Assembly: GCA_018666775.1 (NCBI GenBank)
Contig: JABIXC010000017.1
Coordinates: 124,001-188,000 of the forward strand
Direction: 5' to 3'
Origin: Rhodospirillales bacterium
GTDB taxonomy: Bacteria; Pseudomonadota; Alphaproteobacteria; SMXQ01
Length of the DNA stretch: 64,000 bases
Under the pieces are notes generated by a model. It worked only from the letters and a program-made list of their open reading frames with translations. It had not been told where the DNA came from and did not search any database. The position numbers were made by a program, and so were the translations under genes. Below, piece by piece: positions 1 through 64,000 of this stretch. Within the stretch, counting starts at the first letter, position 1; the number at the start of each line of letters is the position of its first letter.

Positions 1-1
1 G

Positions 2-1246
2 GCTTTCGCGCCCTTTGAACGATTGCTGGCCCTTCGATACCTTCGGGCCCGACGCCGAGAGGGATTTATTTCCGTGATCGTTGGGTTTTCCCTTGCCGGT
101 ATTTCGCTGGGCGTTGCGACCTTGATTATCGTCATGGCGGTCATGAACGGGTTTCGTCAGGAATTGCTAACCAGAATTCTGGGCGTTGGCGGGCATTTGA
201 CCGTCCATGCGTCATCGTCACTTCAAGGGGGCGATGATGCGGTGGTGGCCAGAATTAAAAAAATCCAGGGCGTCAAGGCAGCGGTGCCATTGTTATCGGG
301 CCAAGCCATGGCAACGCACCGCCGGCGCGCAGCCGGTGTGGTTGTTCAGGGCATGCGTCCCTCTGATCTTGCATTACGGCCCATCATTGCGGGCAACCTG
401 AAGGCCGGTAAAATGTCTGATTTCAAAGGCCGCGATACGGTCTTGGTGGGGTCCAGATTTGCATCACGATTTGGGTTGTTGGTCGGTGATAAAATCACCT
501 TGGTTGCGCCCAGTGGCAACGTCACCGCATTTGGCACCATGCCACGGATGAAAGCATATCGTGTGGTCGGCATGTTTGAAGTGGGCATGTATGAATATGA
601 TTCCAATTTTGTCTATATGCCGTTGGCGGCTGCACAAATATTTTTCAGACGTGTCGGCCGGGCATCAAACATCGAAGTGATGGTTGATAATCCAGATCAG
701 GTTGGCGCGTTTCGGGCAAAGATCAAAAATGCCCTTGGTCCCAATATCCGCATCAGGGATTGGCAACAGAGCAATGCCAGTTTCTTCACTGCCATTCAGG
801 TTGAACGCAATGTCATGTTTTTGATCCTGACCCTGATCATTCTGGTGGCGGCCTTTAATGTGATTTCCGGGATGATTATGTTGGTCAAGGACAAGGGCCG
901 CGACATCGCAATCTTGCGCACCATGGGTGCCAGCCGGGGGGCGATTATGCGGGTCTTCTTTATGACCGGCGCATCGGTGGGCGTGGTTGGCACCGCCATC
1001 GGCTTTGGTCTTGGCCTTGCCTTTGCAAAGAACATCGAAACCATCCGGGGCTGGATCGAAGGGCTTAGCGGCACAGAATTATTTTCGGCAGAAATATACT
1101 TTCTATCGCGTCTGCCCGCCAAAATAGATTCGTCCGAAGTAATCGCCGTGGTCTTGATGTCCTTGGCGCTGTCCTTCCTTGCCACGTTGTATCCGGCATG
1201 GCGGGCGGCAAAGCTCGATCCGGTGGAGGCATTACGATATGAGTGA
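2..1246 (+). CDS. lolE: Lipoprotein-releasing ABC transporter permease LolC/LolE (5' partial)
   Basis: Inner-membrane permease that, with the ATPase LolD, releases outer-membrane lipoproteins to the periplasmic carrier LolA. The reading frame is open from base 2, and the upstream residues AFAPFERLLALRYLRARR match the conserved family N-terminus. The TTG at 23 is therefore unlikely to be the start, and the true start lies before the window. The layout is MacB/FtsX-like: one membrane segment at about residues 25-50, a large periplasmic domain, then three C-terminal membrane segments, ending in the usual PAWRAAKLDPVEALRYE-type tail. The end overlaps lolD by 8 bases, so the two are translationally coupled. 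Alphaproteobacteria often have a single permease, so the LolC versus LolE choice is nominal. Confidence 0.93.
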   Translation, partial: AFAPFERLLALRYLRARRREGFISVIVGFSLAGISLGVATLIIVMAVMNGFRQELLTRILGVGGHLTVHASSSLQGGDDAVVARIKKIQGVKAAVPLLSGQAMATHRRRAAGVVVQGMRPSDLALRPIIAGNLKAGKMSDFKGRDTVLVGSRFASRFGLLVGDKITLVAPSGNVTAFGTMPRMKAYRVVGMFEVGMYEYDSNFVYMPLAAAQIFFRRVGRASNIEVMVDNPDQVGAFRAKIKNALGPNIRIRDWQQSNASFFTAIQVERNVMFLILTLIILVAAFNVISGMIMLVKDKGRDIAILRTMGASRGAIMRVFFMTGASVGVVGTAIGFGLGLAFAKNIETIRGWIEGLSGTELFSAEIYFLSRLPAKIDSSEVIAVVLMSLALSFLATLYPAWRAAKLDPVEALRYE

Positions 1247-1919
1247 TGCAGCCCTGAAGCTTTCTGGCATCAAGCGTGGATTCCGTGAAGGGGATGCGCG
1301 TTTGGAAGTGTTGACCGGTGTTGATCTGGAAATTCAACCCGGCGAAATTATCGCGCTGACGGGGGTGTCAGGTTCCGGAAAATCAACCTTGCTGCACATT
1401 GCCGGTCTTTTGGAAAAAGCCGATTCCGGTGAGATCAGCTTGGCAGGTGTTGATGTCACAACACTTTCCGAGGCCGCGCGCACACAGTTGCGGGCGCGCC
1501 ACCTTGGGTTTGTTTATCAATTTCACCATTTGTTGCCGGAATTTTCCGCAGAAGAAAACATCATGTTGCCGGGCATGATTGCGGGGAAAGCCCGTGCAGA
1601 TGCTTTGGCCCGTGCGCGTGAATTGCTGGGCCTCGTTGGTCTTGAAGCGCGCGCACTGCACCGGCCCTCGGAACTTTCAGGCGGCGAACAACAGCGCGTG
1701 GCTATTGCCCGGGCACTGACCAATGCGCCTTCGTTGCTTTTGGCCGATGAACCGACCGGAAACCTTGATCCGGGCACGGCCCAACAAGTCTTTGATCTGT
1801 TGTTAACGGTGGTGAAGGGAACCGGGCGTGCAGCTTTGATTGCCACCCATAATACAGAGCTGGCCGCACGCATGGACCGCACCATTGCCATTGAAGACGG
1901 CAAACTGATCGAAACCTGA
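1239..1919 (+). CDS. lolD: Lipoprotein-releasing ABC transporter ATP-binding protein LolD
   Basis: Cytoplasmic ATPase that powers lipoprotein release with LolC/E. The protein has 226 residues, normal for the family. It shows Walker A GVSGSGKST, signature LSGGEQQRVAIARAL, Walker B LLLADEPTGNLD and an H-loop at IATHNTE. The start is ATG 1239, inside the end of lolE. A longer in-frame opening from 1179 would run through the permease gene and has no family support. It forms an operon with the preceding permease and is followed by a 141-base spacer before dnaE. Confidence 0.96.
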   Translation: MSDAALKLSGIKRGFREGDARLEVLTGVDLEIQPGEIIALTGVSGSGKSTLLHIAGLLEKADSGEISLAGVDVTTLSEAARTQLRARHLGFVYQFHHLLPEFSAEENIMLPGMIAGKARADALARARELLGLVGLEARALHRPSELSGGEQQRVAIARALTNAPSLLLADEPTGNLDPGTAQQVFDLLLTVVKGTGRAALIATHNTELAARMDRTIAIEDGKLIET

Positions 1920-1938
1920 TCAGCCCCGGATTGTTTGC

Positions 1939-1979
1939 TTATCCACAAGATTATGTGTCTTATCCCCAATTTATCCCCA
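1939..1979 (+). promoter_or_regulatory. DnaA-box-like cluster upstream of dnaE
   Basis: A perfect TTATCCACA (1939-1947) is followed by two TTATCCCCA sequences (1960-1968, 1971-1979), each one mismatch from the DnaA-box consensus TTATNCACA, all on the same strand. A 12-base palindrome TGGATTAATCCA follows at 2007-2018, 42 bases before the dnaE start. DnaA binding and control of dnaE are inferences. Confidence 0.45.
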
Positions 1980-2060
1980 GATTTGGTTGCCAGTGGGGGT
2001 GGGATGTGGATTAATCCATGCTTGGCACCCGGTTAAGGCTGTTTGGAAGCATCACACATC

Positions 2061-5000
2061 ATGGCACATGCGGATTTTGTTCATCTTCGGGTTCATTCCG
2101 CCTATTCCCTGTTGGAAGGCGCTGTCCGGATTCCTGAATTGTCTGCGTATTGCACAACCCATGCAATGCCTGCGGTGGCCATCACCGATACCCGAAACCT
2201 GTTTGGGGCCCTCGAATTTTCATCTGCCATGATCAAGGCAGGGGTGCAGCCCATTGTTGGCTGTGAATTCTGCGTTTCCAGGGATGAACCTGAAACCGGC
2301 CCAGTTGCTGGAAACGTGGGAGGTGGGCTTCAGCCAGAGCCCGACAAACTGGTGCTTTTGGTTCAAAATGAAACCGGTTACGGGAATCTTTTGAATATTG
2401 TCAGCCGTTCTCATCTGGAAACAGAAGCAGGCCTTACCCCGCAGCTGCCCCTTTCGGCTTTGGTTGGTAAAACCGATGGGTTGATCGCCTTAACCGCAGG
2501 CCCCGAAGGTGCGGTTGGCCGGGCCTTGTTGGAAAACAGGCCGCCTGAGGCCGAGGCTGCCCTGAAACAATTGATGGGTCTGTTTCCAGACCGGCTTTAT
2601 ATCGAAATCATGCGCCATGCCATGGGGGATGAAGAAAAGATCGAAACAGTAATGATCGATCTTGCGTACCGGTTTGATCTGCCCCTTGTTGCCACCAATG
2701 AAGCCTTCTTCATTGAGGAAGAGATGTATGAAGCCCACGATGCCCTTCTTGCCATTGCCGAAGGGGCGCAGGTTGCAGATGATAACCGACGGCGTCTGAC
2801 GCCAAACCACCGGCTGCGCACGCCTGCGGAAATGAAGACGCTGTTCAGTGATCTTCCCGAAGCCATCGAGAACACCTTGGTGATCGCCAAGCGGTGTGCC
2901 TATGCATCGCCTGAGCGCGATCCTATTTTGCCACCGTTCCCCATGGAAAGTGGAAAGTCAGAAAAAGAAGAACTTCGCGCTCAGGCCAGTGCGGGATTGA
3001 AGGTTCGTCTTGAACCAATGCTGGTCGAAGCCGCCGACGATGAAGCGCGCAAGCTTTTGGTTCGCCCTTACGAAGAACGCCTTGATTATGAACTGGGCGT
3101 TATCGAAGAAATGGGGTTCCCGGGGTACTTCCTGATTGTTTCAGACTTTATCCGTTGGGCCAAAGACCAGGGAATTCCAGTGGGGCCGGGGCGTGGTTCG
3201 GGGGCTGGTTCTGTGGTGGCATGGTCGCTTTCGATTACCGATCTTGATCCTCTGCAGTTTGGATTGCTGTTTGAACGGTTTTTGAATCCCGAACGTATTT
3301 CCATGCCTGATTTCGACATCGATTTTTGTCAGGACCGCCGCGATGAAGTTATTCGTTATGTGCAGGATAAATACGGTTCCGATCATGTGGCCCAGATCAT
3401 CACTTTCGGAAAGCTTCAATCGCGCATTGTGTTGCGTGATGTGGGGCGGGTTTTAGGCATGGCCTATGGGCAGGTCGATCGCATTTGTAAACTGGTCCCC
3501 AATAATCCGGCCAGCCCGGTAACGCTGGCTGAGGCCATCAAGGGGGAACCTTTGTTACAGCAGATGCGCGCCGAAGATGAAACGGTGGCACGTCTAATGG
3601 ATATCGCCCTTCATCTGGAAGGCCTTTACCGGCATGCATCAACCCATGCGGCGGGCGTGGTTATTGCCGCGCGCCCGTTAAGTGAACTGGCACCGCTTTA
3701 TCGTGATCCCCGTTCTGACATGCCGGTAACACAGTTTTCCATGAAATACGCCGAAGCCGCAGGCTTGGTGAAGTTCGATTTTCTGGGCCTTAAAACCCTG
3801 ACCGTTTTGTCCCGGGCCCAGGCTTTGGTCAAAGAGGTGGAAGGCGTGGACATCGATATTGCCACCCTGCCACTCGATGATGCGGGCAGTTATGAAATGA
3901 TGGCAAGCGGGGACACAACGGGTGTGTTCCAGCTTGAAAGTTCTGGCATGCGCGATGTTCTGCGCAACCTGCAGCCTGATTGCTTTGAAGACATCATCGC
4001 CTTGGTGGCCTTGTATCGACCGGGACCGATGGACAATATCCCGACCTATATTGCGTGTAAGCATGGCCGTGAAAAACCAGACTACCTGCATCCGTGCCTT
4101 GAAGGCATTTTGAAAGAAACCTTCGGCATCATGATTTATCAGGAACAGGTCATGCAGGTTGCCCAGGAACTGTCGGGCTATTCCTTGGGCGGTGCAGACA
4201 TTTTGCGCCGTGCCATGGGTAAGAAAATTAAATCAGAAATGGATGAACAGCGCCGCCATTTTGTCGATGGTGCGGTTGCCAAGGCTGTCAATAAAAAGAC
4301 GGCCGAACATATTTTCGAACAGGTCGATAAGTTTGCTGGTTATGGTTTTAACAAATCCCACGCGGCGGCCTATGCCCTGATTGCCTATCAGACAGCATGG
4401 TTCAAGGCCAATTATCCGGTAGAATTTTTTGCAGCCTCCATGACCTTGGATATGGGCAATACGGACAAGCTGAACATCTTCCGTTCAGAACTTGACCGTT
4501 TGGGAATCAGTTTATTGCCCCCTGATGTTAATGGGTCTGGTGATGTGTTTACGGTTGATGCGGTCGATGGCAAAAAGGTCATCCGTTACGCGCTGGCAGC
4601 GGTCAAAGGCGTGGGCCAACAAGCGATGAGCCTTTTGGTTTCAGAGCGCAAAGAAAATGGTCCGTTTAAAGACCTGCTCGATTTTTCAGGCCGGTGTGAT
4701 TTGAAAGTGGTGAACAAACGCCAATTGGAAAACCTGGCCAAGGCCGGGGCATTTGATCAACTCAATGCCAACCGGGCACAGGTCAAGGCCAATGTTGAGG
4801 TCATGACCCAGCGGGCCCATGCATTGGCCAATGAACGGGCAAGCGGGCAGGGCAGTCTGTTCGGTGGTAAAGGGGCTGGAACGGATACGGAAATTACGTT
4901 TGTTGAGACACCCGCCTGGCCTGAAATGGATCGTCTTCAGAATGAATTTGAAGCCATCGGCTTTTATCTGTCTGCGCATCCTTTGGATTCCTATGGGCCC

Positions 5001-5549
5001 AGGCTGGAACGACTCCATGTGGTGTCCGCCGCGCAATTGCCAGATAAGGTATCACCCGGTAAAGATGCCCGCATCAAAATGGCGGGGACGGTTATTTCTA
5101 AAAAGGAACGCACCTCTGCCCGGGGCAACCGGTTTGCCTTTATTCAGATGTCTGATCCATCGGATATGTTTGAAATTACGGTGTTTTCAGAAGTTCTTTC
5201 CCATGCCCGTGACCTTCTTGAAGGCGGTGGAAATATCCTGATTTCTGCTGAAGCAAAGCGTGAAGGGGATGGCATTCGCCTGCTGGCAATGGGAATTGAA
5301 TCTCTGGATGTGGCCGTGGCCAACAGCGCGCCGGGATTGCGGGTTGCTATTTCTGATGTGGGGGCCTTGGAACCGGTTAAGAAAATGATCGCAGATGCGC
5401 CGCCCGGAAAGGGCGAAGTTAGCCTGATTTTGGGGCTTTCCCCGGGCCATGAGGTCGAAATTGAGGTTAAAGGCCGTTATGCCATCCCACCCACTGCCAT
5501 CCATGATTTGAAGGCTGTGGCGGGAATTACCGAAATTCGTGAAATTTAA
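2061..5549 (+). CDS. dnaE: DNA polymerase III alpha subunit
   Basis: Catalytic subunit of the replicative polymerase, 1162 residues, a usual DnaE1 length. From the N-terminus it has a PHP domain (HLRVHSAYSLLEG), the palm with PDFDIDFCQDRRDE and FDFLGLKTLT carrying the catalytic aspartates, a helix-hairpin-helix region, and an OB fold near residues 1000-1080. The PHP loop reads ITDTRNLFG, where metal-binding PHP domains have TDH, so PHP nuclease activity is doubtful and proofreading presumably comes from a separate DnaQ. ATG 2061 was chosen over TTG 2043 because GGAAG lies 11 bases upstream and the family begins at this point. Confidence 0.97.
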   Translation: MAHADFVHLRVHSAYSLLEGAVRIPELSAYCTTHAMPAVAITDTRNLFGALEFSSAMIKAGVQPIVGCEFCVSRDEPETGPVAGNVGGGLQPEPDKLVLLVQNETGYGNLLNIVSRSHLETEAGLTPQLPLSALVGKTDGLIALTAGPEGAVGRALLENRPPEAEAALKQLMGLFPDRLYIEIMRHAMGDEEKIETVMIDLAYRFDLPLVATNEAFFIEEEMYEAHDALLAIAEGAQVADDNRRRLTPNHRLRTPAEMKTLFSDLPEAIENTLVIAKRCAYASPERDPILPPFPMESGKSEKEELRAQASAGLKVRLEPMLVEAADDEARKLLVRPYEERLDYELGVIEEMGFPGYFLIVSDFIRWAKDQGIPVGPGRGSGAGSVVAWSLSITDLDPLQFGLLFERFLNPERISMPDFDIDFCQDRRDEVIRYVQDKYGSDHVAQIITFGKLQSRIVLRDVGRVLGMAYGQVDRICKLVPNNPASPVTLAEAIKGEPLLQQMRAEDETVARLMDIALHLEGLYRHASTHAAGVVIAARPLSELAPLYRDPRSDMPVTQFSMKYAEAAGLVKFDFLGLKTLTVLSRAQALVKEVEGVDIDIATLPLDDAGSYEMMASGDTTGVFQLESSGMRDVLRNLQPDCFEDIIALVALYRPGPMDNIPTYIACKHGREKPDYLHPCLEGILKETFGIMIYQEQVMQVAQELSGYSLGGADILRRAMGKKIKSEMDEQRRHFVDGAVAKAVNKKTAEHIFEQVDKFAGYGFNKSHAAAYALIAYQTAWFKANYPVEFFAASMTLDMGNTDKLNIFRSELDRLGISLLPPDVNGSGDVFTVDAVDGKKVIRYALAAVKGVGQQAMSLLVSERKENGPFKDLLDFSGRCDLKVVNKRQLENLAKAGAFDQLNANRAQVKANVEVMTQRAHALANERASGQGSLFGGKGAGTDTEITFVETPAWPEMDRLQNEFEAIGFYLSAHPLDSYGPRLERLHVVSAAQLPDKVSPGKDARIKMAGTVISKKERTSARGNRFAFIQMSDPSDMFEITVFSEVLSHARDLLEGGGNILISAEAKREGDGIRLLAMGIESLDVAVANSAPGLRVAISDVGALEPVKKMIADAPPGKGEVSLILGLSPGHEVEIEVKGRYAIPPTAIHDLKAVAGITEIREI

Positions 5550-5581
5550 TCCAGATTTCCCAGTTTTCTCCTTTAATTCCC

Positions 5582-5610
5582 TTGCAAAACGGTCCTTTGG
5601 GCGGTATCTA
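5582..5610 (+). promoter_or_regulatory. Sigma-70-type promoter candidate for rpsB-tsf
   Basis: TTGCAA (5582-5587) and TATCTA (5605-5610) are separated by 17 bases. Transcription would begin near 5617 and leave a leader of about 105 bases before rpsB. This is a sequence match only. Confidence 0.5.
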
Positions 5611-5652
5611 GACGCCGTTCAAATTCACACGTGGGGTTTGGTTGGTTCCGGT

Positions 5653-5693
5653 CGAGCCACCCGTCCGGTGCCCAGATTTTCTGGGCTCGCACC
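5653..5693 (+). promoter_or_regulatory. Structured rpsB mRNA leader
   Basis: Two overlapping stems can form. CGAGCC (5653-5658) pairs with GGCTCG (5684-5689). Alternatively CCCAGA (5671-5676) pairs with TCTGGG (5680-5685) over a 3-base loop and is extended by GGTG (5667-5670) with CACC (5690-5693). They share bases 5684-5685, so the two are mutually exclusive. Ribosomal protein S2 represses its own operon through the leader in gammaproteobacteria. A similar role here is inferred. Confidence 0.4.
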
Positions 5694-5720
5694 CTGCGGA
5701 GGCTTAACCGGAGAAATAAC

Positions 5721-6572
5721 ATGGCACTACCTACCTTTACGATGCGCCAGCTTTTAGAAGCAGGCGTTCATTTCGGTCATCGCACCGGCCGTTGGAACCC
5801 CAAGATGGGTACCTATATTTTTGGTGAACGCAATGGCGTTCACATTATTGATCTTCAGCAAACCGTCCCCATGCTATACGCCGCCATGCAGGCTGTGCGT
5901 GATATTGTTTCCAATGGCGGACGCGTTCTTTTTGTTGGCACAAAGCGCCAAGCGACCCTGAAGGTTGCCGAAGCAGCAGAGCGTTGTGGTCAGTATTACA
6001 TCAACCATCGTTGGTTGGGTGGCACCATGACCAACTGGGGCACAGTAACCGGTTCGGTCAAGCGCCTGAAGGTGCTGGAAGCACAGCTTGCGGATGAATC
6101 TGCAACGGGTTTGACCAAGAAAGAACTTTTGCAGCTGACCCGTGAACAGCAAAAACTGGATCGGGCACTTGGCGGCATCAAAGATATGGGTGCATTGCCC
6201 AATATCTTGTTCGTTATTGATACCAACAAGGAAGAAATCGCCATTGCCGAAGCCCGCAAGCTTGGCATTCCCATTGCGGCCATCGTTGACAGTAATTCCA
6301 ATCCTGATGGGATTGATTATCCGATTCCTGGCAATGACGATGCGATCCGCGTGATCAGCCTTTATTGCGATCTGATTTCTGGTGCTGTTCTTGACGGCAT
6401 TCAGGAAGAAATGACCGCCAGCGGCGTTGATGTCGGTGCGGCTGATGAAGCCCCGGTTGAAGCGCTGGCTGATGTTGCCGCAGCGGTAGAAGCCGCAGCG
6501 CCAGCAGAAGCTGCTGTTGCAGCACCGGCTGAAGCTGCTGCTGCACCTGCACCTGAAGGCGACAAGGCTTAA
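5721..6572 (+). CDS. rpsB: 30S ribosomal protein S2
   Basis: Small-subunit ribosomal protein, 283 residues. The start is [20 protein letters not shown], the conserved S2 N-terminus, at ATG 5721 behind CCGGAG. An upstream in-frame opening from 5631 runs through the structured leader and is not used. The body has typical S2 blocks such as [11 protein letters not shown] and [10 protein letters not shown]. The last 35 or so residues are an Ala/Glu/Pro-rich low-complexity tail, longer than in E. coli S2 but seen in many alphaproteobacteria. It heads the rpsB-tsf-pyrH-frr run. Confidence 0.97.
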
Positions 6573-6629
6573 TCTGTACGCAAACAAGCGTGCCGGTTTT
6601 CAACGGATTAAAATGTAAGGACTGAACAA

Positions 6630-7556
6630 ATGGCTGAAATTACAGCGGCACTTGTTAAAGAACTGCGCGAAAAAAGTGGCGCAGGGATGATGGATTGCAA
6701 AAAGGCACTGACAGAATCCGACGGGAATATTGAGGCCAGTGTCGACTGGCTGCGCAAAAAAGGTCTCGCTGCGGCTTCAAAGAAGGCGGGCCGGGTTGCA
6801 GCCGAAGGTCTTGTTGCAGCCGTTGCTGATGGCAATTCAGGCGTGGTGGTGGAGGTTAATTCCGAAACTGATTTCGTGGCGCGCAATGAAGAATTTCAAA
6901 CCTTTGTGAACAACGTGGCGGCTGCAGCCGTTGCCTGTGACGGTGATTTTGATGCGCTTTCTAAGGCTGATTATCAAGGCAGTGGAAAATCTGTTGCTGA
7001 TATGGTTACCGATATGGTGTCGACCATCGGTGAAAATATGCATCTTCGTCGGAGTGCCGGTTTAAAGGTCAGTGATGGTGTCATCAGCCAGTATGTTCAT
7101 GGGGCCGTTGCCCCGGGGCTTGGCAAAATCGCCGTTATTGTTGCGCTGGAATCCAGTGGCGACAAAGCCAAACTGGAAACGCTGGGAAAGCAGCTGGCCA
7201 TGCATGTGGCGGCAGCCAATCCTCAGTCTATTTCGGTTGATGATCTTGATGCCGACCTTGTGGAACGTGAACGCGCCATTCTTTCCGATCAGGCAAAAGC
7301 ATCAGGAAAACCCGATGAAATTATTGCCAAGATGGTAGAGGGCCGCTTGCGCAAATACTATGAAGAGGTTGTTCTTGGCGAACAGGTTTTTGTGGTTGAT
7401 GGCGAAACCCGGGTCAGCAAGGTTCTGGAAGAAGCCGCCAAGGATATTGGCGTACCGGTTAAAGTTGCTGGGTTCGTGCGTTATGCGCTTGGCGAAGGCA
7501 TCGAGCGGGATGAAACGGATTTTGCTGCTGAGGTTGCTGCCCAGCTAGGTGGCTGA
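6630..7556 (+). CDS. tsf: Translation elongation factor Ts
   Basis: Guanine nucleotide exchange factor that recycles EF-Tu-GDP, 308 residues. The N-terminal UBA-like domain has [19 protein letters not shown], followed by the conserved [13 protein letters not shown] block that contacts EF-Tu, then two core subdomains. ATG 6630 has AAGGA upstream at good spacing. It lies 57 bases after rpsB, in the near-universal rpsB-tsf pair. Confidence 0.97.
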
Positions 7557-7586
7557 ACAGGGGCCGAGGTGATAGGGGGGGAACCC

Positions 7587-8327
7587 ATGCCTGAGGATCC
7601 AGCATTTAAGCGTATTCTTTTAAAGCTATCAGGCGAAGCCCTGATGGGGGAACAGGAATTCGGTCTTGAAGCCAATACGCTCAATCGTATTGCCAAAGAA
7701 ATTTCGACTGTTCATGCGCGCGGCATCGAAATCGGACTGGTTGTTGGTGGGGGCAATATCTTTCGTGGCCTTGCCGGTGCCAGCCAAGGGATAGAGCGGG
7801 GCAGTGCCGATTTTATGGGCATGTTGGCGACCGTGATCAATGCCATTGCCCTTCAAAACATGCTTGAGAATGAAAATATTCCAACCCGGGTCTTATCGGC
7901 CATTCCCATGCGGAATGTGTGCGAGCCTTATATACGAAGGCGCGCCATCCGGCATTTGGAAAAGGGCCGGGTCGTAATTTGTGCCGCTGGCAGTGGCAAC
8001 CCTTATTTCACCACCGATACAGCCGCAGCGCTGCGTGCCGCAGAGCTTGATTGTGATGCACTGTTGAAAGCGACTCAGGTGGATGGCGTTTATTCAGCCG
8101 ATCCCAAAACAGACCCTAATGCACAACGTTTTGAACGGCTCAGTTATCACGACGTGATCAGCCAGGACCTGAAGGTTATGGATACGTCAGCAATTGCACT
8201 GGCGCGGGAGAATAAAATTCCGATTTTGGTCTTTTCGTTACACAATCAGGGCGCTCTTGATGATGTGGTTCATGGTCGGGGTGAATTTACGGTGATTGAT
8301 GATCGTGACAGTGAACAGGGGGATTGA
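7587..8327 (+). CDS. pyrH: UMP kinase
   Basis: Phosphorylates UMP to UDP in pyrimidine synthesis. It is a bacterial amino-acid-kinase-fold enzyme of 246 residues. Visible blocks are [15 protein letters not shown] at the N-terminus (phosphate binding), [12 protein letters not shown], and a C-terminal [18 protein letters not shown] block. ATG 7587 sits just after a GGGGGGGA Shine-Dalgarno run. The in-frame GTG at 7569 lies before that run and is less likely. It is 30 bases after tsf and 3 bases before frr. Confidence 0.96.
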
Positions 8328-8330
8328 ACA

Positions 8331-8879
8331 ATGGCTGAACCAGATATCGCAGGCATAAAGCGTCGGATGGAAGGCGCGGTTACCGTGCTGGGCGAAGAAT
8401 TCGGTGGATTGAGAACAGGACGGGCATCAACCAGTCTTCTCGATCGAATTGTTGTGTCTGCTTATGGCTCTGATATGCCGCTAGCACAGGTGGCGACGGT
8501 AAGTGTGCCCGAAGCTAGGCTCTTGCTCGTTAATGTCTGGGACAAGGCCAATGCGGCGCCCACGGAAAAGGCCATTCGGGAATCAGACCTTGGCCTTAAT
8601 CCATCGGCAGAAGGACAGGTTATCCGGGTGCCAATCCCTGATTTGAGTGCTGAACGGCGCGAAGAAATGGTCAAAGTGGCGCATCGGTTTACGGAACAAG
8701 CGCGGGTTTCTGTTCGTAACGTTCGCCGCGATGGTATGGATCATGTTAAAAAAGATGGTGATCTTTCCAAAGATGAACAACATGCCTGGTCCGCAGAAAT
8801 TCAGGAATTGACAGATGGTTTCATAAAAAAAATTGATGTGTTGCTTTCTGATAAGGAAAAAGAAATCAGGCAGATTTAA
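8331..8879 (+). CDS. frr: Ribosome recycling factor
   Basis: Splits post-termination ribosomes together with EF-G. The protein has 182 residues, close to the usual 185. It shows the family sequence [20 protein letters not shown] near the N-terminus and the C-terminal helix ending [12 protein letters not shown]. It starts at ATG 8331, three bases after pyrH stops, and is followed immediately by uppS. Confidence 0.97.
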
Positions 8880-8882
8880 GTC

Positions 8883-9629
8883 ATGTCAACGGATACCCAA
8901 GAGAGCCATGACAGTGGGGATGCCAAGTCCCCCCCGCGTCACGTTGCCATCATCATGGATGGGAATGGGCGTTGGGCCAAAGCGCGGAACCTGCCCAGGA
9001 CCATGGGGCATCGCCAAGGTGCAGAAGCCGTACGCCAAACTGTGAAGGGGGCGTTGGAACAAGGGATTGCTTACATTACCCTGTTCGGTTTTTCGTCTGA
9101 AAACTGGAGCCGGCCTGAAAACGAAATTTCTGATTTAATGAAACTTCTGGTTCGCTATTTGCGAAGTGAAGTTGCCGATCTGCATAAGAACAATGTCCGT
9201 TTCAGGGTGATCGGAGACCGCACGGCCTTTTCTGATGAAATCAGAAGCTTGATCGAGGATGGTGAAGCCTTAACGCAGGGTAATACCAAACTGCACCTGA
9301 CCATCGCCCTTAACTATGGGGGACGTTCTGACATCACCCAGGCAGTGCGGAATCTGGTTTCGGGGGCAATGGCCGGCACTGTAAAGCTGGATGAAATTAC
9401 CGAAGAATATTTTTCAGACTGTCTTTATACAAAAGATATTCCTGACCCCGACGTTTTGATCAGAACATCGGGAGAGCAGAGAATTTCAAATTTTTTATTG
9501 TGGCAATGTGCATATACAGAATTTGTTTTTCTGGAAACATTGTGGCCTGATTTTTCAAAGAATGATCTGGAACAGGCCGTCAATGAGTTTAACCGCCGTG
9601 ATCGACGGTTTGGAAATGCTGGTGCCTAA
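8883..9629 (+). CDS. uppS: Isoprenyl transferase (undecaprenyl diphosphate synthase)
   Basis: Cis-prenyltransferase that makes the C55 lipid carrier for peptidoglycan and O-antigen by adding isopentenyl units to farnesyl diphosphate. It has 248 residues. The catalytic block IIMDGNGRWAKARNLPR includes the essential Asp, followed by GHRQGAE, and the C-terminal RTSGEQRISNFLLWQ-type substrate-binding loop is present. The 3' end overlaps cdsA by 14 bases. Confidence 0.96.
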   Translation: MSTDTQESHDSGDAKSPPRHVAIIMDGNGRWAKARNLPRTMGHRQGAEAVRQTVKGALEQGIAYITLFGFSSENWSRPENEISDLMKLLVRYLRSEVADLHKNNVRFRVIGDRTAFSDEIRSLIEDGEALTQGNTKLHLTIALNYGGRSDITQAVRNLVSGAMAGTVKLDEITEEYFSDCLYTKDIPDPDVLIRTSGEQRISNFLLWQCAYTEFVFLETLWPDFSKNDLEQAVNEFNRRDRRFGNAGA

Positions 9630-10458
9630 AAACAAATTTTCCGCTCTATTGACCCGCGTTCTGTCCGCGCTCATTTTGATGCCTGTGGTTCTTGGGGCCA
9701 TTTACTATGGCGGCATTTGGTTCACCGTCTTGTTGTCGGTTCTGGCTGTTTTAATGGCCAAAGAATGGGCGCATCTGGTTTCTGGTGGCCGCCTAGCAGT
9801 ATCTTCTGTCGTTGCCTTGATTACAGGGACCGTCATTGTGATGGGTGCTGCAATGAATGGCCATTTGGCTTACGCGCTTATTCTGTCCGTGGTGGTGGGT
9901 GGTGTGGTTGGCTTTCTTGACCGAAGCCAGCTTGCCCTTGATCGTCTGATATCAGGTTTTGGGGTGCCCTATATTTGTATTCCGCTGATTTCTGCATGGT
10001 GGCTTGTCACCGCTGGATCGGGAGAGGGTCGCAACGTCATGTTCTGGATTCTTAGCGTTGTATGGTTAACCGATACCGGGGCTTATGCGGCGGGAAAATT
10101 GATTGGCGGCCCAAAATTGGCACCAAGGATCAGCCCCAATAAAACCTGGGCGGGGCTTTTGGGTGGCATGTTGGCGGCATCAATTGTTGCAGCCAGCGTG
10201 GCCGTGTGGACGGGCTTTGCTGATCCCTGGCAGATAATCTGGCAATCTGGCTTGTTTGCAGCCCTTTCACAGGGGGGGGATCTGTTTGAATCCGCCATCA
10301 AGCGGCATTATGATGTAAAGGATTCTGGCGCTATTATACCCGGGCATGGTGGGTTGTTTGATCGAATTGACGGATTGCTTGTTGCCCTTCCACTGGTGGC
10401 ACTGATGCAGTGGGTGAGCCTCTTTCTTGGTGGGAATGGTGTTTTTCAATGGCTGTAA
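9616..10458 (+). CDS. cdsA: Phosphatidate cytidylyltransferase
   Basis: Integral membrane enzyme that converts phosphatidate and CTP to CDP-diacylglycerol, the branch point of phospholipid synthesis. It has 280 residues and multiple hydrophobic helices. The C-terminal CdsA signature is present: SAIKRHYDVKDSG followed by IIPGHGGLFDRIDG. ATG 9616 was chosen because the protein then begins MLVPKNKFSALLTRVLSAL, a normal N-terminus. More upstream in-frame starts lie deep inside uppS. It overlaps uppS and dxr at its two ends. Confidence 0.93.
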   Translation: MLVPKNKFSALLTRVLSALILMPVVLGAIYYGGIWFTVLLSVLAVLMAKEWAHLVSGGRLAVSSVVALITGTVIVMGAAMNGHLAYALILSVVVGGVVGFLDRSQLALDRLISGFGVPYICIPLISAWWLVTAGSGEGRNVMFWILSVVWLTDTGAYAAGKLIGGPKLAPRISPNKTWAGLLGGMLAASIVAASVAVWTGFADPWQIIWQSGLFAALSQGGDLFESAIKRHYDVKDSGAIIPGHGGLFDRIDGLLVALPLVALMQWVSLFLGGNGVFQWL

Positions 10459-11639
10459 CGAACCCAAATCAGAACACAGAATCACGGCGCATTTCCATTC
10501 TGGGCTCAACGGGATCGGTCGGGTGTAATACCATTGACCTCATCAAACGGAATCGTAAAGCTTATGAAATAGAGGCTCTGACCGCGCGCAGTAATGTTGA
10601 TCTTTTAATTGCTCAGGCGCTGGAATTTCAGCCTCAAATGGCCGTGATCGCCGATGATGCACATTTCAATACGTTGAAATCGGCACTTGCAGGCACCAAT
10701 ATCGCGGTTGCCTCTGGTTCTGATGCGCTGGTAGAGGCCGCATCATTACCGGCAGATTGGGTCATGGCATCCATTGTTGGCGCCGCAGGACTGGCCCCAA
10801 CCCTTGCTGCCGTTCGACGTGGGGCAACCATTGCCCTTGCGAACAAGGAATGCCTTGTCTGTGCGGGTGCGGTGATGCTGGCAGAGGTGAAAAAAAGTGG
10901 TGCGACCCTTATCCCCGTGGATTCTGAGCACAGCGCCATTTTTCAGGTTTTTGATTTTGATAACATTGACTGCATTGATCGCATCATTCTGACGGCATCT
11001 GGCGGCCCCTTTTGGGAAATGGATACATCACGCATGGCCGTCGTGACCCCAGCCCAGGCCGTTGCCCACCCCAATTGGGATATGGGTGCGAAAATCTCCG
11101 TAGATTCGGCAACGATGATGAACAAAGGGCTGGAACTGATCGAAGCCAGCTATCTGTTTCCCGTTCCTGAAGGCCGTATAGAGGTGCTGGTTCACCCCCA
11201 ATCTGTGGTGCATTCTCTTGTTGGCTACACCGATGGTTCTGTCCTTGCACAGCTGGGAGTGCCTGATATGCGGACCCCAATAGCCTATGCTCTGGCCTGG
11301 CCTGGCCGACAAGATTCTCCAGTGGCCAGGCTAGATCTTGCGGAAATCGGAAATTTGACCTTCGAAAGCCCTGATTCCAGCAGGTTTCCAGCCCTCAATC
11401 TTGCAAGAGAAGCCTTGAAAACAGGGGGGGCGGCCCCTACAGTCCTCAACGCAGCGAATGAGGTGGCGGTGCAGGAATTTTTGGCTGGGAAACTAGGTTT
11501 TCTCGATATTATGGCAGTCGTAACAGAAACCCTGGATGCCTATACTCTGGGAGATGTTTTGAGCGTTGAAGGGGTGATCACTGCTGATCGGGAAGCCCGT
11601 AAAGTAGCAATACAGGTTGCGACAAAATTTGGCGCTTAA
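10449..11639 (+). CDS. dxr: 1-deoxy-D-xylulose-5-phosphate reductoisomerase
   Basis: Second enzyme of the MEP isoprenoid pathway; it turns DXP into 2-C-methyl-D-erythritol 4-phosphate with NADPH. It has 396 residues. The nucleotide-binding loop is ISILGSTGSVG. The metal and substrate blocks are PVDSEHSAIFQ, ASGGPFW and SVDSATMMNKGLELIEA. The start is ATG 10449, inside the end of cdsA; an upstream opening at 10410 is in-frame but lies within cdsA. The later MEP steps IspD and IspF are fused at 54.2-55.4 kb. Confidence 0.95.
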   Translation: MAVTNPNQNTESRRISILGSTGSVGCNTIDLIKRNRKAYEIEALTARSNVDLLIAQALEFQPQMAVIADDAHFNTLKSALAGTNIAVASGSDALVEAASLPADWVMASIVGAAGLAPTLAAVRRGATIALANKECLVCAGAVMLAEVKKSGATLIPVDSEHSAIFQVFDFDNIDCIDRIILTASGGPFWEMDTSRMAVVTPAQAVAHPNWDMGAKISVDSATMMNKGLELIEASYLFPVPEGRIEVLVHPQSVVHSLVGYTDGSVLAQLGVPDMRTPIAYALAWPGRQDSPVARLDLAEIGNLTFESPDSSRFPALNLAREALKTGGAAPTVLNAANEVAVQEFLAGKLGFLDIMAVVTETLDAYTLGDVLSVEGVITADREARKVAIQVATKFGA

Positions 11640-11712
11640 GGGCAGGTAGTTTGTGTAGGCAGTTGATTTCGTTTTTTCCCAATTTCGGGTATTGCAAAGG
11701 GCTTAGGACTTC

Positions 11713-12846
11713 ATGGAATTATTGAATTTGATTTGGACCAATGGCGCGTCTTTTCTTTTTATTCTGACGGTTATTGTATTTTTTCATGAATTGGGGCACT
11801 TCGCACTGGCCAGATATCATGGCGTGAGGGTTGAGATGTTTTCTGTTGGTTTCGGCCCTGAACTATTCGGTTGGACCGCAAAAAGCGGGACCCGGTGGAA
11901 AGTATGCCTGTTGCCCCTGGGTGGGTATGTGAAAATGTTTGGTGAAACTGCCAGTGGCGCCGAGGATGAAGACGAAAAAGATCTTACACCTGCTGAAAAA
12001 GAAGTTTCGTTTCATTGCAAACGGGTGGGCCAGCGCGCCGCAATCGTTGCCGCGGGACCCATTGCCAACTTCGTTCTGGCGATTCTTATTCTGACGGTCA
12101 TGTTTTCAACAATAGGCCAGCCCTACACGCCTGCCGATATTGGCAAGGTTCAGGTGGGTGGCGTGGCCGAAGCCGCTGGTTTGAAAGCAGGGGACAAAAT
12201 CAGTTCAATTGATGGTCAGGCAATTGAACGATTTGAAGATGTTCAGCGTGTGGTTCGCATGGCGCCTGATAAGAAACTCTCAATGGTTATCAACCGCGCG
12301 GGAAAAGAAATAACCGTTTTGATTGTTCCAAAACGCCGTCAATTGGTGGATCGTTTCGGAAATAAAAGCGAAATTGGCCTTATTGGCATCAGCCGCGCTG
12401 GAACCAAATCTGTTCGCCACGGTGTGTTCCAATCGGCGTGGCGCGCTGTTGGTGAAACCTGGCGCATTTCCACATTTACCATGGATGCCGTGGGGCAAAT
12501 CGTCATGGGGCAACGCTCAGCAGAGGATCTAGGTGGACCAATTCGCATCGCCCAGATGTCTGGACAAGTTGCCGAACTGGGCTTGACCAGCGTGTTCTGG
12601 TTTCTGGCGGTGTTATCTATCAACCTTGGTCTGATTAATTTGTTTCCCATTCCAATGCTGGATGGGGGGCATCTGATCTTTTATGGCATCGAGGCTGTTC
12701 GAGGCTCGCCGGTGAGTGATCGGATTATGGAATACGGGTTTCGATTTGGCCTGGCGATGATTTTGGCGCTGTTTGTTTTTGTTACCTACCAAGATCTTTC
12801 ACGTTTTAAAGTTTTAACAAACTTTGTTGAGGGATTGTTTTCTTGA
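11713..12846 (+). CDS. rseP: RIP metalloprotease RseP
   Basis: Inner-membrane site-2 protease that cleaves transmembrane anti-sigma factors and remnant signal peptides. It has 377 residues. The zinc motif HELGH lies in the first membrane helix (about residues 26-30), a single PDZ domain at about 135-215, and the second catalytic motif NLFPIPMLDGGHL near residue 310 provides the third zinc ligand. E. coli RseP has two PDZ domains; one is common in alphaproteobacteria. Its stop overlaps the bamA start. Confidence 0.95.
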   Translation: MELLNLIWTNGASFLFILTVIVFFHELGHFALARYHGVRVEMFSVGFGPELFGWTAKSGTRWKVCLLPLGGYVKMFGETASGAEDEDEKDLTPAEKEVSFHCKRVGQRAAIVAAGPIANFVLAILILTVMFSTIGQPYTPADIGKVQVGGVAEAAGLKAGDKISSIDGQAIERFEDVQRVVRMAPDKKLSMVINRAGKEITVLIVPKRRQLVDRFGNKSEIGLIGISRAGTKSVRHGVFQSAWRAVGETWRISTFTMDAVGQIVMGQRSAEDLGGPIRIAQMSGQVAELGLTSVFWFLAVLSINLGLINLFPIPMLDGGHLIFYGIEAVRGSPVSDRIMEYGFRFGLAMILALFVFVTYQDLSRFKVLTNFVEGLFS

Positions 12847-15152
12847 TGCGGTTGGGGCCAGTTAAAATAATTTGTCTTGTTGCAAGGCCAATATTTGCGG
12901 CGGCATTCTTTTTATGTCTATTGGGAACCGCGCCCTTTTTCCAGGCAATGGCCCAGAATGTCAGCACCATCTCTGAGATACGGGTTGAAGGCATTCAGCG
13001 TATTGAACCCGAAACGGTCAAATCCTACATGCGCATTCGTGCAGGCGACCCCTTTGATGCTGCGTTGATTGATGAATCACTGAAGAGCCTGTTTGTTACG
13101 GGGCTGTTCAGGGATGTTTCAATTCGTCGAGATGGCATTGTGTTGATTGTTAAGGTTTCCGAAAATCCGGTTATCAGTCGTCTTGCATTTGAAGGCAATG
13201 ATGTGACTGAGGATGAACGGCTGCGCAAGGAAGTACAGCTGCGTCCCCGTGTCGTTTATACCCGGACCAGGGTGCAGAGCGATGTTGATCGGATTATCAA
13301 TATTTACCGTGCCCAGGGGCGTTTTGCGGTGAAGGTTGTACCGAAGGTCATTCAACAGTCTCAAAACCGGGTTGATTTAATTTTCGAAATTGATGAAGGC
13401 GAGCCGACCCTTATTCGCAAGATCAGCTTCATTGGTAACAAGGCGTTTTCAGATTCACGATTGAAAACTGTTGTCCTGAGCGGAGAATCCCATTGGTACA
13501 GTTTTTTGACCGCCAGTGATGTCTATGATCCAAACCGGGTAACATTTGATGGCGAAATGCTGCGCAGATATTACCACAGGCGTGGGTATGCTGATTTTGC
13601 ACTTTTGTCATCCAGTGCTGAATTAAGTCAGGATCAGGAAAACTTTTTCCTGACCTTCACGCTGGAAGAAGGGAACAGATATCGTTTTGGTGAGGTGACG
13701 ATCAACTCGAAATTAAAGGGGCTGGATGTTTCCAAATTAAAGGGTGTTACGACCTTTCAAACAGGGGACTGGTATGACGGAAAAAAGGTGGAAGACTCTG
13801 TAAACAATCTGGTTGATGCCGTTGGTAATTTGGGATTTGCCTTTATTGATATCCGGCCCAAAATCAAGCGTGATAGAGAAAAACGTACCGTGACGGTCAC
13901 CTTCGATATTAATGAAGGTAATCATGTGTTTGTCGAGCGCATCGATATTCATGGCAATGTTAGAACCATGGATAAGGTGATTCGCCGGGAATTTCGTCTG
14001 GCTGAGGGCGATGCTTTTAACCGTTCCAAGATGCGGCGTTCACGGCAGAGAATTAACGGGCTTGGCTATTTTAAAAAAGCAACGGTTACCCAAAAACCCG
14101 GATCCGTTAAGGACAAGACGGTCCTTGATGTGGCCGTGGAAGAACAATCAACAGGTACTTTTTCAGTTGGTGCGGGGGTGTCGTCAACTTCTGGCTTGAT
14201 CGCTCAGGTTCAATTGTCGGAGAACAACCTTCTTGGCAAGGGCCAACACCTTAAAATTCAAACCTCTCTTGGTGAAAAAACCCAAAACTATTCCATTGGT
14301 TTCACGGAACCCTATTTTATGGACCGCAATTTTTCTGCAGGGTTCGATTTGTTTAATGTTGTTACAAAGAAAACGGATAGCATTACCTTTGAACAAAACA
14401 AGATTGGTTTTGGGCTTCGCGCAGGATTTGCTTACAACGAACACCTGAATCATAGCTTGCGTTATCGGTTTGAAAACAAGGAAGTCAGCAGTGTCGATGA
14501 TGATGCCTCCCTGTCGGTCAAACGACAGGAGGGCCAATCAATCTCGTCATCGATTGGACAGACGCTTAGTTACGATGCACGTGACAACAAGCTTGACCCC
14601 ACTGAAGGCTTTGTTGTTCGTTTGAGCAATGATCTTGCGGGCCTTGGGGGGGGTACGCGTTATTTGCGATCAACCTTGTCCGGGGATAATTTTATCACGA
14701 TCCTTGATGATTGGGTTTTTCGTCTTAGCGGGGAAGTGGGATATATTTTGGGCCTTGGCGAGGATGTTCGAATCGATGATCGTTTTTTCCTTGGCGGTGA
14801 TTCCTTCAGGGGGTTCGCCCAGGGTGGTATCGGCCCTCGAGATGACGATAGTGGGGATGCCTTGGGTGGGGTCGGCTATGTTACGGCGACGGCTGAATTG
14901 GCCTTTCCCATTGGCAATTCAGATGTTTATAAGGCCCGTGGTTTCGTATTTTCTGATGTTGGCACATTGCGCGATTCAACAGAATCCGGGTCTGGTATTC
15001 ACGAAGATGATATGATGCGTGCCTCGCTGGGTGCCGGAATTGGCATTAAAACACCGCTTGGGGTTATTCGCTTTAATTATGCCGTGCCTGTTTTAAAGGC
15101 AGATTTTGACAAGGAAGAAAAATTCAGCTTCCAGTTGGGAACCGGGTTTTAG
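12846..15152 (+). CDS. bamA: Outer membrane protein assembly factor BamA
   Basis: Omp85 beta-barrel that inserts outer-membrane proteins, 768 residues. A signal peptide ends near AMA/QN at about residue 36. Five POTRA domains cover roughly residues 40-430, and a 16-strand barrel follows, ending in the C-terminal Phe (FQLGTGF) expected of outer-membrane barrels. The barrel contains the lid-lock FFLGGDSFRGF motif. The start ATG 12846 shares its A with the rseP stop (TGATG). The stop abuts the next ATG, so bamA and skp are coupled. Confidence 0.96.
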   Translation: MRLGPVKIICLVARPIFAAAFFLCLLGTAPFFQAMAQNVSTISEIRVEGIQRIEPETVKSYMRIRAGDPFDAALIDESLKSLFVTGLFRDVSIRRDGIVLIVKVSENPVISRLAFEGNDVTEDERLRKEVQLRPRVVYTRTRVQSDVDRIINIYRAQGRFAVKVVPKVIQQSQNRVDLIFEIDEGEPTLIRKISFIGNKAFSDSRLKTVVLSGESHWYSFLTASDVYDPNRVTFDGEMLRRYYHRRGYADFALLSSSAELSQDQENFFLTFTLEEGNRYRFGEVTINSKLKGLDVSKLKGVTTFQTGDWYDGKKVEDSVNNLVDAVGNLGFAFIDIRPKIKRDREKRTVTVTFDINEGNHVFVERIDIHGNVRTMDKVIRREFRLAEGDAFNRSKMRRSRQRINGLGYFKKATVTQKPGSVKDKTVLDVAVEEQSTGTFSVGAGVSSTSGLIAQVQLSENNLLGKGQHLKIQTSLGEKTQNYSIGFTEPYFMDRNFSAGFDLFNVVTKKTDSITFEQNKIGFGLRAGFAYNEHLNHSLRYRFENKEVSSVDDDASLSVKRQEGQSISSSIGQTLSYDARDNKLDPTEGFVVRLSNDLAGLGGGTRYLRSTLSGDNFITILDDWVFRLSGEVGYILGLGEDVRIDDRFFLGGDSFRGFAQGGIGPRDDDSGDALGGVGYVTATAELAFPIGNSDVYKARGFVFSDVGTLRDSTESGSGIHEDDMMRASLGAGIGIKTPLGVIRFNYAVPVLKADFDKEEKFSFQLGTGF

Positions 15153-15731
15153 ATGATGATGATTCGTAATTCATGGCCTGTATTGCTCTGCCTTCTAATA
15201 TTAATGGGCACGTCAACATTGACGTCAGCTCAGGAAAAAAAGGGCGGCACAGAAGCTGGGGCCTCAGGAATGGCTTTTTTGGATATTGTCAAAGTTCGAT
15301 TGCGTTCGAAGGCGGGAAAATCAATTTCAAAGCAATTTAATGCACGCCGGAAAAAGCTTCTGAAGCTTGCCTCAAAGGAGGAAAAGGAACTTTTTGCGGC
15401 ACGTGAAGCTCTTAAGCGGCAGCTTTCCCTTTTGAGCCCGGATGCCATCCGTCAACGGGAAGTGGCTTTTAAAAAGAAATTTACGATCGCCCAACGCAAG
15501 TTTCAGAACAGAAAACGGGCCCTTAAAAAGGCCGTGGCTGATGCCTGGAAAATTTTTGAGAGGGAGCTGCAGAAGGTTCTAAAAGTGATTGTTAAAAAAG
15601 GAAAAATCGCCGTTATATTTGACACGCGACAGACCTTTTTTACAGCTGCCCAGTATGAGATAACGGATGACGCGATAAAGCGCCTTAATGTCAGGCTTCC
15701 AAAGGTTGTTATTGGAAAAACAGGAAAATAG
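15153..15731 (+). CDS. skp: OmpH/Skp-family periplasmic chaperone
   Basis: Periplasmic holdase for unfolded outer-membrane proteins on their way to BamA. It has 192 residues. A signal peptide ends at about TSA/QE (residue 26), and a Lys/Arg/Ala-rich, strongly helical region follows (about 60-140), as expected for the Skp tentacles. Sequence identity within this family is low, so the call rests on length, signal, coiled-coil composition and position between bamA and lpxD. There are no bases between the bamA stop and this ATG. Confidence 0.88.
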
Positions 15732-15742
15732 CCGGGGTCACA

Positions 15743-16774
15743 ATGGCGGATATTGATTTTTTTAAGGCCTCTGGTCCTTTTCATCTTTCTGAACTGGCAA
15801 AAATTTCCGTTGCAGAAATTGCTGGTTCAGCTGACCCTTTGATGGAAATTAAGGACGTGGCCCCCCTTGATCGTGCCGGGGCCGGGGATATCAGCTTTCT
15901 TGATAATCCTGCCTATCAGGACAGTTTTGCCACATCGGCTGCCAGTGCCTGTATCGTCAGCCAAAAATTTGTCGATCAGGCTCCTGATGGTATGGCCCTT
16001 TTAATCTGTGAAGACCCTTACCGTGGATACGCCCTGATTGCGCAGGCTTTTTATCCTGCTGATTTGGCAACGGGTGTGGGAATTTCTCCTATGGCACACG
16101 TCGATTCTACCGCCCATATTGGTTCGGAAACAGAAATTGAACCGGGTGCCGTGATCGGTGCAAGGGCAAAGATTGGCAAGAATTGCCGGATCGGTGCCAA
16201 TGCCTATGTTGGCACTGGGGTTCAATTGGGCGACGGTTCTGTGATCGGCCCATCGGCTTCTGTCCGTTTTTGTATTGCAGGTGACCGGCTGCGCGTTGCT
16301 GGCGGGGCACGCATCGGTGAAGATGGCTTTGGTTATGCATCAGGGCCGGATGGACATCTAAAAATCCCCCAACTAGGCCGTGTGATGATTGGCAGTGACG
16401 TTGAAATTGGTGCCAACACTTGCATTGACCGGGGCAGTGGCCCTGACACAGAGATTGGTGATGGGTGTATCATTGATAATCTGGTTCAAATTGCGCATAA
16501 CGTAAAAATAGGAAATAATTGCGTTATCGTTGCCCAAGCCGGGATAGCAGGGAGTACAACCCTTGGCGATAATGTGGTACTCGGTGGACAGGTTGCCATT
16601 ATAGGACACTTAAACATTGGTGATGGTGTCCGTATTGGCGGACAGGCAGGGGTCATTTCTGATGTCCCTGCTGGATCGGTTCTTATGGGGACGCCAGCCA
16701 TGCCGCAACGTGAGTTTTGGCGTCAAATGGCAACCCTTAAACGGTTGGCCGCAAAAAAGACGGGTAAAGTTTAA
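15743..16774 (+). CDS. lpxD: UDP-3-O-acylglucosamine N-acyltransferase
   Basis: Third committed step of lipid A synthesis; it adds the second hydroxyacyl chain to UDP-3-O-acyl-glucosamine. It has 343 residues. The N-terminal uridine-binding domain contains [17 protein letters not shown], followed by a left-handed beta-helix of hexapeptide repeats (about 110-310) including GEDGFGYA and the catalytic-His stretch [12 protein letters not shown]-terminal helix follows. It is part of the lpxD-fabZ-lpxA-lpxI-lpxB run. Confidence 0.96.
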
Positions 16775-16776
16775 TC

Positions 16777-17241
16777 ATGGCAGAAGATAAAGAAACTGAG
16801 GGCAGCTCTGTGGATATCTCCGGCATTATGGAGAGAATCCCTCATCGATATCCCTTTTTGATGATTGATCGCGTTGTGGATATTATCCCCGATACAAGCG
16901 CGGTTGGGATCAAGAACGTCAGCATCAATGAACCCATTTTTCAGGGGCATTTCCCCACGCGTCCGGTCTTTCCAGGCGTTTTGATTATCGAAGCCATGGC
17001 CCAGACGGCGGCCGTTTTGGTGGTCGAGACTCTGGGGCCAAGTGCGGCGGGCAAGCTGGTTTATTTTATGACCGTGGAAAATGCGCGGTTTCGTAAACCC
17101 GTGACCCCCGGTGACACCATAAAAATCCATGTGGAAAAGATAAGAAATCGCGGCAATGTCTGGAAGTTTTCTGCCAAAGCGCGGGTTAATGGCGCGGTCG
17201 CTGCAGAAGCAAATTATTCAGCTATGATTATGGATGATTGA
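16777..17241 (+). CDS. fabZ: 3-hydroxyacyl-ACP dehydratase FabZ
   Basis: Hot-dog-fold dehydratase of fatty acid elongation, 154 residues. The catalytic pair is visible: His in [13 protein letters not shown] and Glu in [14 protein letters not shown]. FabZ competes with LpxA for hydroxymyristoyl-ACP, and fabZ is usually found between lpxD and lpxA, as here. It starts two bases after the lpxD stop. Confidence 0.97.
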
Positions 17242-17245
17242 TCCC

Positions 17246-18061
17246 ATGACAGAAATTAAAAATACGCAAATTCATCCAACGGCAATCATTGATCCCGCTG
17301 CAAAAGTGGGTAGCAATGTTAAAATTGGGCCTTATTGTACCGTTGGTGCCGGGGTTCATCTTGGTGATGGGGTCGTGTTGAGGTCCCATGTGGTGGTTGA
17401 AGGCGATACTTCCATTGGGGCCAAAAGCGAATTATTTCCATTTTGTGTGGTTGGCGCACCGCCTCAGGATTTGAAATTTCATGGCGAAAAATCCAGCACT
17501 GTGATTGGGTCGGAAACGGTTATTCGTGAACATGTAACCATTCATCCCGGAACCGAGGGTGGGGGGTTGGAAACGCGGGTCGGTGATAAATGTCTGATTA
17601 TGGTGGGTGCACATATCGCCCATGATTGCCAAGTGGGCAATCATGTCATTATGGCAAACAATGCCACCCTGGGCGGGCATGTCAGCATTGGTGATTTCGC
17701 TGTTCTTGGCGGTATTTGTGGGGTTCACCAGTTTGTGCGCATTGGTCACCATGCCATGGTTGGGGGTCTTTCGGGGGTTGAAAATGATGTCATCCCCTAT
17801 GGCTCTGTCCTTGGCAATCGCGCATTTTTAAGTGGCCTTAATCTTGTCGGGCTCAAGCGCCGGGGCTTTTCACGGGAAGACATTCATGCATTGCGCGCCG
17901 CTTACCGCCTTATGTTTGCCGAAGAGGGGAATATGACAGAACGCCTGACAGACGTTTCAGAAATGTTTAAAGATCATGCCGCTGTAATGGAAATTGTTCA
18001 CTTCATTCAGGCCGATTCTTCTCGTGCGGTTTGCCAACCGCAAACAAAACGTGCTGCCTAA
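17246..18061 (+). CDS. lpxA: UDP-N-acetylglucosamine acyltransferase
   Basis: First step of lipid A synthesis: O-acylation of UDP-GlcNAc. It has 271 residues from ATG 17246. Hexapeptide repeats start at IHPTAIIDPAAKVG. The catalytic His region reads IAHDCQVGNHVIMANN, and the C-terminal helical region contains NLVGLKRRGFSREDI. ATG 17234, overlapping the fabZ end, is in frame and would add four residues. 17246 is preferred because the family begins just there, but both are possible. The 3' end overlaps lpxI by 11 bases. Confidence 0.95.
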   Translation: MTEIKNTQIHPTAIIDPAAKVGSNVKIGPYCTVGAGVHLGDGVVLRSHVVVEGDTSIGAKSELFPFCVVGAPPQDLKFHGEKSSTVIGSETVIREHVTIHPGTEGGGLETRVGDKCLIMVGAHIAHDCQVGNHVIMANNATLGGHVSIGDFAVLGGICGVHQFVRIGHHAMVGGLSGVENDVIPYGSVLGNRAFLSGLNLVGLKRRGFSREDIHALRAAYRLMFAEEGNMTERLTDVSEMFKDHAAVMEIVHFIQADSSRAVCQPQTKRAA

Positions 18062-18872
18062 AACCGGCATTATCGCGGGACGGGGCGTATTACCCGTCTT
18101 GATTCTTGACGCCATCCGCGCCGAAGGACGGCCCGCTTTTGTGCTGGGCCTTGAAGGACAAACAGACCCAAATTTCACCGATAATGTTGAACATGCCTGG
18201 GTTAAAATTGGCGCAATCGGTAGTGCCATTGATGCCTTAAAGGCTGCAAATGTTGAAGATGTCGTTTTTGCTGGTGGTGTTACCCGACCATCCCTTATGG
18301 GCCTTGGCCTTGATGGGCGCGCGACAAAACTTCTGGCCAAAGCCGGTATGGCGGCCCTTGGTGATGATCGCTTGCTTTCCATATTGGTGCGTGAACTTGA
18401 AGGTGAGGGCCTTCGGGTGATTGGTGCGGATGACCTTTTAGAAGGGGTGCTGGCCCCAGAAGGTGTGTTTGGCAAACATCGCCCAGATGCTGAGGGCGAT
18501 AAAGATATCGCGCGGGGCCTTGACGTTGCGCGCGCAATCGGTGGCCTTGATATCGGCCAGGCCGTTGTCGTGCAGCAAGGATTTATATTGGGTGTAGAAG
18601 CAGCCGAAGGGACCGATGCCTTGATTTCGCGCACGGCATCACTCCATCGCGAAGGACCGGGGGGCGTTTTGGTGAAGGTCAAAAAACCGGGCCAAGAACG
18701 CCGGGTTGATTTGCCAACCATCGGGCTTGGGACCATCAAGGCAGCCATAGAGGCAGGGCTTAGCGGCATCGCTGTCGAAGCGGGTTCCACATTCATTCTT
18801 GATCGTGATGAAACCCGATCCGTGGCCGATGATGCAGGTTTATTCATCGTTGCCCTGAGTTTCGAAAAATGA
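18051..18872 (+). CDS. lpxI: UDP-2,3-diacylglucosamine pyrophosphatase LpxI
   Basis: Hydrolyses UDP-2,3-diacylglucosamine to lipid X. This is the LpxI type that replaces LpxH in alphaproteobacteria. It has 273 residues from GTG 18051, which gives the family N-terminus MLPKTGIIAGRGVLPVLI. Upstream in-frame TTG 17994 lies within lpxA. Other family blocks are LKAANVEDVVFAGGVTRP, GDDRLLSILVRELE and KPGQERRVDLPTIG. The usual N-terminal GGG loop reads GRG here. It overlaps lpxA by 11 bases and lpxB by 4 (ATGA). Confidence 0.92.
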   Translation: MLPKTGIIAGRGVLPVLILDAIRAEGRPAFVLGLEGQTDPNFTDNVEHAWVKIGAIGSAIDALKAANVEDVVFAGGVTRPSLMGLGLDGRATKLLAKAGMAALGDDRLLSILVRELEGEGLRVIGADDLLEGVLAPEGVFGKHRPDAEGDKDIARGLDVARAIGGLDIGQAVVVQQGFILGVEAAEGTDALISRTASLHREGPGGVLVKVKKPGQERRVDLPTIGLGTIKAAIEAGLSGIAVEAGSTFILDRDETRSVADDAGLFIVALSFEK

Positions 18873-20089
18873 CCGAAGCCACCCCGGGAATCGACCCCGA
18901 TTGTGGTGTGGCCGATGATTTCCCCCATGTGTGTCTGGTTGCGGGCGAGCATTCTGGCGATCACATGGCGGGGTTGCTGATGAAAGCCCTGGCGGACCGA
19001 CTTGATGGTCGGGTCCGATTTTCTGGTGTTGGGGGTGGGGAAATGATAGCAGCCGGTGGGGATAAGGGGTTCGATAGTTTTTTCCCAATGGAAGAAATTG
19101 CAATTGCGGGCATTTTTGAAATCATTCCCCATATTCCAAACGTTTTGCGCCGTATTAATCAAAGCGCAGAGCGGATCAAGGCCTTGAAGCCCGATGTTGT
19201 TATCACAATCGATTCGCCAGAATTTTCCTTTCGTTTGGGAAACAAGCTTTCCCGCACCAATATTCTGCATGTGCATTATGTGGCTCCAACGGTTTGGGCG
19301 TGGCGGCCAAAACGCGCGAAAATGATCTCTGGGTTTCTGGAACACTTGCTGACAATTTTGCCATTCGAGGCCCCATATTTTGAAAAATGGGGGCTTGATT
19401 GTACCTTTGTTGGGAACCCGGTGGTGGAAATGAATTTGGATCAAGGTGATGGGCCTGGGTTTCGAAAAAAGCACGGGCTTGGCCGTGATCAATTGGTGCT
19501 ATCCGTCCTCCCCGGCAGCCGCCTTTCAGAAGTGCGGTCTTTGCTGCCCATTTTCAAACAGGCCGTCGATATCATCAAGCGCCGTGTCCCCGATCTGGCT
19601 GTTGTGGTGCCAACGGTTGGGACCGTTGCAGATGAGGTAAAAGCAGCCGTTTCTGATTGGCCGGTTCCCGTTATCGTGACCGAAACCATCAATGCGAAAC
19701 GCGATGTCTTTGCAGCATCAAATGTGGCACTTGCGGCATCGGGAACGGTGACCAGTGAATTGGCCATGGCGGGTGTTCCCATGGTGATTGCCTATCGGGT
19801 GGCCCCTCTATCGGCCCTGCTCATCCGCATGATGACAAAGGTGAAGTATGTTTCCATTGTGAACATGGTTTTGGGTCGCGAAGTATCGCCTGAATTTATT
19901 CAGGAAAACTGCACGGGACCAAAAATAGCCAAGGCATTGGGGGATTTGCTTTGTGACGCGGATGCGCTTCGTGCCCAACGTGATGCGCTGGCCGAGGTTG
20001 GCGATAAACTGGGCCGCCATCTGGCACCATCCAGTGAAACCGCAGCCGGAGTCATCCTCAAAATTCTGGAAAAAAAGAACGCCCTCTAA
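18869..20089 (+). CDS. lpxB: Lipid-A-disaccharide synthase
   Basis: GT19 glycosyltransferase that joins lipid X and UDP-diacylglucosamine to make the lipid A disaccharide. It has 406 residues. The N-terminal block is VCLVAGEHSGDHMAGLL; others are APTVWAWRPKRAKM, the sugar-nucleotide-binding VLPGSRLSEVRSL and ALAASGTVTSELAMAGVPMV. The first 20 residues precede the conserved core and could be a longer-than-usual N-terminus, but ATGA coupling with lpxI supports this start. It ends the plus-strand run. Confidence 0.96.
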   Translation: MTEATPGIDPDCGVADDFPHVCLVAGEHSGDHMAGLLMKALADRLDGRVRFSGVGGGEMIAAGGDKGFDSFFPMEEIAIAGIFEIIPHIPNVLRRINQSAERIKALKPDVVITIDSPEFSFRLGNKLSRTNILHVHYVAPTVWAWRPKRAKMISGFLEHLLTILPFEAPYFEKWGLDCTFVGNPVVEMNLDQGDGPGFRKKHGLGRDQLVLSVLPGSRLSEVRSLLPIFKQAVDIIKRRVPDLAVVVPTVGTVADEVKAAVSDWPVPVIVTETINAKRDVFAASNVALAASGTVTSELAMAGVPMVIAYRVAPLSALLIRMMTKVKYVSIVNMVLGREVSPEFIQENCTGPKIAKALGDLLCDADALRAQRDALAEVGDKLGRHLAPSSETAAGVILKILEKKNAL

Positions 20090-20104
20090 ATAGCTTGTAG
20101 GGCG
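20080..20104. terminator. Possible shared hairpin between convergent lpxB and gltA
   Basis: CGCCCT (20080-20085) pairs with AGGGCG (20099-20104) around a 13-base loop, spanning the lpxB stop. There is an A-rich run on the left side but no clear U-tract on either transcript, so function is uncertain. Confidence 0.25.
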
Positions 20105-20113
20105 CGCTCAATC

Positions 20114-21475
20114 TTATCGCTTTGAAATCGGAACGAACTTGCGCCGTCCTTTGCCTGTATAGAGCTGGCGGGGACGACCGATTTTTTGAACCGGGTCTTC
20201 GATCAGTTCACCCCATTGTGCGATCCAGCCAACGGTCCGGGCGACGGCAAACAGAACCGTAAACATGGAAACCGGAAAGCCCATGGCTTTCAAAATGATG
20301 CCTGAATAAAAATCGACGTTGGGGTACAGTTTGCGATCAACGAAATAGGAATCGTTCAGCGCGATCTGTTCCAGCTCCATCGCAAGATCGAGCAAGGGTT
20401 CATCCTTGATCTTCAGTTCACGAAGAACCTTGTGACAGGATTTTTGAAGCACCATGGCCCGTGGGTCATAATTTTTATAAACCCGGTGCCCAAAGCCCAT
20501 CAACATGGTGGGATCAGATTTGTCTTTGACCTTTGCCAAATACGGCTTGATGTTTTTCGTGCTGCCAATTTCACCCAGCATTTTCAGAACCGCTTCATTG
20601 GCACCGCCATGTGCTGGCCCCCAAAGAGATGCGATGCCTGCTGCAATACAGGCAAACGGGTTGGCCCCGGTGGACCCGGCAAGACGCACAGTGGATGTTG
20701 ATGCATTCTGTTCATGATCGGCATGAAGAATGAAAATGCGGTCCATGGCATCGGCCAGAACCGGATTGGTGACGTATTCTTCACACGGAACACCAAACAT
20801 CATATAGAGAAAGTTTTCGGCATATTTCAGATCATTGCGCGGATACATAAAGGGTTGGCCGATGGAAAATTTATAGGCCATCGCCGCAATGGTCGGCATT
20901 TTTGCGATCAAACGATAGGACGCCACCATGCGCTGGTGGGGATCGTTGATATCTGTGGAATCATGATAGAAAGCGGAAAGCGCCCCCACAACACCGCACA
21001 TGATGGCCATGGGATGGGCATCGCGTCGGAAACCCCGGAAAAAATAGTTGAGCTGTTCATGGACCATGGTGTGCATGGTGATGGTGTGTTCAAAATCTTT
21101 TTTCTCAGGCCTCGATGGCAGTTCACCATTCAAAAGAAGATAGCAAACTTCCATGAAGTCGCTTTTTTCAGCGAGATCTTCAATAGAATACCCACGATGA
21201 AGCAAGACACCCTTGTCGCCATCAATATAGGTAATGGCTGATTCCGTGGAACCCGTTGCGGTAAAGCCCGGGTCATAGGTGAAATACCCGGTATTCGCAT
21301 AGAGCGGGCGAATGTCGATAACTTTGGGGCCAATCTTGCCTTTCAGCAATGGCAACTCTGTCGTATTGCCATTGGTGTTATCGGTCAGGGTGACGGTTTC
21401 GCGCTTCCCCTTCGATGCAGGTGCCTTTTTGGCTTTTTTCTTGGTTTTGGAACCCGTAGGTTTCGCCATTTTCAT
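20114..21475 (-). CDS. gltA: Citrate synthase
   Basis: Condenses oxaloacetate and acetyl-CoA at the entry to the TCA cycle. It has 453 residues and is of the hexameric type I family. Catalytic blocks are visible: [35 protein letters not shown] and NVDFYSGI. Odd: the first 26 residues form a tail with ten Lys before the conserved part, longer and more basic than usual. The start at 21475 has GGGGA five bases upstream; a second ATG is at 21469. It is convergent with lpxB, and a promoter candidate lies upstream. Confidence 0.96.
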
Positions 21476-21517
21476 TTTTCCCCGGTTTTACTTACTGTTT
21501 TTGCTCAATCGGCGGCC

Positions 21518-21546
21518 AGCATATAGTGCACTTGGTTAATTATCAA
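21518..21546 (-). promoter_or_regulatory. Promoter candidate for gltA
   Basis: On the minus strand TTGATA (21546-21541) and TATGCT (21523-21518) are separated by 17 bases, about 45 bases before the gltA start. This is a sequence match only. Confidence 0.4.
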
Positions 21547-21553
21547 TTGAGCA

Positions 21554-21585
21554 GGGCCGAATTGTCAAAGACAGTGTTTCGGCCC
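21554..21585 (-). terminator. Hairpin downstream of gltX
   Basis: A perfect 8-base stem (21554-21561 with 21578-21585, GGGCCGAA/TTCGGCCC) encloses a smaller TGTC/GACA stem. It lies 15 bases beyond the gltX stop. There is no U-tract on the gltX side, so it is either a weak terminator or an mRNA 3' stabiliser. Confidence 0.4.
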
Positions 21586-21599
21586 CATTTTGCCAATCA

Positions 21600-23015
21600 T
21601 CAGGAATCAGTGACGTCCTGGATGCGCAAAAGTGTCTCTTCGCGCCCCAAAACCTCTAAAACCTCGAATAATCCGGGTGAATCTGTGCGCCCGGTTGTGG
21701 CGGCCCGCAGGGGTTGGGCAATGTTGCCCAGCTGGATATCTGTTGCCTCAACAAAGCCGCGAATGGCTTCTTCCAGAACATCCATTTTCCAGTCATCCAG
21801 ACCTTCCAGGGTTTTTATGAGTGCTTCAAGCCGGCCAATGGCGTCCGCATTGATCTGTTTGGCGGCTTTTTTGGTCATTTTTAATGGACGGGGTGCGACA
21901 TAAAAAGATGCCTTTTCGGCCAATTCGGGCAGGGTGGTGGCTCTGGGTTTCAGGCCGACCAGTCCATGCATCAATCTGGCACGGCCCAAGTCATCAATGG
22001 ATGTTTCGGTAATGTCGGAAATCAACGGGCAGATCAGGTCGACCAAACGCCCATCATCGGCTTCGCGAATATAATGGGCATTCAGGCTGGTCAGCTTTTC
22101 CATATCAAACCGCGCGGGGCTTTTGCCAACGCCTTCAAGGGTGAACCACTCGATGGCTTCTTCGCGGGATATAATCTCATCGTCACCATGGCCCCAGCCA
22201 AGGCGCAACAGGTAGTTAAACATGGCCTCGTTCAGGAACCCCATGTCCCGGTAAGCCTCTACCCCAAGGGCACCATGACGTTTTGATAGTTTGGCACCAT
22301 CGGCACCGTGGAGCAGGGGCATATGCCCAAATTCGGGGATTTTCCAACCCATCAATTGATAAAGCTGCGCTTGGCGAAAACTGTTGGTCAGGTGATCATC
22401 GCCCCGAATGACATGGGTGATGCCCATATCATGGTCATCAACCACCACAGACAGCATATAGGTGGGCGTGCCATCAGACCGCAGCAGGACCATATCGTCC
22501 AGTTCCCCATTGGCAACCCGAACGTCCCCTTGAACCAGATCGGCAATGATGGTTTCGCCGTCCTGGGGTGCCCGAAGGCGGACCACGGGATCAACCCCCG
22601 AAGGCGCATCCGCTGGATCGCGATCCCGCCAGCGCCCGTCGTAGCGCATGGAACGACCCTCAGCTTTTGCAGTTTCACGCATTTCAGAAAGCTCTTCTGG
22701 CGTTGCATAGCAATTATAAGCCTTGCCCGCCTCCAGAAGGCTTTTGGCAACCTCACTATGGCGCGTGGCATGTTGGGATTGGAAAAAGGGTTCTTCATCG
22801 CCTGATAGGCCCATCCATTCAAGCCCATCCAAAATGGCACCAATGGCTTCTTCGGTGGAACGCTTGCGGTCGGTATCTTCGATGCGCAGCAGATAGCGGC
22901 CCTGATGGTGGCGTGCAAACAGCCAATTGAACAATGCCGTACGAACCCCTCCGATATGAAGGAATCCGGTTGGGCTGGGGGCAAAACGGGTAACGATATT
23001 TGTTGTTTCAGTCAT
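21600..23015 (-). CDS. gltX: Glutamyl-tRNA synthetase
   Basis: Charges tRNA-Glu; class I aminoacyl-tRNA synthetase of 471 residues. The HIGH-type motif is [19 protein letters not shown] and the KMSKS-type motif is AKLSKRHGA. The editing-free C-terminal helical anticodon-binding domain follows from about residue 330. Many alphaproteobacteria carry two GluRS copies and form Gln-tRNA by amidation; this copy alone cannot show which tRNAs it charges. It is divergent from comEC across about 105 bases. Confidence 0.96.
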
Positions 23016-23120
23016 GACGCGATGGCTTAGCCTTGTTAATCTCTTATTCGGTGCCCGGGTTTAGCACATTCCTTGGCGTGATTCATTTAGGAAGTTTGCC
23101 CGTCGGAGTTCTGGCCCCCT

Positions 23121-25355
23121 ATGGCACAGCGTTTTACTGAATTTTTAAGGGCAAGGCCACTCTTTCAGGCCTTGAACAATGCCTTCGTGCAGGAGGCCGA
23201 CCGTTGGCTCCTGTGGTTCCCCGTGGGGCTGGGGTTTGGGGTTGCCGTCTATTTCCTGCTCCCCTTTGAACCACCCCTTATCCCGGGTCTGGTGGCTGTG
23301 GGGCTTGGGCTTGTCGGTATGGCGCTTGGACGCCGGTTTTGGGAAAAAAGCCGTTGGTTTGGCTTTTTGGCGATCTTTTCCATGGTGTTTACCCTTCTTG
23401 CCACCGGTTTGTCTCTGGCCAAGGGGCATAGCCTGTGGGCATCGGCGCCAGTCCTTGCAAAACGCATTGGTCCCGTTTTTGTGGTGGGGCGCGTGATGGC
23501 CCTTGAACCGGGGCTCAAGGGTGCGCGCATGACGCTCGATCAATTGGTCATTGACCGGCTTTCGCCAGCGGCAACCCCAAAACGGGTGCGCCTGCGCCTT
23601 CGGGGGAAATGGAACCTGAACCTAGCCCAAGGCGACCGCGTGCGGATCAGGGCCATGATGTCGCCGCCCCCTGGCCCCGCTGCACCGGGCGCGTTTGATT
23701 TTGCACGATTGGCATGGTTCCGGGGATTGGGGGGTGTTGGGTTTGCGGTTTCAAAGCCCACCCGGATCACTGTCGCTGCCAGTGAAACCGACGGTGTTTA
23801 TGGCAAAGTGGCGAAAGGGTTTGGACATTTTATTGCTGGTCTGCGCCGGCACCTTTTTGAAAAAATTACCAAGGTCCTTCCCGGGGCATCGGGTGGCATT
23901 GCGGCGGCCTTAATGACCGGGGAAAGAGGCAATATCCCGCCACCCGCCATGGAATATATGCGTGCGGCCGGATTGGCACATTTGTTAGCAATTTCAGGCC
24001 TGCATATCGGTCTTGTGACGGGCATCCTTTTTTTCAGCCTGCGGGCTTTGTTGGTTCTTATCCCCGGTGCGGCCCTAAACCACCCGATCAAAAAATGGGC
24101 GGCAGGGGCGGCACTTTTGGGGGCAGGGGCGTATTTGCTTCTGACCGGTGCAACGGTGCCCACCCAGCGGGCATTTTTAATGACCGGGCTGGTTCTGACG
24201 GCGGTGATGGTGGATCGGGCGGCCATTTCCATGCGCCTTGTGGCATGGGCGGCGGTGGTCGTTCTTGCGGTTGCCCCCGATAGCCTTATGGGACCCAGCT
24301 TTCAAATGTCGTTTGCTGCCGTTGTCGCCTTGATTGCGGTGTACGAGAGCGCGCGCCACCCGTTGGTAATTTTACGGGGCCATGGTGGAATTTCGCGGCG
24401 CATCATGATCTATGGGGCGGGGGTGTTGCTGACAACACTGGTCGCTGGCATGGCAACGGCACCTTTTGCGCTCTATCACTTTAACCGGTTTGCCAGTTTT
24501 GGCTTGATCGCCAATCTGGGTGCGGTGCCGGTGACGGCATTCTGGATAATGCCCTGGGCCGTTGTGGCCTATATTTTAACCCCCTTTGGGCTAGAGCATT
24601 TGGCATTGGTCCCCATGGGGTGGGGGGTTGATGGGGTGCTGGCCATTGCCCGTTTTGTATCAACCCGTCCCGGGGCATCCATCTGGGTATCCGCCATGCC
24701 ACCTTGGGGGATTGCATCGGTGGCGATTGGCGGGTTGTGGCTGTGTTTGTGGCGCGGCCGATGGCGATTGGCAGGCCCTGTCGTGATCCTTGTGGGCATG
24801 GTGTCTTTGGCGGTTTACCAGCCGCCAGATGTTTTGGTGGCGGGCAATGGCAAAAGCTTTGCTGTTTATGATGGTTCGGGTGAATTGTTGTTCGGGGGCG
24901 AAAAAGGATCAAAATTCCAGCGTGAAATCTGGCTGCGCCGATCAGGCAATGGTGAACGTCTTGCCCTTGCAAAAACACGCCCCAAAAACAAACGTGGAAA
25001 AAATAAACGCCATAATCATCAGCGCACCGATACCGTGCGTGCCCTTAAATGTGATGCCCTTGGCTGTGTCTTTCAGGTCCGAGGCCGAGAGATCAGCTTG
25101 ATTTACAGTCCCGCTGCGGCCAGTGAGGATTGCCCCCGTTCTGATGTGGTGGTGTCCTTGCAGCCGCTTGGCCGGACAAAATGCAGGGGTCCGGTGCGCG
25201 TGATTGACCGGTTTGATTTGTGGCGCGAAGGCGCGCATGCCATTTGGATCGATGAAGCAGGGATGGTGCGGGTAGAAACTGTGGCAGCCATGCGGGGCGC
25301 GCGGCCATGGGTGCAGAAACCCAAAAGGCGCACCCGGAAAGCCCCGAAAAAATAA
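23121..25355 (+). CDS. comEC: ComEC/Rec2-family membrane protein
   Basis: Large membrane protein of the family that forms the DNA-uptake channel in competent bacteria; 744 residues. It has N-terminal membrane segments with a DUF4131-like beta region (about 25-210), then the competence domain with the family stretches LLAISGLHIGLVTG, ATVPTQRAFLMT and GPSFQMSFAAVVAL. The C-terminal region lacks the HxHxDH metal motif of ComEC metallo-beta-lactamase domains and has a basic patch near residue 620 and a basic tail. DNA uptake is not implied by this gene alone. Its end faces the lexA end 3 bases away. Confidence 0.88.
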   Translation: MAQRFTEFLRARPLFQALNNAFVQEADRWLLWFPVGLGFGVAVYFLLPFEPPLIPGLVAVGLGLVGMALGRRFWEKSRWFGFLAIFSMVFTLLATGLSLAKGHSLWASAPVLAKRIGPVFVVGRVMALEPGLKGARMTLDQLVIDRLSPAATPKRVRLRLRGKWNLNLAQGDRVRIRAMMSPPPGPAAPGAFDFARLAWFRGLGGVGFAVSKPTRITVAASETDGVYGKVAKGFGHFIAGLRRHLFEKITKVLPGASGGIAAALMTGERGNIPPPAMEYMRAAGLAHLLAISGLHIGLVTGILFFSLRALLVLIPGAALNHPIKKWAAGAALLGAGAYLLLTGATVPTQRAFLMTGLVLTAVMVDRAAISMRLVAWAAVVVLAVAPDSLMGPSFQMSFAAVVALIAVYESARHPLVILRGHGGISRRIMIYGAGVLLTTLVAGMATAPFALYHFNRFASFGLIANLGAVPVTAFWIMPWAVVAYILTPFGLEHLALVPMGWGVDGVLAIARFVSTRPGASIWVSAMPPWGIASVAIGGLWLCLWRGRWRLAGPVVILVGMVSLAVYQPPDVLVAGNGKSFAVYDGSGELLFGGEKGSKFQREIWLRRSGNGERLALAKTRPKNKRGKNKRHNHQRTDTVRALKCDALGCVFQVRGREISLIYSPAAASEDCPRSDVVVSLQPLGRTKCRGPVRVIDRFDLWREGAHAIWIDEAGMVRVETVAAMRGARPWVQKPKRRTRKAPKK

Positions 25356-25358
25356 GCT

Positions 25359-26084
25359 TTAGTGATATGTGCGGATAATGCCGACGAGGGTGCCTTGTAC
25401 AGCGACCTGATCGGGGCCGAAGATGCGGGTTTCATACGCGGCATTGGCGGGCTCCAGAGCAATGGATGGCCCCTTGCGGCGCAGCCTTTTCAGGGTGACT
25501 TCGTGCCCTTCGACCAATGCCACCACGATGGCACCGTTATTGGCCGTGTCTGATTGCCGGATCACGGCGATGTCGCCATCCAGGATGCCCGCTTCAATCA
25601 TGGAATCGCCTTCAACCTCCAACGCGTAATGATCGCCTCTGCCAACCATGTCTGCGGGCACACCAATAGAATTGGTGGGGTCGCGCAGGGCTTCTATGGG
25701 GGTGCCAGCGGCAATGCGCCCGTGCAGGGGCAGTTCAACCGTTTCACCACCGTCTAGCCGGTTTGCTGGTTTTGGATTGCTTTTGAAATTGCCCTTGATG
25801 ACATTGGGGTCGAAATCCTGATCATTATCACCATCATCATTGCCATCTGTGGCACTGCCCATGGCCGCACCTTCGGGCAGGCGAAGAATTTCCAGTGCCC
25901 GGGCACGATGGGCGAGACGACGGATAAAACCGCGTTCCTCAAGCCCGGAAATCAACCGGTGGATACCAGATTTTGATTTAAGCGCCAGCGCGTCTTTCAT
26001 TTCATCGAAAGAGGGGCAAATGCCGGTTTGTTGAAGCCGGGCATTAATGAAAATCAGAAGTTCATGTTGTTTTTTGGTAAGCAT
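25359..26084 (-). CDS. lexA: LexA repressor
   Basis: SOS repressor that cleaves itself with RecA help. It has 241 residues from ATG 26084, which has GAGG four bases upstream; a GTG directly before it is less likely. The N-terminal winged HTH reads [20 protein letters not shown]. The cleavage bond is Ala126-Gly127 in [10 protein letters not shown]; the catalytic dyad is Ser161 (EGDSMIEAG) and Lys199 (VTLKRL). An acidic linker around residues 78-92 is longer than in E. coli LexA. It lies downstream of moeA, with SOS-box sequences in between. Confidence 0.97.
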
Positions 26085-26144
26085 CACGCCTCATTTCCGG
26101 GGCCCATTTTTTCCAGCCTGTGGGGGCCAGTTTTATGAAACCAC

Positions 26145-26172
26145 AAGATATAGAACAAAACAAAAACATCAA
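26145..26172 (-). promoter_or_regulatory. lexA promoter candidate
   Basis: On the minus strand TTGATG (26172-26167) and TATCTT (26150-26145) are separated by 16 bases. A degenerate SOS-like box (GAAC-N7-AAAC, 26153-26167) falls in the spacer. Confidence 0.4.
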
Positions 26173-26177
26173 CACAT

Positions 26178-26192
26178 GTTCTAGTTTAGTTC
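26178..26192 (+). promoter_or_regulatory. SOS (LexA) box of alphaproteobacterial type
   Basis: A perfect GTTC-N7-GTTC direct repeat (26178-26181 and 26189-26192), the alphaproteobacterial LexA operator. It lies about 95 bases upstream of the lexA start and five bases upstream of the proposed -35, consistent with autoregulation. Confidence 0.75.
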
Positions 26193-26218
26193 TTTTTAGA
26201 CGTCAAGACCGAATTGGG

Positions 26219-27430
26219 TCAACTTCCAGATAGAGCAATGACATTGACCGCATCGCCGGCCTTTGCCGGGGGTGCGTTGGCCGGGCGGTGGATCAGGCAC
26301 CCAGCCCGGGCCAAGGTCGCCATTTGGGACGAATCCTGAAGATTAAAGGGGCTTGCGCACGCATTGCCATCAACATCGAGATCAAGGGATGCCCGCATAA
26401 AATCTTCCCGAAAATTATTGGCCGCTAAATCAGCCCCTAAAATGGCCCGGGTCATCTGCATGGCAGATTTGGGCCTGCCCAGCATGTGGTCAATGGCTGG
26501 CTTTAAATATAAAATGGCACACACAAGCGAAGATACCGGATTGCCGGGCAAGCCCAACACGGGCACATCCCCCAACTGGCCAAACATCAAGGGTTTGCCC
26601 GGTTTCATGGCAATGCGCCAAAAATTTATTTCCATGCCTTCTTCGCTGAGGACTTTTCGCACCAAATCCTTATCCCCAACAGAAACCCCGCCCATGGTGA
26701 TCAAAAGATCTGTGCCGACGGCCCCCTTGATCAGGGTACGGATAGAATCTTCGGTGTCTCGCGCAATGCCAAGGTCTTTGGGTTCACCACCCTGGGCCTT
26801 GATCAGGGCGGAAAGCGCTGGGCCATTGGAACTGACGATCTGGTTGGGGCCAATGGGGTCACCGGGGCGCACAATTTCATCCCCCGTTGCCAGAAGGGCG
26901 ATCACCGGTTTGCGGGTGACGGGTAGGTCTGGATAATTCATGGCGGCGGCCAGACCAATATGACGCGCGGTCAAATACGTGCCCGCATTGATTAGTTCGT
27001 CGCCTTCAGAAAAATCGATCCCGGCGCATCGGATGTGCTGACCCAAAGGGGGAGCTTCTTTGATCTCTACGGTTTCAGGGCCCATGTCGGTGTCTTCTTG
27101 CAACACAATGGCATCGGCCCCTTTGGGCACTGGCCCGCCGGTAAAGATGCGCACCGCCTGACCGGGCCCAACCAATCCGTCAAAGGCACCGCCTGCCGGG
27201 GCTTCGCCAATCACGCTCAGCGATATGGGGGTGGTGGCGACATCGCAGGCGCGCACGGCATAGCCATCCATGGCTGAGACGGCGACCGGGGGTTGCGTGC
27301 GTCTGGCGGCAATGGTTTCACCAAGCACGCGTCCATGGGCATCGTTTAAAGCCACGGTTTCACATGCCAGCGGCTTGAACGCATCGATGATTTTGGTTCG
27401 GGCCTGTTCTACGGAAATAAGATCAGCCAC
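26219..27430 (-). CDS. moeA: Molybdopterin molybdenumtransferase MoeA
   Basis: Inserts molybdate into adenylylated molybdopterin in cofactor synthesis. It has 403 residues from GTG 27430, giving the N-terminus MADLISVEQARTKII. A longer opening to 27535 runs through moaC. Conserved blocks are PPVAVSAMDGYAVRA, TGGPVPKGADAIVLQE, ALLATGDEIV, MGGVSVGDKD and GLPGNPVSS. Only one base separates it from the moaC stop, with GGAG seven bases upstream, so the genes are coupled. Confidence 0.95.
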   Translation of the reverse strand: MADLISVEQARTKIIDAFKPLACETVALNDAHGRVLGETIAARRTQPPVAVSAMDGYAVRACDVATTPISLSVIGEAPAGGAFDGLVGPGQAVRIFTGGPVPKGADAIVLQEDTDMGPETVEIKEAPPLGQHIRCAGIDFSEGDELINAGTYLTARHIGLAAAMNYPDLPVTRKPVIALLATGDEIVRPGDPIGPNQIVSSNGPALSALIKAQGGEPKDLGIARDTEDSIRTLIKGAVGTDLLITMGGVSVGDKDLVRKVLSEEGMEINFWRIAMKPGKPLMFGQLGDVPVLGLPGNPVSSLVCAILYLKPAIDHMLGRPKSAMQMTRAILGADLAANNFREDFMRASLDLDVDGNACASPFNLQDSSQMATLARAGCLIHRPANAPPAKAGDAVNVIALSGS

Positions 27431-27431
27431 G

Positions 27432-27917
27432 TTATGCTCCGGGTGCCGTGAAGGCGCCGGATTTTCCACCGTCTTTATGCACCAAATGAATGTTGGTGAT
27501 GCGCATGGTGCGGTCCGCCGCCTTGCACATGTCATAGACCGTAAGTGCTGCGATGGACACGGCGGTAAGTGCCTCCATCTCGACCCCGGTTTTGCCGCTT
27601 AGTTTGCAGGTGGCGGTGATCAAAATGGCATTGTCGCCTTCATCGCCCACTTCTAAATCCACAAGGATGGATGTCAGCGCCAAAGGATGGCAGAGCGGAA
27701 TCAGGTCCGGGGTTTTTTTGGCACCCATAATCCCGGCGAGCCGTGCGACGGAAAGCACATCGCCTTTGGCAACCACGCCATCGCGAATTTTAACAAGGGT
27801 CTCAGGCGAAACCTCAATCCGGCCCTTTGCCGTGGCGGTGCGTTCGGTGATTTCTTTTGCGCCAACATCGACCATACGGGCGTTGCCCTTTTCATCCAAA
27901 TGGGTGAAATCAGCCAT
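27432..27917 (-). CDS. moaC: Cyclic pyranopterin monophosphate synthase MoaC
   Basis: Second step of molybdenum cofactor synthesis; it forms cyclic pyranopterin monophosphate. It has 161 residues. Family blocks are [27 protein letters not shown] and [20 protein letters not shown]. The 5' end overlaps trpC by 8 bases. The moaC-moeA pair attached to trp genes is a layout I recall from other alphaproteobacteria. Confidence 0.97.
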
Positions 27918-28743
27918 GATCAGAATCCTTTTGCAGCGAAGATTTTTGTGAAAGCAATTCGCGGGTGGCTTGGGTTACGTCAACTTGGCGCATCAGGGAT
28001 TCACCGACCAGAAAACATCTGGGGCCACCGGCACAAGCGGCTGCCATGCGCGATAGATCATCCGCAGTCCGGATACCGCTTTCAGATACCAAAATCGCAT
28101 CTTTGGGGGCCAGCGGGGCCAGCTGTTCCGTCACCGCAATATCCGTTTTAAGCGTGCGCAAATTGCGGTTGTTAATGCCGATCAATCCGGTGCCCAGCAG
28201 GGCTGCGCGTTCCAGTTCTGCTTCATCATGAACTTCGACCAGAACATCCATATCAAAACTGGCTGCGGCATCGGCCATTTCACGGGCCAAACCATCATCA
28301 AGCACAGCCATAATCAGCAAGATACAATCGGCACCAATGGCCCGTGCTTCGGTAACCTGATAGGGGTCAATCATGAAATCCTTGCGCAAAACCGGCAATG
28401 AACAGGCGTTGCGCGCGGCAATCAGGTAATCATCGCGCCCTTGAAAATACGGCGTGTCGGTCAGCACCGAAAGACAGGTGGCCCCGCCGTCTTCGTATGC
28501 CTTTGCCAAAGTGGCTGGATCAAAATCTTCCCTGATAAGCCCTGCCGATGGGCTGGCTTTTTTTATCTCTGCGATCAAGCCATATTTGCCCGCATTGGCG
28601 CGTTCTGCCAGGGCGTTCTTAAAGCCCCGGACGGGTGGGGCAGCCTTCGCCGCATCGGCCAGAACGGAGGCCTGAATGGTGCCAGCCCGTGATGAAACCT
28701 CGCGGCGCTTTTCTTCGCAAATTTTAGCAAGGATATCCGACAC
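27910..28743 (-). CDS. trpC: Indole-3-glycerol phosphate synthase
   Basis: Ring-closing step of tryptophan synthesis; a TIM-barrel protein of 277 residues. Visible blocks are [48 protein letters not shown] and FLVGESLM. It is a stand-alone enzyme, not fused to TrpF as in E. coli. It overlaps moaC by 8 bases and follows trpD after 11 bases. Confidence 0.97.
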
Positions 28744-28754
28744 GAAGCTGATCC

Positions 28755-29789
28755 TTATCCGCGGTTGGAAATGGCAACAAGTTGGGCCAGGGTCTCGGCT
28801 GCCTTGCCTTGATCAATCAGATCAGATGCCATGGCAACGCCCGCTTTTAAATCCGGGGCCTTGTTGGCAACCACCAGTGCGGCCCCGGCATTTAAAACAA
28901 CGATGTCGCGATAGGCATTTTTTTCACCGCTATATATATCCGTGATGGCCTTTGCGTTGGTCTTAGCATCACCGCCTTTCAGGTCTGCCGGGTCTGCCCG
29001 GTCAAGGCCCGCATCTTCGGGGGTAATTTCAAAATTTGTAACATGGCCGTCTTTGATTTCGGAAACATATGTGGCCCCGGTGGTGGTGATTTCATCCAAC
29101 CCATCAGACCCATGAACGACCCATGCACGCTCTGTTCCCAATTGGCCAAGAACCGTTGCCATGGGTTCCGTCCATTGGCGTTGGAACACACCAATTAATT
29201 GACGTTTGGTGCCCGCAGGGTTGGACAGTGGGCCCAGCAAATTAAAGATGGTTCGTGTGCCCAGCTCGACCCGCGTTGGCCCGACATGACGCATGGCAGC
29301 ATGGTGGCGCGGTGCCATCAGGAAGCCGACGTTGATGGTGGAAATTGCTTCTTCAACCAAAGCCATATCACAGTCAATGTTCACCCCAAGGGCAGCCAAC
29401 ACATCGGCAGAACCGGATTTGGAACTGAGCGCACGGTTGCCGTGCTTGGCGACAGGCACGCCTGCGGCTGCAACAACCATGGCCGCACCGGTTGAAATAT
29501 TATAGGTGCCGCTGGCGTCCCCGCCTGTGCCGCAGGTGTCGATGGCATCATCGGGTGCTTTGATTGCCAATGCCTTGGCGCGCATGACGGTTGCCGCCCC
29601 GGTGATCTCATCAATGGTTTCGCCACGTACCCGCAACGCCATTAAAAAGGCGCCCATCTGTGACGGCGTTGCCTCGCCCGACATGATGATTTCAAAGGCT
29701 TCTTCTGATTGCGCCCGGGTTAGTTTTCCACCATCGGCGACCTGTGCAATGAACCCCTTGAATGCAGGGTTTGTTGTCTCAGCATTCAT
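28755..29789 (-). CDS. trpD: Anthranilate phosphoribosyltransferase
   Basis: Transfers phosphoribosyl to anthranilate. It has 344 residues. The PRPP-binding loop is [17 protein letters not shown]. Other blocks are [21 protein letters not shown] and [11 protein letters not shown]. It overlaps trpG by 4 bases (ATGA) and is not fused to trpG, unlike in E. coli. Confidence 0.97.
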
Positions 29790-30373
29790 GCCGCTATCCC
29801 TCCCTTTTTTGTCATCGTGAGAAAGTTTTTCAGCAACGCGTGTCCATGTTCTGATGCGATGCTTTCTGGATGAAACTGCACCCCATGGATGGGCAATTCC
29901 TTGTGCTGAAGCCCCATGATAATGCCGTCTTCGGATTCTGCGGTGATTTCAAGACAATCAGGCAGGGTTTCACGTTCGACAATCAGGGAATGATAGCGCG
30001 TGGCATTGAAGGGCGAGGGAAGGCCTTCGAAAACGCCACAAGCGGTATGGGTGATCGGGGTGACCTTGCCATGCATGGGGGTGTCTGCACGTTTGACAAC
30101 GCCGCCGAAGGCTTGGGCGATGCATTGGTAGCCAAGACAAACCCCGAACATAGGTACTTTGCCGGCCCCGGATTTGATAAGATCAAGACAAATGCCTGCG
30201 CGGCCCGGATCACATGGGCCCGGTGAGATGATGATTCCCTCTTTGCCTTGCGCAATGGCTTCATCGACCGAAATCGCATCATTGCGGCGCACAATGATCT
30301 CAGCCCCAAGCTCGCCCAGATAGTGGACCAGATTGTAGGTAAAGCTATCGTAATTATCTATTAATAGATGCAT
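29786..30373 (-). CDS. trpG: Anthranilate synthase glutamine amidotransferase subunit
   Basis: Supplies ammonia from glutamine to TrpE; class I amidotransferase of 195 residues. The catalytic Cys is in [15 protein letters not shown], and His-Glu in VQFHPESI. It may also serve p-aminobenzoate synthesis, as no separate pabA is visible here. It heads the trpGDC-moaC-moeA run. trpE is not next to it: two opposite-strand genes intervene. No clear Shine-Dalgarno or trp-leader peptide is visible upstream. Confidence 0.95.
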
Positions 30374-30463
30374 TTCAAAATGTTATCTTTATTGTCTAAT
30401 GTTATTTAGAGGCCATGTTTTCTTTTTATAGCAGCTTGATTGGTTTGAAGAAAGCAAGGCCGT

Positions 30464-30480
30464 TCAAGATTGTATCTTGA
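30464..30480. promoter_or_regulatory. Inverted repeat upstream of the copper ATPase
   Basis: TCAAGAT-TGT-ATCTTGA, a perfect 7+3+7 inverted repeat ending 14 bases before the proposed ATG at 30495. It may be an operator or an mRNA hairpin. It does not match the CueR operator pattern I know. Confidence 0.35.
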
Positions 30481-30494
30481 CCAATTACCACGGG

Positions 30495-32828
30495 ATGTCA
30501 TTAGAGAGCCTTATGAACGATTGTTGCAATCACGAAACGCCGCCTGATACAGAATCCAGCTGCCATGAAGATGCAGGTGGGGGGGCTGGGTTCTCTGAAT
30601 CAGGGGCTTATATCTGCCCCATGTGTCCCTCTGTTTCTTCCGCCAAACCCGGGGCTTGTCCCCATTGCGGGATGGCCTTGGAACTGGCCTCACCGGTAGC
30701 GTCTGGGAAGACGGTCTATACCTGTCCTATGCATCCAGATGTGATTGAGGATGAACCGGGCGATTGTCCCAAATGTGGGATGGCACTGGAAGCGGTTGTC
30801 GGTGCTGTAGACGATGGCCCATCTGCGGAACAGGTGGATATGACCCGGCGATTCTGGGGATCGGTTGCTTTTACGCTACCGCTTTTGATTCTTGCGATGG
30901 GAGAGATGATGCCGGGGTGGCCCAAAGACGGATTGATGTCACCGAACATTGACCGTTGGGCCCAGTTTGCATTGGCGAGCCCGGTTTTATTATGGGGGGG
31001 TGCGCCCTTTTTTGTGCGCGGCTGGAATTCCATTGTGACGCGTCATCTCAACATGTTCACGCTGGTTGCGATGGGCACAGGGGTTGCCTTCACCTTTTCA
31101 ACCGTTGCCGTGATTGCACCGGAAATTTTCCCTGTTTCTTTCCGGGGCCATGGTGGCGGCGTTGATGTTTATTTTGAAGCAGCTGCGGTCATTGTCACAT
31201 TGGTTTTGCTGGGGCAAGTGCTGGAATTAAAGGCACGGGCGAGAACATCCCAGGCCATAAGTGCACTTTTGGACATGGCACCGGGGACGGCCCGGATCAT
31301 TGGTGACGATGGCAGCGAAAAAGATATTCCCTTAGAGATGGTGACCATCGGGGATCATTTGCGGGTGCGCCCGGGAGAAAAAATTCCCGTTGATGGGATC
31401 ATCATGGAAGGGGCCAGCGCCGTAGACGAATCCATGATGACTGGCGAGCCAATACCGGTGGAAAAATCATCGGGTGACCGGGTGACGGGAGCAACCCTGA
31501 ACGGCAATGGCGGCTTTATCATGCGGGCCGAAAAAGTCGGCGCCGATACCTTGTTGGCACGGATCGTGGAAATGGTTGCCAATGCCCAGCGTTCCCGCGC
31601 ACCGATCCAGCGTTTGGCCGATGTGGTCGCCGGTTGGTTTGTGCCGGTGGTTTTGGGAATTGCAGTGATCACCTTTATTGTTTGGGCTGTGTTTGGGCCG
31701 CCGCCCGCGCTTGCCTTTGGGGTTGTGAATGCGGTGGCAGTGTTAATTATCGCCTGTCCCTGTGCATTGGGTCTTGCGACCCCGATGTCCATCATGGTGG
31801 GCACCGGGCGCGGGGCACAGGCCGGGGTTTTGTTTCGTGATGCCGAAGCGTTGGAAATTATGGAACGTGTGGACACCCTGGTGGTGGACAAGACCGGGAC
31901 CCTGACCGAAGGCAAGCCAAAATTGGTGATGGTTGAAGCTGTTCATGGGGCGGATCAGAACGCGTTGCTGACCCAAGTGGCATCATTAGAACGCGCCAGC
32001 GAACACCCATTGGCCGAAGCCATCGTTGCAGGTGCCATGGCCAAAGACCTTTCTTTAAGCCCCGTGAGCGACTTTAAAGCCGTGATTGGCAAAGGCGTGA
32101 TCGGAACGGTGGACGGTGTTCAGGTCGGCTTTGGTAATGTTGCCTTGATGGCTGAGATCGGGGTTTTGGTCAGTGACGAAATAGTAGATCAAGCCAGTGC
32201 GCTACAAATTGAGGGCAACACGGTGATGTTTGCGGCATCGGGCAATGAAATGGCTGGTTTTTTGGCTGTGAATGATCCGATCAAGGCAACCACGCAGGAG
32301 GCATTATCGCTTTTGATGAAAGATGGTGTGGCCGTGGTCATGCTGACCGGAGACAACCCGGGCACGGCTAAAGCGGTTGCGGACACATTGGGAATAAAAG
32401 TTTTTCATGCCGATGTGTTGCCGGAAGAAAAGGGTGCCATCATCCAATCACTTCAAAATGACGGGCGAACCGTTGCCATGGCCGGTGATGGTGTCAATGA
32501 TGCGCCAGCGCTGGCCCAAGCCCATGTTGGCATCGCCATGGGCACAGGCACGGATGTTGCTATGGAAAGTGCGGGGGTGACATTGGTAAAGGGTGATTTG
32601 CGGGGCATTGTTCGGGCAAGGCGGTTGTCGCGCGCCACCATGGGAAACATTCGCCAAAATTTGTTTTTTGCATTTGCCTATAACACGCTGGGCATTCCAG
32701 TAGCGGCAGGGGTGCTCTTCCCGTTTTTCGGGCTTGTGTTATCCCCAATGATTGCGGGTGCGGCAATGAGCCTCAGTTCAGTTTCTGTGATTGCCAATGC
32801 CCTTCGTCTTGGCAAAGTAAAGCTTTAG
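30495..32828 (+). CDS. copA: Copper-translocating P1B-type ATPase
   Basis: Exports monovalent copper (possibly silver) across the inner membrane. It has 777 residues from ATG 30495; ATG 30513, with GAGAG upstream, is an alternative. The N-terminus has two short Cys-rich heavy-metal-binding modules (about 39-62 and 75-98) with CPHCGM and CPKCGM, instead of ferredoxin-like HMA domains. Core motifs are the CPC membrane motif [13 protein letters not shown], phosphorylation loop [27 protein letters not shown] and [13 protein letters not shown]. Tyr-Asn (FAYNTLG) and Met-x-x-Ser-Ser (MSLSSV) in the last helices fit copper specificity. It is divergent from trpG, with no copper regulator or chaperone beside it. 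Confidence 0.93.
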
Positions 32829-32865
32829 GGTTTAAGAACACTTTTTTAATAAGGAACAGGTTCAC

Positions 32866-34017
32866 GTGGCCATACCACCCAAACAAAACCCACCAGATGA
32901 TGACCTGGAATCCGATGAGGTTGAATCGGGCGAAGAGACCGAAGAGGAAACCCCTTGGTGGGCGGGCCCGCGTGTTTTTATATACGCAGCCATTGGTGTT
33001 TTGACCCTGATCATTGGGATAGCCGGGGGCATTGCCCTTTCTTACAAATTTAATCTTGGAAAAAAAGAATCTGTCGCTACTGCTGAACCAACAATATTGA
33101 CCCCAAAACGCCAACATGATGCAGATGAAATGCGTCGGCTCAGGCGCAATTACCCACGTGTGAAAATTGGCCCGGGCATAGAAGGACCGCCGCCGTTGCC
33201 GTTGCCCGAAGATGAAGAAGGCGTAGTCCGCCTTAAGCCGTTGGCAAAGGCATTTGTTCGTCCAAAGCCAAAACCTGCATGGCAGCGGTATGCCGCCAAG
33301 TTTCATGTTATTCAGGGCCTGCCCCTGGTTGCTGTGGTTATTGATGATTTGGGTCTGAACGGAAAACGGACCGAACAGGCCATTGCGTTGCCCAATGCGG
33401 TAACGCTTTCTTTTCTTCCCTATGGCAAAAGTCTTCGTAATCTGACGGCTGTGGCGCGTGAACGGGGCCATGAAATATTGGTTCATGTTCCAATGGAACC
33501 CAGTAGCAAAACTCAAAACCCCGGGACGAACCCGCTGTTGGTCGGACTTGGGGATGATGAAATTCGAAAGCGCCTTGATTGGGCATTGTCACAATTTACC
33601 GGTTACATCGGCGTGAACAATCACATGGGCAGTCGATTCACATCGGATCGCCGTGCCATTTCGGTGGTGATGGATGAACTGAAACGACGCGAACTGATGT
33701 TTCTTGATTCACGCACATCGGGCAAAACCATCGCTGCAAAAGTTGCTGCGAAAATTAATTTGCCGGTTGTGTCGCGTCATATCTTTCTGGATGACGAACA
33801 CAGCCCCGGTTATGAGAATGTGGTGAGCAATCTTCGGTTGCTGGAGGCCGTGGCCCGTCGTGAAGGATCGGCAATTGCGATTGGCCATCCCCACAGGGAA
33901 ACGTTTCGAGCATTGGAAAAATGGGCCCCGGAATTGCGCGCTAGGGGCATTCAACTGGTGCCACTTTCAAAGATTCTTCTCAAGCGCCAGCTTGGCAAAA
34001 GTGCCAACCAAAAGTAA
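32866..34017 (+). CDS. Divergent polysaccharide deacetylase family protein (DUF610/YibQ-like)
   Basis: It has 383 residues from GTG 32866 behind AAGGAA. It has an acidic cytoplasmic N-terminus (residues 1-30), one membrane anchor at about 40-65, a proline/charged linker, and a C-terminal domain (about 155-375). The domain contains PLVAVVIDDLG, EILVHVPMEPSS, YIGVNNHMGSRFTSD and AIAIGHPHRETFRAL, typical of the divergent polysaccharide deacetylase family. The substrate is unknown; family members are periplasmic and often near cell-wall genes. It starts 37 bases after the copper ATPase and converges with trpE. Confidence 0.88.
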   Translation: MAIPPKQNPPDDDLESDEVESGEETEEETPWWAGPRVFIYAAIGVLTLIIGIAGGIALSYKFNLGKKESVATAEPTILTPKRQHDADEMRRLRRNYPRVKIGPGIEGPPPLPLPEDEEGVVRLKPLAKAFVRPKPKPAWQRYAAKFHVIQGLPLVAVVIDDLGLNGKRTEQAIALPNAVTLSFLPYGKSLRNLTAVARERGHEILVHVPMEPSSKTQNPGTNPLLVGLGDDEIRKRLDWALSQFTGYIGVNNHMGSRFTSDRRAISVVMDELKRRELMFLDSRTSGKTIAAKVAAKINLPVVSRHIFLDDEHSPGYENVVSNLRLLEAVARREGSAIAIGHPHRETFRALEKWAPELRARGIQLVPLSKILLKRQLGKSANQK

Positions 34018-34035
34018 TCAGCATTCCAGTTTTTT

Positions 34036-35556
34036 TTAACGGGATTTTTTTGTGTCGCGTGCCGTGTTGACGGCTTCTTCGGCTGCCCGGATCAGGGCGC
34101 GGGCCTTGTTACAGCTTTCCTGATATTCGGCTTCTGGGTCTGAATCTGCAACCACGCCGCCGCCAGCCTGAACATACATAACGTCGTCCTTCACCACAGC
34201 GGTTCGCAGTGCAATGCAATGGTCCATGGCGCCATTGGCGGCAAAATATCCAACGGAGCCTCCATAAATACCGCGCCTTGAACATTCCAGCTCATCAATG
34301 ATTTCCATCGCGCGAACCTTTGGGGCACCGGAAACCGTCCCTGCGGGAAAACCGGCAATTAAAGAATCCAGACCGTCCAAGCCGTCCTTGATTTTACCTT
34401 CTACATTGGAAACGATGTGCATGACATGGGAATAGCGCTCAATGACCATCTGTTCGGTGACCGTCACGGTGCCGGTTTTGGCAACACGGCCAACATCGTT
34501 GCGGCCAAGATCAAGCAACATCAGGTGTTCTGATATTTCCTTGGGATCAGCCAGAAGGTCTTTTTCCAAATCCAGATCTTCGGCGCGGTCCGCACCCCGG
34601 GGCCGGGTGCCGGCAATGGGGCGAATGGTGACGGTATCATCGCGCAGGCGCACCAAAATTTCCGGGCTTGAGCCGACGACGGAAAAATCGTCAAAATTCA
34701 GAAAGAACAGGAATGGCGAAGGATTAAGCCGCCGCAAGGTGCGATACAAGGCAAAGGGCGGCAGATTAAAGGGCACCGCAAACCGTTGTGAGGGCACCAT
34801 CTGGAAGATATCACCGGCAAGGATATATTCCTTCGCTGTTTCGACCATGTGGTGATAGCCCGCCTGGGTGGTATTGGAGACAGGTACAGGATCAGCAAGT
34901 GGCGTATCAAGCGCGCTTTCGAGCACTGCTGGATCAATGGCGCGATTGAGCGCTATCTGGATTTCTGAAAGTCTGGATTCAGCTGCATCAAAGGCGGCTT
35001 TCGCATTACCTTGATTGGGCCAGACGGGCGTGATCAGGGTGATGACATCTTCAACGTTATCAAAAACAGCCATGATGGTTGGGCGAAGAAACATGCCATC
35101 GGGAACCCCTAAAACATCGGGGTTATCGTCGGGCAGGCGTTCCATCAAGCGGACGGTGTCGTATCCCATATAGCCAAACAAGCCCGTTGCCATAGGCGGC
35201 AGAGAATCGGGGATGTCCATGGCACATTCGTCGATCAGGCCCTTGAGAGACTCCAGCGGTGGGGCATCAAGGGGAAAGAAATCTTCGCGGTCTTCAAGGG
35301 CGAAGCGGTTGATTTCACATCGATCACGGAAACAGCGCCAGATCAGATCGGGCTTTAACCCGATAAAGGAATAACGACCCCTGGCCGCTCCACCCTCTAT
35401 CGATTCAAAAAGAAAACTCATGGGTTCTCCATGGGCAATCTTTAGAAAGGCTGATACGGGGGTTTCCATGTCGGCGATCAGCCGCGTCCACACCATTTGC
35501 GCTTTTCCGGCATCATACGTGCTTTTGAAAGCGCTAAAGTCAGGCATCATATCCAT
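34036..35556 (-). CDS. trpE: Anthranilate synthase component I
   Basis: Converts chorismate to anthranilate with TrpG. It has 506 residues. The N-terminal feedback region has FLFESIEGGAARGRYSFIG. The chorismate-binding core has IRPIAGTRPRGAD, MLLDLGRNDVGRV, VERYSHVMHIVSNVEG-like residues and FPAGTVSGAPKVRAMEI. It begins 4 bases after the ppiD stop, so it probably shares its transcript. In-frame ATGs at 35550 and 35547 are alternatives. It is separated from trpGDC by two opposite-strand genes. Confidence 0.96.
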   Translation of the reverse strand: MDMMPDFSAFKSTYDAGKAQMVWTRLIADMETPVSAFLKIAHGEPMSFLFESIEGGAARGRYSFIGLKPDLIWRCFRDRCEINRFALEDREDFFPLDAPPLESLKGLIDECAMDIPDSLPPMATGLFGYMGYDTVRLMERLPDDNPDVLGVPDGMFLRPTIMAVFDNVEDVITLITPVWPNQGNAKAAFDAAESRLSEIQIALNRAIDPAVLESALDTPLADPVPVSNTTQAGYHHMVETAKEYILAGDIFQMVPSQRFAVPFNLPPFALYRTLRRLNPSPFLFFLNFDDFSVVGSSPEILVRLRDDTVTIRPIAGTRPRGADRAEDLDLEKDLLADPKEISEHLMLLDLGRNDVGRVAKTGTVTVTEQMVIERYSHVMHIVSNVEGKIKDGLDGLDSLIAGFPAGTVSGAPKVRAMEIIDELECSRRGIYGGSVGYFAANGAMDHCIALRTAVVKDDVMYVQAGGGVVADSDPEAEYQESCNKARALIRAAEEAVNTARDTKKSR

Positions 35557-35560
35557 GGGA

Positions 35561-37438
35561 TCAGGGCCGGTTTTGCAGACGTTCAGGGTAGGTTTTTATG
35601 GTGACGCGTTGTTTCAAGGCAGACACCAGCTGATCGAACAGGTCGGTTGCGATGCCCCTTTGAATTTCATCACGGGTCCGGTTTTCGGTCTCTGTTTTTT
35701 CTTTTGCATCCGGGTTGCGAATACCGGAAAGAACAGCAACCACGTATCCATTCGATGCCATGGCCATGGCAGGTTCACCTTTTTTGATGGTAAACAATTT
35801 CACCATTAATGCGCTGGGCAATCCACTTTCAGCATCGTGGGTCAGACGGGTGAATGGTTTTGATGTTGTGACCTTTGCCTTTTGGCCCCGGGCAAGGGCT
35901 TTTAGTTTTTTGCCATTTTTAAGGGCATCAAGAATCTTTTTTGCCCGTACCTCTGCTATTTTGGCCCGTTGTTGGGACTTCCAGGCAGCAATAACGTCCT
36001 TGCGAATTTTTTCAAGCGGGCTGATTGCGGGTGAGATGACCTTGTCGACATGAAGAATGTAAAACCCACCCCCTTCGGTTTCCGACAACGGGCTGTCATC
36101 GCCGCTTTGGGTTTGGAAAACCATGCGCAGAAAATCACCTGATTTAGGCAGGCCGGCAATGGGGGTGCCATTGGGGTCAAGGCCACTGGAATCAACGGCA
36201 TTGATATTATGTGCTTTAACATTAAGCCGTGATGCGGCTTCGGAGATGGTGGCCCCACCGGCCAGGGAATCTTCCAGTTTGTTGGCCAAGGCAAAAATAC
36301 CATCAATGGCTTCCCGTGTGGCCAAATCGGCTTTTAGGGCCTTGCGCACTTCTGAAAGTGGCTTGATGTGACCTTTTTGAACGTCCGCGACCTTTACAAT
36401 ATGCCAGCCAAGCGCTGTTTTAATCGGCGCACTGGTAGCCCCTTTGCTTAAGTCAAAAACCGGGTTTGCAAGTTCACTGAAAAGGTCTTTCTTTTCAATC
36501 CAGCCAAGATCAATCGCTTTGATGGTTTTGCCATTTTCCTTTGCAGATTTGGAAAATTTTCCACGCTTGCGGATATTGGCGGCGGCGGTTTTTGCAGCGG
36601 CTTCCGTGGTGAAAACAATTTGGCTAATTTTGCGCCGTGCGCGGGTGGTGAATTCTTCGATGCGTTCATCGTAACTTTGTTTAATGCGCGCTTGGGCAAT
36701 CTGGACTTCATTGGCCAGCACTTTTGGGTCAAGATGAATGAAGCTGGCACCGCGGTATTCCGGTGCAGTGAACCGCGCGGGGTGGGCTTTATAAAACGCA
36801 TTTATTTCCCCATTGGCGGGGGTTTTGATGGTGTCTGTTTTGGGCAACGGGACCAATATGGATTGTGCAGTGCGACGCTCTGACCGAAACCGGACCATGG
36901 GGGCAAGCAGGGCACGGGGCAGGGGGATGTTGCTGGCAATGGCCTGGGAAAGCTGTGAAGTTGCCAGGCCTTGCTTCAGGTTAGAAACGTAGCGTCCTTC
37001 TGACACACTGGCTTGGCGCAGGGCTTGCGCAAAAATGCTTCGGTCAAATTGATTTTGGCCGTTGTAAAAAGTCCGGTCCATTCGGATGGCGCGGTTGGCC
37101 ATTTGGTCGGACACGACAATGCCAAGTTTATTTGCACCAAGGTTCACTGCGGCCTCGTCTACAAGACGGGTAATAACCTGTATGTTGATGCCCCGACGAA
37201 ATGACTGATCCCGATCAAGTTGGCGGCCGAACAAAGGGCGAAGCCGGTTGATCTCTTCCCGGATGGCTTCCTCTGCTCTGGATTTGGGAATTTTAACATC
37301 AGCAATTTCTGCGACCGCTGGATCACGTTCACCCAGAAAGATGTCGTTGATTCCCCAAATGGCGAAGCTGAGTACCAAAAGGCCCAGCAGGATTTTAATG
37401 ACCCAAGAACTGGCCCGTTCACGAAGTGCCTGAAGCAT
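35561..37438 (-). CDS. ppiD: Peptidyl-prolyl cis-trans isomerase, PpiD/SurA type
   Basis: Periplasmic folding factor anchored in the inner membrane, 625 residues. A single N-terminal membrane helix (about 13-33) is followed by a SurA-type chaperone domain and a parvulin domain at about 260-360 (KISQIVFTTEAAAKT to TALGWHIVKVADVQ). The C-terminal part is helical. It probably helps proteins emerging from the Sec channel. Its position beside tpiA-secG and trpE is one I recall from other alphaproteobacteria. It is divergent from tpiA. Confidence 0.92.
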   Translation of the reverse strand: MLQALRERASSWVIKILLGLLVLSFAIWGINDIFLGERDPAVAEIADVKIPKSRAEEAIREEINRLRPLFGRQLDRDQSFRRGINIQVITRLVDEAAVNLGANKLGIVVSDQMANRAIRMDRTFYNGQNQFDRSIFAQALRQASVSEGRYVSNLKQGLATSQLSQAIASNIPLPRALLAPMVRFRSERRTAQSILVPLPKTDTIKTPANGEINAFYKAHPARFTAPEYRGASFIHLDPKVLANEVQIAQARIKQSYDERIEEFTTRARRKISQIVFTTEAAAKTAAANIRKRGKFSKSAKENGKTIKAIDLGWIEKKDLFSELANPVFDLSKGATSAPIKTALGWHIVKVADVQKGHIKPLSEVRKALKADLATREAIDGIFALANKLEDSLAGGATISEAASRLNVKAHNINAVDSSGLDPNGTPIAGLPKSGDFLRMVFQTQSGDDSPLSETEGGGFYILHVDKVISPAISPLEKIRKDVIAAWKSQQRAKIAEVRAKKILDALKNGKKLKALARGQKAKVTTSKPFTRLTHDAESGLPSALMVKLFTIKKGEPAMAMASNGYVVAVLSGIRNPDAKEKTETENRTRDEIQRGIATDLFDQLVSALKQRVTIKTYPERLQNRP

Positions 37439-37649
37439 GTCTTAACAATGTCCGATAAGCCGTTGAAACCAAAAGCGCACCAGCCGGACCAGATGGGTGG
37501 TCGGATAGCTGGAATGTAAGGTCGGCATCATAGAAGCGGCTTATGGGGGCTGCAACACCGGAATTATTAAGGTGGGGGAGGCCTTTTCGAGCCGACAGGG
37601 GCATGATAAACCTCCCTATCGCTGTTTGCTTATATGAGGGGAAGAACAC

Positions 37650-38423
37650 GTGACCGAAACTGAATTTGACACCGGGCCCAGGCCGTTAATTGCCGGAAAC
37701 TGGAAGATGAATGCTGGCGGGGCCGATGGTGTGGCGCTGGCATCCGCCGTGGCCGCTGGAATCAAAGGGAAAACGCTGGGGTGTGACCTGCTTTTATGCC
37801 CCCCCGCCGTCATATTGTCTTTGGTGGCAGGTGCCGTTTCAGGGAGCGCCATTGGTGCCGGTGCGCAGGATTGTCACGCCAATGCATCGGGCGCCCATAC
37901 GGGGGACCTTTCGGTTGGCATGTTGGCAGACGCCGGGGCCGGTTATATTATTGTCGGTCATTCAGAACGCCGAGCGGATCATGGTGAGGGCGATGATGTG
38001 GTTTGTGCCAAGGCAAAAGCCACCCAGGATGCCGGGTTAATTGCCGTTATTTGTATTGGTGAAACCGAGGCGGAACGCGATCAAGGCGACACCCTTTCTG
38101 TGCTTAGTCAACAAATAGCAGGTTCTGTGCCCAAAGGTGCAATGGCTGCCAACACAGTCATTGCCTATGAACCGGTTTGGGCCATCGGTACCGGGCGAAC
38201 GCCATCGGTGGCCGAAGTGGTCGAGGCGCATGCCCATATTCGTGGCGAATTAAAAGGAAAAATTGGTCAAGAAAAAATGGTGCGACTGCTCTATGGGGGA
38301 TCGGTTAAGCCTGAAAATGCACAAGAATTGTTATCGGTTGCCAATGTGAATGGGGCGTTGGTGGGCGGTGCCAGCCTGAATGCAGGGAATTTTATTGCCA
38401 TTGCCGAGGCAATAAATAGCTAA
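37650..38423 (+). CDS. tpiA: Triosephosphate isomerase
   Basis: Interconverts dihydroxyacetone phosphate and glyceraldehyde 3-phosphate. It has 257 residues. Visible blocks are [12 protein letters not shown] (Lys), [12 protein letters not shown] (catalytic His), [15 protein letters not shown] (catalytic Glu and loop 6) and [11 protein letters not shown]. The start is GTG 37650 with GGGGAAG upstream. The 211-base space to ppiD holds no gene I can support. Confidence 0.97.
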
Positions 38424-38571
38424 TTTAGGGCCAATAGCCTGATTTTAGGTGTTTGATTAGGGCCATATGTCGGGTTTTGTGCATTTAACCTTTTAATCAT
38501 CATCCGAAAGCCGTATGTTCTGGCCGAATTTCGACCCTGTTTCGCTCGGCATTTGCAACCATTGGGGCACC

Positions 38572-38922
38572 ATGACAACCATTATTCTTACCATTCATCT
38601 GTTTTTGGCCATTGCAATGGTTGTGTGCATTCTTTTGCAGCGCTCTGAAGGCGGTGCGTTGGGCATTGGTGGCTCATCGGGCGGCGGCGGTGCTGGCGGC
38701 GGCATGATGTCGAGCCGTGCTCAGGCAAATCTTTTGACCCGGGCAACGGCGGTCCTTGCTGCATCGTTCATGGCAACGTCTTTGATCCTTGCCATTATGT
38801 CGGGCCACAGCCGCAAACCGAGCTCGGTTCTTGATCAAGGCCCCTTGGCGCAACCCGGTGCTCCTGTAAAACCCGGAGCCCCTGTCGTGCCTGCAAAGCC
38901 TGGCGCGCCTCTCGGGCGCTAG
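38572..38922 (+). CDS. secG: Preprotein translocase subunit SecG
   Basis: Small membrane subunit of the SecYEG channel, 116 residues from ATG 38572. It has two membrane helices (about 2-22 and 55-77) joined by a Gly/Ser-rich loop after LLQRSEGGALGIGG, the family signature. The C-terminus is Pro/Ala/Gly-rich with repeated PGAPV units. An in-frame extension to 38515 lacks family support. It follows tpiA after 148 bases, a usual neighbour order, and is followed by a strong terminator. Confidence 0.93.
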   Translation: MTTIILTIHLFLAIAMVVCILLQRSEGGALGIGGSSGGGGAGGGMMSSRAQANLLTRATAVLAASFMATSLILAIMSGHSRKPSSVLDQGPLAQPGAPVKPGAPVVPAKPGAPLGR

Positions 38923-38947
38923 GGCAAACTGCAGATGCAGGGTTTAG

Positions 38948-38980
38948 GGGCGACAATGAACAAGTCGCCCTTTCTTTTTT
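38948..38980 (+). terminator. Rho-independent terminator after secG
   Basis: GGGCGAC (38948-38954) pairs with GTCGCCC (38964-38970) over a 9-base loop, followed by the T-rich tract TTTCTTTTTT (38971-38980). Confidence 0.85.
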
Positions 38981-39093
38981 AGGGTCTGTTTTATTTCGTT
39001 TACAGAGTTTGTGATTTTGGCAACAAATTTATTTTCAAAAGCACTTAAATTTTAAATGGGTTGGCGTGAAGCAATGCTGTATTCTTGCAAGCC

Positions 39094-40722
39094 ATGACGC
39101 GGTTTATCTTTATCACTGGCGGTGTGGTTTCTTCTCTTGGCAAGGGACTCGCATCCGCAGCCTTGGGAGCACTTCTCCAGGCCAGAGGCTACAAAGTACG
39201 CCTGCGTAAGCTCGACCCCTATCTCAACGTTGATCCCGGCACCATGTCGCCCACCCAGCACGGCGAAGTTTTCGTGACCGATGATGGTGCCGAAACCGAT
39301 CTGGACCTTGGCCATTATGAACGGTTTACCGGTGTTTCCGCGCTTCAAGCTGACAATGTCACCACGGGGCGCATTTATTCAACGGTGATTTCACGGGAAC
39401 GCCATGGCGATTATCTGGGCGCGACGGTTCAGGTGATTCCCCATGTTACCGATGCCATCCAGGAATTTATCGCCGCCGATTGTGGGGATGCGGACTTCTT
39501 GTTGTGTGAAATTGGTGGCACGGTCGGCGATATCGAAGGGCTGCCCTTCCTTGAAGCCATTCGACAATTTCGCAATCAAGTCGGTGCTGATCGCGCCATG
39601 TATGTGCACCTGACCTTGTTGCCCTATATTCCGACAGCGGGCGAGCTGAAGACCAAACCGACCCAGCATTCGGTGAAAGAGCTGTTATCGGTTGGCATTC
39701 AGCCAGATGTTTTGTTGTGTCGGTCTGATCGGCCCATCCCACCGGAAGAACGGCGTAAAATTGCCCAGTTCTGTAACGTGCGTCCCGATGCGGTGGTAGA
39801 GGCGTTGGATGTGGACACCATTTATCAGGTGCCTGTCAGCTATCATGAACAGGGGTTTGATCATGTTGTGTTGCGGCATTTCGGGATGGAAGAAGCCAGC
39901 GAACCTGACCTTGGGCGTTGGTTGAGCATTATTGATCGTATCCGAAAGCCAGAAGGTGAGGTGCGGATCGCGGTTGTTGGCAAATACACCAATCTTTTGG
40001 ATGCCTATAAGTCTCTGGCTGAGGCGTTGACCCACGGTGGCATTGCCAACAAGGTCAAGGTCAAGTTGGAATGGATTGAATCAGAAATCTTCGAAGAAGA
40101 CGGGACCCTGGAAAAGCTGGAAGGGGTTCATGGCATTTTGGTGCCCGGTGGTTTTGGTGAACGCGGTGCAGAAGGCAAAGTAGCCGCAGCGAAGTTTGCC
40201 CGGGAACATAATGTGCCCTATTTCGGAATTTGCTTTGGCATGCAGATGGCGGTGATCGAAGTGGCCCGTTCATTGGCGGGAATCAAAGGTGCGGGGTCAA
40301 CCGAATTTGGCGAAACGGCAGAACCTCTGGTGGGGTTGATGACCGAATGGAACAAGGGTGAAACAGTAGAGAAGCGTTCTGCGGTTGATAACCTGGGGGG
40401 CACCATGCGTCTTGGGGCCTATGACTGCAACGTCATGTCCAACAGCAAGGTGGGTTCTATCTATAAGCAAGAACACATTCAGGAACGCCATCGTCACCGC
40501 TATGAGGTCAATATTAATTATCGCGACCAGCTGGAAGCAGCAGGGTTGCTCTTTTCTGGTTTGTCGCCCGATGGGGTGCTTCCTGAAATTGTCGAATTGA
40601 AGGATCATCCGTGGTTTATCGGTGTACAGTTCCATCCGGAATTAAAATCGAGACCGTTTGAGCCCCATCCGTTGTTTGCGTCCTTTATCGAGGCGGCGGT
40701 GCTTCAATCGCGTCTGGTCTAG
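39094..40722 (+). CDS. pyrG: CTP synthase
   Basis: Aminates UTP to CTP using glutamine. It has 542 residues from ATG 39094; a TTG three codons upstream is less likely. The N-terminal synthase domain has [20 protein letters not shown] and [20 protein letters not shown]. The C-terminal class I amidotransferase domain has [15 protein letters not shown] (catalytic Cys) and [11 protein letters not shown]. It follows the secG terminator, so it has its own promoter or reads through weakly. kdsA starts 8 bases after it. Confidence 0.97.
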
Positions 40723-40730
40723 GCAGGTTT

Positions 40731-41567
40731 ATGGCTCAGAATGCACAAAATCATGTTGGTGTCGGCGATGTCGTCTTTGGAAATGATCTGCCATTTGTGC
40801 TGATTGCGGGGCCTTGTGCCATCGAATCGATGGATCACGCCATGGAAATGGCAGGTGCGCTTTCAGAATTGACCAAACGGTTGGGCATCGGCTTTGTTTA
40901 CAAGTCATCCTTCGATAAGGCCAATCGGACATCCCACACCAGTGACCGGGGCATTGGGCTGGATGCGGCGTTGCCGATTTTGGCTGAGGTGCGCAATCGT
41001 TTCGGGTGCCCGGTTTTGACCGATGTTCATGAACCGGACCAGTGCGCTGTGGTGGCTGAGGCCGTGGATGTTTTGCAAATCCCTGCTTTTTTAAGCCGCC
41101 AGACCGATTTATTGGTGGCGGCAGCCGCGACGGGGTGTGCGGTCAACGTGAAAAAAGGCCAGTTTTTGGCCCCGTGGGATATGAAAAACGTTGCCGCCAA
41201 ATTGGCCGATGCGGGCAATGACAAGGTCATGCTGTGCGAACGGGGTGCCAGTTTTGGGTACAACACGTTGGTATCCGATATGCGTTCCCTGCCGATCATG
41301 GCAGAAACCGGCTGTCCGATTATTTTTGATGCTACCCATTCGGTGCAACAACCCGGCGGTCAGGGAACGACGTCGGGCGGCGACCGGCGGTTTGTGCCGG
41401 TTTTGGCCCGTGCTGCCATTGCTGTGGGCGTTGCCGGTGTGTTTATGGAAACCCATGAAAACCCGGACACTGCCCCATCCGATGGCCCAAACATGGTGCC
41501 TTTGTCGGATATGCCTGATTTGATCGAAAATTTGATGGAAATCGATGCCATAACGAAGCGGCATTGA
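40731..41567 (+). CDS. kdsA: 3-deoxy-8-phosphooctulonate synthase
   Basis: Condenses arabinose 5-phosphate and phosphoenolpyruvate to Kdo 8-phosphate for the lipopolysaccharide core. It has 278 residues. Family blocks are [48 protein letters not shown] and [12 protein letters not shown]. The second residue after KKGQF and the Cys in IAGPC alone do not tell metal-dependent from metal-independent forms. It lies between pyrG and eno, as in many Gram-negatives. Confidence 0.96.
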
Positions 41568-41595
41568 ACAAACCGTAATCCGGAGCCTTAAGTGA

Positions 41596-42879
<1,284 letters not shown>

Positions 42880-43002
42880 GACTCTTTTTTGCTGTTGGTT
42901 GGCACCTGACTCTGATTCCTAAACCTAAGATTTTCTGATAACCTACAGATTCAGTTGATTTTTTTGTTGACGCGGTGGAATCGGGTGTGATTCCCTAACG
43001 CC

Positions 43003-43518
43003 ATGACGTTTCTAGGTGAAATAAAAACCCGCGCCCGACATATTGTCGGCCCTGTTTTGGCAGCAACCCTGTTTGCCTATTTTTCCTATCATGCGGTCCA
43101 GGGGGACCGTGGCCTGATTGCCTGGCTGAATTTGGTTCAGCAAGTCCAGGATTCTCAACTGGAATTTGATAAATTATCGGCAAAACGCCAGGTTTTGTTG
43201 CGCCGTGTTCGGTTGCTTCAATCCAACAGCCTTGATCGGGATCTTTTGGATGAGCGCACCCGGGCAATTCTGGGGTATGCGCATCCCGATGACATCATCA
43301 TTTTATCCGATGATTTGACATCCCTTCCGGCCAATTTGTACCGCCACCGCGTTGTCCATCATGGTGCCACGGCTGCTTTGAACCCGATCACAGGGCGCAA
43401 ATCGAAACCCGCAGGGTTTTCCGTCTTTATTCCCGAAGCAAAGGCTTCAACCTTGTCGCCATCGACTCCGGCCCCGGTCCAGTCCATAAAGCCAAGCCGG
43501 ATTTCATTCGTTTACTGA
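43003..43518 (+). CDS. ftsB: FtsB/DivIC-like septum formation initiator
   Basis: Small bitopic division protein of 171 residues. A short basic N-terminus is followed by one membrane helix (about 15-32), then a coiled coil (about 48-75) and the motif SLDRDLLDERTRAILGYAHPDDIIIL that marks this family. After about residue 105 there is an extra 65-residue Pro/Ser/Arg-rich tail; the usual length is near 100. Its place between eno and pdhA is conserved in alphaproteobacteria as I know them. Confidence 0.85.
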   Translation: MTFLGEIKTRARHIVGPVLAATLFAYFSYHAVQGDRGLIAWLNLVQQVQDSQLEFDKLSAKRQVLLRRVRLLQSNSLDRDLLDERTRAILGYAHPDDIIILSDDLTSLPANLYRHRVVHHGATAALNPITGRKSKPAGFSVFIPEAKASTLSPSTPAPVQSIKPSRISFVY

Positions 43519-43556
43519 TTTTATCTTCATTTCAGGGCCATATCAGAAAAAGTTGT

Positions 43557-43578
43557 AGGCACGTTTTGTGCCTTTTTT
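43557..43578 (+). terminator. Rho-independent terminator after ftsB
   Basis: AGGCAC (43557-43562) pairs with GTGCCT (43568-43573) over a 5-base loop, followed directly by a run of Ts to 43578. Confidence 0.8.
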
Positions 43579-43685
43579 ACGTCTAATCCAGATTTGTAAA
43601 TGCGGTATGGCTTTTTGTGTCTTAAATTTGGGGCGCGCTTTTCGAATCTTGCTTGCCCAGCACCATAACAGTAGTTTATTTCTAC

Positions 43686-43708
43686 AATTAACTATAATCA
43701 AGTTAATT
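43686..43708. promoter_or_regulatory. Inverted repeat enclosing TATAAT upstream of pdhA
   Basis: AATTAACT (43686-43693) and AGTTAATT (43701-43708) form a perfect 8-base inverted repeat with a 7-base spacer. A perfect -10-like TATAAT lies at 43693-43698. No good -35 is visible at 16-18 bases. It is a candidate promoter-operator for the pdh operon. Confidence 0.5.
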
Positions 43709-43866
43709 ATCTCTATCCCATTGAATTCTAATGATATTTTATTCTTCTTGTTATCACTACATTAGGTGTAGGGTTTGTCCCGGTCGCGACCCGCTGATTT
43801 GGCGAATGGCTCGCGCCCTGTAAATCCAGTGAGCAAACCAGTGAAACGATTAAGGCAGATAACATC

Positions 43867-44955
43867 ATGGTCCGCGCCGCTTCTAAATCATCTGGCAAGA
43901 AAAAGCCCAAAGCCCCTAAAAAGCCCAAAGCCAGCAAAGCATCTGCTGGCGCTGCAAAAGTGAAAACCAAATCTCCTGCACGCAAATCCAGTGCAGGGAA
44001 GGTTGAAATGCTGGCATTTTATGAACGCATGCTTTTGATCCGTCGCTTTGAGGAAAAGGCAGGCCAGCTTTATGGCCAAGGGCTGATTGCAGGCTTCTGT
44101 CATCTTTATATTGGTCAAGAGGCCGTGGTGGTTGGCATGCAGGCTAACCTTAAGTCAGATGATTCGGTGATAACCACCTATCGTGATCACGGTCATATGT
44201 TGGCGTGTGGCATGGAACCCAAAGGGGTGATGGCAGAATTAACCGGCAGACAAGGCGGTTATTCTCGCGGCAAGGGTGGCTCCATGCACATGTTTTCAAA
44301 GGAAAAGAATTTCTATGGCGGCCACGGTATTGTTGGCGCTGGCGTTCCCATCGGCACTGGCCTTGCCTTTGCCAACCGGTATCGGGGCAATGATGCGGTG
44401 TCGCTGACCTATTATGGGGATGGTGCATCCAATCAGGGACAAGTCTGGGAAAGTTATAATATGGCAGCCCTTTGGAAGTTGCCGGTTATCTTCATTGTTG
44501 AAAACAACCAATACGGCATGGGCACCTCTGTTGCCCGCGCCTCAGCCAGCCCGGATTTTTATCGCCGAGGGGAGCCTTTTGGTATCCCCGGCCGCAAGGT
44601 TGATGGCATGGATGTTTTGGCGGTCCAAGAAGCCGGTGCCGTGGCCGTGGCCCATTGCCGCGCAGGAAAGGGGCCGTATATTTTGCAGATGGAAACCTAT
44701 CGCTATGGTGGCCATTCCATGTCGGACCCTGCACGCTACCGGACACGGGAAGAAGTACAAAAAATGCGCGAAGAAAGAGACCCGATTGATCACTTGTCAG
44801 ACCTTATGTTTGCCCAAAAACTGGTGAAGGCGGACGACCTCAAAAAAATTGATGCGAAGGTTAAAAAGATGGTCACTGAAGCTGCTGATTTTGCCATTGC
44901 AGATACTGAACCGGCGCCTGAAGAACTCTACACTGACGTTCTGGCGGAGGTTTAA
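43867..44955 (+). CDS. pdhA: Pyruvate dehydrogenase E1 component alpha subunit
   Basis: Thiamine diphosphate-dependent decarboxylase subunit of the pyruvate dehydrogenase complex, 362 residues. The TPP motif runs from GDGASNQGQVWESYN to VENNQYGMGTSV. Other blocks are FCHLYIGQEAVVVGM, SRGKGGSMHMFS and YRYGGHSMSDP. Odd: residues 1-45 are a Lys/Ala/Ser/Pro tail with 14 Lys before the conserved core (MLAFYERMLLIRRFEEK). The underlying DNA carries the direct repeat AAGCCCAAAGCC twice. It heads the pdhABC-lpd-lipA run. Confidence 0.96.
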   Translation: MVRAASKSSGKKKPKAPKKPKASKASAGAAKVKTKSPARKSSAGKVEMLAFYERMLLIRRFEEKAGQLYGQGLIAGFCHLYIGQEAVVVGMQANLKSDDSVITTYRDHGHMLACGMEPKGVMAELTGRQGGYSRGKGGSMHMFSKEKNFYGGHGIVGAGVPIGTGLAFANRYRGNDAVSLTYYGDGASNQGQVWESYNMAALWKLPVIFIVENNQYGMGTSVARASASPDFYRRGEPFGIPGRKVDGMDVLAVQEAGAVAVAHCRAGKGPYILQMETYRYGGHSMSDPARYRTREEVQKMREERDPIDHLSDLMFAQKLVKADDLKKIDAKVKKMVTEAADFAIADTEPAPEELYTDVLAEV

Positions 44956-44958
44956 TCG

Positions 44959-46365
44959 ATGTCTAGTCAAATTTTGATGCCCGCCTTATCGCCGACAATG
45001 ACGGAAGGCAAAATTTCCAAATGGCTTAAGAAAGAAGGGGATGCCGTGCGCCCCGGTGACCTTCTTGCCGAGATCGAAACCGATAAGGCCGCAATGGAAG
45101 TCGAAGCATCGGAAGAGGGCATCATTGCCCAGATTCTGATAGCAGAAGGCACCGAACATGTTGCCGTCAACACACCCATTGCCGTTTTAGCCGAAGAAGG
45201 CGAAGACGTGGCCCGGGTTGATGCGACAGAAGCAAAACCGGCAGAAGCAGCAGAAGCGACGGAAGCCACAGATGCTGAAGCCGCACCCGCTGCACCCGCC
45301 GCCGCACCAGCGTCTGTTGTCGCACCTGCGGCACCGATCGTGTTGCCGCCATCTGATGTCGACCCTGCTTTCTATGCAAACACCACCAACATTACCGTGC
45401 GCGAAGCATTGCGCGATGCCATGGCCGAAGAAATGCGCCGCGATGATGCCGTGTTTTTGATGGGCGAAGAAGTTGCCGAATATCAAGGTGCCTATAAAGT
45501 CAGCCAGGGATTGCTGGATGAATTCGGGCCTTTGCGCGTGGTCGATACGCCGATCACCGAACAAGGCTTTACTGGTCTAGGTGTTGGTTCTGCATTTGCC
45601 GGCTTGAAGCCGATTGTTGAATTCATGACCTTTAACTTTTCCATGCAGGCAATGGATCAGATCATTAATTCAGCCGCCAAAACCCGTTACATGTCTGGTG
45701 GCCAGATGGATTGTTCCATGGTGTTTCGCGGTGCCAATGGGTCCGCATCCCGCGTTGGTGCGCAGCATTCGCAATGTTTTGCCAGTTGGTTCTCCCATAT
45801 TCCTGGCGTCAAGGTTTTGTCACCGTTTTCTGCCGATGATGCGAAGGGGCTTTTAAAGGCAGCCATCCGCGATCCCAATCCGGTTATTTTTCTTGAAAAT
45901 GAAATCCTATATGGCCGCACCGATGATGTTCCGGTCGACCCTGATTTTGTGGTGCCCATTGGCAAGGCGCGGGTGGTTCGTGAAGGCAGTGATGTCACCA
46001 TTGTTACCTTCTCGCGCATGGTGCAGTTCTCATTAGAGGCCGCCGCGCAACTTTCCGCAGAAGGCATAGAGGCCGAAGTGATCGATCTTCGTTCTTTGCG
46101 CCCACTGGATACGGAAACCATTGCCAAATCCATCGCCAAGACCAACCGGGTTGTGGCCGTTGAAGAAGGCTGGCCTTATGCCGGCATCGGTTCTGAAATT
46201 GCTGCGCGCGTTATGGAAACGGCCTTTGATGATCTGGATGCGCCACTGTATCGGGTTTGCGCCGCAGATGTGCCGCTGCCTTATGCCGCAAACCTGGAGG
46301 CATTGGCCCTTCCCGGTATCGAAGAAGTGATTGCCGGTGTGCGCGCAGTCATGTACCGGGATTAA
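44959..46365 (+). CDS. pdhB: Pyruvate dehydrogenase E1 component beta subunit with lipoyl domain
   Basis: Partner of PdhA, 468 residues. An N-terminal lipoyl domain (1-80) has the lipoylation site [12 protein letters not shown], then an Ala/Pro-rich hinge (about 85-130) and the E1-beta core (about 140-468) with [37 protein letters not shown] and [14 protein letters not shown] lipoyl domain on E1-beta is known from several alphaproteobacteria. It starts 3 bases after pdhA. Confidence 0.96.
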
Positions 46366-46376
46366 GGGGAAAAATC

Positions 46377-47663
46377 ATGGCCATTATCATAAACATGCCC
46401 GCACTTTCACCCACCATGACAGAGGGTAAAATTGCAAAATGGATCAAGAAGGAAGGCGATAGCGTTCGCCCGGGTGATGTGATTGCGGAAATCGAAACCG
46501 ATAAGGCGGCGATGGAAGTCGAAGCATCCGATGAAGGCACGTTGGCCAAAATTATTGTGGCCGAAGGCACCGAACATGTTGCGGTCAGAACCGTCATCGC
46601 CGTGTTGGCAGAAGAAGGTGATGATGCCAAAGCCATTGAGGCCGCGGTTAAGAATGCCGCCGCTGCCCCTGTTGCAGCCCCTGCAGCCCCTGCAGCCCCT
46701 GCACCTGTGGCCGCAGCACCTGTTGCACAGGCCGCACCCGCACCAGTTGCGGCTCCAAAACCAAAACCTGTCGCACCCGCACCAAAACCGGTTGCAACGG
46801 GAGGGCGTGTGATTGCGTCCCCGCTTGCGCGCAGGATGGCCCGTGAAGCAGGCATTGATCTGGCACGCATTTCTGGCACCGGGCCCCATGGGCGCATCAT
46901 CCGCGTTGATGTGGAAAATGCGCCAGCCGGTGGTGGCTCTGGCGGCATTTTTGCAGGTTCCGGACAAGCGTTCCCGCCAGCCGTTGCGCGCACAGAACCG
47001 TTAAACCAGATGCGCAAAATTATCGCCGAACGGTTGACCTTGTCGAAACAGACGGTCCCCCATTTTTATGCCAGCGTCGATTGCGACATTGATGCGCTTT
47101 TGGCATTGCGCAAAGAAATCAACGATAGCGATGAAGGCATTCGCGTTTCGGTCAATGATTTTGTGATACGCGCCGTTGCACTGGCGCTGATCAAAGTGCC
47201 AGCAGCCAATGCATCCTGGGGGGATGATGGCATGAATTATTATTCAGCCGCCGATATCTCTGTTGCGGTTTCGACCGATGGCGGATTGATTACCCCCATT
47301 GTTAAATCAGCAAACAAAAAAGGCATTGCTGCCATTTCCGGTGAGGTTAAAGATCTTGCGGGCCGCGCCAGAGATGGCAAATTGCTGCCCGAAGAATTCA
47401 TGGGCGGCACCTTTACCATTTCCAATATGGGTATGTATGGCATTCGTGATTTTTGCGCCATCATCAACCCGCCACAAGCCTGCATTCTGGCCGTTGGTGC
47501 CGGGGAAGAACGGGTTGTGGCAAAGGACGGCGAAATTGGCACGGCAACCCTGATGACCTGCACTTTGTCTTGTGATCACCGTGCCGTTGATGGCGCGGTT
47601 GGCGCAGAATTTCTTGGCGCGTTCAAAGAATTTATTGAACATCCCATACGCCTGATTCTCTAA
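46377..47663 (+). CDS. pdhC: Dihydrolipoamide acetyltransferase (E2) of pyruvate dehydrogenase
   Basis: Core acyltransferase of the complex, 428 residues from ATG 46377, which has AAGGGG upstream. One lipoyl domain (1-78) nearly repeats that of PdhB; then come an Ala/Pro hinge, a peripheral subunit-binding domain (SPLARRMAREAGIDL, about 145-180) and the catalytic domain ending with LSCDHRAVDGAVGAEFL, containing the catalytic His and Asp. An upstream opening to 46257 lies in pdhB. Confidence 0.96.
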   Translation: MAIIINMPALSPTMTEGKIAKWIKKEGDSVRPGDVIAEIETDKAAMEVEASDEGTLAKIIVAEGTEHVAVRTVIAVLAEEGDDAKAIEAAVKNAAAAPVAAPAAPAAPAPVAAAPVAQAAPAPVAAPKPKPVAPAPKPVATGGRVIASPLARRMAREAGIDLARISGTGPHGRIIRVDVENAPAGGGSGGIFAGSGQAFPPAVARTEPLNQMRKIIAERLTLSKQTVPHFYASVDCDIDALLALRKEINDSDEGIRVSVNDFVIRAVALALIKVPAANASWGDDGMNYYSAADISVAVSTDGGLITPIVKSANKKGIAAISGEVKDLAGRARDGKLLPEEFMGGTFTISNMGMYGIRDFCAIINPPQACILAVGAGEERVVAKDGEIGTATLMTCTLSCDHRAVDGAVGAEFLGAFKEFIEHPIRLIL

Positions 47664-47678
47664 CCTGAGGAGCCCCCA

Positions 47679-49103
47679 GTGGCGGAAACTTCATTTGATC
47701 TAATCGTTATCGGTGGTGGCCCCGGCGGCTATGTTGCGGCTATCCGGGCTGCCCAATTGGGCCAATCGGTGTGCGTGGTAGAACGTGAACACATGGGCGG
47801 CATCTGTCTCAATTGGGGCTGTATTCCCACCAAGGCCTTGTTGCGCACGGCCGAAGTTGCACATCTGGTTGATCGTGCCGGAGAATTTGGCATCAAGGCA
47901 AAGTTCTCAGGCGTTGATCTTGAAAAAGTTGTGGCGCGTTCACGCGGCGTTGCCAATCGTTTGTCCAAAGGCATTTCCAGCTTGATGAAAAAGAACAAGA
48001 TTGCTGTGTTCGATGGCACGGCGCGCCTTGACGGTCTGGCCGCAGGTGGTTTGCGCAAGGTGGCGGTTGAAGTCGCTAAAGAAAATGATGACGCAATAAA
48101 TTTGACCGCCAAAAACGTTATTTTGGCCACCGGTGCGCGGGCACGGACCCTGCCGGGGTTAGAGCCTGATGGCAAAACCGTGGTGACGTATAAAGAAGCC
48201 ATGGTGCCTAAAACCATGCCAAAGAAATTGTTGGTTATCGGGTCTGGTGCCATCGGCATTGAATTTGCCAGTTTCTACAATGATCTGGGTGCAGACGTGA
48301 CGGTGGTTGAAGTCATGGACCGTGTCTTGCCCGTAGAAGATTCTGACATTTCTGCCATGGCCGAAAAATCGTTCAAGAAACAGGGCATGACCATCCTGAC
48401 CAGTACAACGGTCAAGGCCTTGAAAGTGACCAAGGGTAAAGCCACGGCAACCTTTGAAGCCAAAGGTGAGAAATCGGTCAAAGCAACCTTCGACCGGGTT
48501 ATTTTGGCCGTTGGGATTACCGGCAATGTCGAAAACCTGGGCCTTGAGAAAACCCGCGCGCGGATTGAAAAAGGCCATATTGCAATTGATAAATGGGGCG
48601 CCACCGCAGAACCCGGGGTCTATGCCATCGGTGATGTGGCAGGCCCGCCGTGGTTGGCCCATAAAGCCAGCCACGAAGGGGTGGCCTGCGTTGAACATAT
48701 TGCAAACTATGAAGACGCCCATCCGCTGGATACCAGCAACATTCCGGGCTGCACGTATTGTCGGCCACAGGTTGCCAGCGTTGGCCTGACCGAAGCTGCT
48801 GCCCGTGATCAGGGCTTTGAGGTCAAGGTCGGGCGTTTCCCGTTTATGGGCAATGGCAAGGCCATCGCCTTGGGTGAAACCGACGGCATGATCAAGACCG
48901 TGTTTGATGCGAAAACCGGGGCCTTGCTGGGCGCGCATATGATCGGGGCTGAGGTAACGGAACTGATTCAGGGCTTTGCACTGGCGCGGACGTTGGAAAC
49001 CACCGAAGCGGAATTAATGCGCACGGTCTTCCCCCATCCGACGCTTTCTGAAATGATGCACGAATCGGTTCTTGATGCGCATGGCCGCGTCATCCATATG
49101 TAA
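47679..49103 (+). CDS. lpd: Dihydrolipoyl dehydrogenase (E3)
   Basis: Flavoprotein that reoxidises the lipoyl arms of the pyruvate dehydrogenase complex. It has 474 residues from GTG 47679 with GAGG upstream. FAD loop IVIGGGPGGYVAAIRAAQLG, redox-active disulfide GGICLNWGCIPTK, NAD loop LVIGSGAIGIEF and the C-terminal catalytic His-Glu block FPHPTLSEMMHES are all visible. There is no N-terminal lipoyl domain. It lies 15 bases after pdhC. Confidence 0.97.
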   Translation: MAETSFDLIVIGGGPGGYVAAIRAAQLGQSVCVVEREHMGGICLNWGCIPTKALLRTAEVAHLVDRAGEFGIKAKFSGVDLEKVVARSRGVANRLSKGISSLMKKNKIAVFDGTARLDGLAAGGLRKVAVEVAKENDDAINLTAKNVILATGARARTLPGLEPDGKTVVTYKEAMVPKTMPKKLLVIGSGAIGIEFASFYNDLGADVTVVEVMDRVLPVEDSDISAMAEKSFKKQGMTILTSTTVKALKVTKGKATATFEAKGEKSVKATFDRVILAVGITGNVENLGLEKTRARIEKGHIAIDKWGATAEPGVYAIGDVAGPPWLAHKASHEGVACVEHIANYEDAHPLDTSNIPGCTYCRPQVASVGLTEAAARDQGFEVKVGRFPFMGNGKAIALGETDGMIKTVFDAKTGALLGAHMIGAEVTELIQGFALARTLETTEAELMRTVFPHPTLSEMMHESVLDAHGRVIHM

Positions 49104-49118
49104 GGTTTCCGGGAAACC

Positions 49119-50051
49119 ATGTCTGACAAAATTCAAAATCTGAAAGAAAACACGCTGCGCAAGCCAAAGCCTGACTGGATCAGGGTGAAGGCACCCACGT
49201 CGCCGGAATATAATGAAACCCGCAAACTTATGCGCAAGCTGTCGTTGAATACGGTGTGCGAAGAAGCGGCGTGCCCCAATATCGGGCAATGCTGGGCCAA
49301 GGGTCACGCCACGGTGATGATCCTGGGCGACACCTGCACACGGGCCTGTGCGTTTTGTAATGTCAAAACCGGCAAGCCCAATGTTGTGGACGCCGGTGAG
49401 CCCAATCATGTGGCAGAGGCCGTTGGCGAATTAGGCCTGTCTCATGTGGTGATCACGTCGGTTGATCGCGATGATTTAGACGATGGCGGGGCCGATCAAT
49501 TCGTGAAATGCATCACCGCCATTCGCGCTTCTTCGCCCAAGACAACGATTGAGGTTTTAACGCCAGATTTTCTGCGCAAACCCGGTGCCATTGAGGCCGT
49601 GGTGGCAGCGAAGCCCGATGTGTTTAATCACAATCTTGAAACGGTGCCCAGGCTCTATGCCCCAATCCGGCCGGGTGCGCGGTATTTCCATTCCCTGAAA
49701 TTGTTGGACCGGGTCAAGGAACTGGATGCATCGATGTTTACCAAATCGGGCATCATGGTTGGCTTTGGCGAAGAAAAACAGGAAGTCCATCAGGTGATGG
49801 ATGACCTGCGGAGTGCCAATGTGGATTTCCTGACCATCGGCCAATACCTGCAGCCGACCCCGCGCCATGTTGCGGTGGAACGCTTTGTTACCCCCGATGA
49901 ATTCAGCGATTATGAAAAAATTGCCAATGGAAAAGGGTTCTCTTTGGTTTCAAGCTCACCCCTGACGCGGTCGAGCTATTTTGCCGGTGATGATTTCACC
50001 CGGTTGCGGGCTGCCCGTGAAGCAAAGCTCGCGGGTTCCAAGGGCAGTTAA
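49119..50051 (+). CDS. lipA: Lipoyl synthase
   Basis: Radical SAM enzyme that inserts two sulfurs into the octanoyl chain on lipoyl domains. It has 310 residues. The auxiliary cluster cysteines are Cys47, Cys52 and Cys58 ([12 protein letters not shown]), and the radical SAM cluster cysteines are Cys73, Cys77 and Cys80 (CTRACAFC). The C-terminal RSSYFAGD provides the Ser ligand of the auxiliary cluster. Its place after lpd fits its job of activating PdhB and PdhC. Confidence 0.98.
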
Positions 50052-50052
50052 T

Positions 50053-50532
50053 ATGCCCCGTCACGCGGAAAAACGCGTCCTTTCCCAAACGCCCAAACAA
50101 CTTTTTGATCTTGTTTCTGATATTGAACGCTACCCCGATTTTTTGCCGTGGTGCATTGCGGCCCGCATTACATCGAAAGAGGGCAGCGTGATTTGCGCCG
50201 ACCTGGTGGTGGGGTTTTCTGCATTCCGGGAAAAGTTCAGCTCTCGGGTGACCCTCGATGATGGATCAAATGATACGTCGCCTCGGATAGACGTGGATTA
50301 TCTGGAAGGCCCCATGCGCCATATGCAAAACCATTGGGTGTTTCAAACCCATGAACAAGGTACGGAAATCGACTTCATGGTGGATTTTGAATTCAAGTCC
50401 AAGATAATGGAAACGATGATGGGCAAATTCTTTTCAGAAGCAGCACAGCGCATGGTTGGCGCTTTTGAGACCCGCGCCAACGATCTTTATGGTACAAGCG
50501 CCCCAGAAAATGATCCTGACAACAATTCATAA
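50053..50532 (+). CDS. RatA/COQ10-like START-domain protein
   Basis: It has 159 residues from ATG 50053, one base after the lipA stop. A single START/SRPBCC fold covers most of the protein, with the family blocks LFDLVSDIERYPDFLPWC, FREKFSSRV and FEFKSKIMETMMGKFF. In mitochondria COQ10 binds coenzyme Q, and in E. coli RatA is described as affecting ribosome association; the role here cannot be told from sequence. An in-frame extension to 49981 overlaps lipA and is unlikely. Confidence 0.88.
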   Translation: MPRHAEKRVLSQTPKQLFDLVSDIERYPDFLPWCIAARITSKEGSVICADLVVGFSAFREKFSSRVTLDDGSNDTSPRIDVDYLEGPMRHMQNHWVFQTHEQGTEIDFMVDFEFKSKIMETMMGKFFSEAAQRMVGAFETRANDLYGTSAPENDPDNNS

Positions 50533-50544
50533 CGGTTACTTCCC

Positions 50545-51329
50545 ATGGATTCCCCAATATTTGGCATGGCCGATGTTAACGGCTGGATAATGCTCGGCCT
50601 GTCCACGGCGTCGTTCTTTACGGCCTTTGTTGGCGTTGTTGCGGGCACCGCAGGCGGGCTGATTTTGCTGGGCATCATGGCGTTGATTTTCCCACCAGCC
50701 GTCTTGATTCCGGTTCATACGGTTGTTCAGTTGGGCGTTGGGGTCGGGCGCGCGATCATGATGTGGCGCTATGTGTTGAAAGACACCATGTTGCCCTTTT
50801 TGATCGGGGCGATTGTTGGCGCGACCGCCGGGGCACAGCTTTTTGTCGCTCTGCCAACGGTCGCTTTACAGGGCATATTGGGCATTTTTATCCTGATTGT
50901 GACCTGGGTGCCCATCGTTGGCACCATGGGCAAGGAAAAATCCCGTTTTGGTTTTCTGGGCTTTGGCGCAACCTTTTTGGGCATGTTTGTGTCCGCCACA
51001 GGCACTTTGATCGCGCCGTTTGTTGCCCATGCCAGCCCGGATCGGCGCAATCACGCGGCAACGGTGGCGGCCCTGATGATCTTGGTCCATAGCACCAAGG
51101 TCGTGGCCTTTGGCGCGCTTGGGGTGGCGGTCGGCAGCTATATCCCCTTGATGGCCGCCATGATTGTGACCGCGAATATGGGCAATTGGGTCGGGCGGAT
51201 CACCCTTGATCATATGGGGGAGCGCAGCTTTCGGCTTTTGTTTCAGGTTTTGATGACAGGATTGGCCTTGCGCCTGATCTGGATCGCGGCTGAACGTGGC
51301 GGCTATCTTCCCGGCTGGGCTACAAATTT

Positions 51330-51333
<4 letters not shown>
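50545..51333 (+). CDS. TauE/SafE-family permease (sulfite exporter-like)
   Basis: Membrane protein of 262 residues with about eight hydrophobic segments and the internal duplication expected of the TauE/SafE family: VGVVAGTAGGLILLGIMAL in the first half and a related ATFLGMFVSATGTLIAPF stretch in the second. Family members are linked to export of sulfite, sulfoacetate or other organic anions. The substrate here is unknown. It is convergent with frmA, and the two stop codons overlap at CTAG. Confidence 0.85.
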
Positions 51334-52439
<1,106 letters not shown>

Positions 52440-52452
52440 GGATGAATGCCCC

Positions 52453-53151
52453 TTAGCCCCAGGCGATTTTGGCAAGGATCAATGATGCCAGCGCCCCATT
52501 GGCAGCAATGGCGGTCCAGAGCGAGCCAGAACGGGCATACAAAATGGCCAACACAGCACCATGGATGATGCCATAGGCCATATAGATGGGAATGGCTGGG
52601 TTGAAATAGGTCAGCCCGTAAATAAGCGCCGAAAACCCAACAGCACCTTCAAAGCCCAAGAGCCGGCCCAGATAATTGAACAAAATTCCCCGGAAATAGA
52701 TCTCAAGGGGAATGGGCAGGATAAAGCCCATCACAGCGATCAAGAGGAATACGCCCATCGGCGTGGTCATGCTGTCTGCGTAATTGGCCCGGGTGTTTTC
52801 AATGATGCCAAAGCCCAAAAGGGCATCCATGCGTTCACCGACAAAAAACAGCGCGGCCGCTGTGGCAACCCCGATTAAAATCCATCGGGCATCGGGGCGG
52901 ATCAGGCCGACCACGCCCCAAACCATTGGTGTTCGGACCCCAACAACATAAGCCGTGGCACCAATAACGGAGCCTGTGGCCAAAAACGTAACCCACAGCA
53001 TCCGATCCCCAAGCGCGCGTCCAGGGGTGAAAATGGTTGGATCAAGTTGCACCAGAATAACGCCAGCGATGACAAAGATCAGCACCGAGAACAGGGTGAT
53101 GCCTATAACGTTACGCAAAGTGATCTGGTAGTAGGGGTTTTCAATATTCAT
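52453..53151 (-). CDS. CPBP-family (CAAX protease-like) membrane protein, probably degenerate
   Basis: Membrane protein of 232 residues with about six to seven hydrophobic segments and the C-terminal layout of the CPBP/Abi intramembrane protease family. The catalytic motifs are altered. The EExxxR box reads Leu149-Glu150-Ile-Tyr-Phe-Arg154. The FxxxH box reads Tyr178-Gly-Leu-Thr-Tyr182 before FNP, so the His is lost. The last box keeps His197 but has Leu201 where Asn is usual. It may be a non-catalytic relative. The start ATG lies in a 20-base tandem repeat that also provides an upstream ATG. Confidence 0.7.
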   Translation of the reverse strand: MNIENPYYQITLRNVIGITLFSVLIFVIAGVILVQLDPTIFTPGRALGDRMLWVTFLATGSVIGATAYVVGVRTPMVWGVVGLIRPDARWILIGVATAAALFFVGERMDALLGFGIIENTRANYADSMTTPMGVFLLIAVMGFILPIPLEIYFRGILFNYLGRLLGFEGAVGFSALIYGLTYFNPAIPIYMAYGIIHGAVLAILYARSGSLWTAIAANGALASLILAKIAWG

Positions 53152-53182
53152 AAGGGGTTTTCAATATTCATAAGGGGTTTTC
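53133..53182. repeat. 20-base tandem repeat, 2.5 copies, over the CPBP-gene start
   Basis: Unit AGGGGTTTTCAATATTCATA is present exactly at 53133-53152 and 53153-53172, with a 10-base partial copy at 53173-53182. Each full copy carries a start codon for the minus strand. Confidence 0.95.
53148..53171 (-). other. Seven-codon leader ORF created by the repeat
   Basis: ATG at 53171 opens a frame encoding MNIENPL and stopping at TGA 53150-53148. The stop overlaps the main ATG (53151) as ATGA. A purine-rich GAGAAAA precedes this first ATG. Translation of it, and any re-initiation at the main ATG, are inferred. Confidence 0.4.
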
Positions 53183-53698
53183 TCAGGGTTGGTTTTTGAC
53201 CGGCGGAGTTTCTGCCTGTTCCAGAAGAAGCGCAAGGGCGGTTTCAACGGTTTGTTCCCGTACACTTTGGCGATCACCTTTAAAGACGCGGCGGATATGC
53301 AAGGTGCCTCGTCCCGTTGCAGCTGCTGCGATGTGAACTAGGCCAACCGGTTTATCATCGGTGCCACCACCCGGCCCGGCGATGCCAGTTGTGGAAACGG
53401 CCAAATCGGCATTTGCCGCCATAAGTGCGCCCTCAGCCATGGCCCTGGCAACTGCTTCGCTGACCGCACCGACATCATCCATAAGCTGGATAGGGACTCC
53501 TAATATGGCGGATTTGGCACTGTTGGCATAGGTGATGAATCCGCCTTCGAATACATCCGATGCACCGGGGACTTCGGTGATGGCCCCACCGATCAGGCCA
53601 CCAGTACATGATTCGGCACAACTAATGCGCAATCCGCGGCTGGCGGCGTGCATAATCAGGGCATTTGCTAGTTCAAGTGATTTGTCAGAAAAGTACAT
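53183..53698 (-). CDS. pncC: Nicotinamide-nucleotide amidase (CinA C-terminal domain/PncC type)
   Basis: Single-domain protein of 171 residues equivalent to the C-terminal domain of CinA, which deamidates NMN to nicotinic acid mononucleotide for NAD salvage. The active-site block is CAESCTGGLIGGAIT, followed by GGFITYANSAK, VSEAVARAMAEGAL and GIAGPGGGTDDKPVG. ATG 53698 was chosen because it has AGGGTGG upstream and matches the family start; the frame extends to 53767 into pgpA without support. It lies 7 bases after pgpA. Confidence 0.9.
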   Translation of the reverse strand: MYFSDKSLELANALIMHAASRGLRISCAESCTGGLIGGAITEVPGASDVFEGGFITYANSAKSAILGVPIQLMDDVGAVSEAVARAMAEGALMAANADLAVSTTGIAGPGGGTDDKPVGLVHIAAAATGRGTLHIRRVFKGDRQSVREQTVETALALLLEQAETPPVKNQP

Positions 53699-53705
53699 TA
53701 CCACC

Positions 53706-54209
53706 CTATGATATAAGCAAATAAATTGAAATACAGATGCCCGCATAAAGGGCAGCACCCACATCATCCAGCATCACCCCAAGGGCGCCTTCGAATTTGT
53801 TTTCAAGCCAGTTTACAGGCCATGGCTTCATGATATCGAAGATACGAAACAGGATAAACCCAAGTCCGAATGCGATGATATCGGGGCCTTGGGGCAAAAC
53901 GGCTGGAACCAGCGACAGCATCACCCCGGCAACTTCATCGATCACAATAGAGCCCGGGTCTTTTTCCCGGGCATGTTCCAGATATTTTTGGCAACTCCAA
54001 AGCCCCAATAGAAAGGCCGCAATACCGGCACCAATCAAGGCATAAGCCCCGAATTTATCAGCAATCACCCAGGCCAGCGGCAATGCCGCCAGCGATCCCC
54101 AGGTGCCCGGTGCCTTTGGCAACAAACCGCAGCCAAACCACGTGCTGATCAGCGCTGCCGGGTCCCAGAAAGAAAGCCCATTGGGCAAGGTTTGGGATTG
54201 GTCGTTCAT
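53706..54209 (-). CDS. pgpA: Phosphatidylglycerophosphatase A
   Basis: Membrane phosphatase that makes phosphatidylglycerol from its phosphate. It has 167 residues, with the N-terminal STWFGCGLLPKAPGTWGSLA signature, the acidic block PGSIVIDEVAGVMLSL and several membrane segments. It starts within an ATGA overlap with ispDF. The ispDF-pgpA-pncC order is one I recall from other alphaproteobacteria. Confidence 0.93.
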   Translation of the reverse strand: MNDQSQTLPNGLSFWDPAALISTWFGCGLLPKAPGTWGSLAALPLAWVIADKFGAYALIGAGIAAFLLGLWSCQKYLEHAREKDPGSIVIDEVAGVMLSLVPAVLPQGPDIIAFGLGFILFRIFDIMKPWPVNWLENKFEGALGVMLDDVGAALYAGICISIYLLIS

Positions 54210-55411
54210 GGCTTTGGCTTTGGAATAGCAATGGTGGCTATGGCCTGAGCGGCGATGCCCTGGCCTTCACCGACGGTGCCCAACCGTTCGGTGGTGGTGG
54301 CTTTGATGCTGATGCGTTTGGGATCAAGGCCAATGATTTCAGCGATTTTTTCTGACATTTTGGCCCCCCAGGGGGCAATTTTTGGGGCTTCGCAGATGAT
54401 GGTGATGTCTGCGTTGATGATGGTCCCGCCACGAATGGTGACAATTTCCGATGCGCGTTTCAGGAAAATAGATGAATCCGCATCTTTCCAGCGTGGGTCT
54501 GATGGGGGGAAATGGGCCCCAATGTCGCCGCCCCCCACAGCACCCAGCAGGGCATCGGTCAGGGCATGAAGGGCAACGTCGGCATCAGAATGGCCGGAAA
54601 GGGATTTATCGAAGGGCACATCAATGCCACACAGCCGAACCGGGCCTGGCTTGTCTGGATCAAAGGCATGGACATCAAACCCTGATCCATGGCGGGTTTC
54701 TCCCATGCCGGCCAGTAAATGTTCGGCGCGGGCCAGATCTTCGGCCGTGGTAATTTTAAAATTATCATCCGTGCCTGCAACGATTGAGACCTCGATACCC
54801 GCAGCGGCGGCGACGCCGGCATCATCGGTAAAGGTGCTGCTGGTCGATGCTGCCGTTTGATGGGCGGCTAATATTTTGTCAAAAGCAAACCCTTGGGGCG
54901 TTTGGGCGCGATACAGGCCTTCGCGGTCCACATGTTTCCCCGTAATGACGCCATTGTTGGCCTGTTTCAGGCTATCGTTGATGGCCATTGCGGGGATTGC
55001 CCCATGGGCATGGGTGGTTTCCAGTGCATCCAGCACCCGGCCAATGGTGGCAGAATCAACCAATGGCCTTGCCCCATCATGAATGAGAACCGTGTCAAAC
55101 CCGGAATCCTTGATGCTTTCAAGCCCCAAACGAACGGAATCTTGCCGGGTGGCCCCGCCGATCACCGGTTCCAGAAGGTCTTTTTCTCCCGAAACCAAAT
55201 CAAAGATGGCCTTATCGTAAAGATCACGATCATCGGCGTGAATCACCACCCTGACGGCGGTAATGCGGGGATGGGACTGAAAAGCAGCGATCGATTGGGC
55301 CAGCACCGTCATTGTGCCCAGCCTCATATACTGTTTGGCAGGATCATCAACGCGGCCAGCCATTCTTTTGCCACGTCCTGCGGCGACAATAAGCGCAATG
55401 GAGTCAGTCAT
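54206..55411 (-). CDS. ispDF: Bifunctional IspD/IspF enzyme of the MEP pathway
   Basis: It has 401 residues joining two MEP-pathway enzymes. The N-terminal part (about 1-225) is 2-C-methyl-D-erythritol 4-phosphate cytidylyltransferase, with ALIVAAGRGKRMAG and VLIHDGARPLVD. The C-terminal part (about 235-395) is 2-C-methyl-D-erythritol 2,4-cyclodiphosphate synthase, with GSGFDVHAFDPDKPG, LSGHSDADVALHALTDALLG and DIGAHFPPSD. The fusion is common in alphaproteobacteria and skips IspE between the two steps. Dxr of the same pathway is at 10.4 kb. Confidence 0.97.
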   Translation of the reverse strand: MTDSIALIVAAGRGKRMAGRVDDPAKQYMRLGTMTVLAQSIAAFQSHPRITAVRVVIHADDRDLYDKAIFDLVSGEKDLLEPVIGGATRQDSVRLGLESIKDSGFDTVLIHDGARPLVDSATIGRVLDALETTHAHGAIPAMAINDSLKQANNGVITGKHVDREGLYRAQTPQGFAFDKILAAHQTAASTSSTFTDDAGVAAAAGIEVSIVAGTDDNFKITTAEDLARAEHLLAGMGETRHGSGFDVHAFDPDKPGPVRLCGIDVPFDKSLSGHSDADVALHALTDALLGAVGGGDIGAHFPPSDPRWKDADSSIFLKRASEIVTIRGGTIINADITIICEAPKIAPWGAKMSEKIAEIIGLDPKRISIKATTTERLGTVGEGQGIAAQAIATIAIPKPKP

Positions 55412-55538
55412 GGGTGCTCATAAGATAAAATTGAAGGCTTTTCATGCGCTTGGAGGGTATCCGTCCATTTGCTTTCTGCCAAGGGGGAAGAACGCAAGAA
55501 CCTTGCAGCCAAACCTTGGGTGATGTACTCCGAAAGCT

Positions 55539-56369
55539 ATGAATATGGTTGTTTTTAATATTGCGGCCCTGGTGGCCCTGATCCCCATGGCCTTATTGGG
55601 CTTTTTGTGCAAGCCGGGCGCAGACACCGATGTCCGTGATTTGGGGTTCTGGACGGTGGTGCTGGTGGGGATAGCCGGCACATACGCCTGGGTTTGGAGC
55701 ATTTTTGGCCTTGGCTGGCAAACCGGTCTGGCACCCACCCTTTGGGTCACAATCGCCGGTGCGCTGAGCTTTTTTGCGATGATTTCGATGGCGAGTGCCA
55801 CCTGTGCAAGGCTGTTGCCTCTGTTTGGCAGCTACCTCATCTGTCTTGGGGTGCTGGCAACCATTTGGGGCCTGACAGGCCATGAACTTTCAAGGGGGCT
55901 TTCCCCGGCAACGCCCGCAGTGCCGGCAGCATGGCTTAATCTACATATCGGCATTTCTGTGGCGACCTATGCGCTGGTCACGTTGGCGGCAACGGCGGCG
56001 TTTGCGGTTTATATGCAGGAACGTGCCTTAAAGGCCAGAAAACCAACCTTTTTGACAGCCGTGCTGCCTTCCGCTGCGGATGGCGAACGGTTGCAGCGGC
56101 GGTTGCTTTGGATTTCGGCGATGGTGCTGGGGCTTGGCCTGGTCACGGGCATGGTCACGGAATACATGGAAAATGGGGTAGTTCTTGTGTTTAACCACAA
56201 GATTCTGTTTTCCGTGTTGGCGTTTGCCGTCATTGTCGGGCTTTTATTGGTGAGCAGGATCATGGGCCTGGCAGGTCAGCGGGCCGCACGCTATTTGTTG
56301 CTGGCATATCTGTTTTTGACCCTTGGCTATCCCGGTGTGAAGCTGGTGAGCGACATTATTCTGGGGTGA
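55539..56369 (+). CDS. Cytochrome c assembly-like membrane protein (CcsA/YpjD type)
   Basis: It has 276 residues with eight or so membrane helices and the layout of the cytochrome c assembly family. Candidate heme-ligand histidines lie at LTGHELSRG, LNLHIGISVATYAL and VFNHKILFSVLAF. The WWD-type tryptophan-rich loop of full heme lyases is not evident, so it is closer to the YpjD/HemX-like branch, whose function is poorly known. It is divergent from ispDF over 127 bases in which I see nothing notable. Confidence 0.75.
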   Translation: MNMVVFNIAALVALIPMALLGFLCKPGADTDVRDLGFWTVVLVGIAGTYAWVWSIFGLGWQTGLAPTLWVTIAGALSFFAMISMASATCARLLPLFGSYLICLGVLATIWGLTGHELSRGLSPATPAVPAAWLNLHIGISVATYALVTLAATAAFAVYMQERALKARKPTFLTAVLPSAADGERLQRRLLWISAMVLGLGLVTGMVTEYMENGVVLVFNHKILFSVLAFAVIVGLLLVSRIMGLAGQRAARYLLLAYLFLTLGYPGVKLVSDIILG

Positions 56370-56451
56370 TTTACCCCGGTCTTGGGCCCGATTGTTGGCC
56401 GGTATTTCCTTGTGACTGTCCAAATTCAGGACTAAGTTGCCCTCAAATTCA

Positions 56452-56489
56452 TCATATGCCCCTTGTTTGATCACATGCCCCCTGTTTAA
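56452..56489. repeat. Two tandem imperfect 19-base repeats upstream of dusB
   Basis: 56452-56470 (TCATATGCCCCTTGTTTGA) and 56471-56489 (TCACATGCCCCCTGTTTAA) match at 16 of 19 positions. The third start of the unit (TCACACGG) follows at 56490. They end 24 bases before dusB. Confidence 0.75.
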
Positions 56490-56513
56490 TCACACGGAAG
56501 CATTGCTTAAAAA

Positions 56514-57533
56514 ATGACCATTTCCATTGGATCCATTTGTCTGGAAAGCCCGGTTTTGTTGGCGCCCATGTCGGGTGTCACGGACCTGCCATTTCGTCGT
56601 CTGGTAAAGCGCGCGGGGGCAGGGATGGTGGTCTCTGAAATGATCGCCAGCAAAGCCATGGTGCATGCAACGGCGCAGTCACTCAAAATGGGCAGCACCG
56701 AAGCGGAAGAATTTCCCATGGCGGTGCAACTGGCCGGCTGTGATCCCGAAACCATGGCAGAAGCAGCCAAGCTTAATGAAGACCGGGGGGCGGCCATCAT
56801 TGATATCAATATGGGGTGCCCGGCCAAAAATGTTGTGAACAAACAGGCAGGCTCGGCCTTGATGCGCGACGAGGCGCTGGTTGGTGAGATTTTGGATGCC
56901 ACGGTTAAGGCGGTCTCGCTTCCCGTGACCCTTAAAATCAGGACGGGTTGGGATGACACCAACCGAAATGCCGCCACCATCGCCAAAATTGCGGAACAAG
57001 CAGGGGTGCGCATGATCACGGTCCATGGCCGCACCCGGTGCCAGTTTTACAAAGGCCAGGCCGATTGGGAATTCGTGCGCCAGGTTAAGGCAGCGGTTTC
57101 TTTGCCGGTGGTGGTCAATGGTGATATTCGCACGGTCGAGGATGCGTCGCGCGCGATGGCACGCTCAGGTGCCGATGGCGTGATGATTGGCCGCGGTGCC
57201 TATGGTCGGCCATGGTTCCTAAATCAGGTTGCGCGGTTTCTGGCCGATGGCACCCGTATCCCCGATCCTTCCATGGCACAACGCGGCGAGATCGCGTTGA
57301 CCCATTTCAAAGACATGCTTTCCCATCACGGCAACCATCTAGGGCTTCGCCAGGCGCGCAAGCATCTGGGCTGGTATAGCCAGGGCATCCGGGACAGTGC
57401 GCAGTTTCGCGCCGAGGTTTTTCGTATGGAAGAACCCCAACAGGTTCTGGATTGCGTGCGCGAGTTTTTTGATCGTGCTGTGGGTGAAGATATGACGAAT
57501 TGTGATGAAGACCAAACCATGGCTGTGGCATGA
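56514..57533 (+). CDS. dusB: tRNA-dihydrouridine synthase DusB
   Basis: Flavin-dependent reduction of uridine in tRNA; TIM-barrel protein of 339 residues. Family blocks are [36 protein letters not shown] with catalytic Cys102, [18 protein letters not shown] and [13 protein letters not shown]. It is historically called nifR3 in alphaproteobacteria because it heads the ntr operon, as here. The stop overlaps the ntrB ATG (ATGA). Confidence 0.96.
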
Positions 57534-58651
57534 CGGTAAAAGCGGAAGATACAGGAAATAAATCGGTTGCCGATGAGGCATCGTTTGAAGCGGTGCTGAA
57601 TTCTTTGGCGGACCCGGTTTTGGTTGTGAATGAAGCTGGTGTTATTCGCTATGTGAACATCGCCGCCGAACAGTTTTTTGAAGCATCCCAATCGTGGCTA
57701 TGTAATCGGGTGCTGGCGGATATGATTTCCCAAGACAGCCCCCTGTTTTCCATGATCCGGCAAGTTCTTGTTCAGGGGGCAAGCCTGTCTGAATATGGCG
57801 TCACACTGGAAACGCTACGCACGGGGCCGCGGCTGGTCACCATTCAGGTTGCCCCCATCGTTGATACGCTGGATTCTGTCATCGTGTCATTTCATGACCG
57901 GACCATTGCTTCAAAAATGACCGATGAGATTAACAGCCGGTCTGCGGCGCGTTCCTTGACCGGGATGGCAGCGGTTCTTGCCCATGAGGTGAAGAACCCC
58001 CTTTCCGGAATCCGGGGCGCGGCCCAGCTTCTTGAACAGGGTGCAAATGAAGATGACCGCAGCCTGACCCATTTGATCTGTGATGAAACAGATCGCATTT
58101 GTGCGCTGGTCGATAGCATGGAGGCATTTTCCGAACAGCCCCAGATCGAGCGCCAGCCCATCAATATCCATCAGGTTCTGGAACATGTGCGCCGCCTTGC
58201 AGAAAGTGGCTTTGCACGTGAGGTTCGGTTTCGCGAACACTATGATCCGTCTTTGCCAATGGTGGCCGGTGATCGGGATCAGTTGGTTCAGGTGTTTCTC
58301 AATCTGGTCAAGAATGCAGCAGAAGCGGCCCCGGATGACGGTGGTGAAATTACCCTGACAAGTGCCTATCAGCATGGGCTCAAGATGCAGCGCCCGGGTT
58401 CAGACATGCGAACCCAGTTGCCCCTGGTCATTACGGTTGGAGACAATGGCGGCGGCATTTCAGATGATCTCAGGACACATCTGTTCGATGCGTTTGTGAC
58501 GACAAAACCCACAGGCACGGGGTTGGGGCTGGCACTGGTTGCAAAAATTATTGGCGATCTTGGCGGGATGATTGAATTTGTAAGCGAACCCGGTGAAACA
58601 ATTTTCAAGGTGTATCTCCCGGCATTTCGGGAAACGGAGAATAAAGAATGA
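57530..58651 (+). CDS. ntrB: Nitrogen regulation sensor kinase NtrB
   Basis: Cytoplasmic histidine kinase/phosphatase that controls NtrC in response to PII protein. It has 373 residues. The PAS domain is at about 15-125, the HisKA domain carries His152 in [16 protein letters not shown], and the HATPase domain has [25 protein letters not shown] and [12 protein letters not shown]. There is no membrane segment. ATGA overlaps at both ends tie it to dusB and ntrC. Confidence 0.96.
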
Positions 58652-60093
58652 CGGAAATGACAATCCTTGTTGCGGATGACGATCAAGCAATCCGAACCGT
58701 GGTCAGCCAGGCGCTAACGCGCAGTGGGTATCTGGTTCGGGCAACATCAAATGCATCGACGTTATGGAACTGGGTTGCAGATGGGGAAGGCGACATGGTG
58801 ATTACCGATGTGGTCTTGCCGGATGAAAATGGTCTGGACCTGTTGCCCCGTATTCGCAAAATCCGCCCCGAACTTCGCATCGTTGTGATGAGCGCGCAAA
58901 ACACCTTGCTGACGGCAGTCAAGGCGGCCCAGCGGGGTGCATTTGATTATTTGCCCAAACCCTTTGATCTGAACGAACTGGTTGCTGTTGTCAAAAAAGC
59001 CCTGTCTCAACCCAAAGCCATGCCAAAGGATAAATCTAGCGCGGATGAGGAAGAAGAACAGCTGCCCTTGATCGGCACATCCCCTGCCATGCAGGAAATT
59101 TATCGGACACTGGCCAGACTTGTGAGCACAGATTTGACGGTCATGATTTCAGGCGAATCGGGGACGGGCAAGGAATTGGTGGCCCGCGCCTTGCATGATT
59201 ATGGTGCCCGCCGTGACCGTGCATTCGTTGCCATTAACATGGCGGCCATTCCCCGCGAATTGATTGAAAGTGATCTGTTTGGTCATGAACGCGGCGCTTT
59301 TACCGGGGCAAACCAACGTCATGGTGGGCGGTTTGAACAGGCCGAAGGCGGGACATTGTTCCTTGATGAAATTGGCGATATGCCACTGGAAGCCCAAACC
59401 CGTTTGCTTCGGGTGTTGCAAGAAGGTGAATACACCACCGTTGGTGGGCGCACGGCTATCCGCACCAATGTCCGGATCATTGCAGCCACCCATCACAATC
59501 TTCGTCGTTTGGTGTCTCAGGGTTTGTTCCGGGAAGATTTGTTTTACCGCCTTAACGTGGTGCCGATCCGTCTGCCGCCTTTGCGCGAAAGGACAGAGGA
59601 TGTTCCGGCCCTGGTGCGCCATTTCCTGAAACAGGCCGAAGCCGAAGGGTTGCCCGTGAAGCGGTTGGATGAAATGGCACTGGACCGGCTTCGGGATTAT
59701 CGCTGGCCGGGCAATGTCCGGGAACTGGAAAATATGGTGCGTCGTCTTGCTGCATTGTATTCCCAGGAAGTGATCGGTGCCGATGTGATTGAGGCGGAAC
59801 TGTCTGATGTCAGTGGCGCAACTTTGGAAACAAGCCCTCAGGAAAATGAAAGCCTGAGCGGTTCCGTTGAGCGCCATATCAGGGATTACTTTTCGGCCCA
59901 CAAGGATCGCTTGCCCCCTCCGGGTCTTTATGAGCGCATCATTAAGGAAGTGGAAAAACCACTTTTGAGCATTTGTCTGGATGCCACCAGAGGAAACCAG
60001 ATTAAAGCAGCGGAACTGTTGGGTCTTAATCGGAATACGTTGCGCAAGAAGCTTCGTGAATTGGATATCCAGGTGGTGAGGGGCGTAAAATGA
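58648..60093 (+). CDS. ntrC: Nitrogen regulation response regulator NtrC
   Basis: Sigma-54 activator of 481 residues. The receiver domain has phospho-acceptor Asp54 in [12 protein letters not shown]. The AAA+ domain has Walker [17 protein letters not shown], the sigma-54 contact GAFTGA ([14 protein letters not shown]) and [20 protein letters not shown]. The C-terminal Fis-type helix-turn-helix ends [20 protein letters not shown]. It overlaps ntrB by 4 bases. Confidence 0.97.
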
Positions 60094-60141
60094 CGCCCAA
60101 ATTAGAGTTGATCGCAATTTGGTCCGGGCAATTTTGTTCTT

Positions 60142-62391
60142 ATGTCTGACAACATAAACCATATCCTTCCCCAAAAATTTGGGCAGTTGTCGCGTTGGGC
60201 CAGCCGTGTTGGCCTGACGGAGAAGCTTGCCGTGGCGCTGGCGGTTGCAGCTGCTGCATCCGGGGTGGCGACCTATGGTGTTTTTGCGCATCCCCCCGGT
60301 GCTGGGCCACGGTCAACCGATCTTGTTGTTGGATTGCTCTATCTTGATTTTGGACTGCTTTTGGCCCTTGGAATTCTTGTGGGCAGACGCATGGTACAGG
60401 TGTGGCTGGAACACCGCCGGGGGGCTGCGGGTTCCGGACTTCATGTTCGTCTTGTCACGTTGTTTGGTTTGGTTGCCCTGACACCTGCCGTTGTCGTTGC
60501 TATTTTTTCGGCACTTGTTTTTAACTTCGGGATTCAAAACTGGTTTAATGATCAGGTGCGCACGGCTGTGACCCAGTCTTTGGCGGTGGCGGAATCGTAT
60601 CTGAAAGAACATCGACGAAATATTGGTGGGGATGTTTTAGCATTTGCCAATGACCTGAATCGTCAATGGCCAGAATTAAGTACCGATAAGCGGGCGCTTA
60701 ATCGTGTGATCGAATTGCAGGTTCAGTTGCGATCCCTTTCAGAAGCCGTGATTTTTGATGATGTTGGTCGCATTCTGGGTCGTTCAAGTGTCAGCTTCTC
60801 TCTTGCTTTTGAGCGGACCCCGATCATTGCCATAGAACAGGCGCGAAAAGGGCGTGTGGTTTATCTGGCAGGGGATGATGATGACCGAATTCGGGCCATG
60901 GTTGCCCTTTCGCCCTCTAGTGACGCGTTTCTTATGGTGGGGCGTTTTGTTGATGCCAAGGTGTTGGATAGGATTGAGAAAACCAAAACAGCAGCCAATG
61001 CCTATAATTCTCTTGAGCAAGTGCGCCAAGATCTTGAGTTTCTTTTTGCCTTGATCTTTGTGGTGGTGGCACTGCTTTTGTTATTTGTTTCAGCTTGGGT
61101 GGGGCTTAGTTTCGCAAACAAACTGGCAAGACCAATATCAGGCCTGATTACTGCTGCGGACCGCATTCGTGCAGGCGACCTTTCCGCGCGGGTTGATGAA
61201 ATCGGAGAAGACGAGCTGGCTTCTTTGGCAAGGGCCTTTAACCGCATGACGGATCAGTTGGGAAATCAACGGGAAGAATTGGTCGAAGCCAATCGCCAAA
61301 TTGATGCCCGTCGACGCTTTATTGAAGCAGTCTTTTCCGGTGTTAGTGCCGGTGTTATCGGTCTTGATGGAAAGGGATGTATCAATTTTCCTAATCAAAC
61401 AGCATCGGATTTGATGGACACTGATCTGGAACATGCGGTGGGCCAGCCGATGATCACCCTGCTTCCGGAAATGGCAGAGATTATCGAGCGGGCAAGAAAA
61501 TTGCCGGGTCAAAAGTATGAAGCGGAAATTGAAATTCATCACCAGGGCCGCCCCAGAACACTTTTGGTGCGCATTATTGCCGAACGGTCTGATAGCGAAT
61601 CCAGCGGGTTCGTTGTGACCTTTGATAATATCACTGAATTGATTTCAGCCCAGCGCAAAGCAGCATGGTCAGATGTGGCAAGGCGACTTGCCCATGAAAT
61701 CAAAAATCCCCTGACCCCAATTCAGTTGGCGGCAGAAAGGCTGCGGCGGCGCTATTCTGATGAGATTAAATCAGACCCCAAGACCTTTGACGAATGCATC
61801 GATACCATTATTCGCCAAGTTGGGGATATTGGTGAAATGATTGGCGAATTTTCTTTGTTTGCTCGGATGCCGGCCCCGGCCCTTGAAAACCATGACCTGC
61901 TTCCCATCATTCAGCGTGTCTTGTTTTTGCAGCGTGGGGCCAACCCGGAAATCACCTATCATGAAGATATTTCCCAGCCTCGTTTTGAAATCCTTTGTGA
62001 TGATCGTCAATTGGGTCAGGCCTTGATCAATCTTTTTCAGAACGCTGCGGATTCCGTTACCACCCGTCTTTTGGATGCGCAGAAAACCGATGGTGATATT
62101 TGGCTGAGCCTGAAAGAAGACGGTGATCGCATCATCATCACGGTTGCCGATAACGGTCTTGGGTTGCCGCGTGATATTGGCCGTGACCTGACCGATCCAT
62201 ACGTGACAACACGGGCTGAAGGTACCGGCCTTGGTCTTGCCATTGTTCAAAAGATCATGGAGGATCATGGGGGGGCGCTGGTTCTTGAAGACCGCCCCGG
62301 TGGTGGTGCCAAGGTTAGCCTGATCTTTGCGACGAAAGAGCCAAATGATGGTTCTGTAGAAAAAGAAGTTCCAGGGATAAGCAATGACTGA
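60142..62391 (+). CDS. ntrY: Nitrogen regulation sensor kinase NtrY
   Basis: Membrane histidine kinase of 749 residues. Two N-terminal membrane helices (about 30-100), a further one near 110-135, a periplasmic-type sensor region (about 140-300), another helix near 305-330, a HAMP domain (about 335-385), a PAS domain (about 395-500), HisKA with His518 in RRLAHEIKNPLTPIQ, and a HATPase domain ending GTGLGLAIVQKIMEDHGG. It pairs with NtrX, whose gene overlaps by 8 bases, and lies 48 bases after ntrC. Confidence 0.95.
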   Translation: MSDNINHILPQKFGQLSRWASRVGLTEKLAVALAVAAAASGVATYGVFAHPPGAGPRSTDLVVGLLYLDFGLLLALGILVGRRMVQVWLEHRRGAAGSGLHVRLVTLFGLVALTPAVVVAIFSALVFNFGIQNWFNDQVRTAVTQSLAVAESYLKEHRRNIGGDVLAFANDLNRQWPELSTDKRALNRVIELQVQLRSLSEAVIFDDVGRILGRSSVSFSLAFERTPIIAIEQARKGRVVYLAGDDDDRIRAMVALSPSSDAFLMVGRFVDAKVLDRIEKTKTAANAYNSLEQVRQDLEFLFALIFVVVALLLLFVSAWVGLSFANKLARPISGLITAADRIRAGDLSARVDEIGEDELASLARAFNRMTDQLGNQREELVEANRQIDARRRFIEAVFSGVSAGVIGLDGKGCINFPNQTASDLMDTDLEHAVGQPMITLLPEMAEIIERARKLPGQKYEAEIEIHHQGRPRTLLVRIIAERSDSESSGFVVTFDNITELISAQRKAAWSDVARRLAHEIKNPLTPIQLAAERLRRRYSDEIKSDPKTFDECIDTIIRQVGDIGEMIGEFSLFARMPAPALENHDLLPIIQRVLFLQRGANPEITYHEDISQPRFEILCDDRQLGQALINLFQNAADSVTTRLLDAQKTDGDIWLSLKEDGDRIIITVADNGLGLPRDIGRDLTDPYVTTRAEGTGLGLAIVQKIMEDHGGALVLEDRPGGGAKVSLIFATKEPNDGSVEKEVPGISND

Positions 62392-63790
62392 TGTTACCCA
62401 TGATATCCTGATCGTCGATGACGAAAATGACATCCGGCTTTTGACTGCAGGTGTGCTTGTGGATGAAGGCTATACAACCCGCGAGGCCCCCGGTGCAGAA
62501 GAAGCCCTTCGTCTAATCGATCAATCCAGGCCTTCGTTAATCGTTCTTGATGTGTGGTTACAGGGCAGCAAAATCGACGGCATTGAACTGTTGGGCATCA
62601 TCAAAGCCCAATATCCAGACATTCCCGTGGTGATTATGTCTGGTCATGGAAACATCGAATCCGCTGTCATGGCCATCAAGCAAGGGGCTTATGACTATAT
62701 TGAAAAGCCATTCAAATCAGACCGCCTGATCCTCTTGGCGGCCCGCGCTATCGAAGCAGCACAGCTTCGCCGTGAAAATCTGGAATTGCGCATGCGTGCA
62801 GATGATCCAGATATGATCGGAAGTTCTCCTGCCATGCGCATGGTGCGTTCTGCCATCAACAAGGTTGCCCCAACCGCCAGCCGGGTTCTGATCACAGGGC
62901 CAGCCGGGGTTGGCAAAGAACTGGTTGCCCGTGCGATTCATGGCGAATCCCAGCGTGCAGGCGGCCCCTTTGTTGCCGTTAATTGTGCATCCATGCATCC
63001 AGATAGATTAGAGACAGAACTGTTTGGTGCCGAAGGCATTGATGGGACGGATCGTCATCTGGGGGTGTTCGAGAATGCCAACAAGGGCACCTTGTTTCTG
63101 GATGAAGTGGGGGACATGCCCCTAGAAACACAGGGAAAAATTGTTCGGGTGTTGCAGGAACAGACCTTTGAACGTGTTGGCGGGTCTGTCTTGATCGAAG
63201 TTGACGTGCGGGTTGTTGCCGCGACCAGCCGCGATCTTGAATCTGAAATTGCCAATGCCCGTTTTCGCGAAGATTTATATTATCGCCTGGCTGTGGTGCC
63301 CATTGCCGTGCCGCCGTTGAAAGATCGGCGCGAAGACATTCCTGAATTGATCAAATATTTTATGTCCCGTTCAGCCCAAACATCGGGGTTGGCGGCGCGC
63401 AGTCTAGGCAATGATGCGCTGGGCGCGCTGCAATCCCATGACTGGCCCGGCAATGTGCGCCAGCTGCGCAACGTTGTAGAGCGGTTGTTGATTATGGCCC
63501 CAAGCAATGAAGAAGGCCCGATTAAGGCCGATATGTTGCCCCCGGAAATTGTTGGTGTTGGCCCTGCAACGCCGGGCCGCGATGGCAGGGAACAGTTGAT
63601 GGGCCTTGATCTTCGGGCCGCGCGGGAAAAATTTGAACGGGAATATCTGGAGGCCCAGATTGACCGCTTTGGTGGAAATGTTTCCAAAACTGCTGAATTT
63701 ATTGGTATGGAGAGAACTGCCCTTCACCGCAAAATCAAAATGCTTGGTATTGTTGTGGAAAATTCGGGCCGGGAAAGGTCCGGGGCATGA
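62384..63790 (+). CDS. ntrX: Nitrogen regulation response regulator NtrX
   Basis: Response regulator of 468 residues paired with NtrY. The receiver has Asp56 in IVLDVWLQGSK. The AAA+ domain has Walker [17 protein letters not shown] and LFLDEVGDMPLETQGKIV, and the C-terminus is a Fis-type helix-turn-helix (FGGNVSKTAEFIGMERTAL). The GAFTGA loop of sigma-54 activators is absent: the region reads LFGAEGIDGTDRHLGVFENA. This fits reports that alphaproteobacterial NtrX can act on sigma-70-type promoters. Confidence 0.95.
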   Translation: MTDVTHDILIVDDENDIRLLTAGVLVDEGYTTREAPGAEEALRLIDQSRPSLIVLDVWLQGSKIDGIELLGIIKAQYPDIPVVIMSGHGNIESAVMAIKQGAYDYIEKPFKSDRLILLAARAIEAAQLRRENLELRMRADDPDMIGSSPAMRMVRSAINKVAPTASRVLITGPAGVGKELVARAIHGESQRAGGPFVAVNCASMHPDRLETELFGAEGIDGTDRHLGVFENANKGTLFLDEVGDMPLETQGKIVRVLQEQTFERVGGSVLIEVDVRVVAATSRDLESEIANARFREDLYYRLAVVPIAVPPLKDRREDIPELIKYFMSRSAQTSGLAARSLGNDALGALQSHDWPGNVRQLRNVVERLLIMAPSNEEGPIKADMLPPEIVGVGPATPGRDGREQLMGLDLRAAREKFEREYLEAQIDRFGGNVSKTAEFIGMERTALHRKIKMLGIVVENSGRERSGA

Positions 63791-63827
63791 ATGATTTTAA
63801 AGGCATTTGCCGGGGGGTAATAAGCCC

Positions 63828-64000
63828 ATGAAAGTTATTGTTTGTGGCGCAGGACAGGTTGGCACTTCCATTGTGCGCCATCTTGTGGCTGAAGATAACG
63901 ACGTCACGGTGATCGATTCTTCACCAGAACTGGTTCGCAAAATCGGCGATTCCATGGATGTGAAGGCAATGGAGGGGTTCGCCTCCCATCCAGACGTGCT
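63828..64000 (+). CDS. trkA: Trk potassium uptake regulator TrkA (3' partial)
   Basis: ATG 63828 follows a run of six Gs ending at 63817 and opens a frame that runs off the window after 57 full codons. The translation begins MKVIVCGAGQVGTSIVRHL, the Rossmann nucleotide-binding loop of TrkA, with the acidic end of the second strand at VTVIDSSPELV and ASHPDVL near the edge. TrkA is the cytoplasmic NAD-binding gating subunit of TrkH/TrkG potassium channels. Its position after ntrX is usual in alphaproteobacteria. Confidence 0.9.
   Translation, partial: MKVIVCGAGQVGTSIVRHLVAEDNDVTVIDSSPELVRKIGDSMDVKAMEGFASHPDV

Follow-up and report, generated by a model that had tools for sequence, protein, structure and literature searches.

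The 64,000-nucleotide stretch analysed here (the window) carries genes of a pyruvate dehydrogenase complex in the order pdhA-pdhB-E2-lpd, the E2 gene ending at 47663; an ftsB-like gene ends upstream at 43518, and between the latter and pdhA an inverted repeat is situated. Apart from pdhA, the genes of the window were named by recognition. The features of the locus are:

43557 to 43579, plus strand: hairpin (43557-43573) resembling an intrinsic terminator and followed by a T tail, behind the ftsB-like gene (terminator scan)
43686 to 43708, no strand: inverted repeat AATTAACT-N7-AGTTAATT, predicted pdhA operator (sequence, conservation and uniqueness)
43693 to 43698, plus strand: TATAAT hexamer, non-conserved, probably not the pdhA -10
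43720 to 43733, no strand: block ATTGAATTCTAATG, at fixed spacing in close relatives, overlapping the IHF-like register
43752 to 43764, plus strand: TATCACTACATTA, matching the IHF consensus at 8 of 9, about 26 bp off the class-wide register
43769 to 43774, plus strand: TAGGGT, weak predicted pdhA -10 (alignment and scan), 77 bp from the repeat centre
43867 to 44955, plus strand: pdhA, encoding E1 alpha and opening the operon, ATG at 43867
44959 to 46365, plus strand: pdhB, second in the operon, for E1 beta with a lipoyl domain
47679 to 49103, plus strand: lpd-like gene (E3)

Four terminator-like sites were present in the region compared with 1.4 expected; since the hairpin is positioned 3' of the ftsB-like gene, pdhA probably possesses a promoter of its own. 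The PdhA N-terminus (43867-44000) forms a Lys/Ala/Pro-rich, histone-H1-like extension (MVRAASKSSGKKKPKAPKKPKASKA), the coding DNA of which includes a 15-nt direct repeat; Lys-rich PdhA extensions of variable length are also present in relatives.

The repeat consists of two arms of 8 nt (43686-43693 and 43701-43708) that are 100% complementary and separated by the 7-nt spacer ATAATCA, as described in an earlier note on this DNA; the AT-rich island of 100 bases stated there is likewise confirmed (GC of 0.28 across 43650-43749). Its conserved core of 21 bp, ATTAACTATAATCAAGTTAAT, extends from 43687 to 43707, and the distance from the end of the repeat to the pdhA ATG is 158 bp. With up to three mismatches allowed, the window contained two matches to the repeat versus 0.08 expected, this one alone being perfect; genome-wide, the shortened pattern TTAACT-N7-AGTTAA occurred once without mismatch (the repeat of the window), never with one mismatch and 29 times with two. 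Versus 1.3 expected, a sigma-70 scan of 43200-44400 gave two pairs resembling a promoter, each of them on the minus strand.

The operator consensus ATTAACY-N7-RGTTAAT recurs upstream of pdhA across the Alphaproteobacteria: pdhA was located in 52 of 61 related genomes, and the repeat, with altered spacer, lies upstream of it in members of the window's family as well as of further families (named genomes with operator: Rhizobium, Bosea, Nitratireductor, Chelativorans, Acidocella, Thalassospira), so that the motif search proposed in the earlier note has found the repeat conserved. Scored against this consensus, 131 distinct pdhA-upstream regions, a partly pattern-picked set, showed a two-humped distribution (59 at 12-14 and 59 at 7-9, with few intermediates: 3 at 11, 10 at 10), and 12 of 14 was taken as site threshold. 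The 88 sites compared further (72 XRE-positive genomes, one XRE-negative, three without XRE search and 12 named genomes; for the XRE protein see below) yielded the extended consensus ATTAACY-GAAWTTC-RGTTAAT with the outer ATTAAC/GTTAAT strongest. Positions 7 and 15 were occupied by T and A in 26, C and G in 14, C and A in 9 and T and G in 8 of 59 sites; as this mix includes the C/A combination, which breaks an RNA pair, the repeat is regarded as a DNA site, and an RNA hairpin was rejected on this ground. In consequence, the palindrome is, judged from its sequence and its preservation in relatives, almost certainly a conserved operator of pdhA, as the proposal of a site for a dimeric regulator had anticipated, and looks like a very old control site. 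In contrast, the perfect TATAAT around which the repeat had been thought to be wrapped is present in the window, where it overlaps the left arm by one base, but was found in just 5 of the 88 conserved sites and reflects the A/T-rich spacer; a pdhA -10 enclosed by the repeat is therefore without support.

A search of 289 genomes of the class with WTTAACYN7RGTTAAW gave matches in 67, and among 50 matching loci inspected, 25 adjoined pdhA, mostly in larger genomes; AT-rich small genomes yield chance matches to this pattern. With one mismatch allowed, 28 genomes that had been picked mostly for having the operator contained 30 places: every genome but G009 had one at pdhA (27), and three were elsewhere, compared with eight matches of a reversed control pattern in the same genomes. 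As the matches away from pdhA are at chance level, the regulon would comprise one operon at the stringency used. The extra sites occurred in G063, G047 and G075; that of G063 (ATTAACGTGATTTCGGTTAAT, one mismatch) is located about 16 bp before a malic-enzyme-like gene (L178, G063:C5:366000-371000, about 2603-2623) and possibly marks a second, pyruvate-linked target in one genome, or is due to chance. Since the three extra matches are below the control count of eight, a second target is not claimed.

Another palindrome, AGTTTAA-N2-TTAAACT (at least 12 of 14), is situated near the pdhA start in 43 of 80 named pdhA loci (within L037-L114, mostly Rhodobacterales; e.g. L041, L055, L083, L106), and the ATTAAC operator is absent from all 43; where this palindrome occurs, the ATTAAC system has apparently given way to another pdh regulator.

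Regulators were searched for in the window's genome (G000) and in two small genomes with the site, G073 (1.2 Mb) and G083 (1.8 Mb). These genomes have few regulators, and their HTH_3 matches numbered three, four and two, respectively. Common to all three, and present also in G003 and G039, was an XRE protein of about 116-121 residues encoded beside an Smr-domain gene. The protein of the window's genome comprises 116 residues and is encoded outside the window (G000:C3:106901-107248, minus strand); its HTH_3 domain (PF01381; G000:C3:107081-107227) scored 38.5 bits versus a cut-off of 23, and the best solved-structure match of this domain was ClgR (3f51, E 1.5e-7), followed by DdrO, while the NCBIfam HTH match to RamB, according to its family name a regulator of acetate metabolism, reached 30.9 bits. 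The likeness to ClgR, RamB and DdrO is thus one of the HTH domain; the small size of the candidate and scores far below the equivalog cut-offs (30.9 versus 700 bits for RamB, 24.2 versus 170 bits for ClgR) set it apart from ClgR and RamB, whose sites also differ from the pdhA operator. In 45 orthologues the HTH motif AYLSALEHG-RG-P is conserved at 90% or more. Among 47 XRE loci, which include some pairs of stretches from one genome, the Smr gene is directly upstream on the same strand in 42, and hslU is downstream on the opposite strand in 17; an autoregulatory operator near the XRE gene was not found (best 8-11 of 14 across the 47 loci).

Several other regulator types were considered. A MerR protein was considered because of the 7-N7-7 geometry of the operator, which MerR sites resemble; however, the MerR protein encoded beside ihfA was set aside, since it is absent from G083, the only MerR of which is not ihfA-linked, and is present in genomes without the site (G014, G032, G035, G045). 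The MerR-family gene beside ihfA (L198, L203 and other ihfA loci) is itself conserved in genomes with and without the site. A TetR regulator was rejected on the absence of TetR_N matches in G073 and G083; a MarR regulator was made unlikely, as the one match of G073 was not recovered by blastp (E<=1e-8) with the few MarR loci of G000 and G083 that were compared; and the metK-linked XRE protein of G000 and G073 had no counterpart among the two HTH_3 matches of G083.

The presence of the operator closely tracks the small XRE protein. A profile of the latter (alignment A1) matched all 34 site genomes with E values of 1.5e-43 or lower, and among 27 other genomes a full-length match was obtained in G019 alone, the rest showing HTH-only matches at E 9.6e-8 or worse, or none; G019, flagged by the protein, was then found to possess a 12/14 site (TTTAACTGAAATTCAGTTCAT) upstream of pdhA. 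At E<=1e-12, the protein was present in 81 of 289 genomes of the class, the match of G069 (2.6e-14) being remote and the gene of G239 divided between two contigs. From this sample, 47 XRE-positive genomes with unread pdhA upstream regions and 32 hand-picked XRE-negative genomes, mostly of at least 2 Mb, were followed up, and pdhA was obtained in 75 of these 79 (it was not found at the cut-off in the XRE-positive G155 and G267). In the genomes read after the candidate had been fixed, the operator (at least 12 of 14) was present in 36 of 45 XRE-positive versus 0 of 30 XRE-negative genomes; with the earlier ones included and G060 left out on account of too little upstream DNA, the counts were 72 of 82 versus 1 of 52. 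With the reversed pattern, one of these 82 genomes and none of the 52 attained a best score of 12. The same was seen in 30 genomes of the 80 named loci (protein in 12 of 12 with site, 0 of 18 without); pooled, the site occurred in 84 of 94 XRE-positive versus 1 of 70 XRE-negative rows, which are not independent.

At the family level, the site was present in 33 of 36 families with XRE-positive members only and in 0 of 47 with XRE-negative members only; of the four families with both kinds of members, f68 and f92 divide cleanly, f36 carries the protein but no site, and f1 contains G002. The latter genome, 92% complete, has a 12/14 site without XRE match, and its genus-mate G006 has both. Ten of the 82 XRE-positive genomes scored below 12, some with plain operator variants (GTTAACTGAAATCGAATTGAC); no clear operator was found upstream of pdhA in G159, G239, G064 and G069. 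On a PdhA tree of 111 rows, 15 greedily chosen non-overlapping pairs gave 13 concordant, no discordant and two tied cases (sign test, 2.4e-4), and the reverse question 15 concordant, no discordant and three tied pairs; restriction to well-supported branches left five independent pairs, about four concordant and none discordant (p 0.125), with much the same outcome in a 161-row version. The direction is constant, and the strict test is underpowered. This pattern makes the XRE protein the best candidate and a likely binder of the pdhA operator.

Alignment of the 88 sites on the operator revealed a second element in fixed register at positions 27-30 (A/T), 39-45 and 50-51, the last being the best-conserved downstream positions with about 1 bit of information. 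It fits the IHF consensus WATCAANNNNTTR, a string that also appears in published papers, on the plus strand with a start at operator position 39-41. Class-wide, at least 7 of 9 at 39-41 were matched in 29 of 36 families compared with 0-6 at nine other positions; at least 8 of 9 with a start at 38-42 in 31 of 88 sites (shuffles: mean 0.6, maximum 3); and at least 8 of 9 within 70 bp downstream of the operator in 36 of 88, compared with 5 on the upstream side, 7 when the opposite strand was read and 6 for each of two reversed controls. In the window, the class register holds a poor match (5, 4 and 5 of 9 at starts 39, 40 and 41), and the better match TATCACTACATTA may be due to chance. The nearly palindromic block ATTGAATTCTAATG, with counterparts at the same spacing in close relatives (TTTGAATTCTCA, ATTGCAATAACAG, TTTGCAATATAAG), occupies the place of the IHF-like box in the window's family.

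Further downstream, TAGGGT of the window aligns with the -10-like GTGTAT-NN-T of relatives, i.e. TATGAT, TATCGT and TATGTT in G003, G008 and G010, the ends of which are 76-77 bp from the repeat centre; in three Rhizobium genomes the candidates TTGCTG-17-TATGGT or TATGTT end at 98-99 bp, and in two Bosea genomes TCGCCA-17-TACAAC ends at 97 bp, some of the listed candidates ranking below the top-scoring sigma-70 pair of their region. As the candidate core promoters of several members are placed 76-99 bp beyond the repeat centre on the pdhA side, the regulator more likely acts from upstream than by the direct occlusion of the promoter envisaged in the earlier note. The offset of about 21 bp between promoters corresponds to two helical turns and would, as far as these few promoters indicate, suit an upstream activator.

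The reading preferred here, to which we assign a probability of roughly 0.7, is that the pdh operon has a single-copy operator bound by an XRE dimer, with an IHF box downstream and activation from upstream. A dimer of the small XRE protein would bind the repeat some 80-110 bp ahead of the transcription start; the predicted IHF box, starting 28-30 bp after the operator centre in most lineages, would be followed by the core promoter, and bending of the DNA by IHF would enable the dimer to meet RNA polymerase and to activate pdhA. What the sequences provide for this reading is the operator, its conservation and near-uniqueness, the co-occurrence of the XRE protein and the second box in fixed register; activation with IHF is, as the best mechanism, moderately likely. 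The 14-15 bp between the half-sites are wide for a simple XRE dimer, which counts against this binder. The signal might be pyruvate, which is a guess; the protein has no apparent ligand domain, and its activity might be set by its own level or by a protein partner, proteolysis being an idea suggested by the convergent hslU in some lineages.

The main rival is repression by the same protein: the left arm TTAACT would serve as -35 and a -10 would lie just after the right arm, so that binding blocks the polymerase until pyruvate or another signal relieves the block, as for PdhR. Indeed, the best sigma-70 score of G001 belongs to such a pair (TTAACT-18-TATAAT, 10 of 12), and conservation is seen in the A/T-rich block that spans positions 27-30 of the operator alignment (information of 0.42-0.90). 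However, positions 26-31 of the 88 sites do not spell TATAAT, with T in 18 of them at position 26 and A in 19 at position 30, the best-conserved positions 50-51 fall within the IHF-like box, and better-placed -10 candidates exist in several members as given above; repression is hence considered unlikely. Less probable still is that the operator is real and bound by another regulator sharing the distribution of the XRE protein: the screen comprised HTH_3, MerR_1, TetR_N and MarR_2 in 9 to 14 genomes each, but the XRE candidate, taken from three genomes, predicted the site elsewhere (36/45 versus 0/30; 12/12 versus 0/18), and the TetR and ihfA-linked MerR proteins failed in the genomes named above. 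A chance palindrome or leader RNA hairpin, for which the island of 28% GC and the chance frequency of two-mismatch matches in the genome (30 versus 104 for the reversed control) could be adduced, is highly improbable in view of the operator being kept across families with changing spacer, at one site per genome, of its co-occurrence with the XRE protein and of the pair-disrupting C/A in 9 of 59 sites.

The E. coli PdhR operator has the consensus ATTGGT-N3-ACCAAT; the sites described here, ATTAACY-N7-RGTTAAT, are not of this type, in agreement with the earlier remark on their spacing. PdhR resembles the proposed system in acting locally on the pyruvate dehydrogenase operon via an upstream palindrome and differs in operator sequence and spacing, in protein family and in gene order, which here is pdhA-pdhB-E2-lpd. 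A CtrA site (TTAA-N7-TTAA) is not represented either, as the two TTAA are 11 apart and belong to inverted arms in which a C and a G are conserved. The succession of regulator site, fixed-spacing IHF box and promoter recalls IHF-assisted upstream activation, with the difference that IHF binding at pdhA is predicted and the window's own box is weak. According to PMC5343134, PdhR is a GntR-type protein found in 55 genomes of 6 groups and the sole control of aceEF-lpdA in several lineages. In Sinorhizobium meliloti, according to PMC12542648, pdh proteins are positively affected by PhaR (AniA), the motif of which (WNWD2NYGCRNYGCRNH2WNW) is unrelated to the pdhA operator. No description of a pdhA regulator of this kind, of the motif or of this XRE protein was found in the literature searched, which mostly excluded subscription journals.

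Pyruvate dehydrogenase gates the entry from glycolysis into the TCA cycle, and to our knowledge its control in alphaproteobacteria, including nitrogen-fixing rhizobia, is poorly known; Cabanes et al. reportedly found in 2000 that pyruvate induces pdhA of S. meliloti and that in nodules an unidentified factor does so. In its widest form, for which we regard the odds as even, the proposal is a class-wide pdh switch in which a small XRE protein with, at the stringency used, a one-operon regulon would work together with IHF in a nucleoprotein complex of fixed layout at pdhA, retained since the early Alphaproteobacteria and repeatedly lost together with the operator, the Rhodobacterales having replaced it with the AGTTTAA-N2-TTAAACT palindrome. 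If true, both a site and a protein would be named for the control of pdh in alphaproteobacteria, and the joint loss of a regulator and its only operator would represent an unusually clean case.
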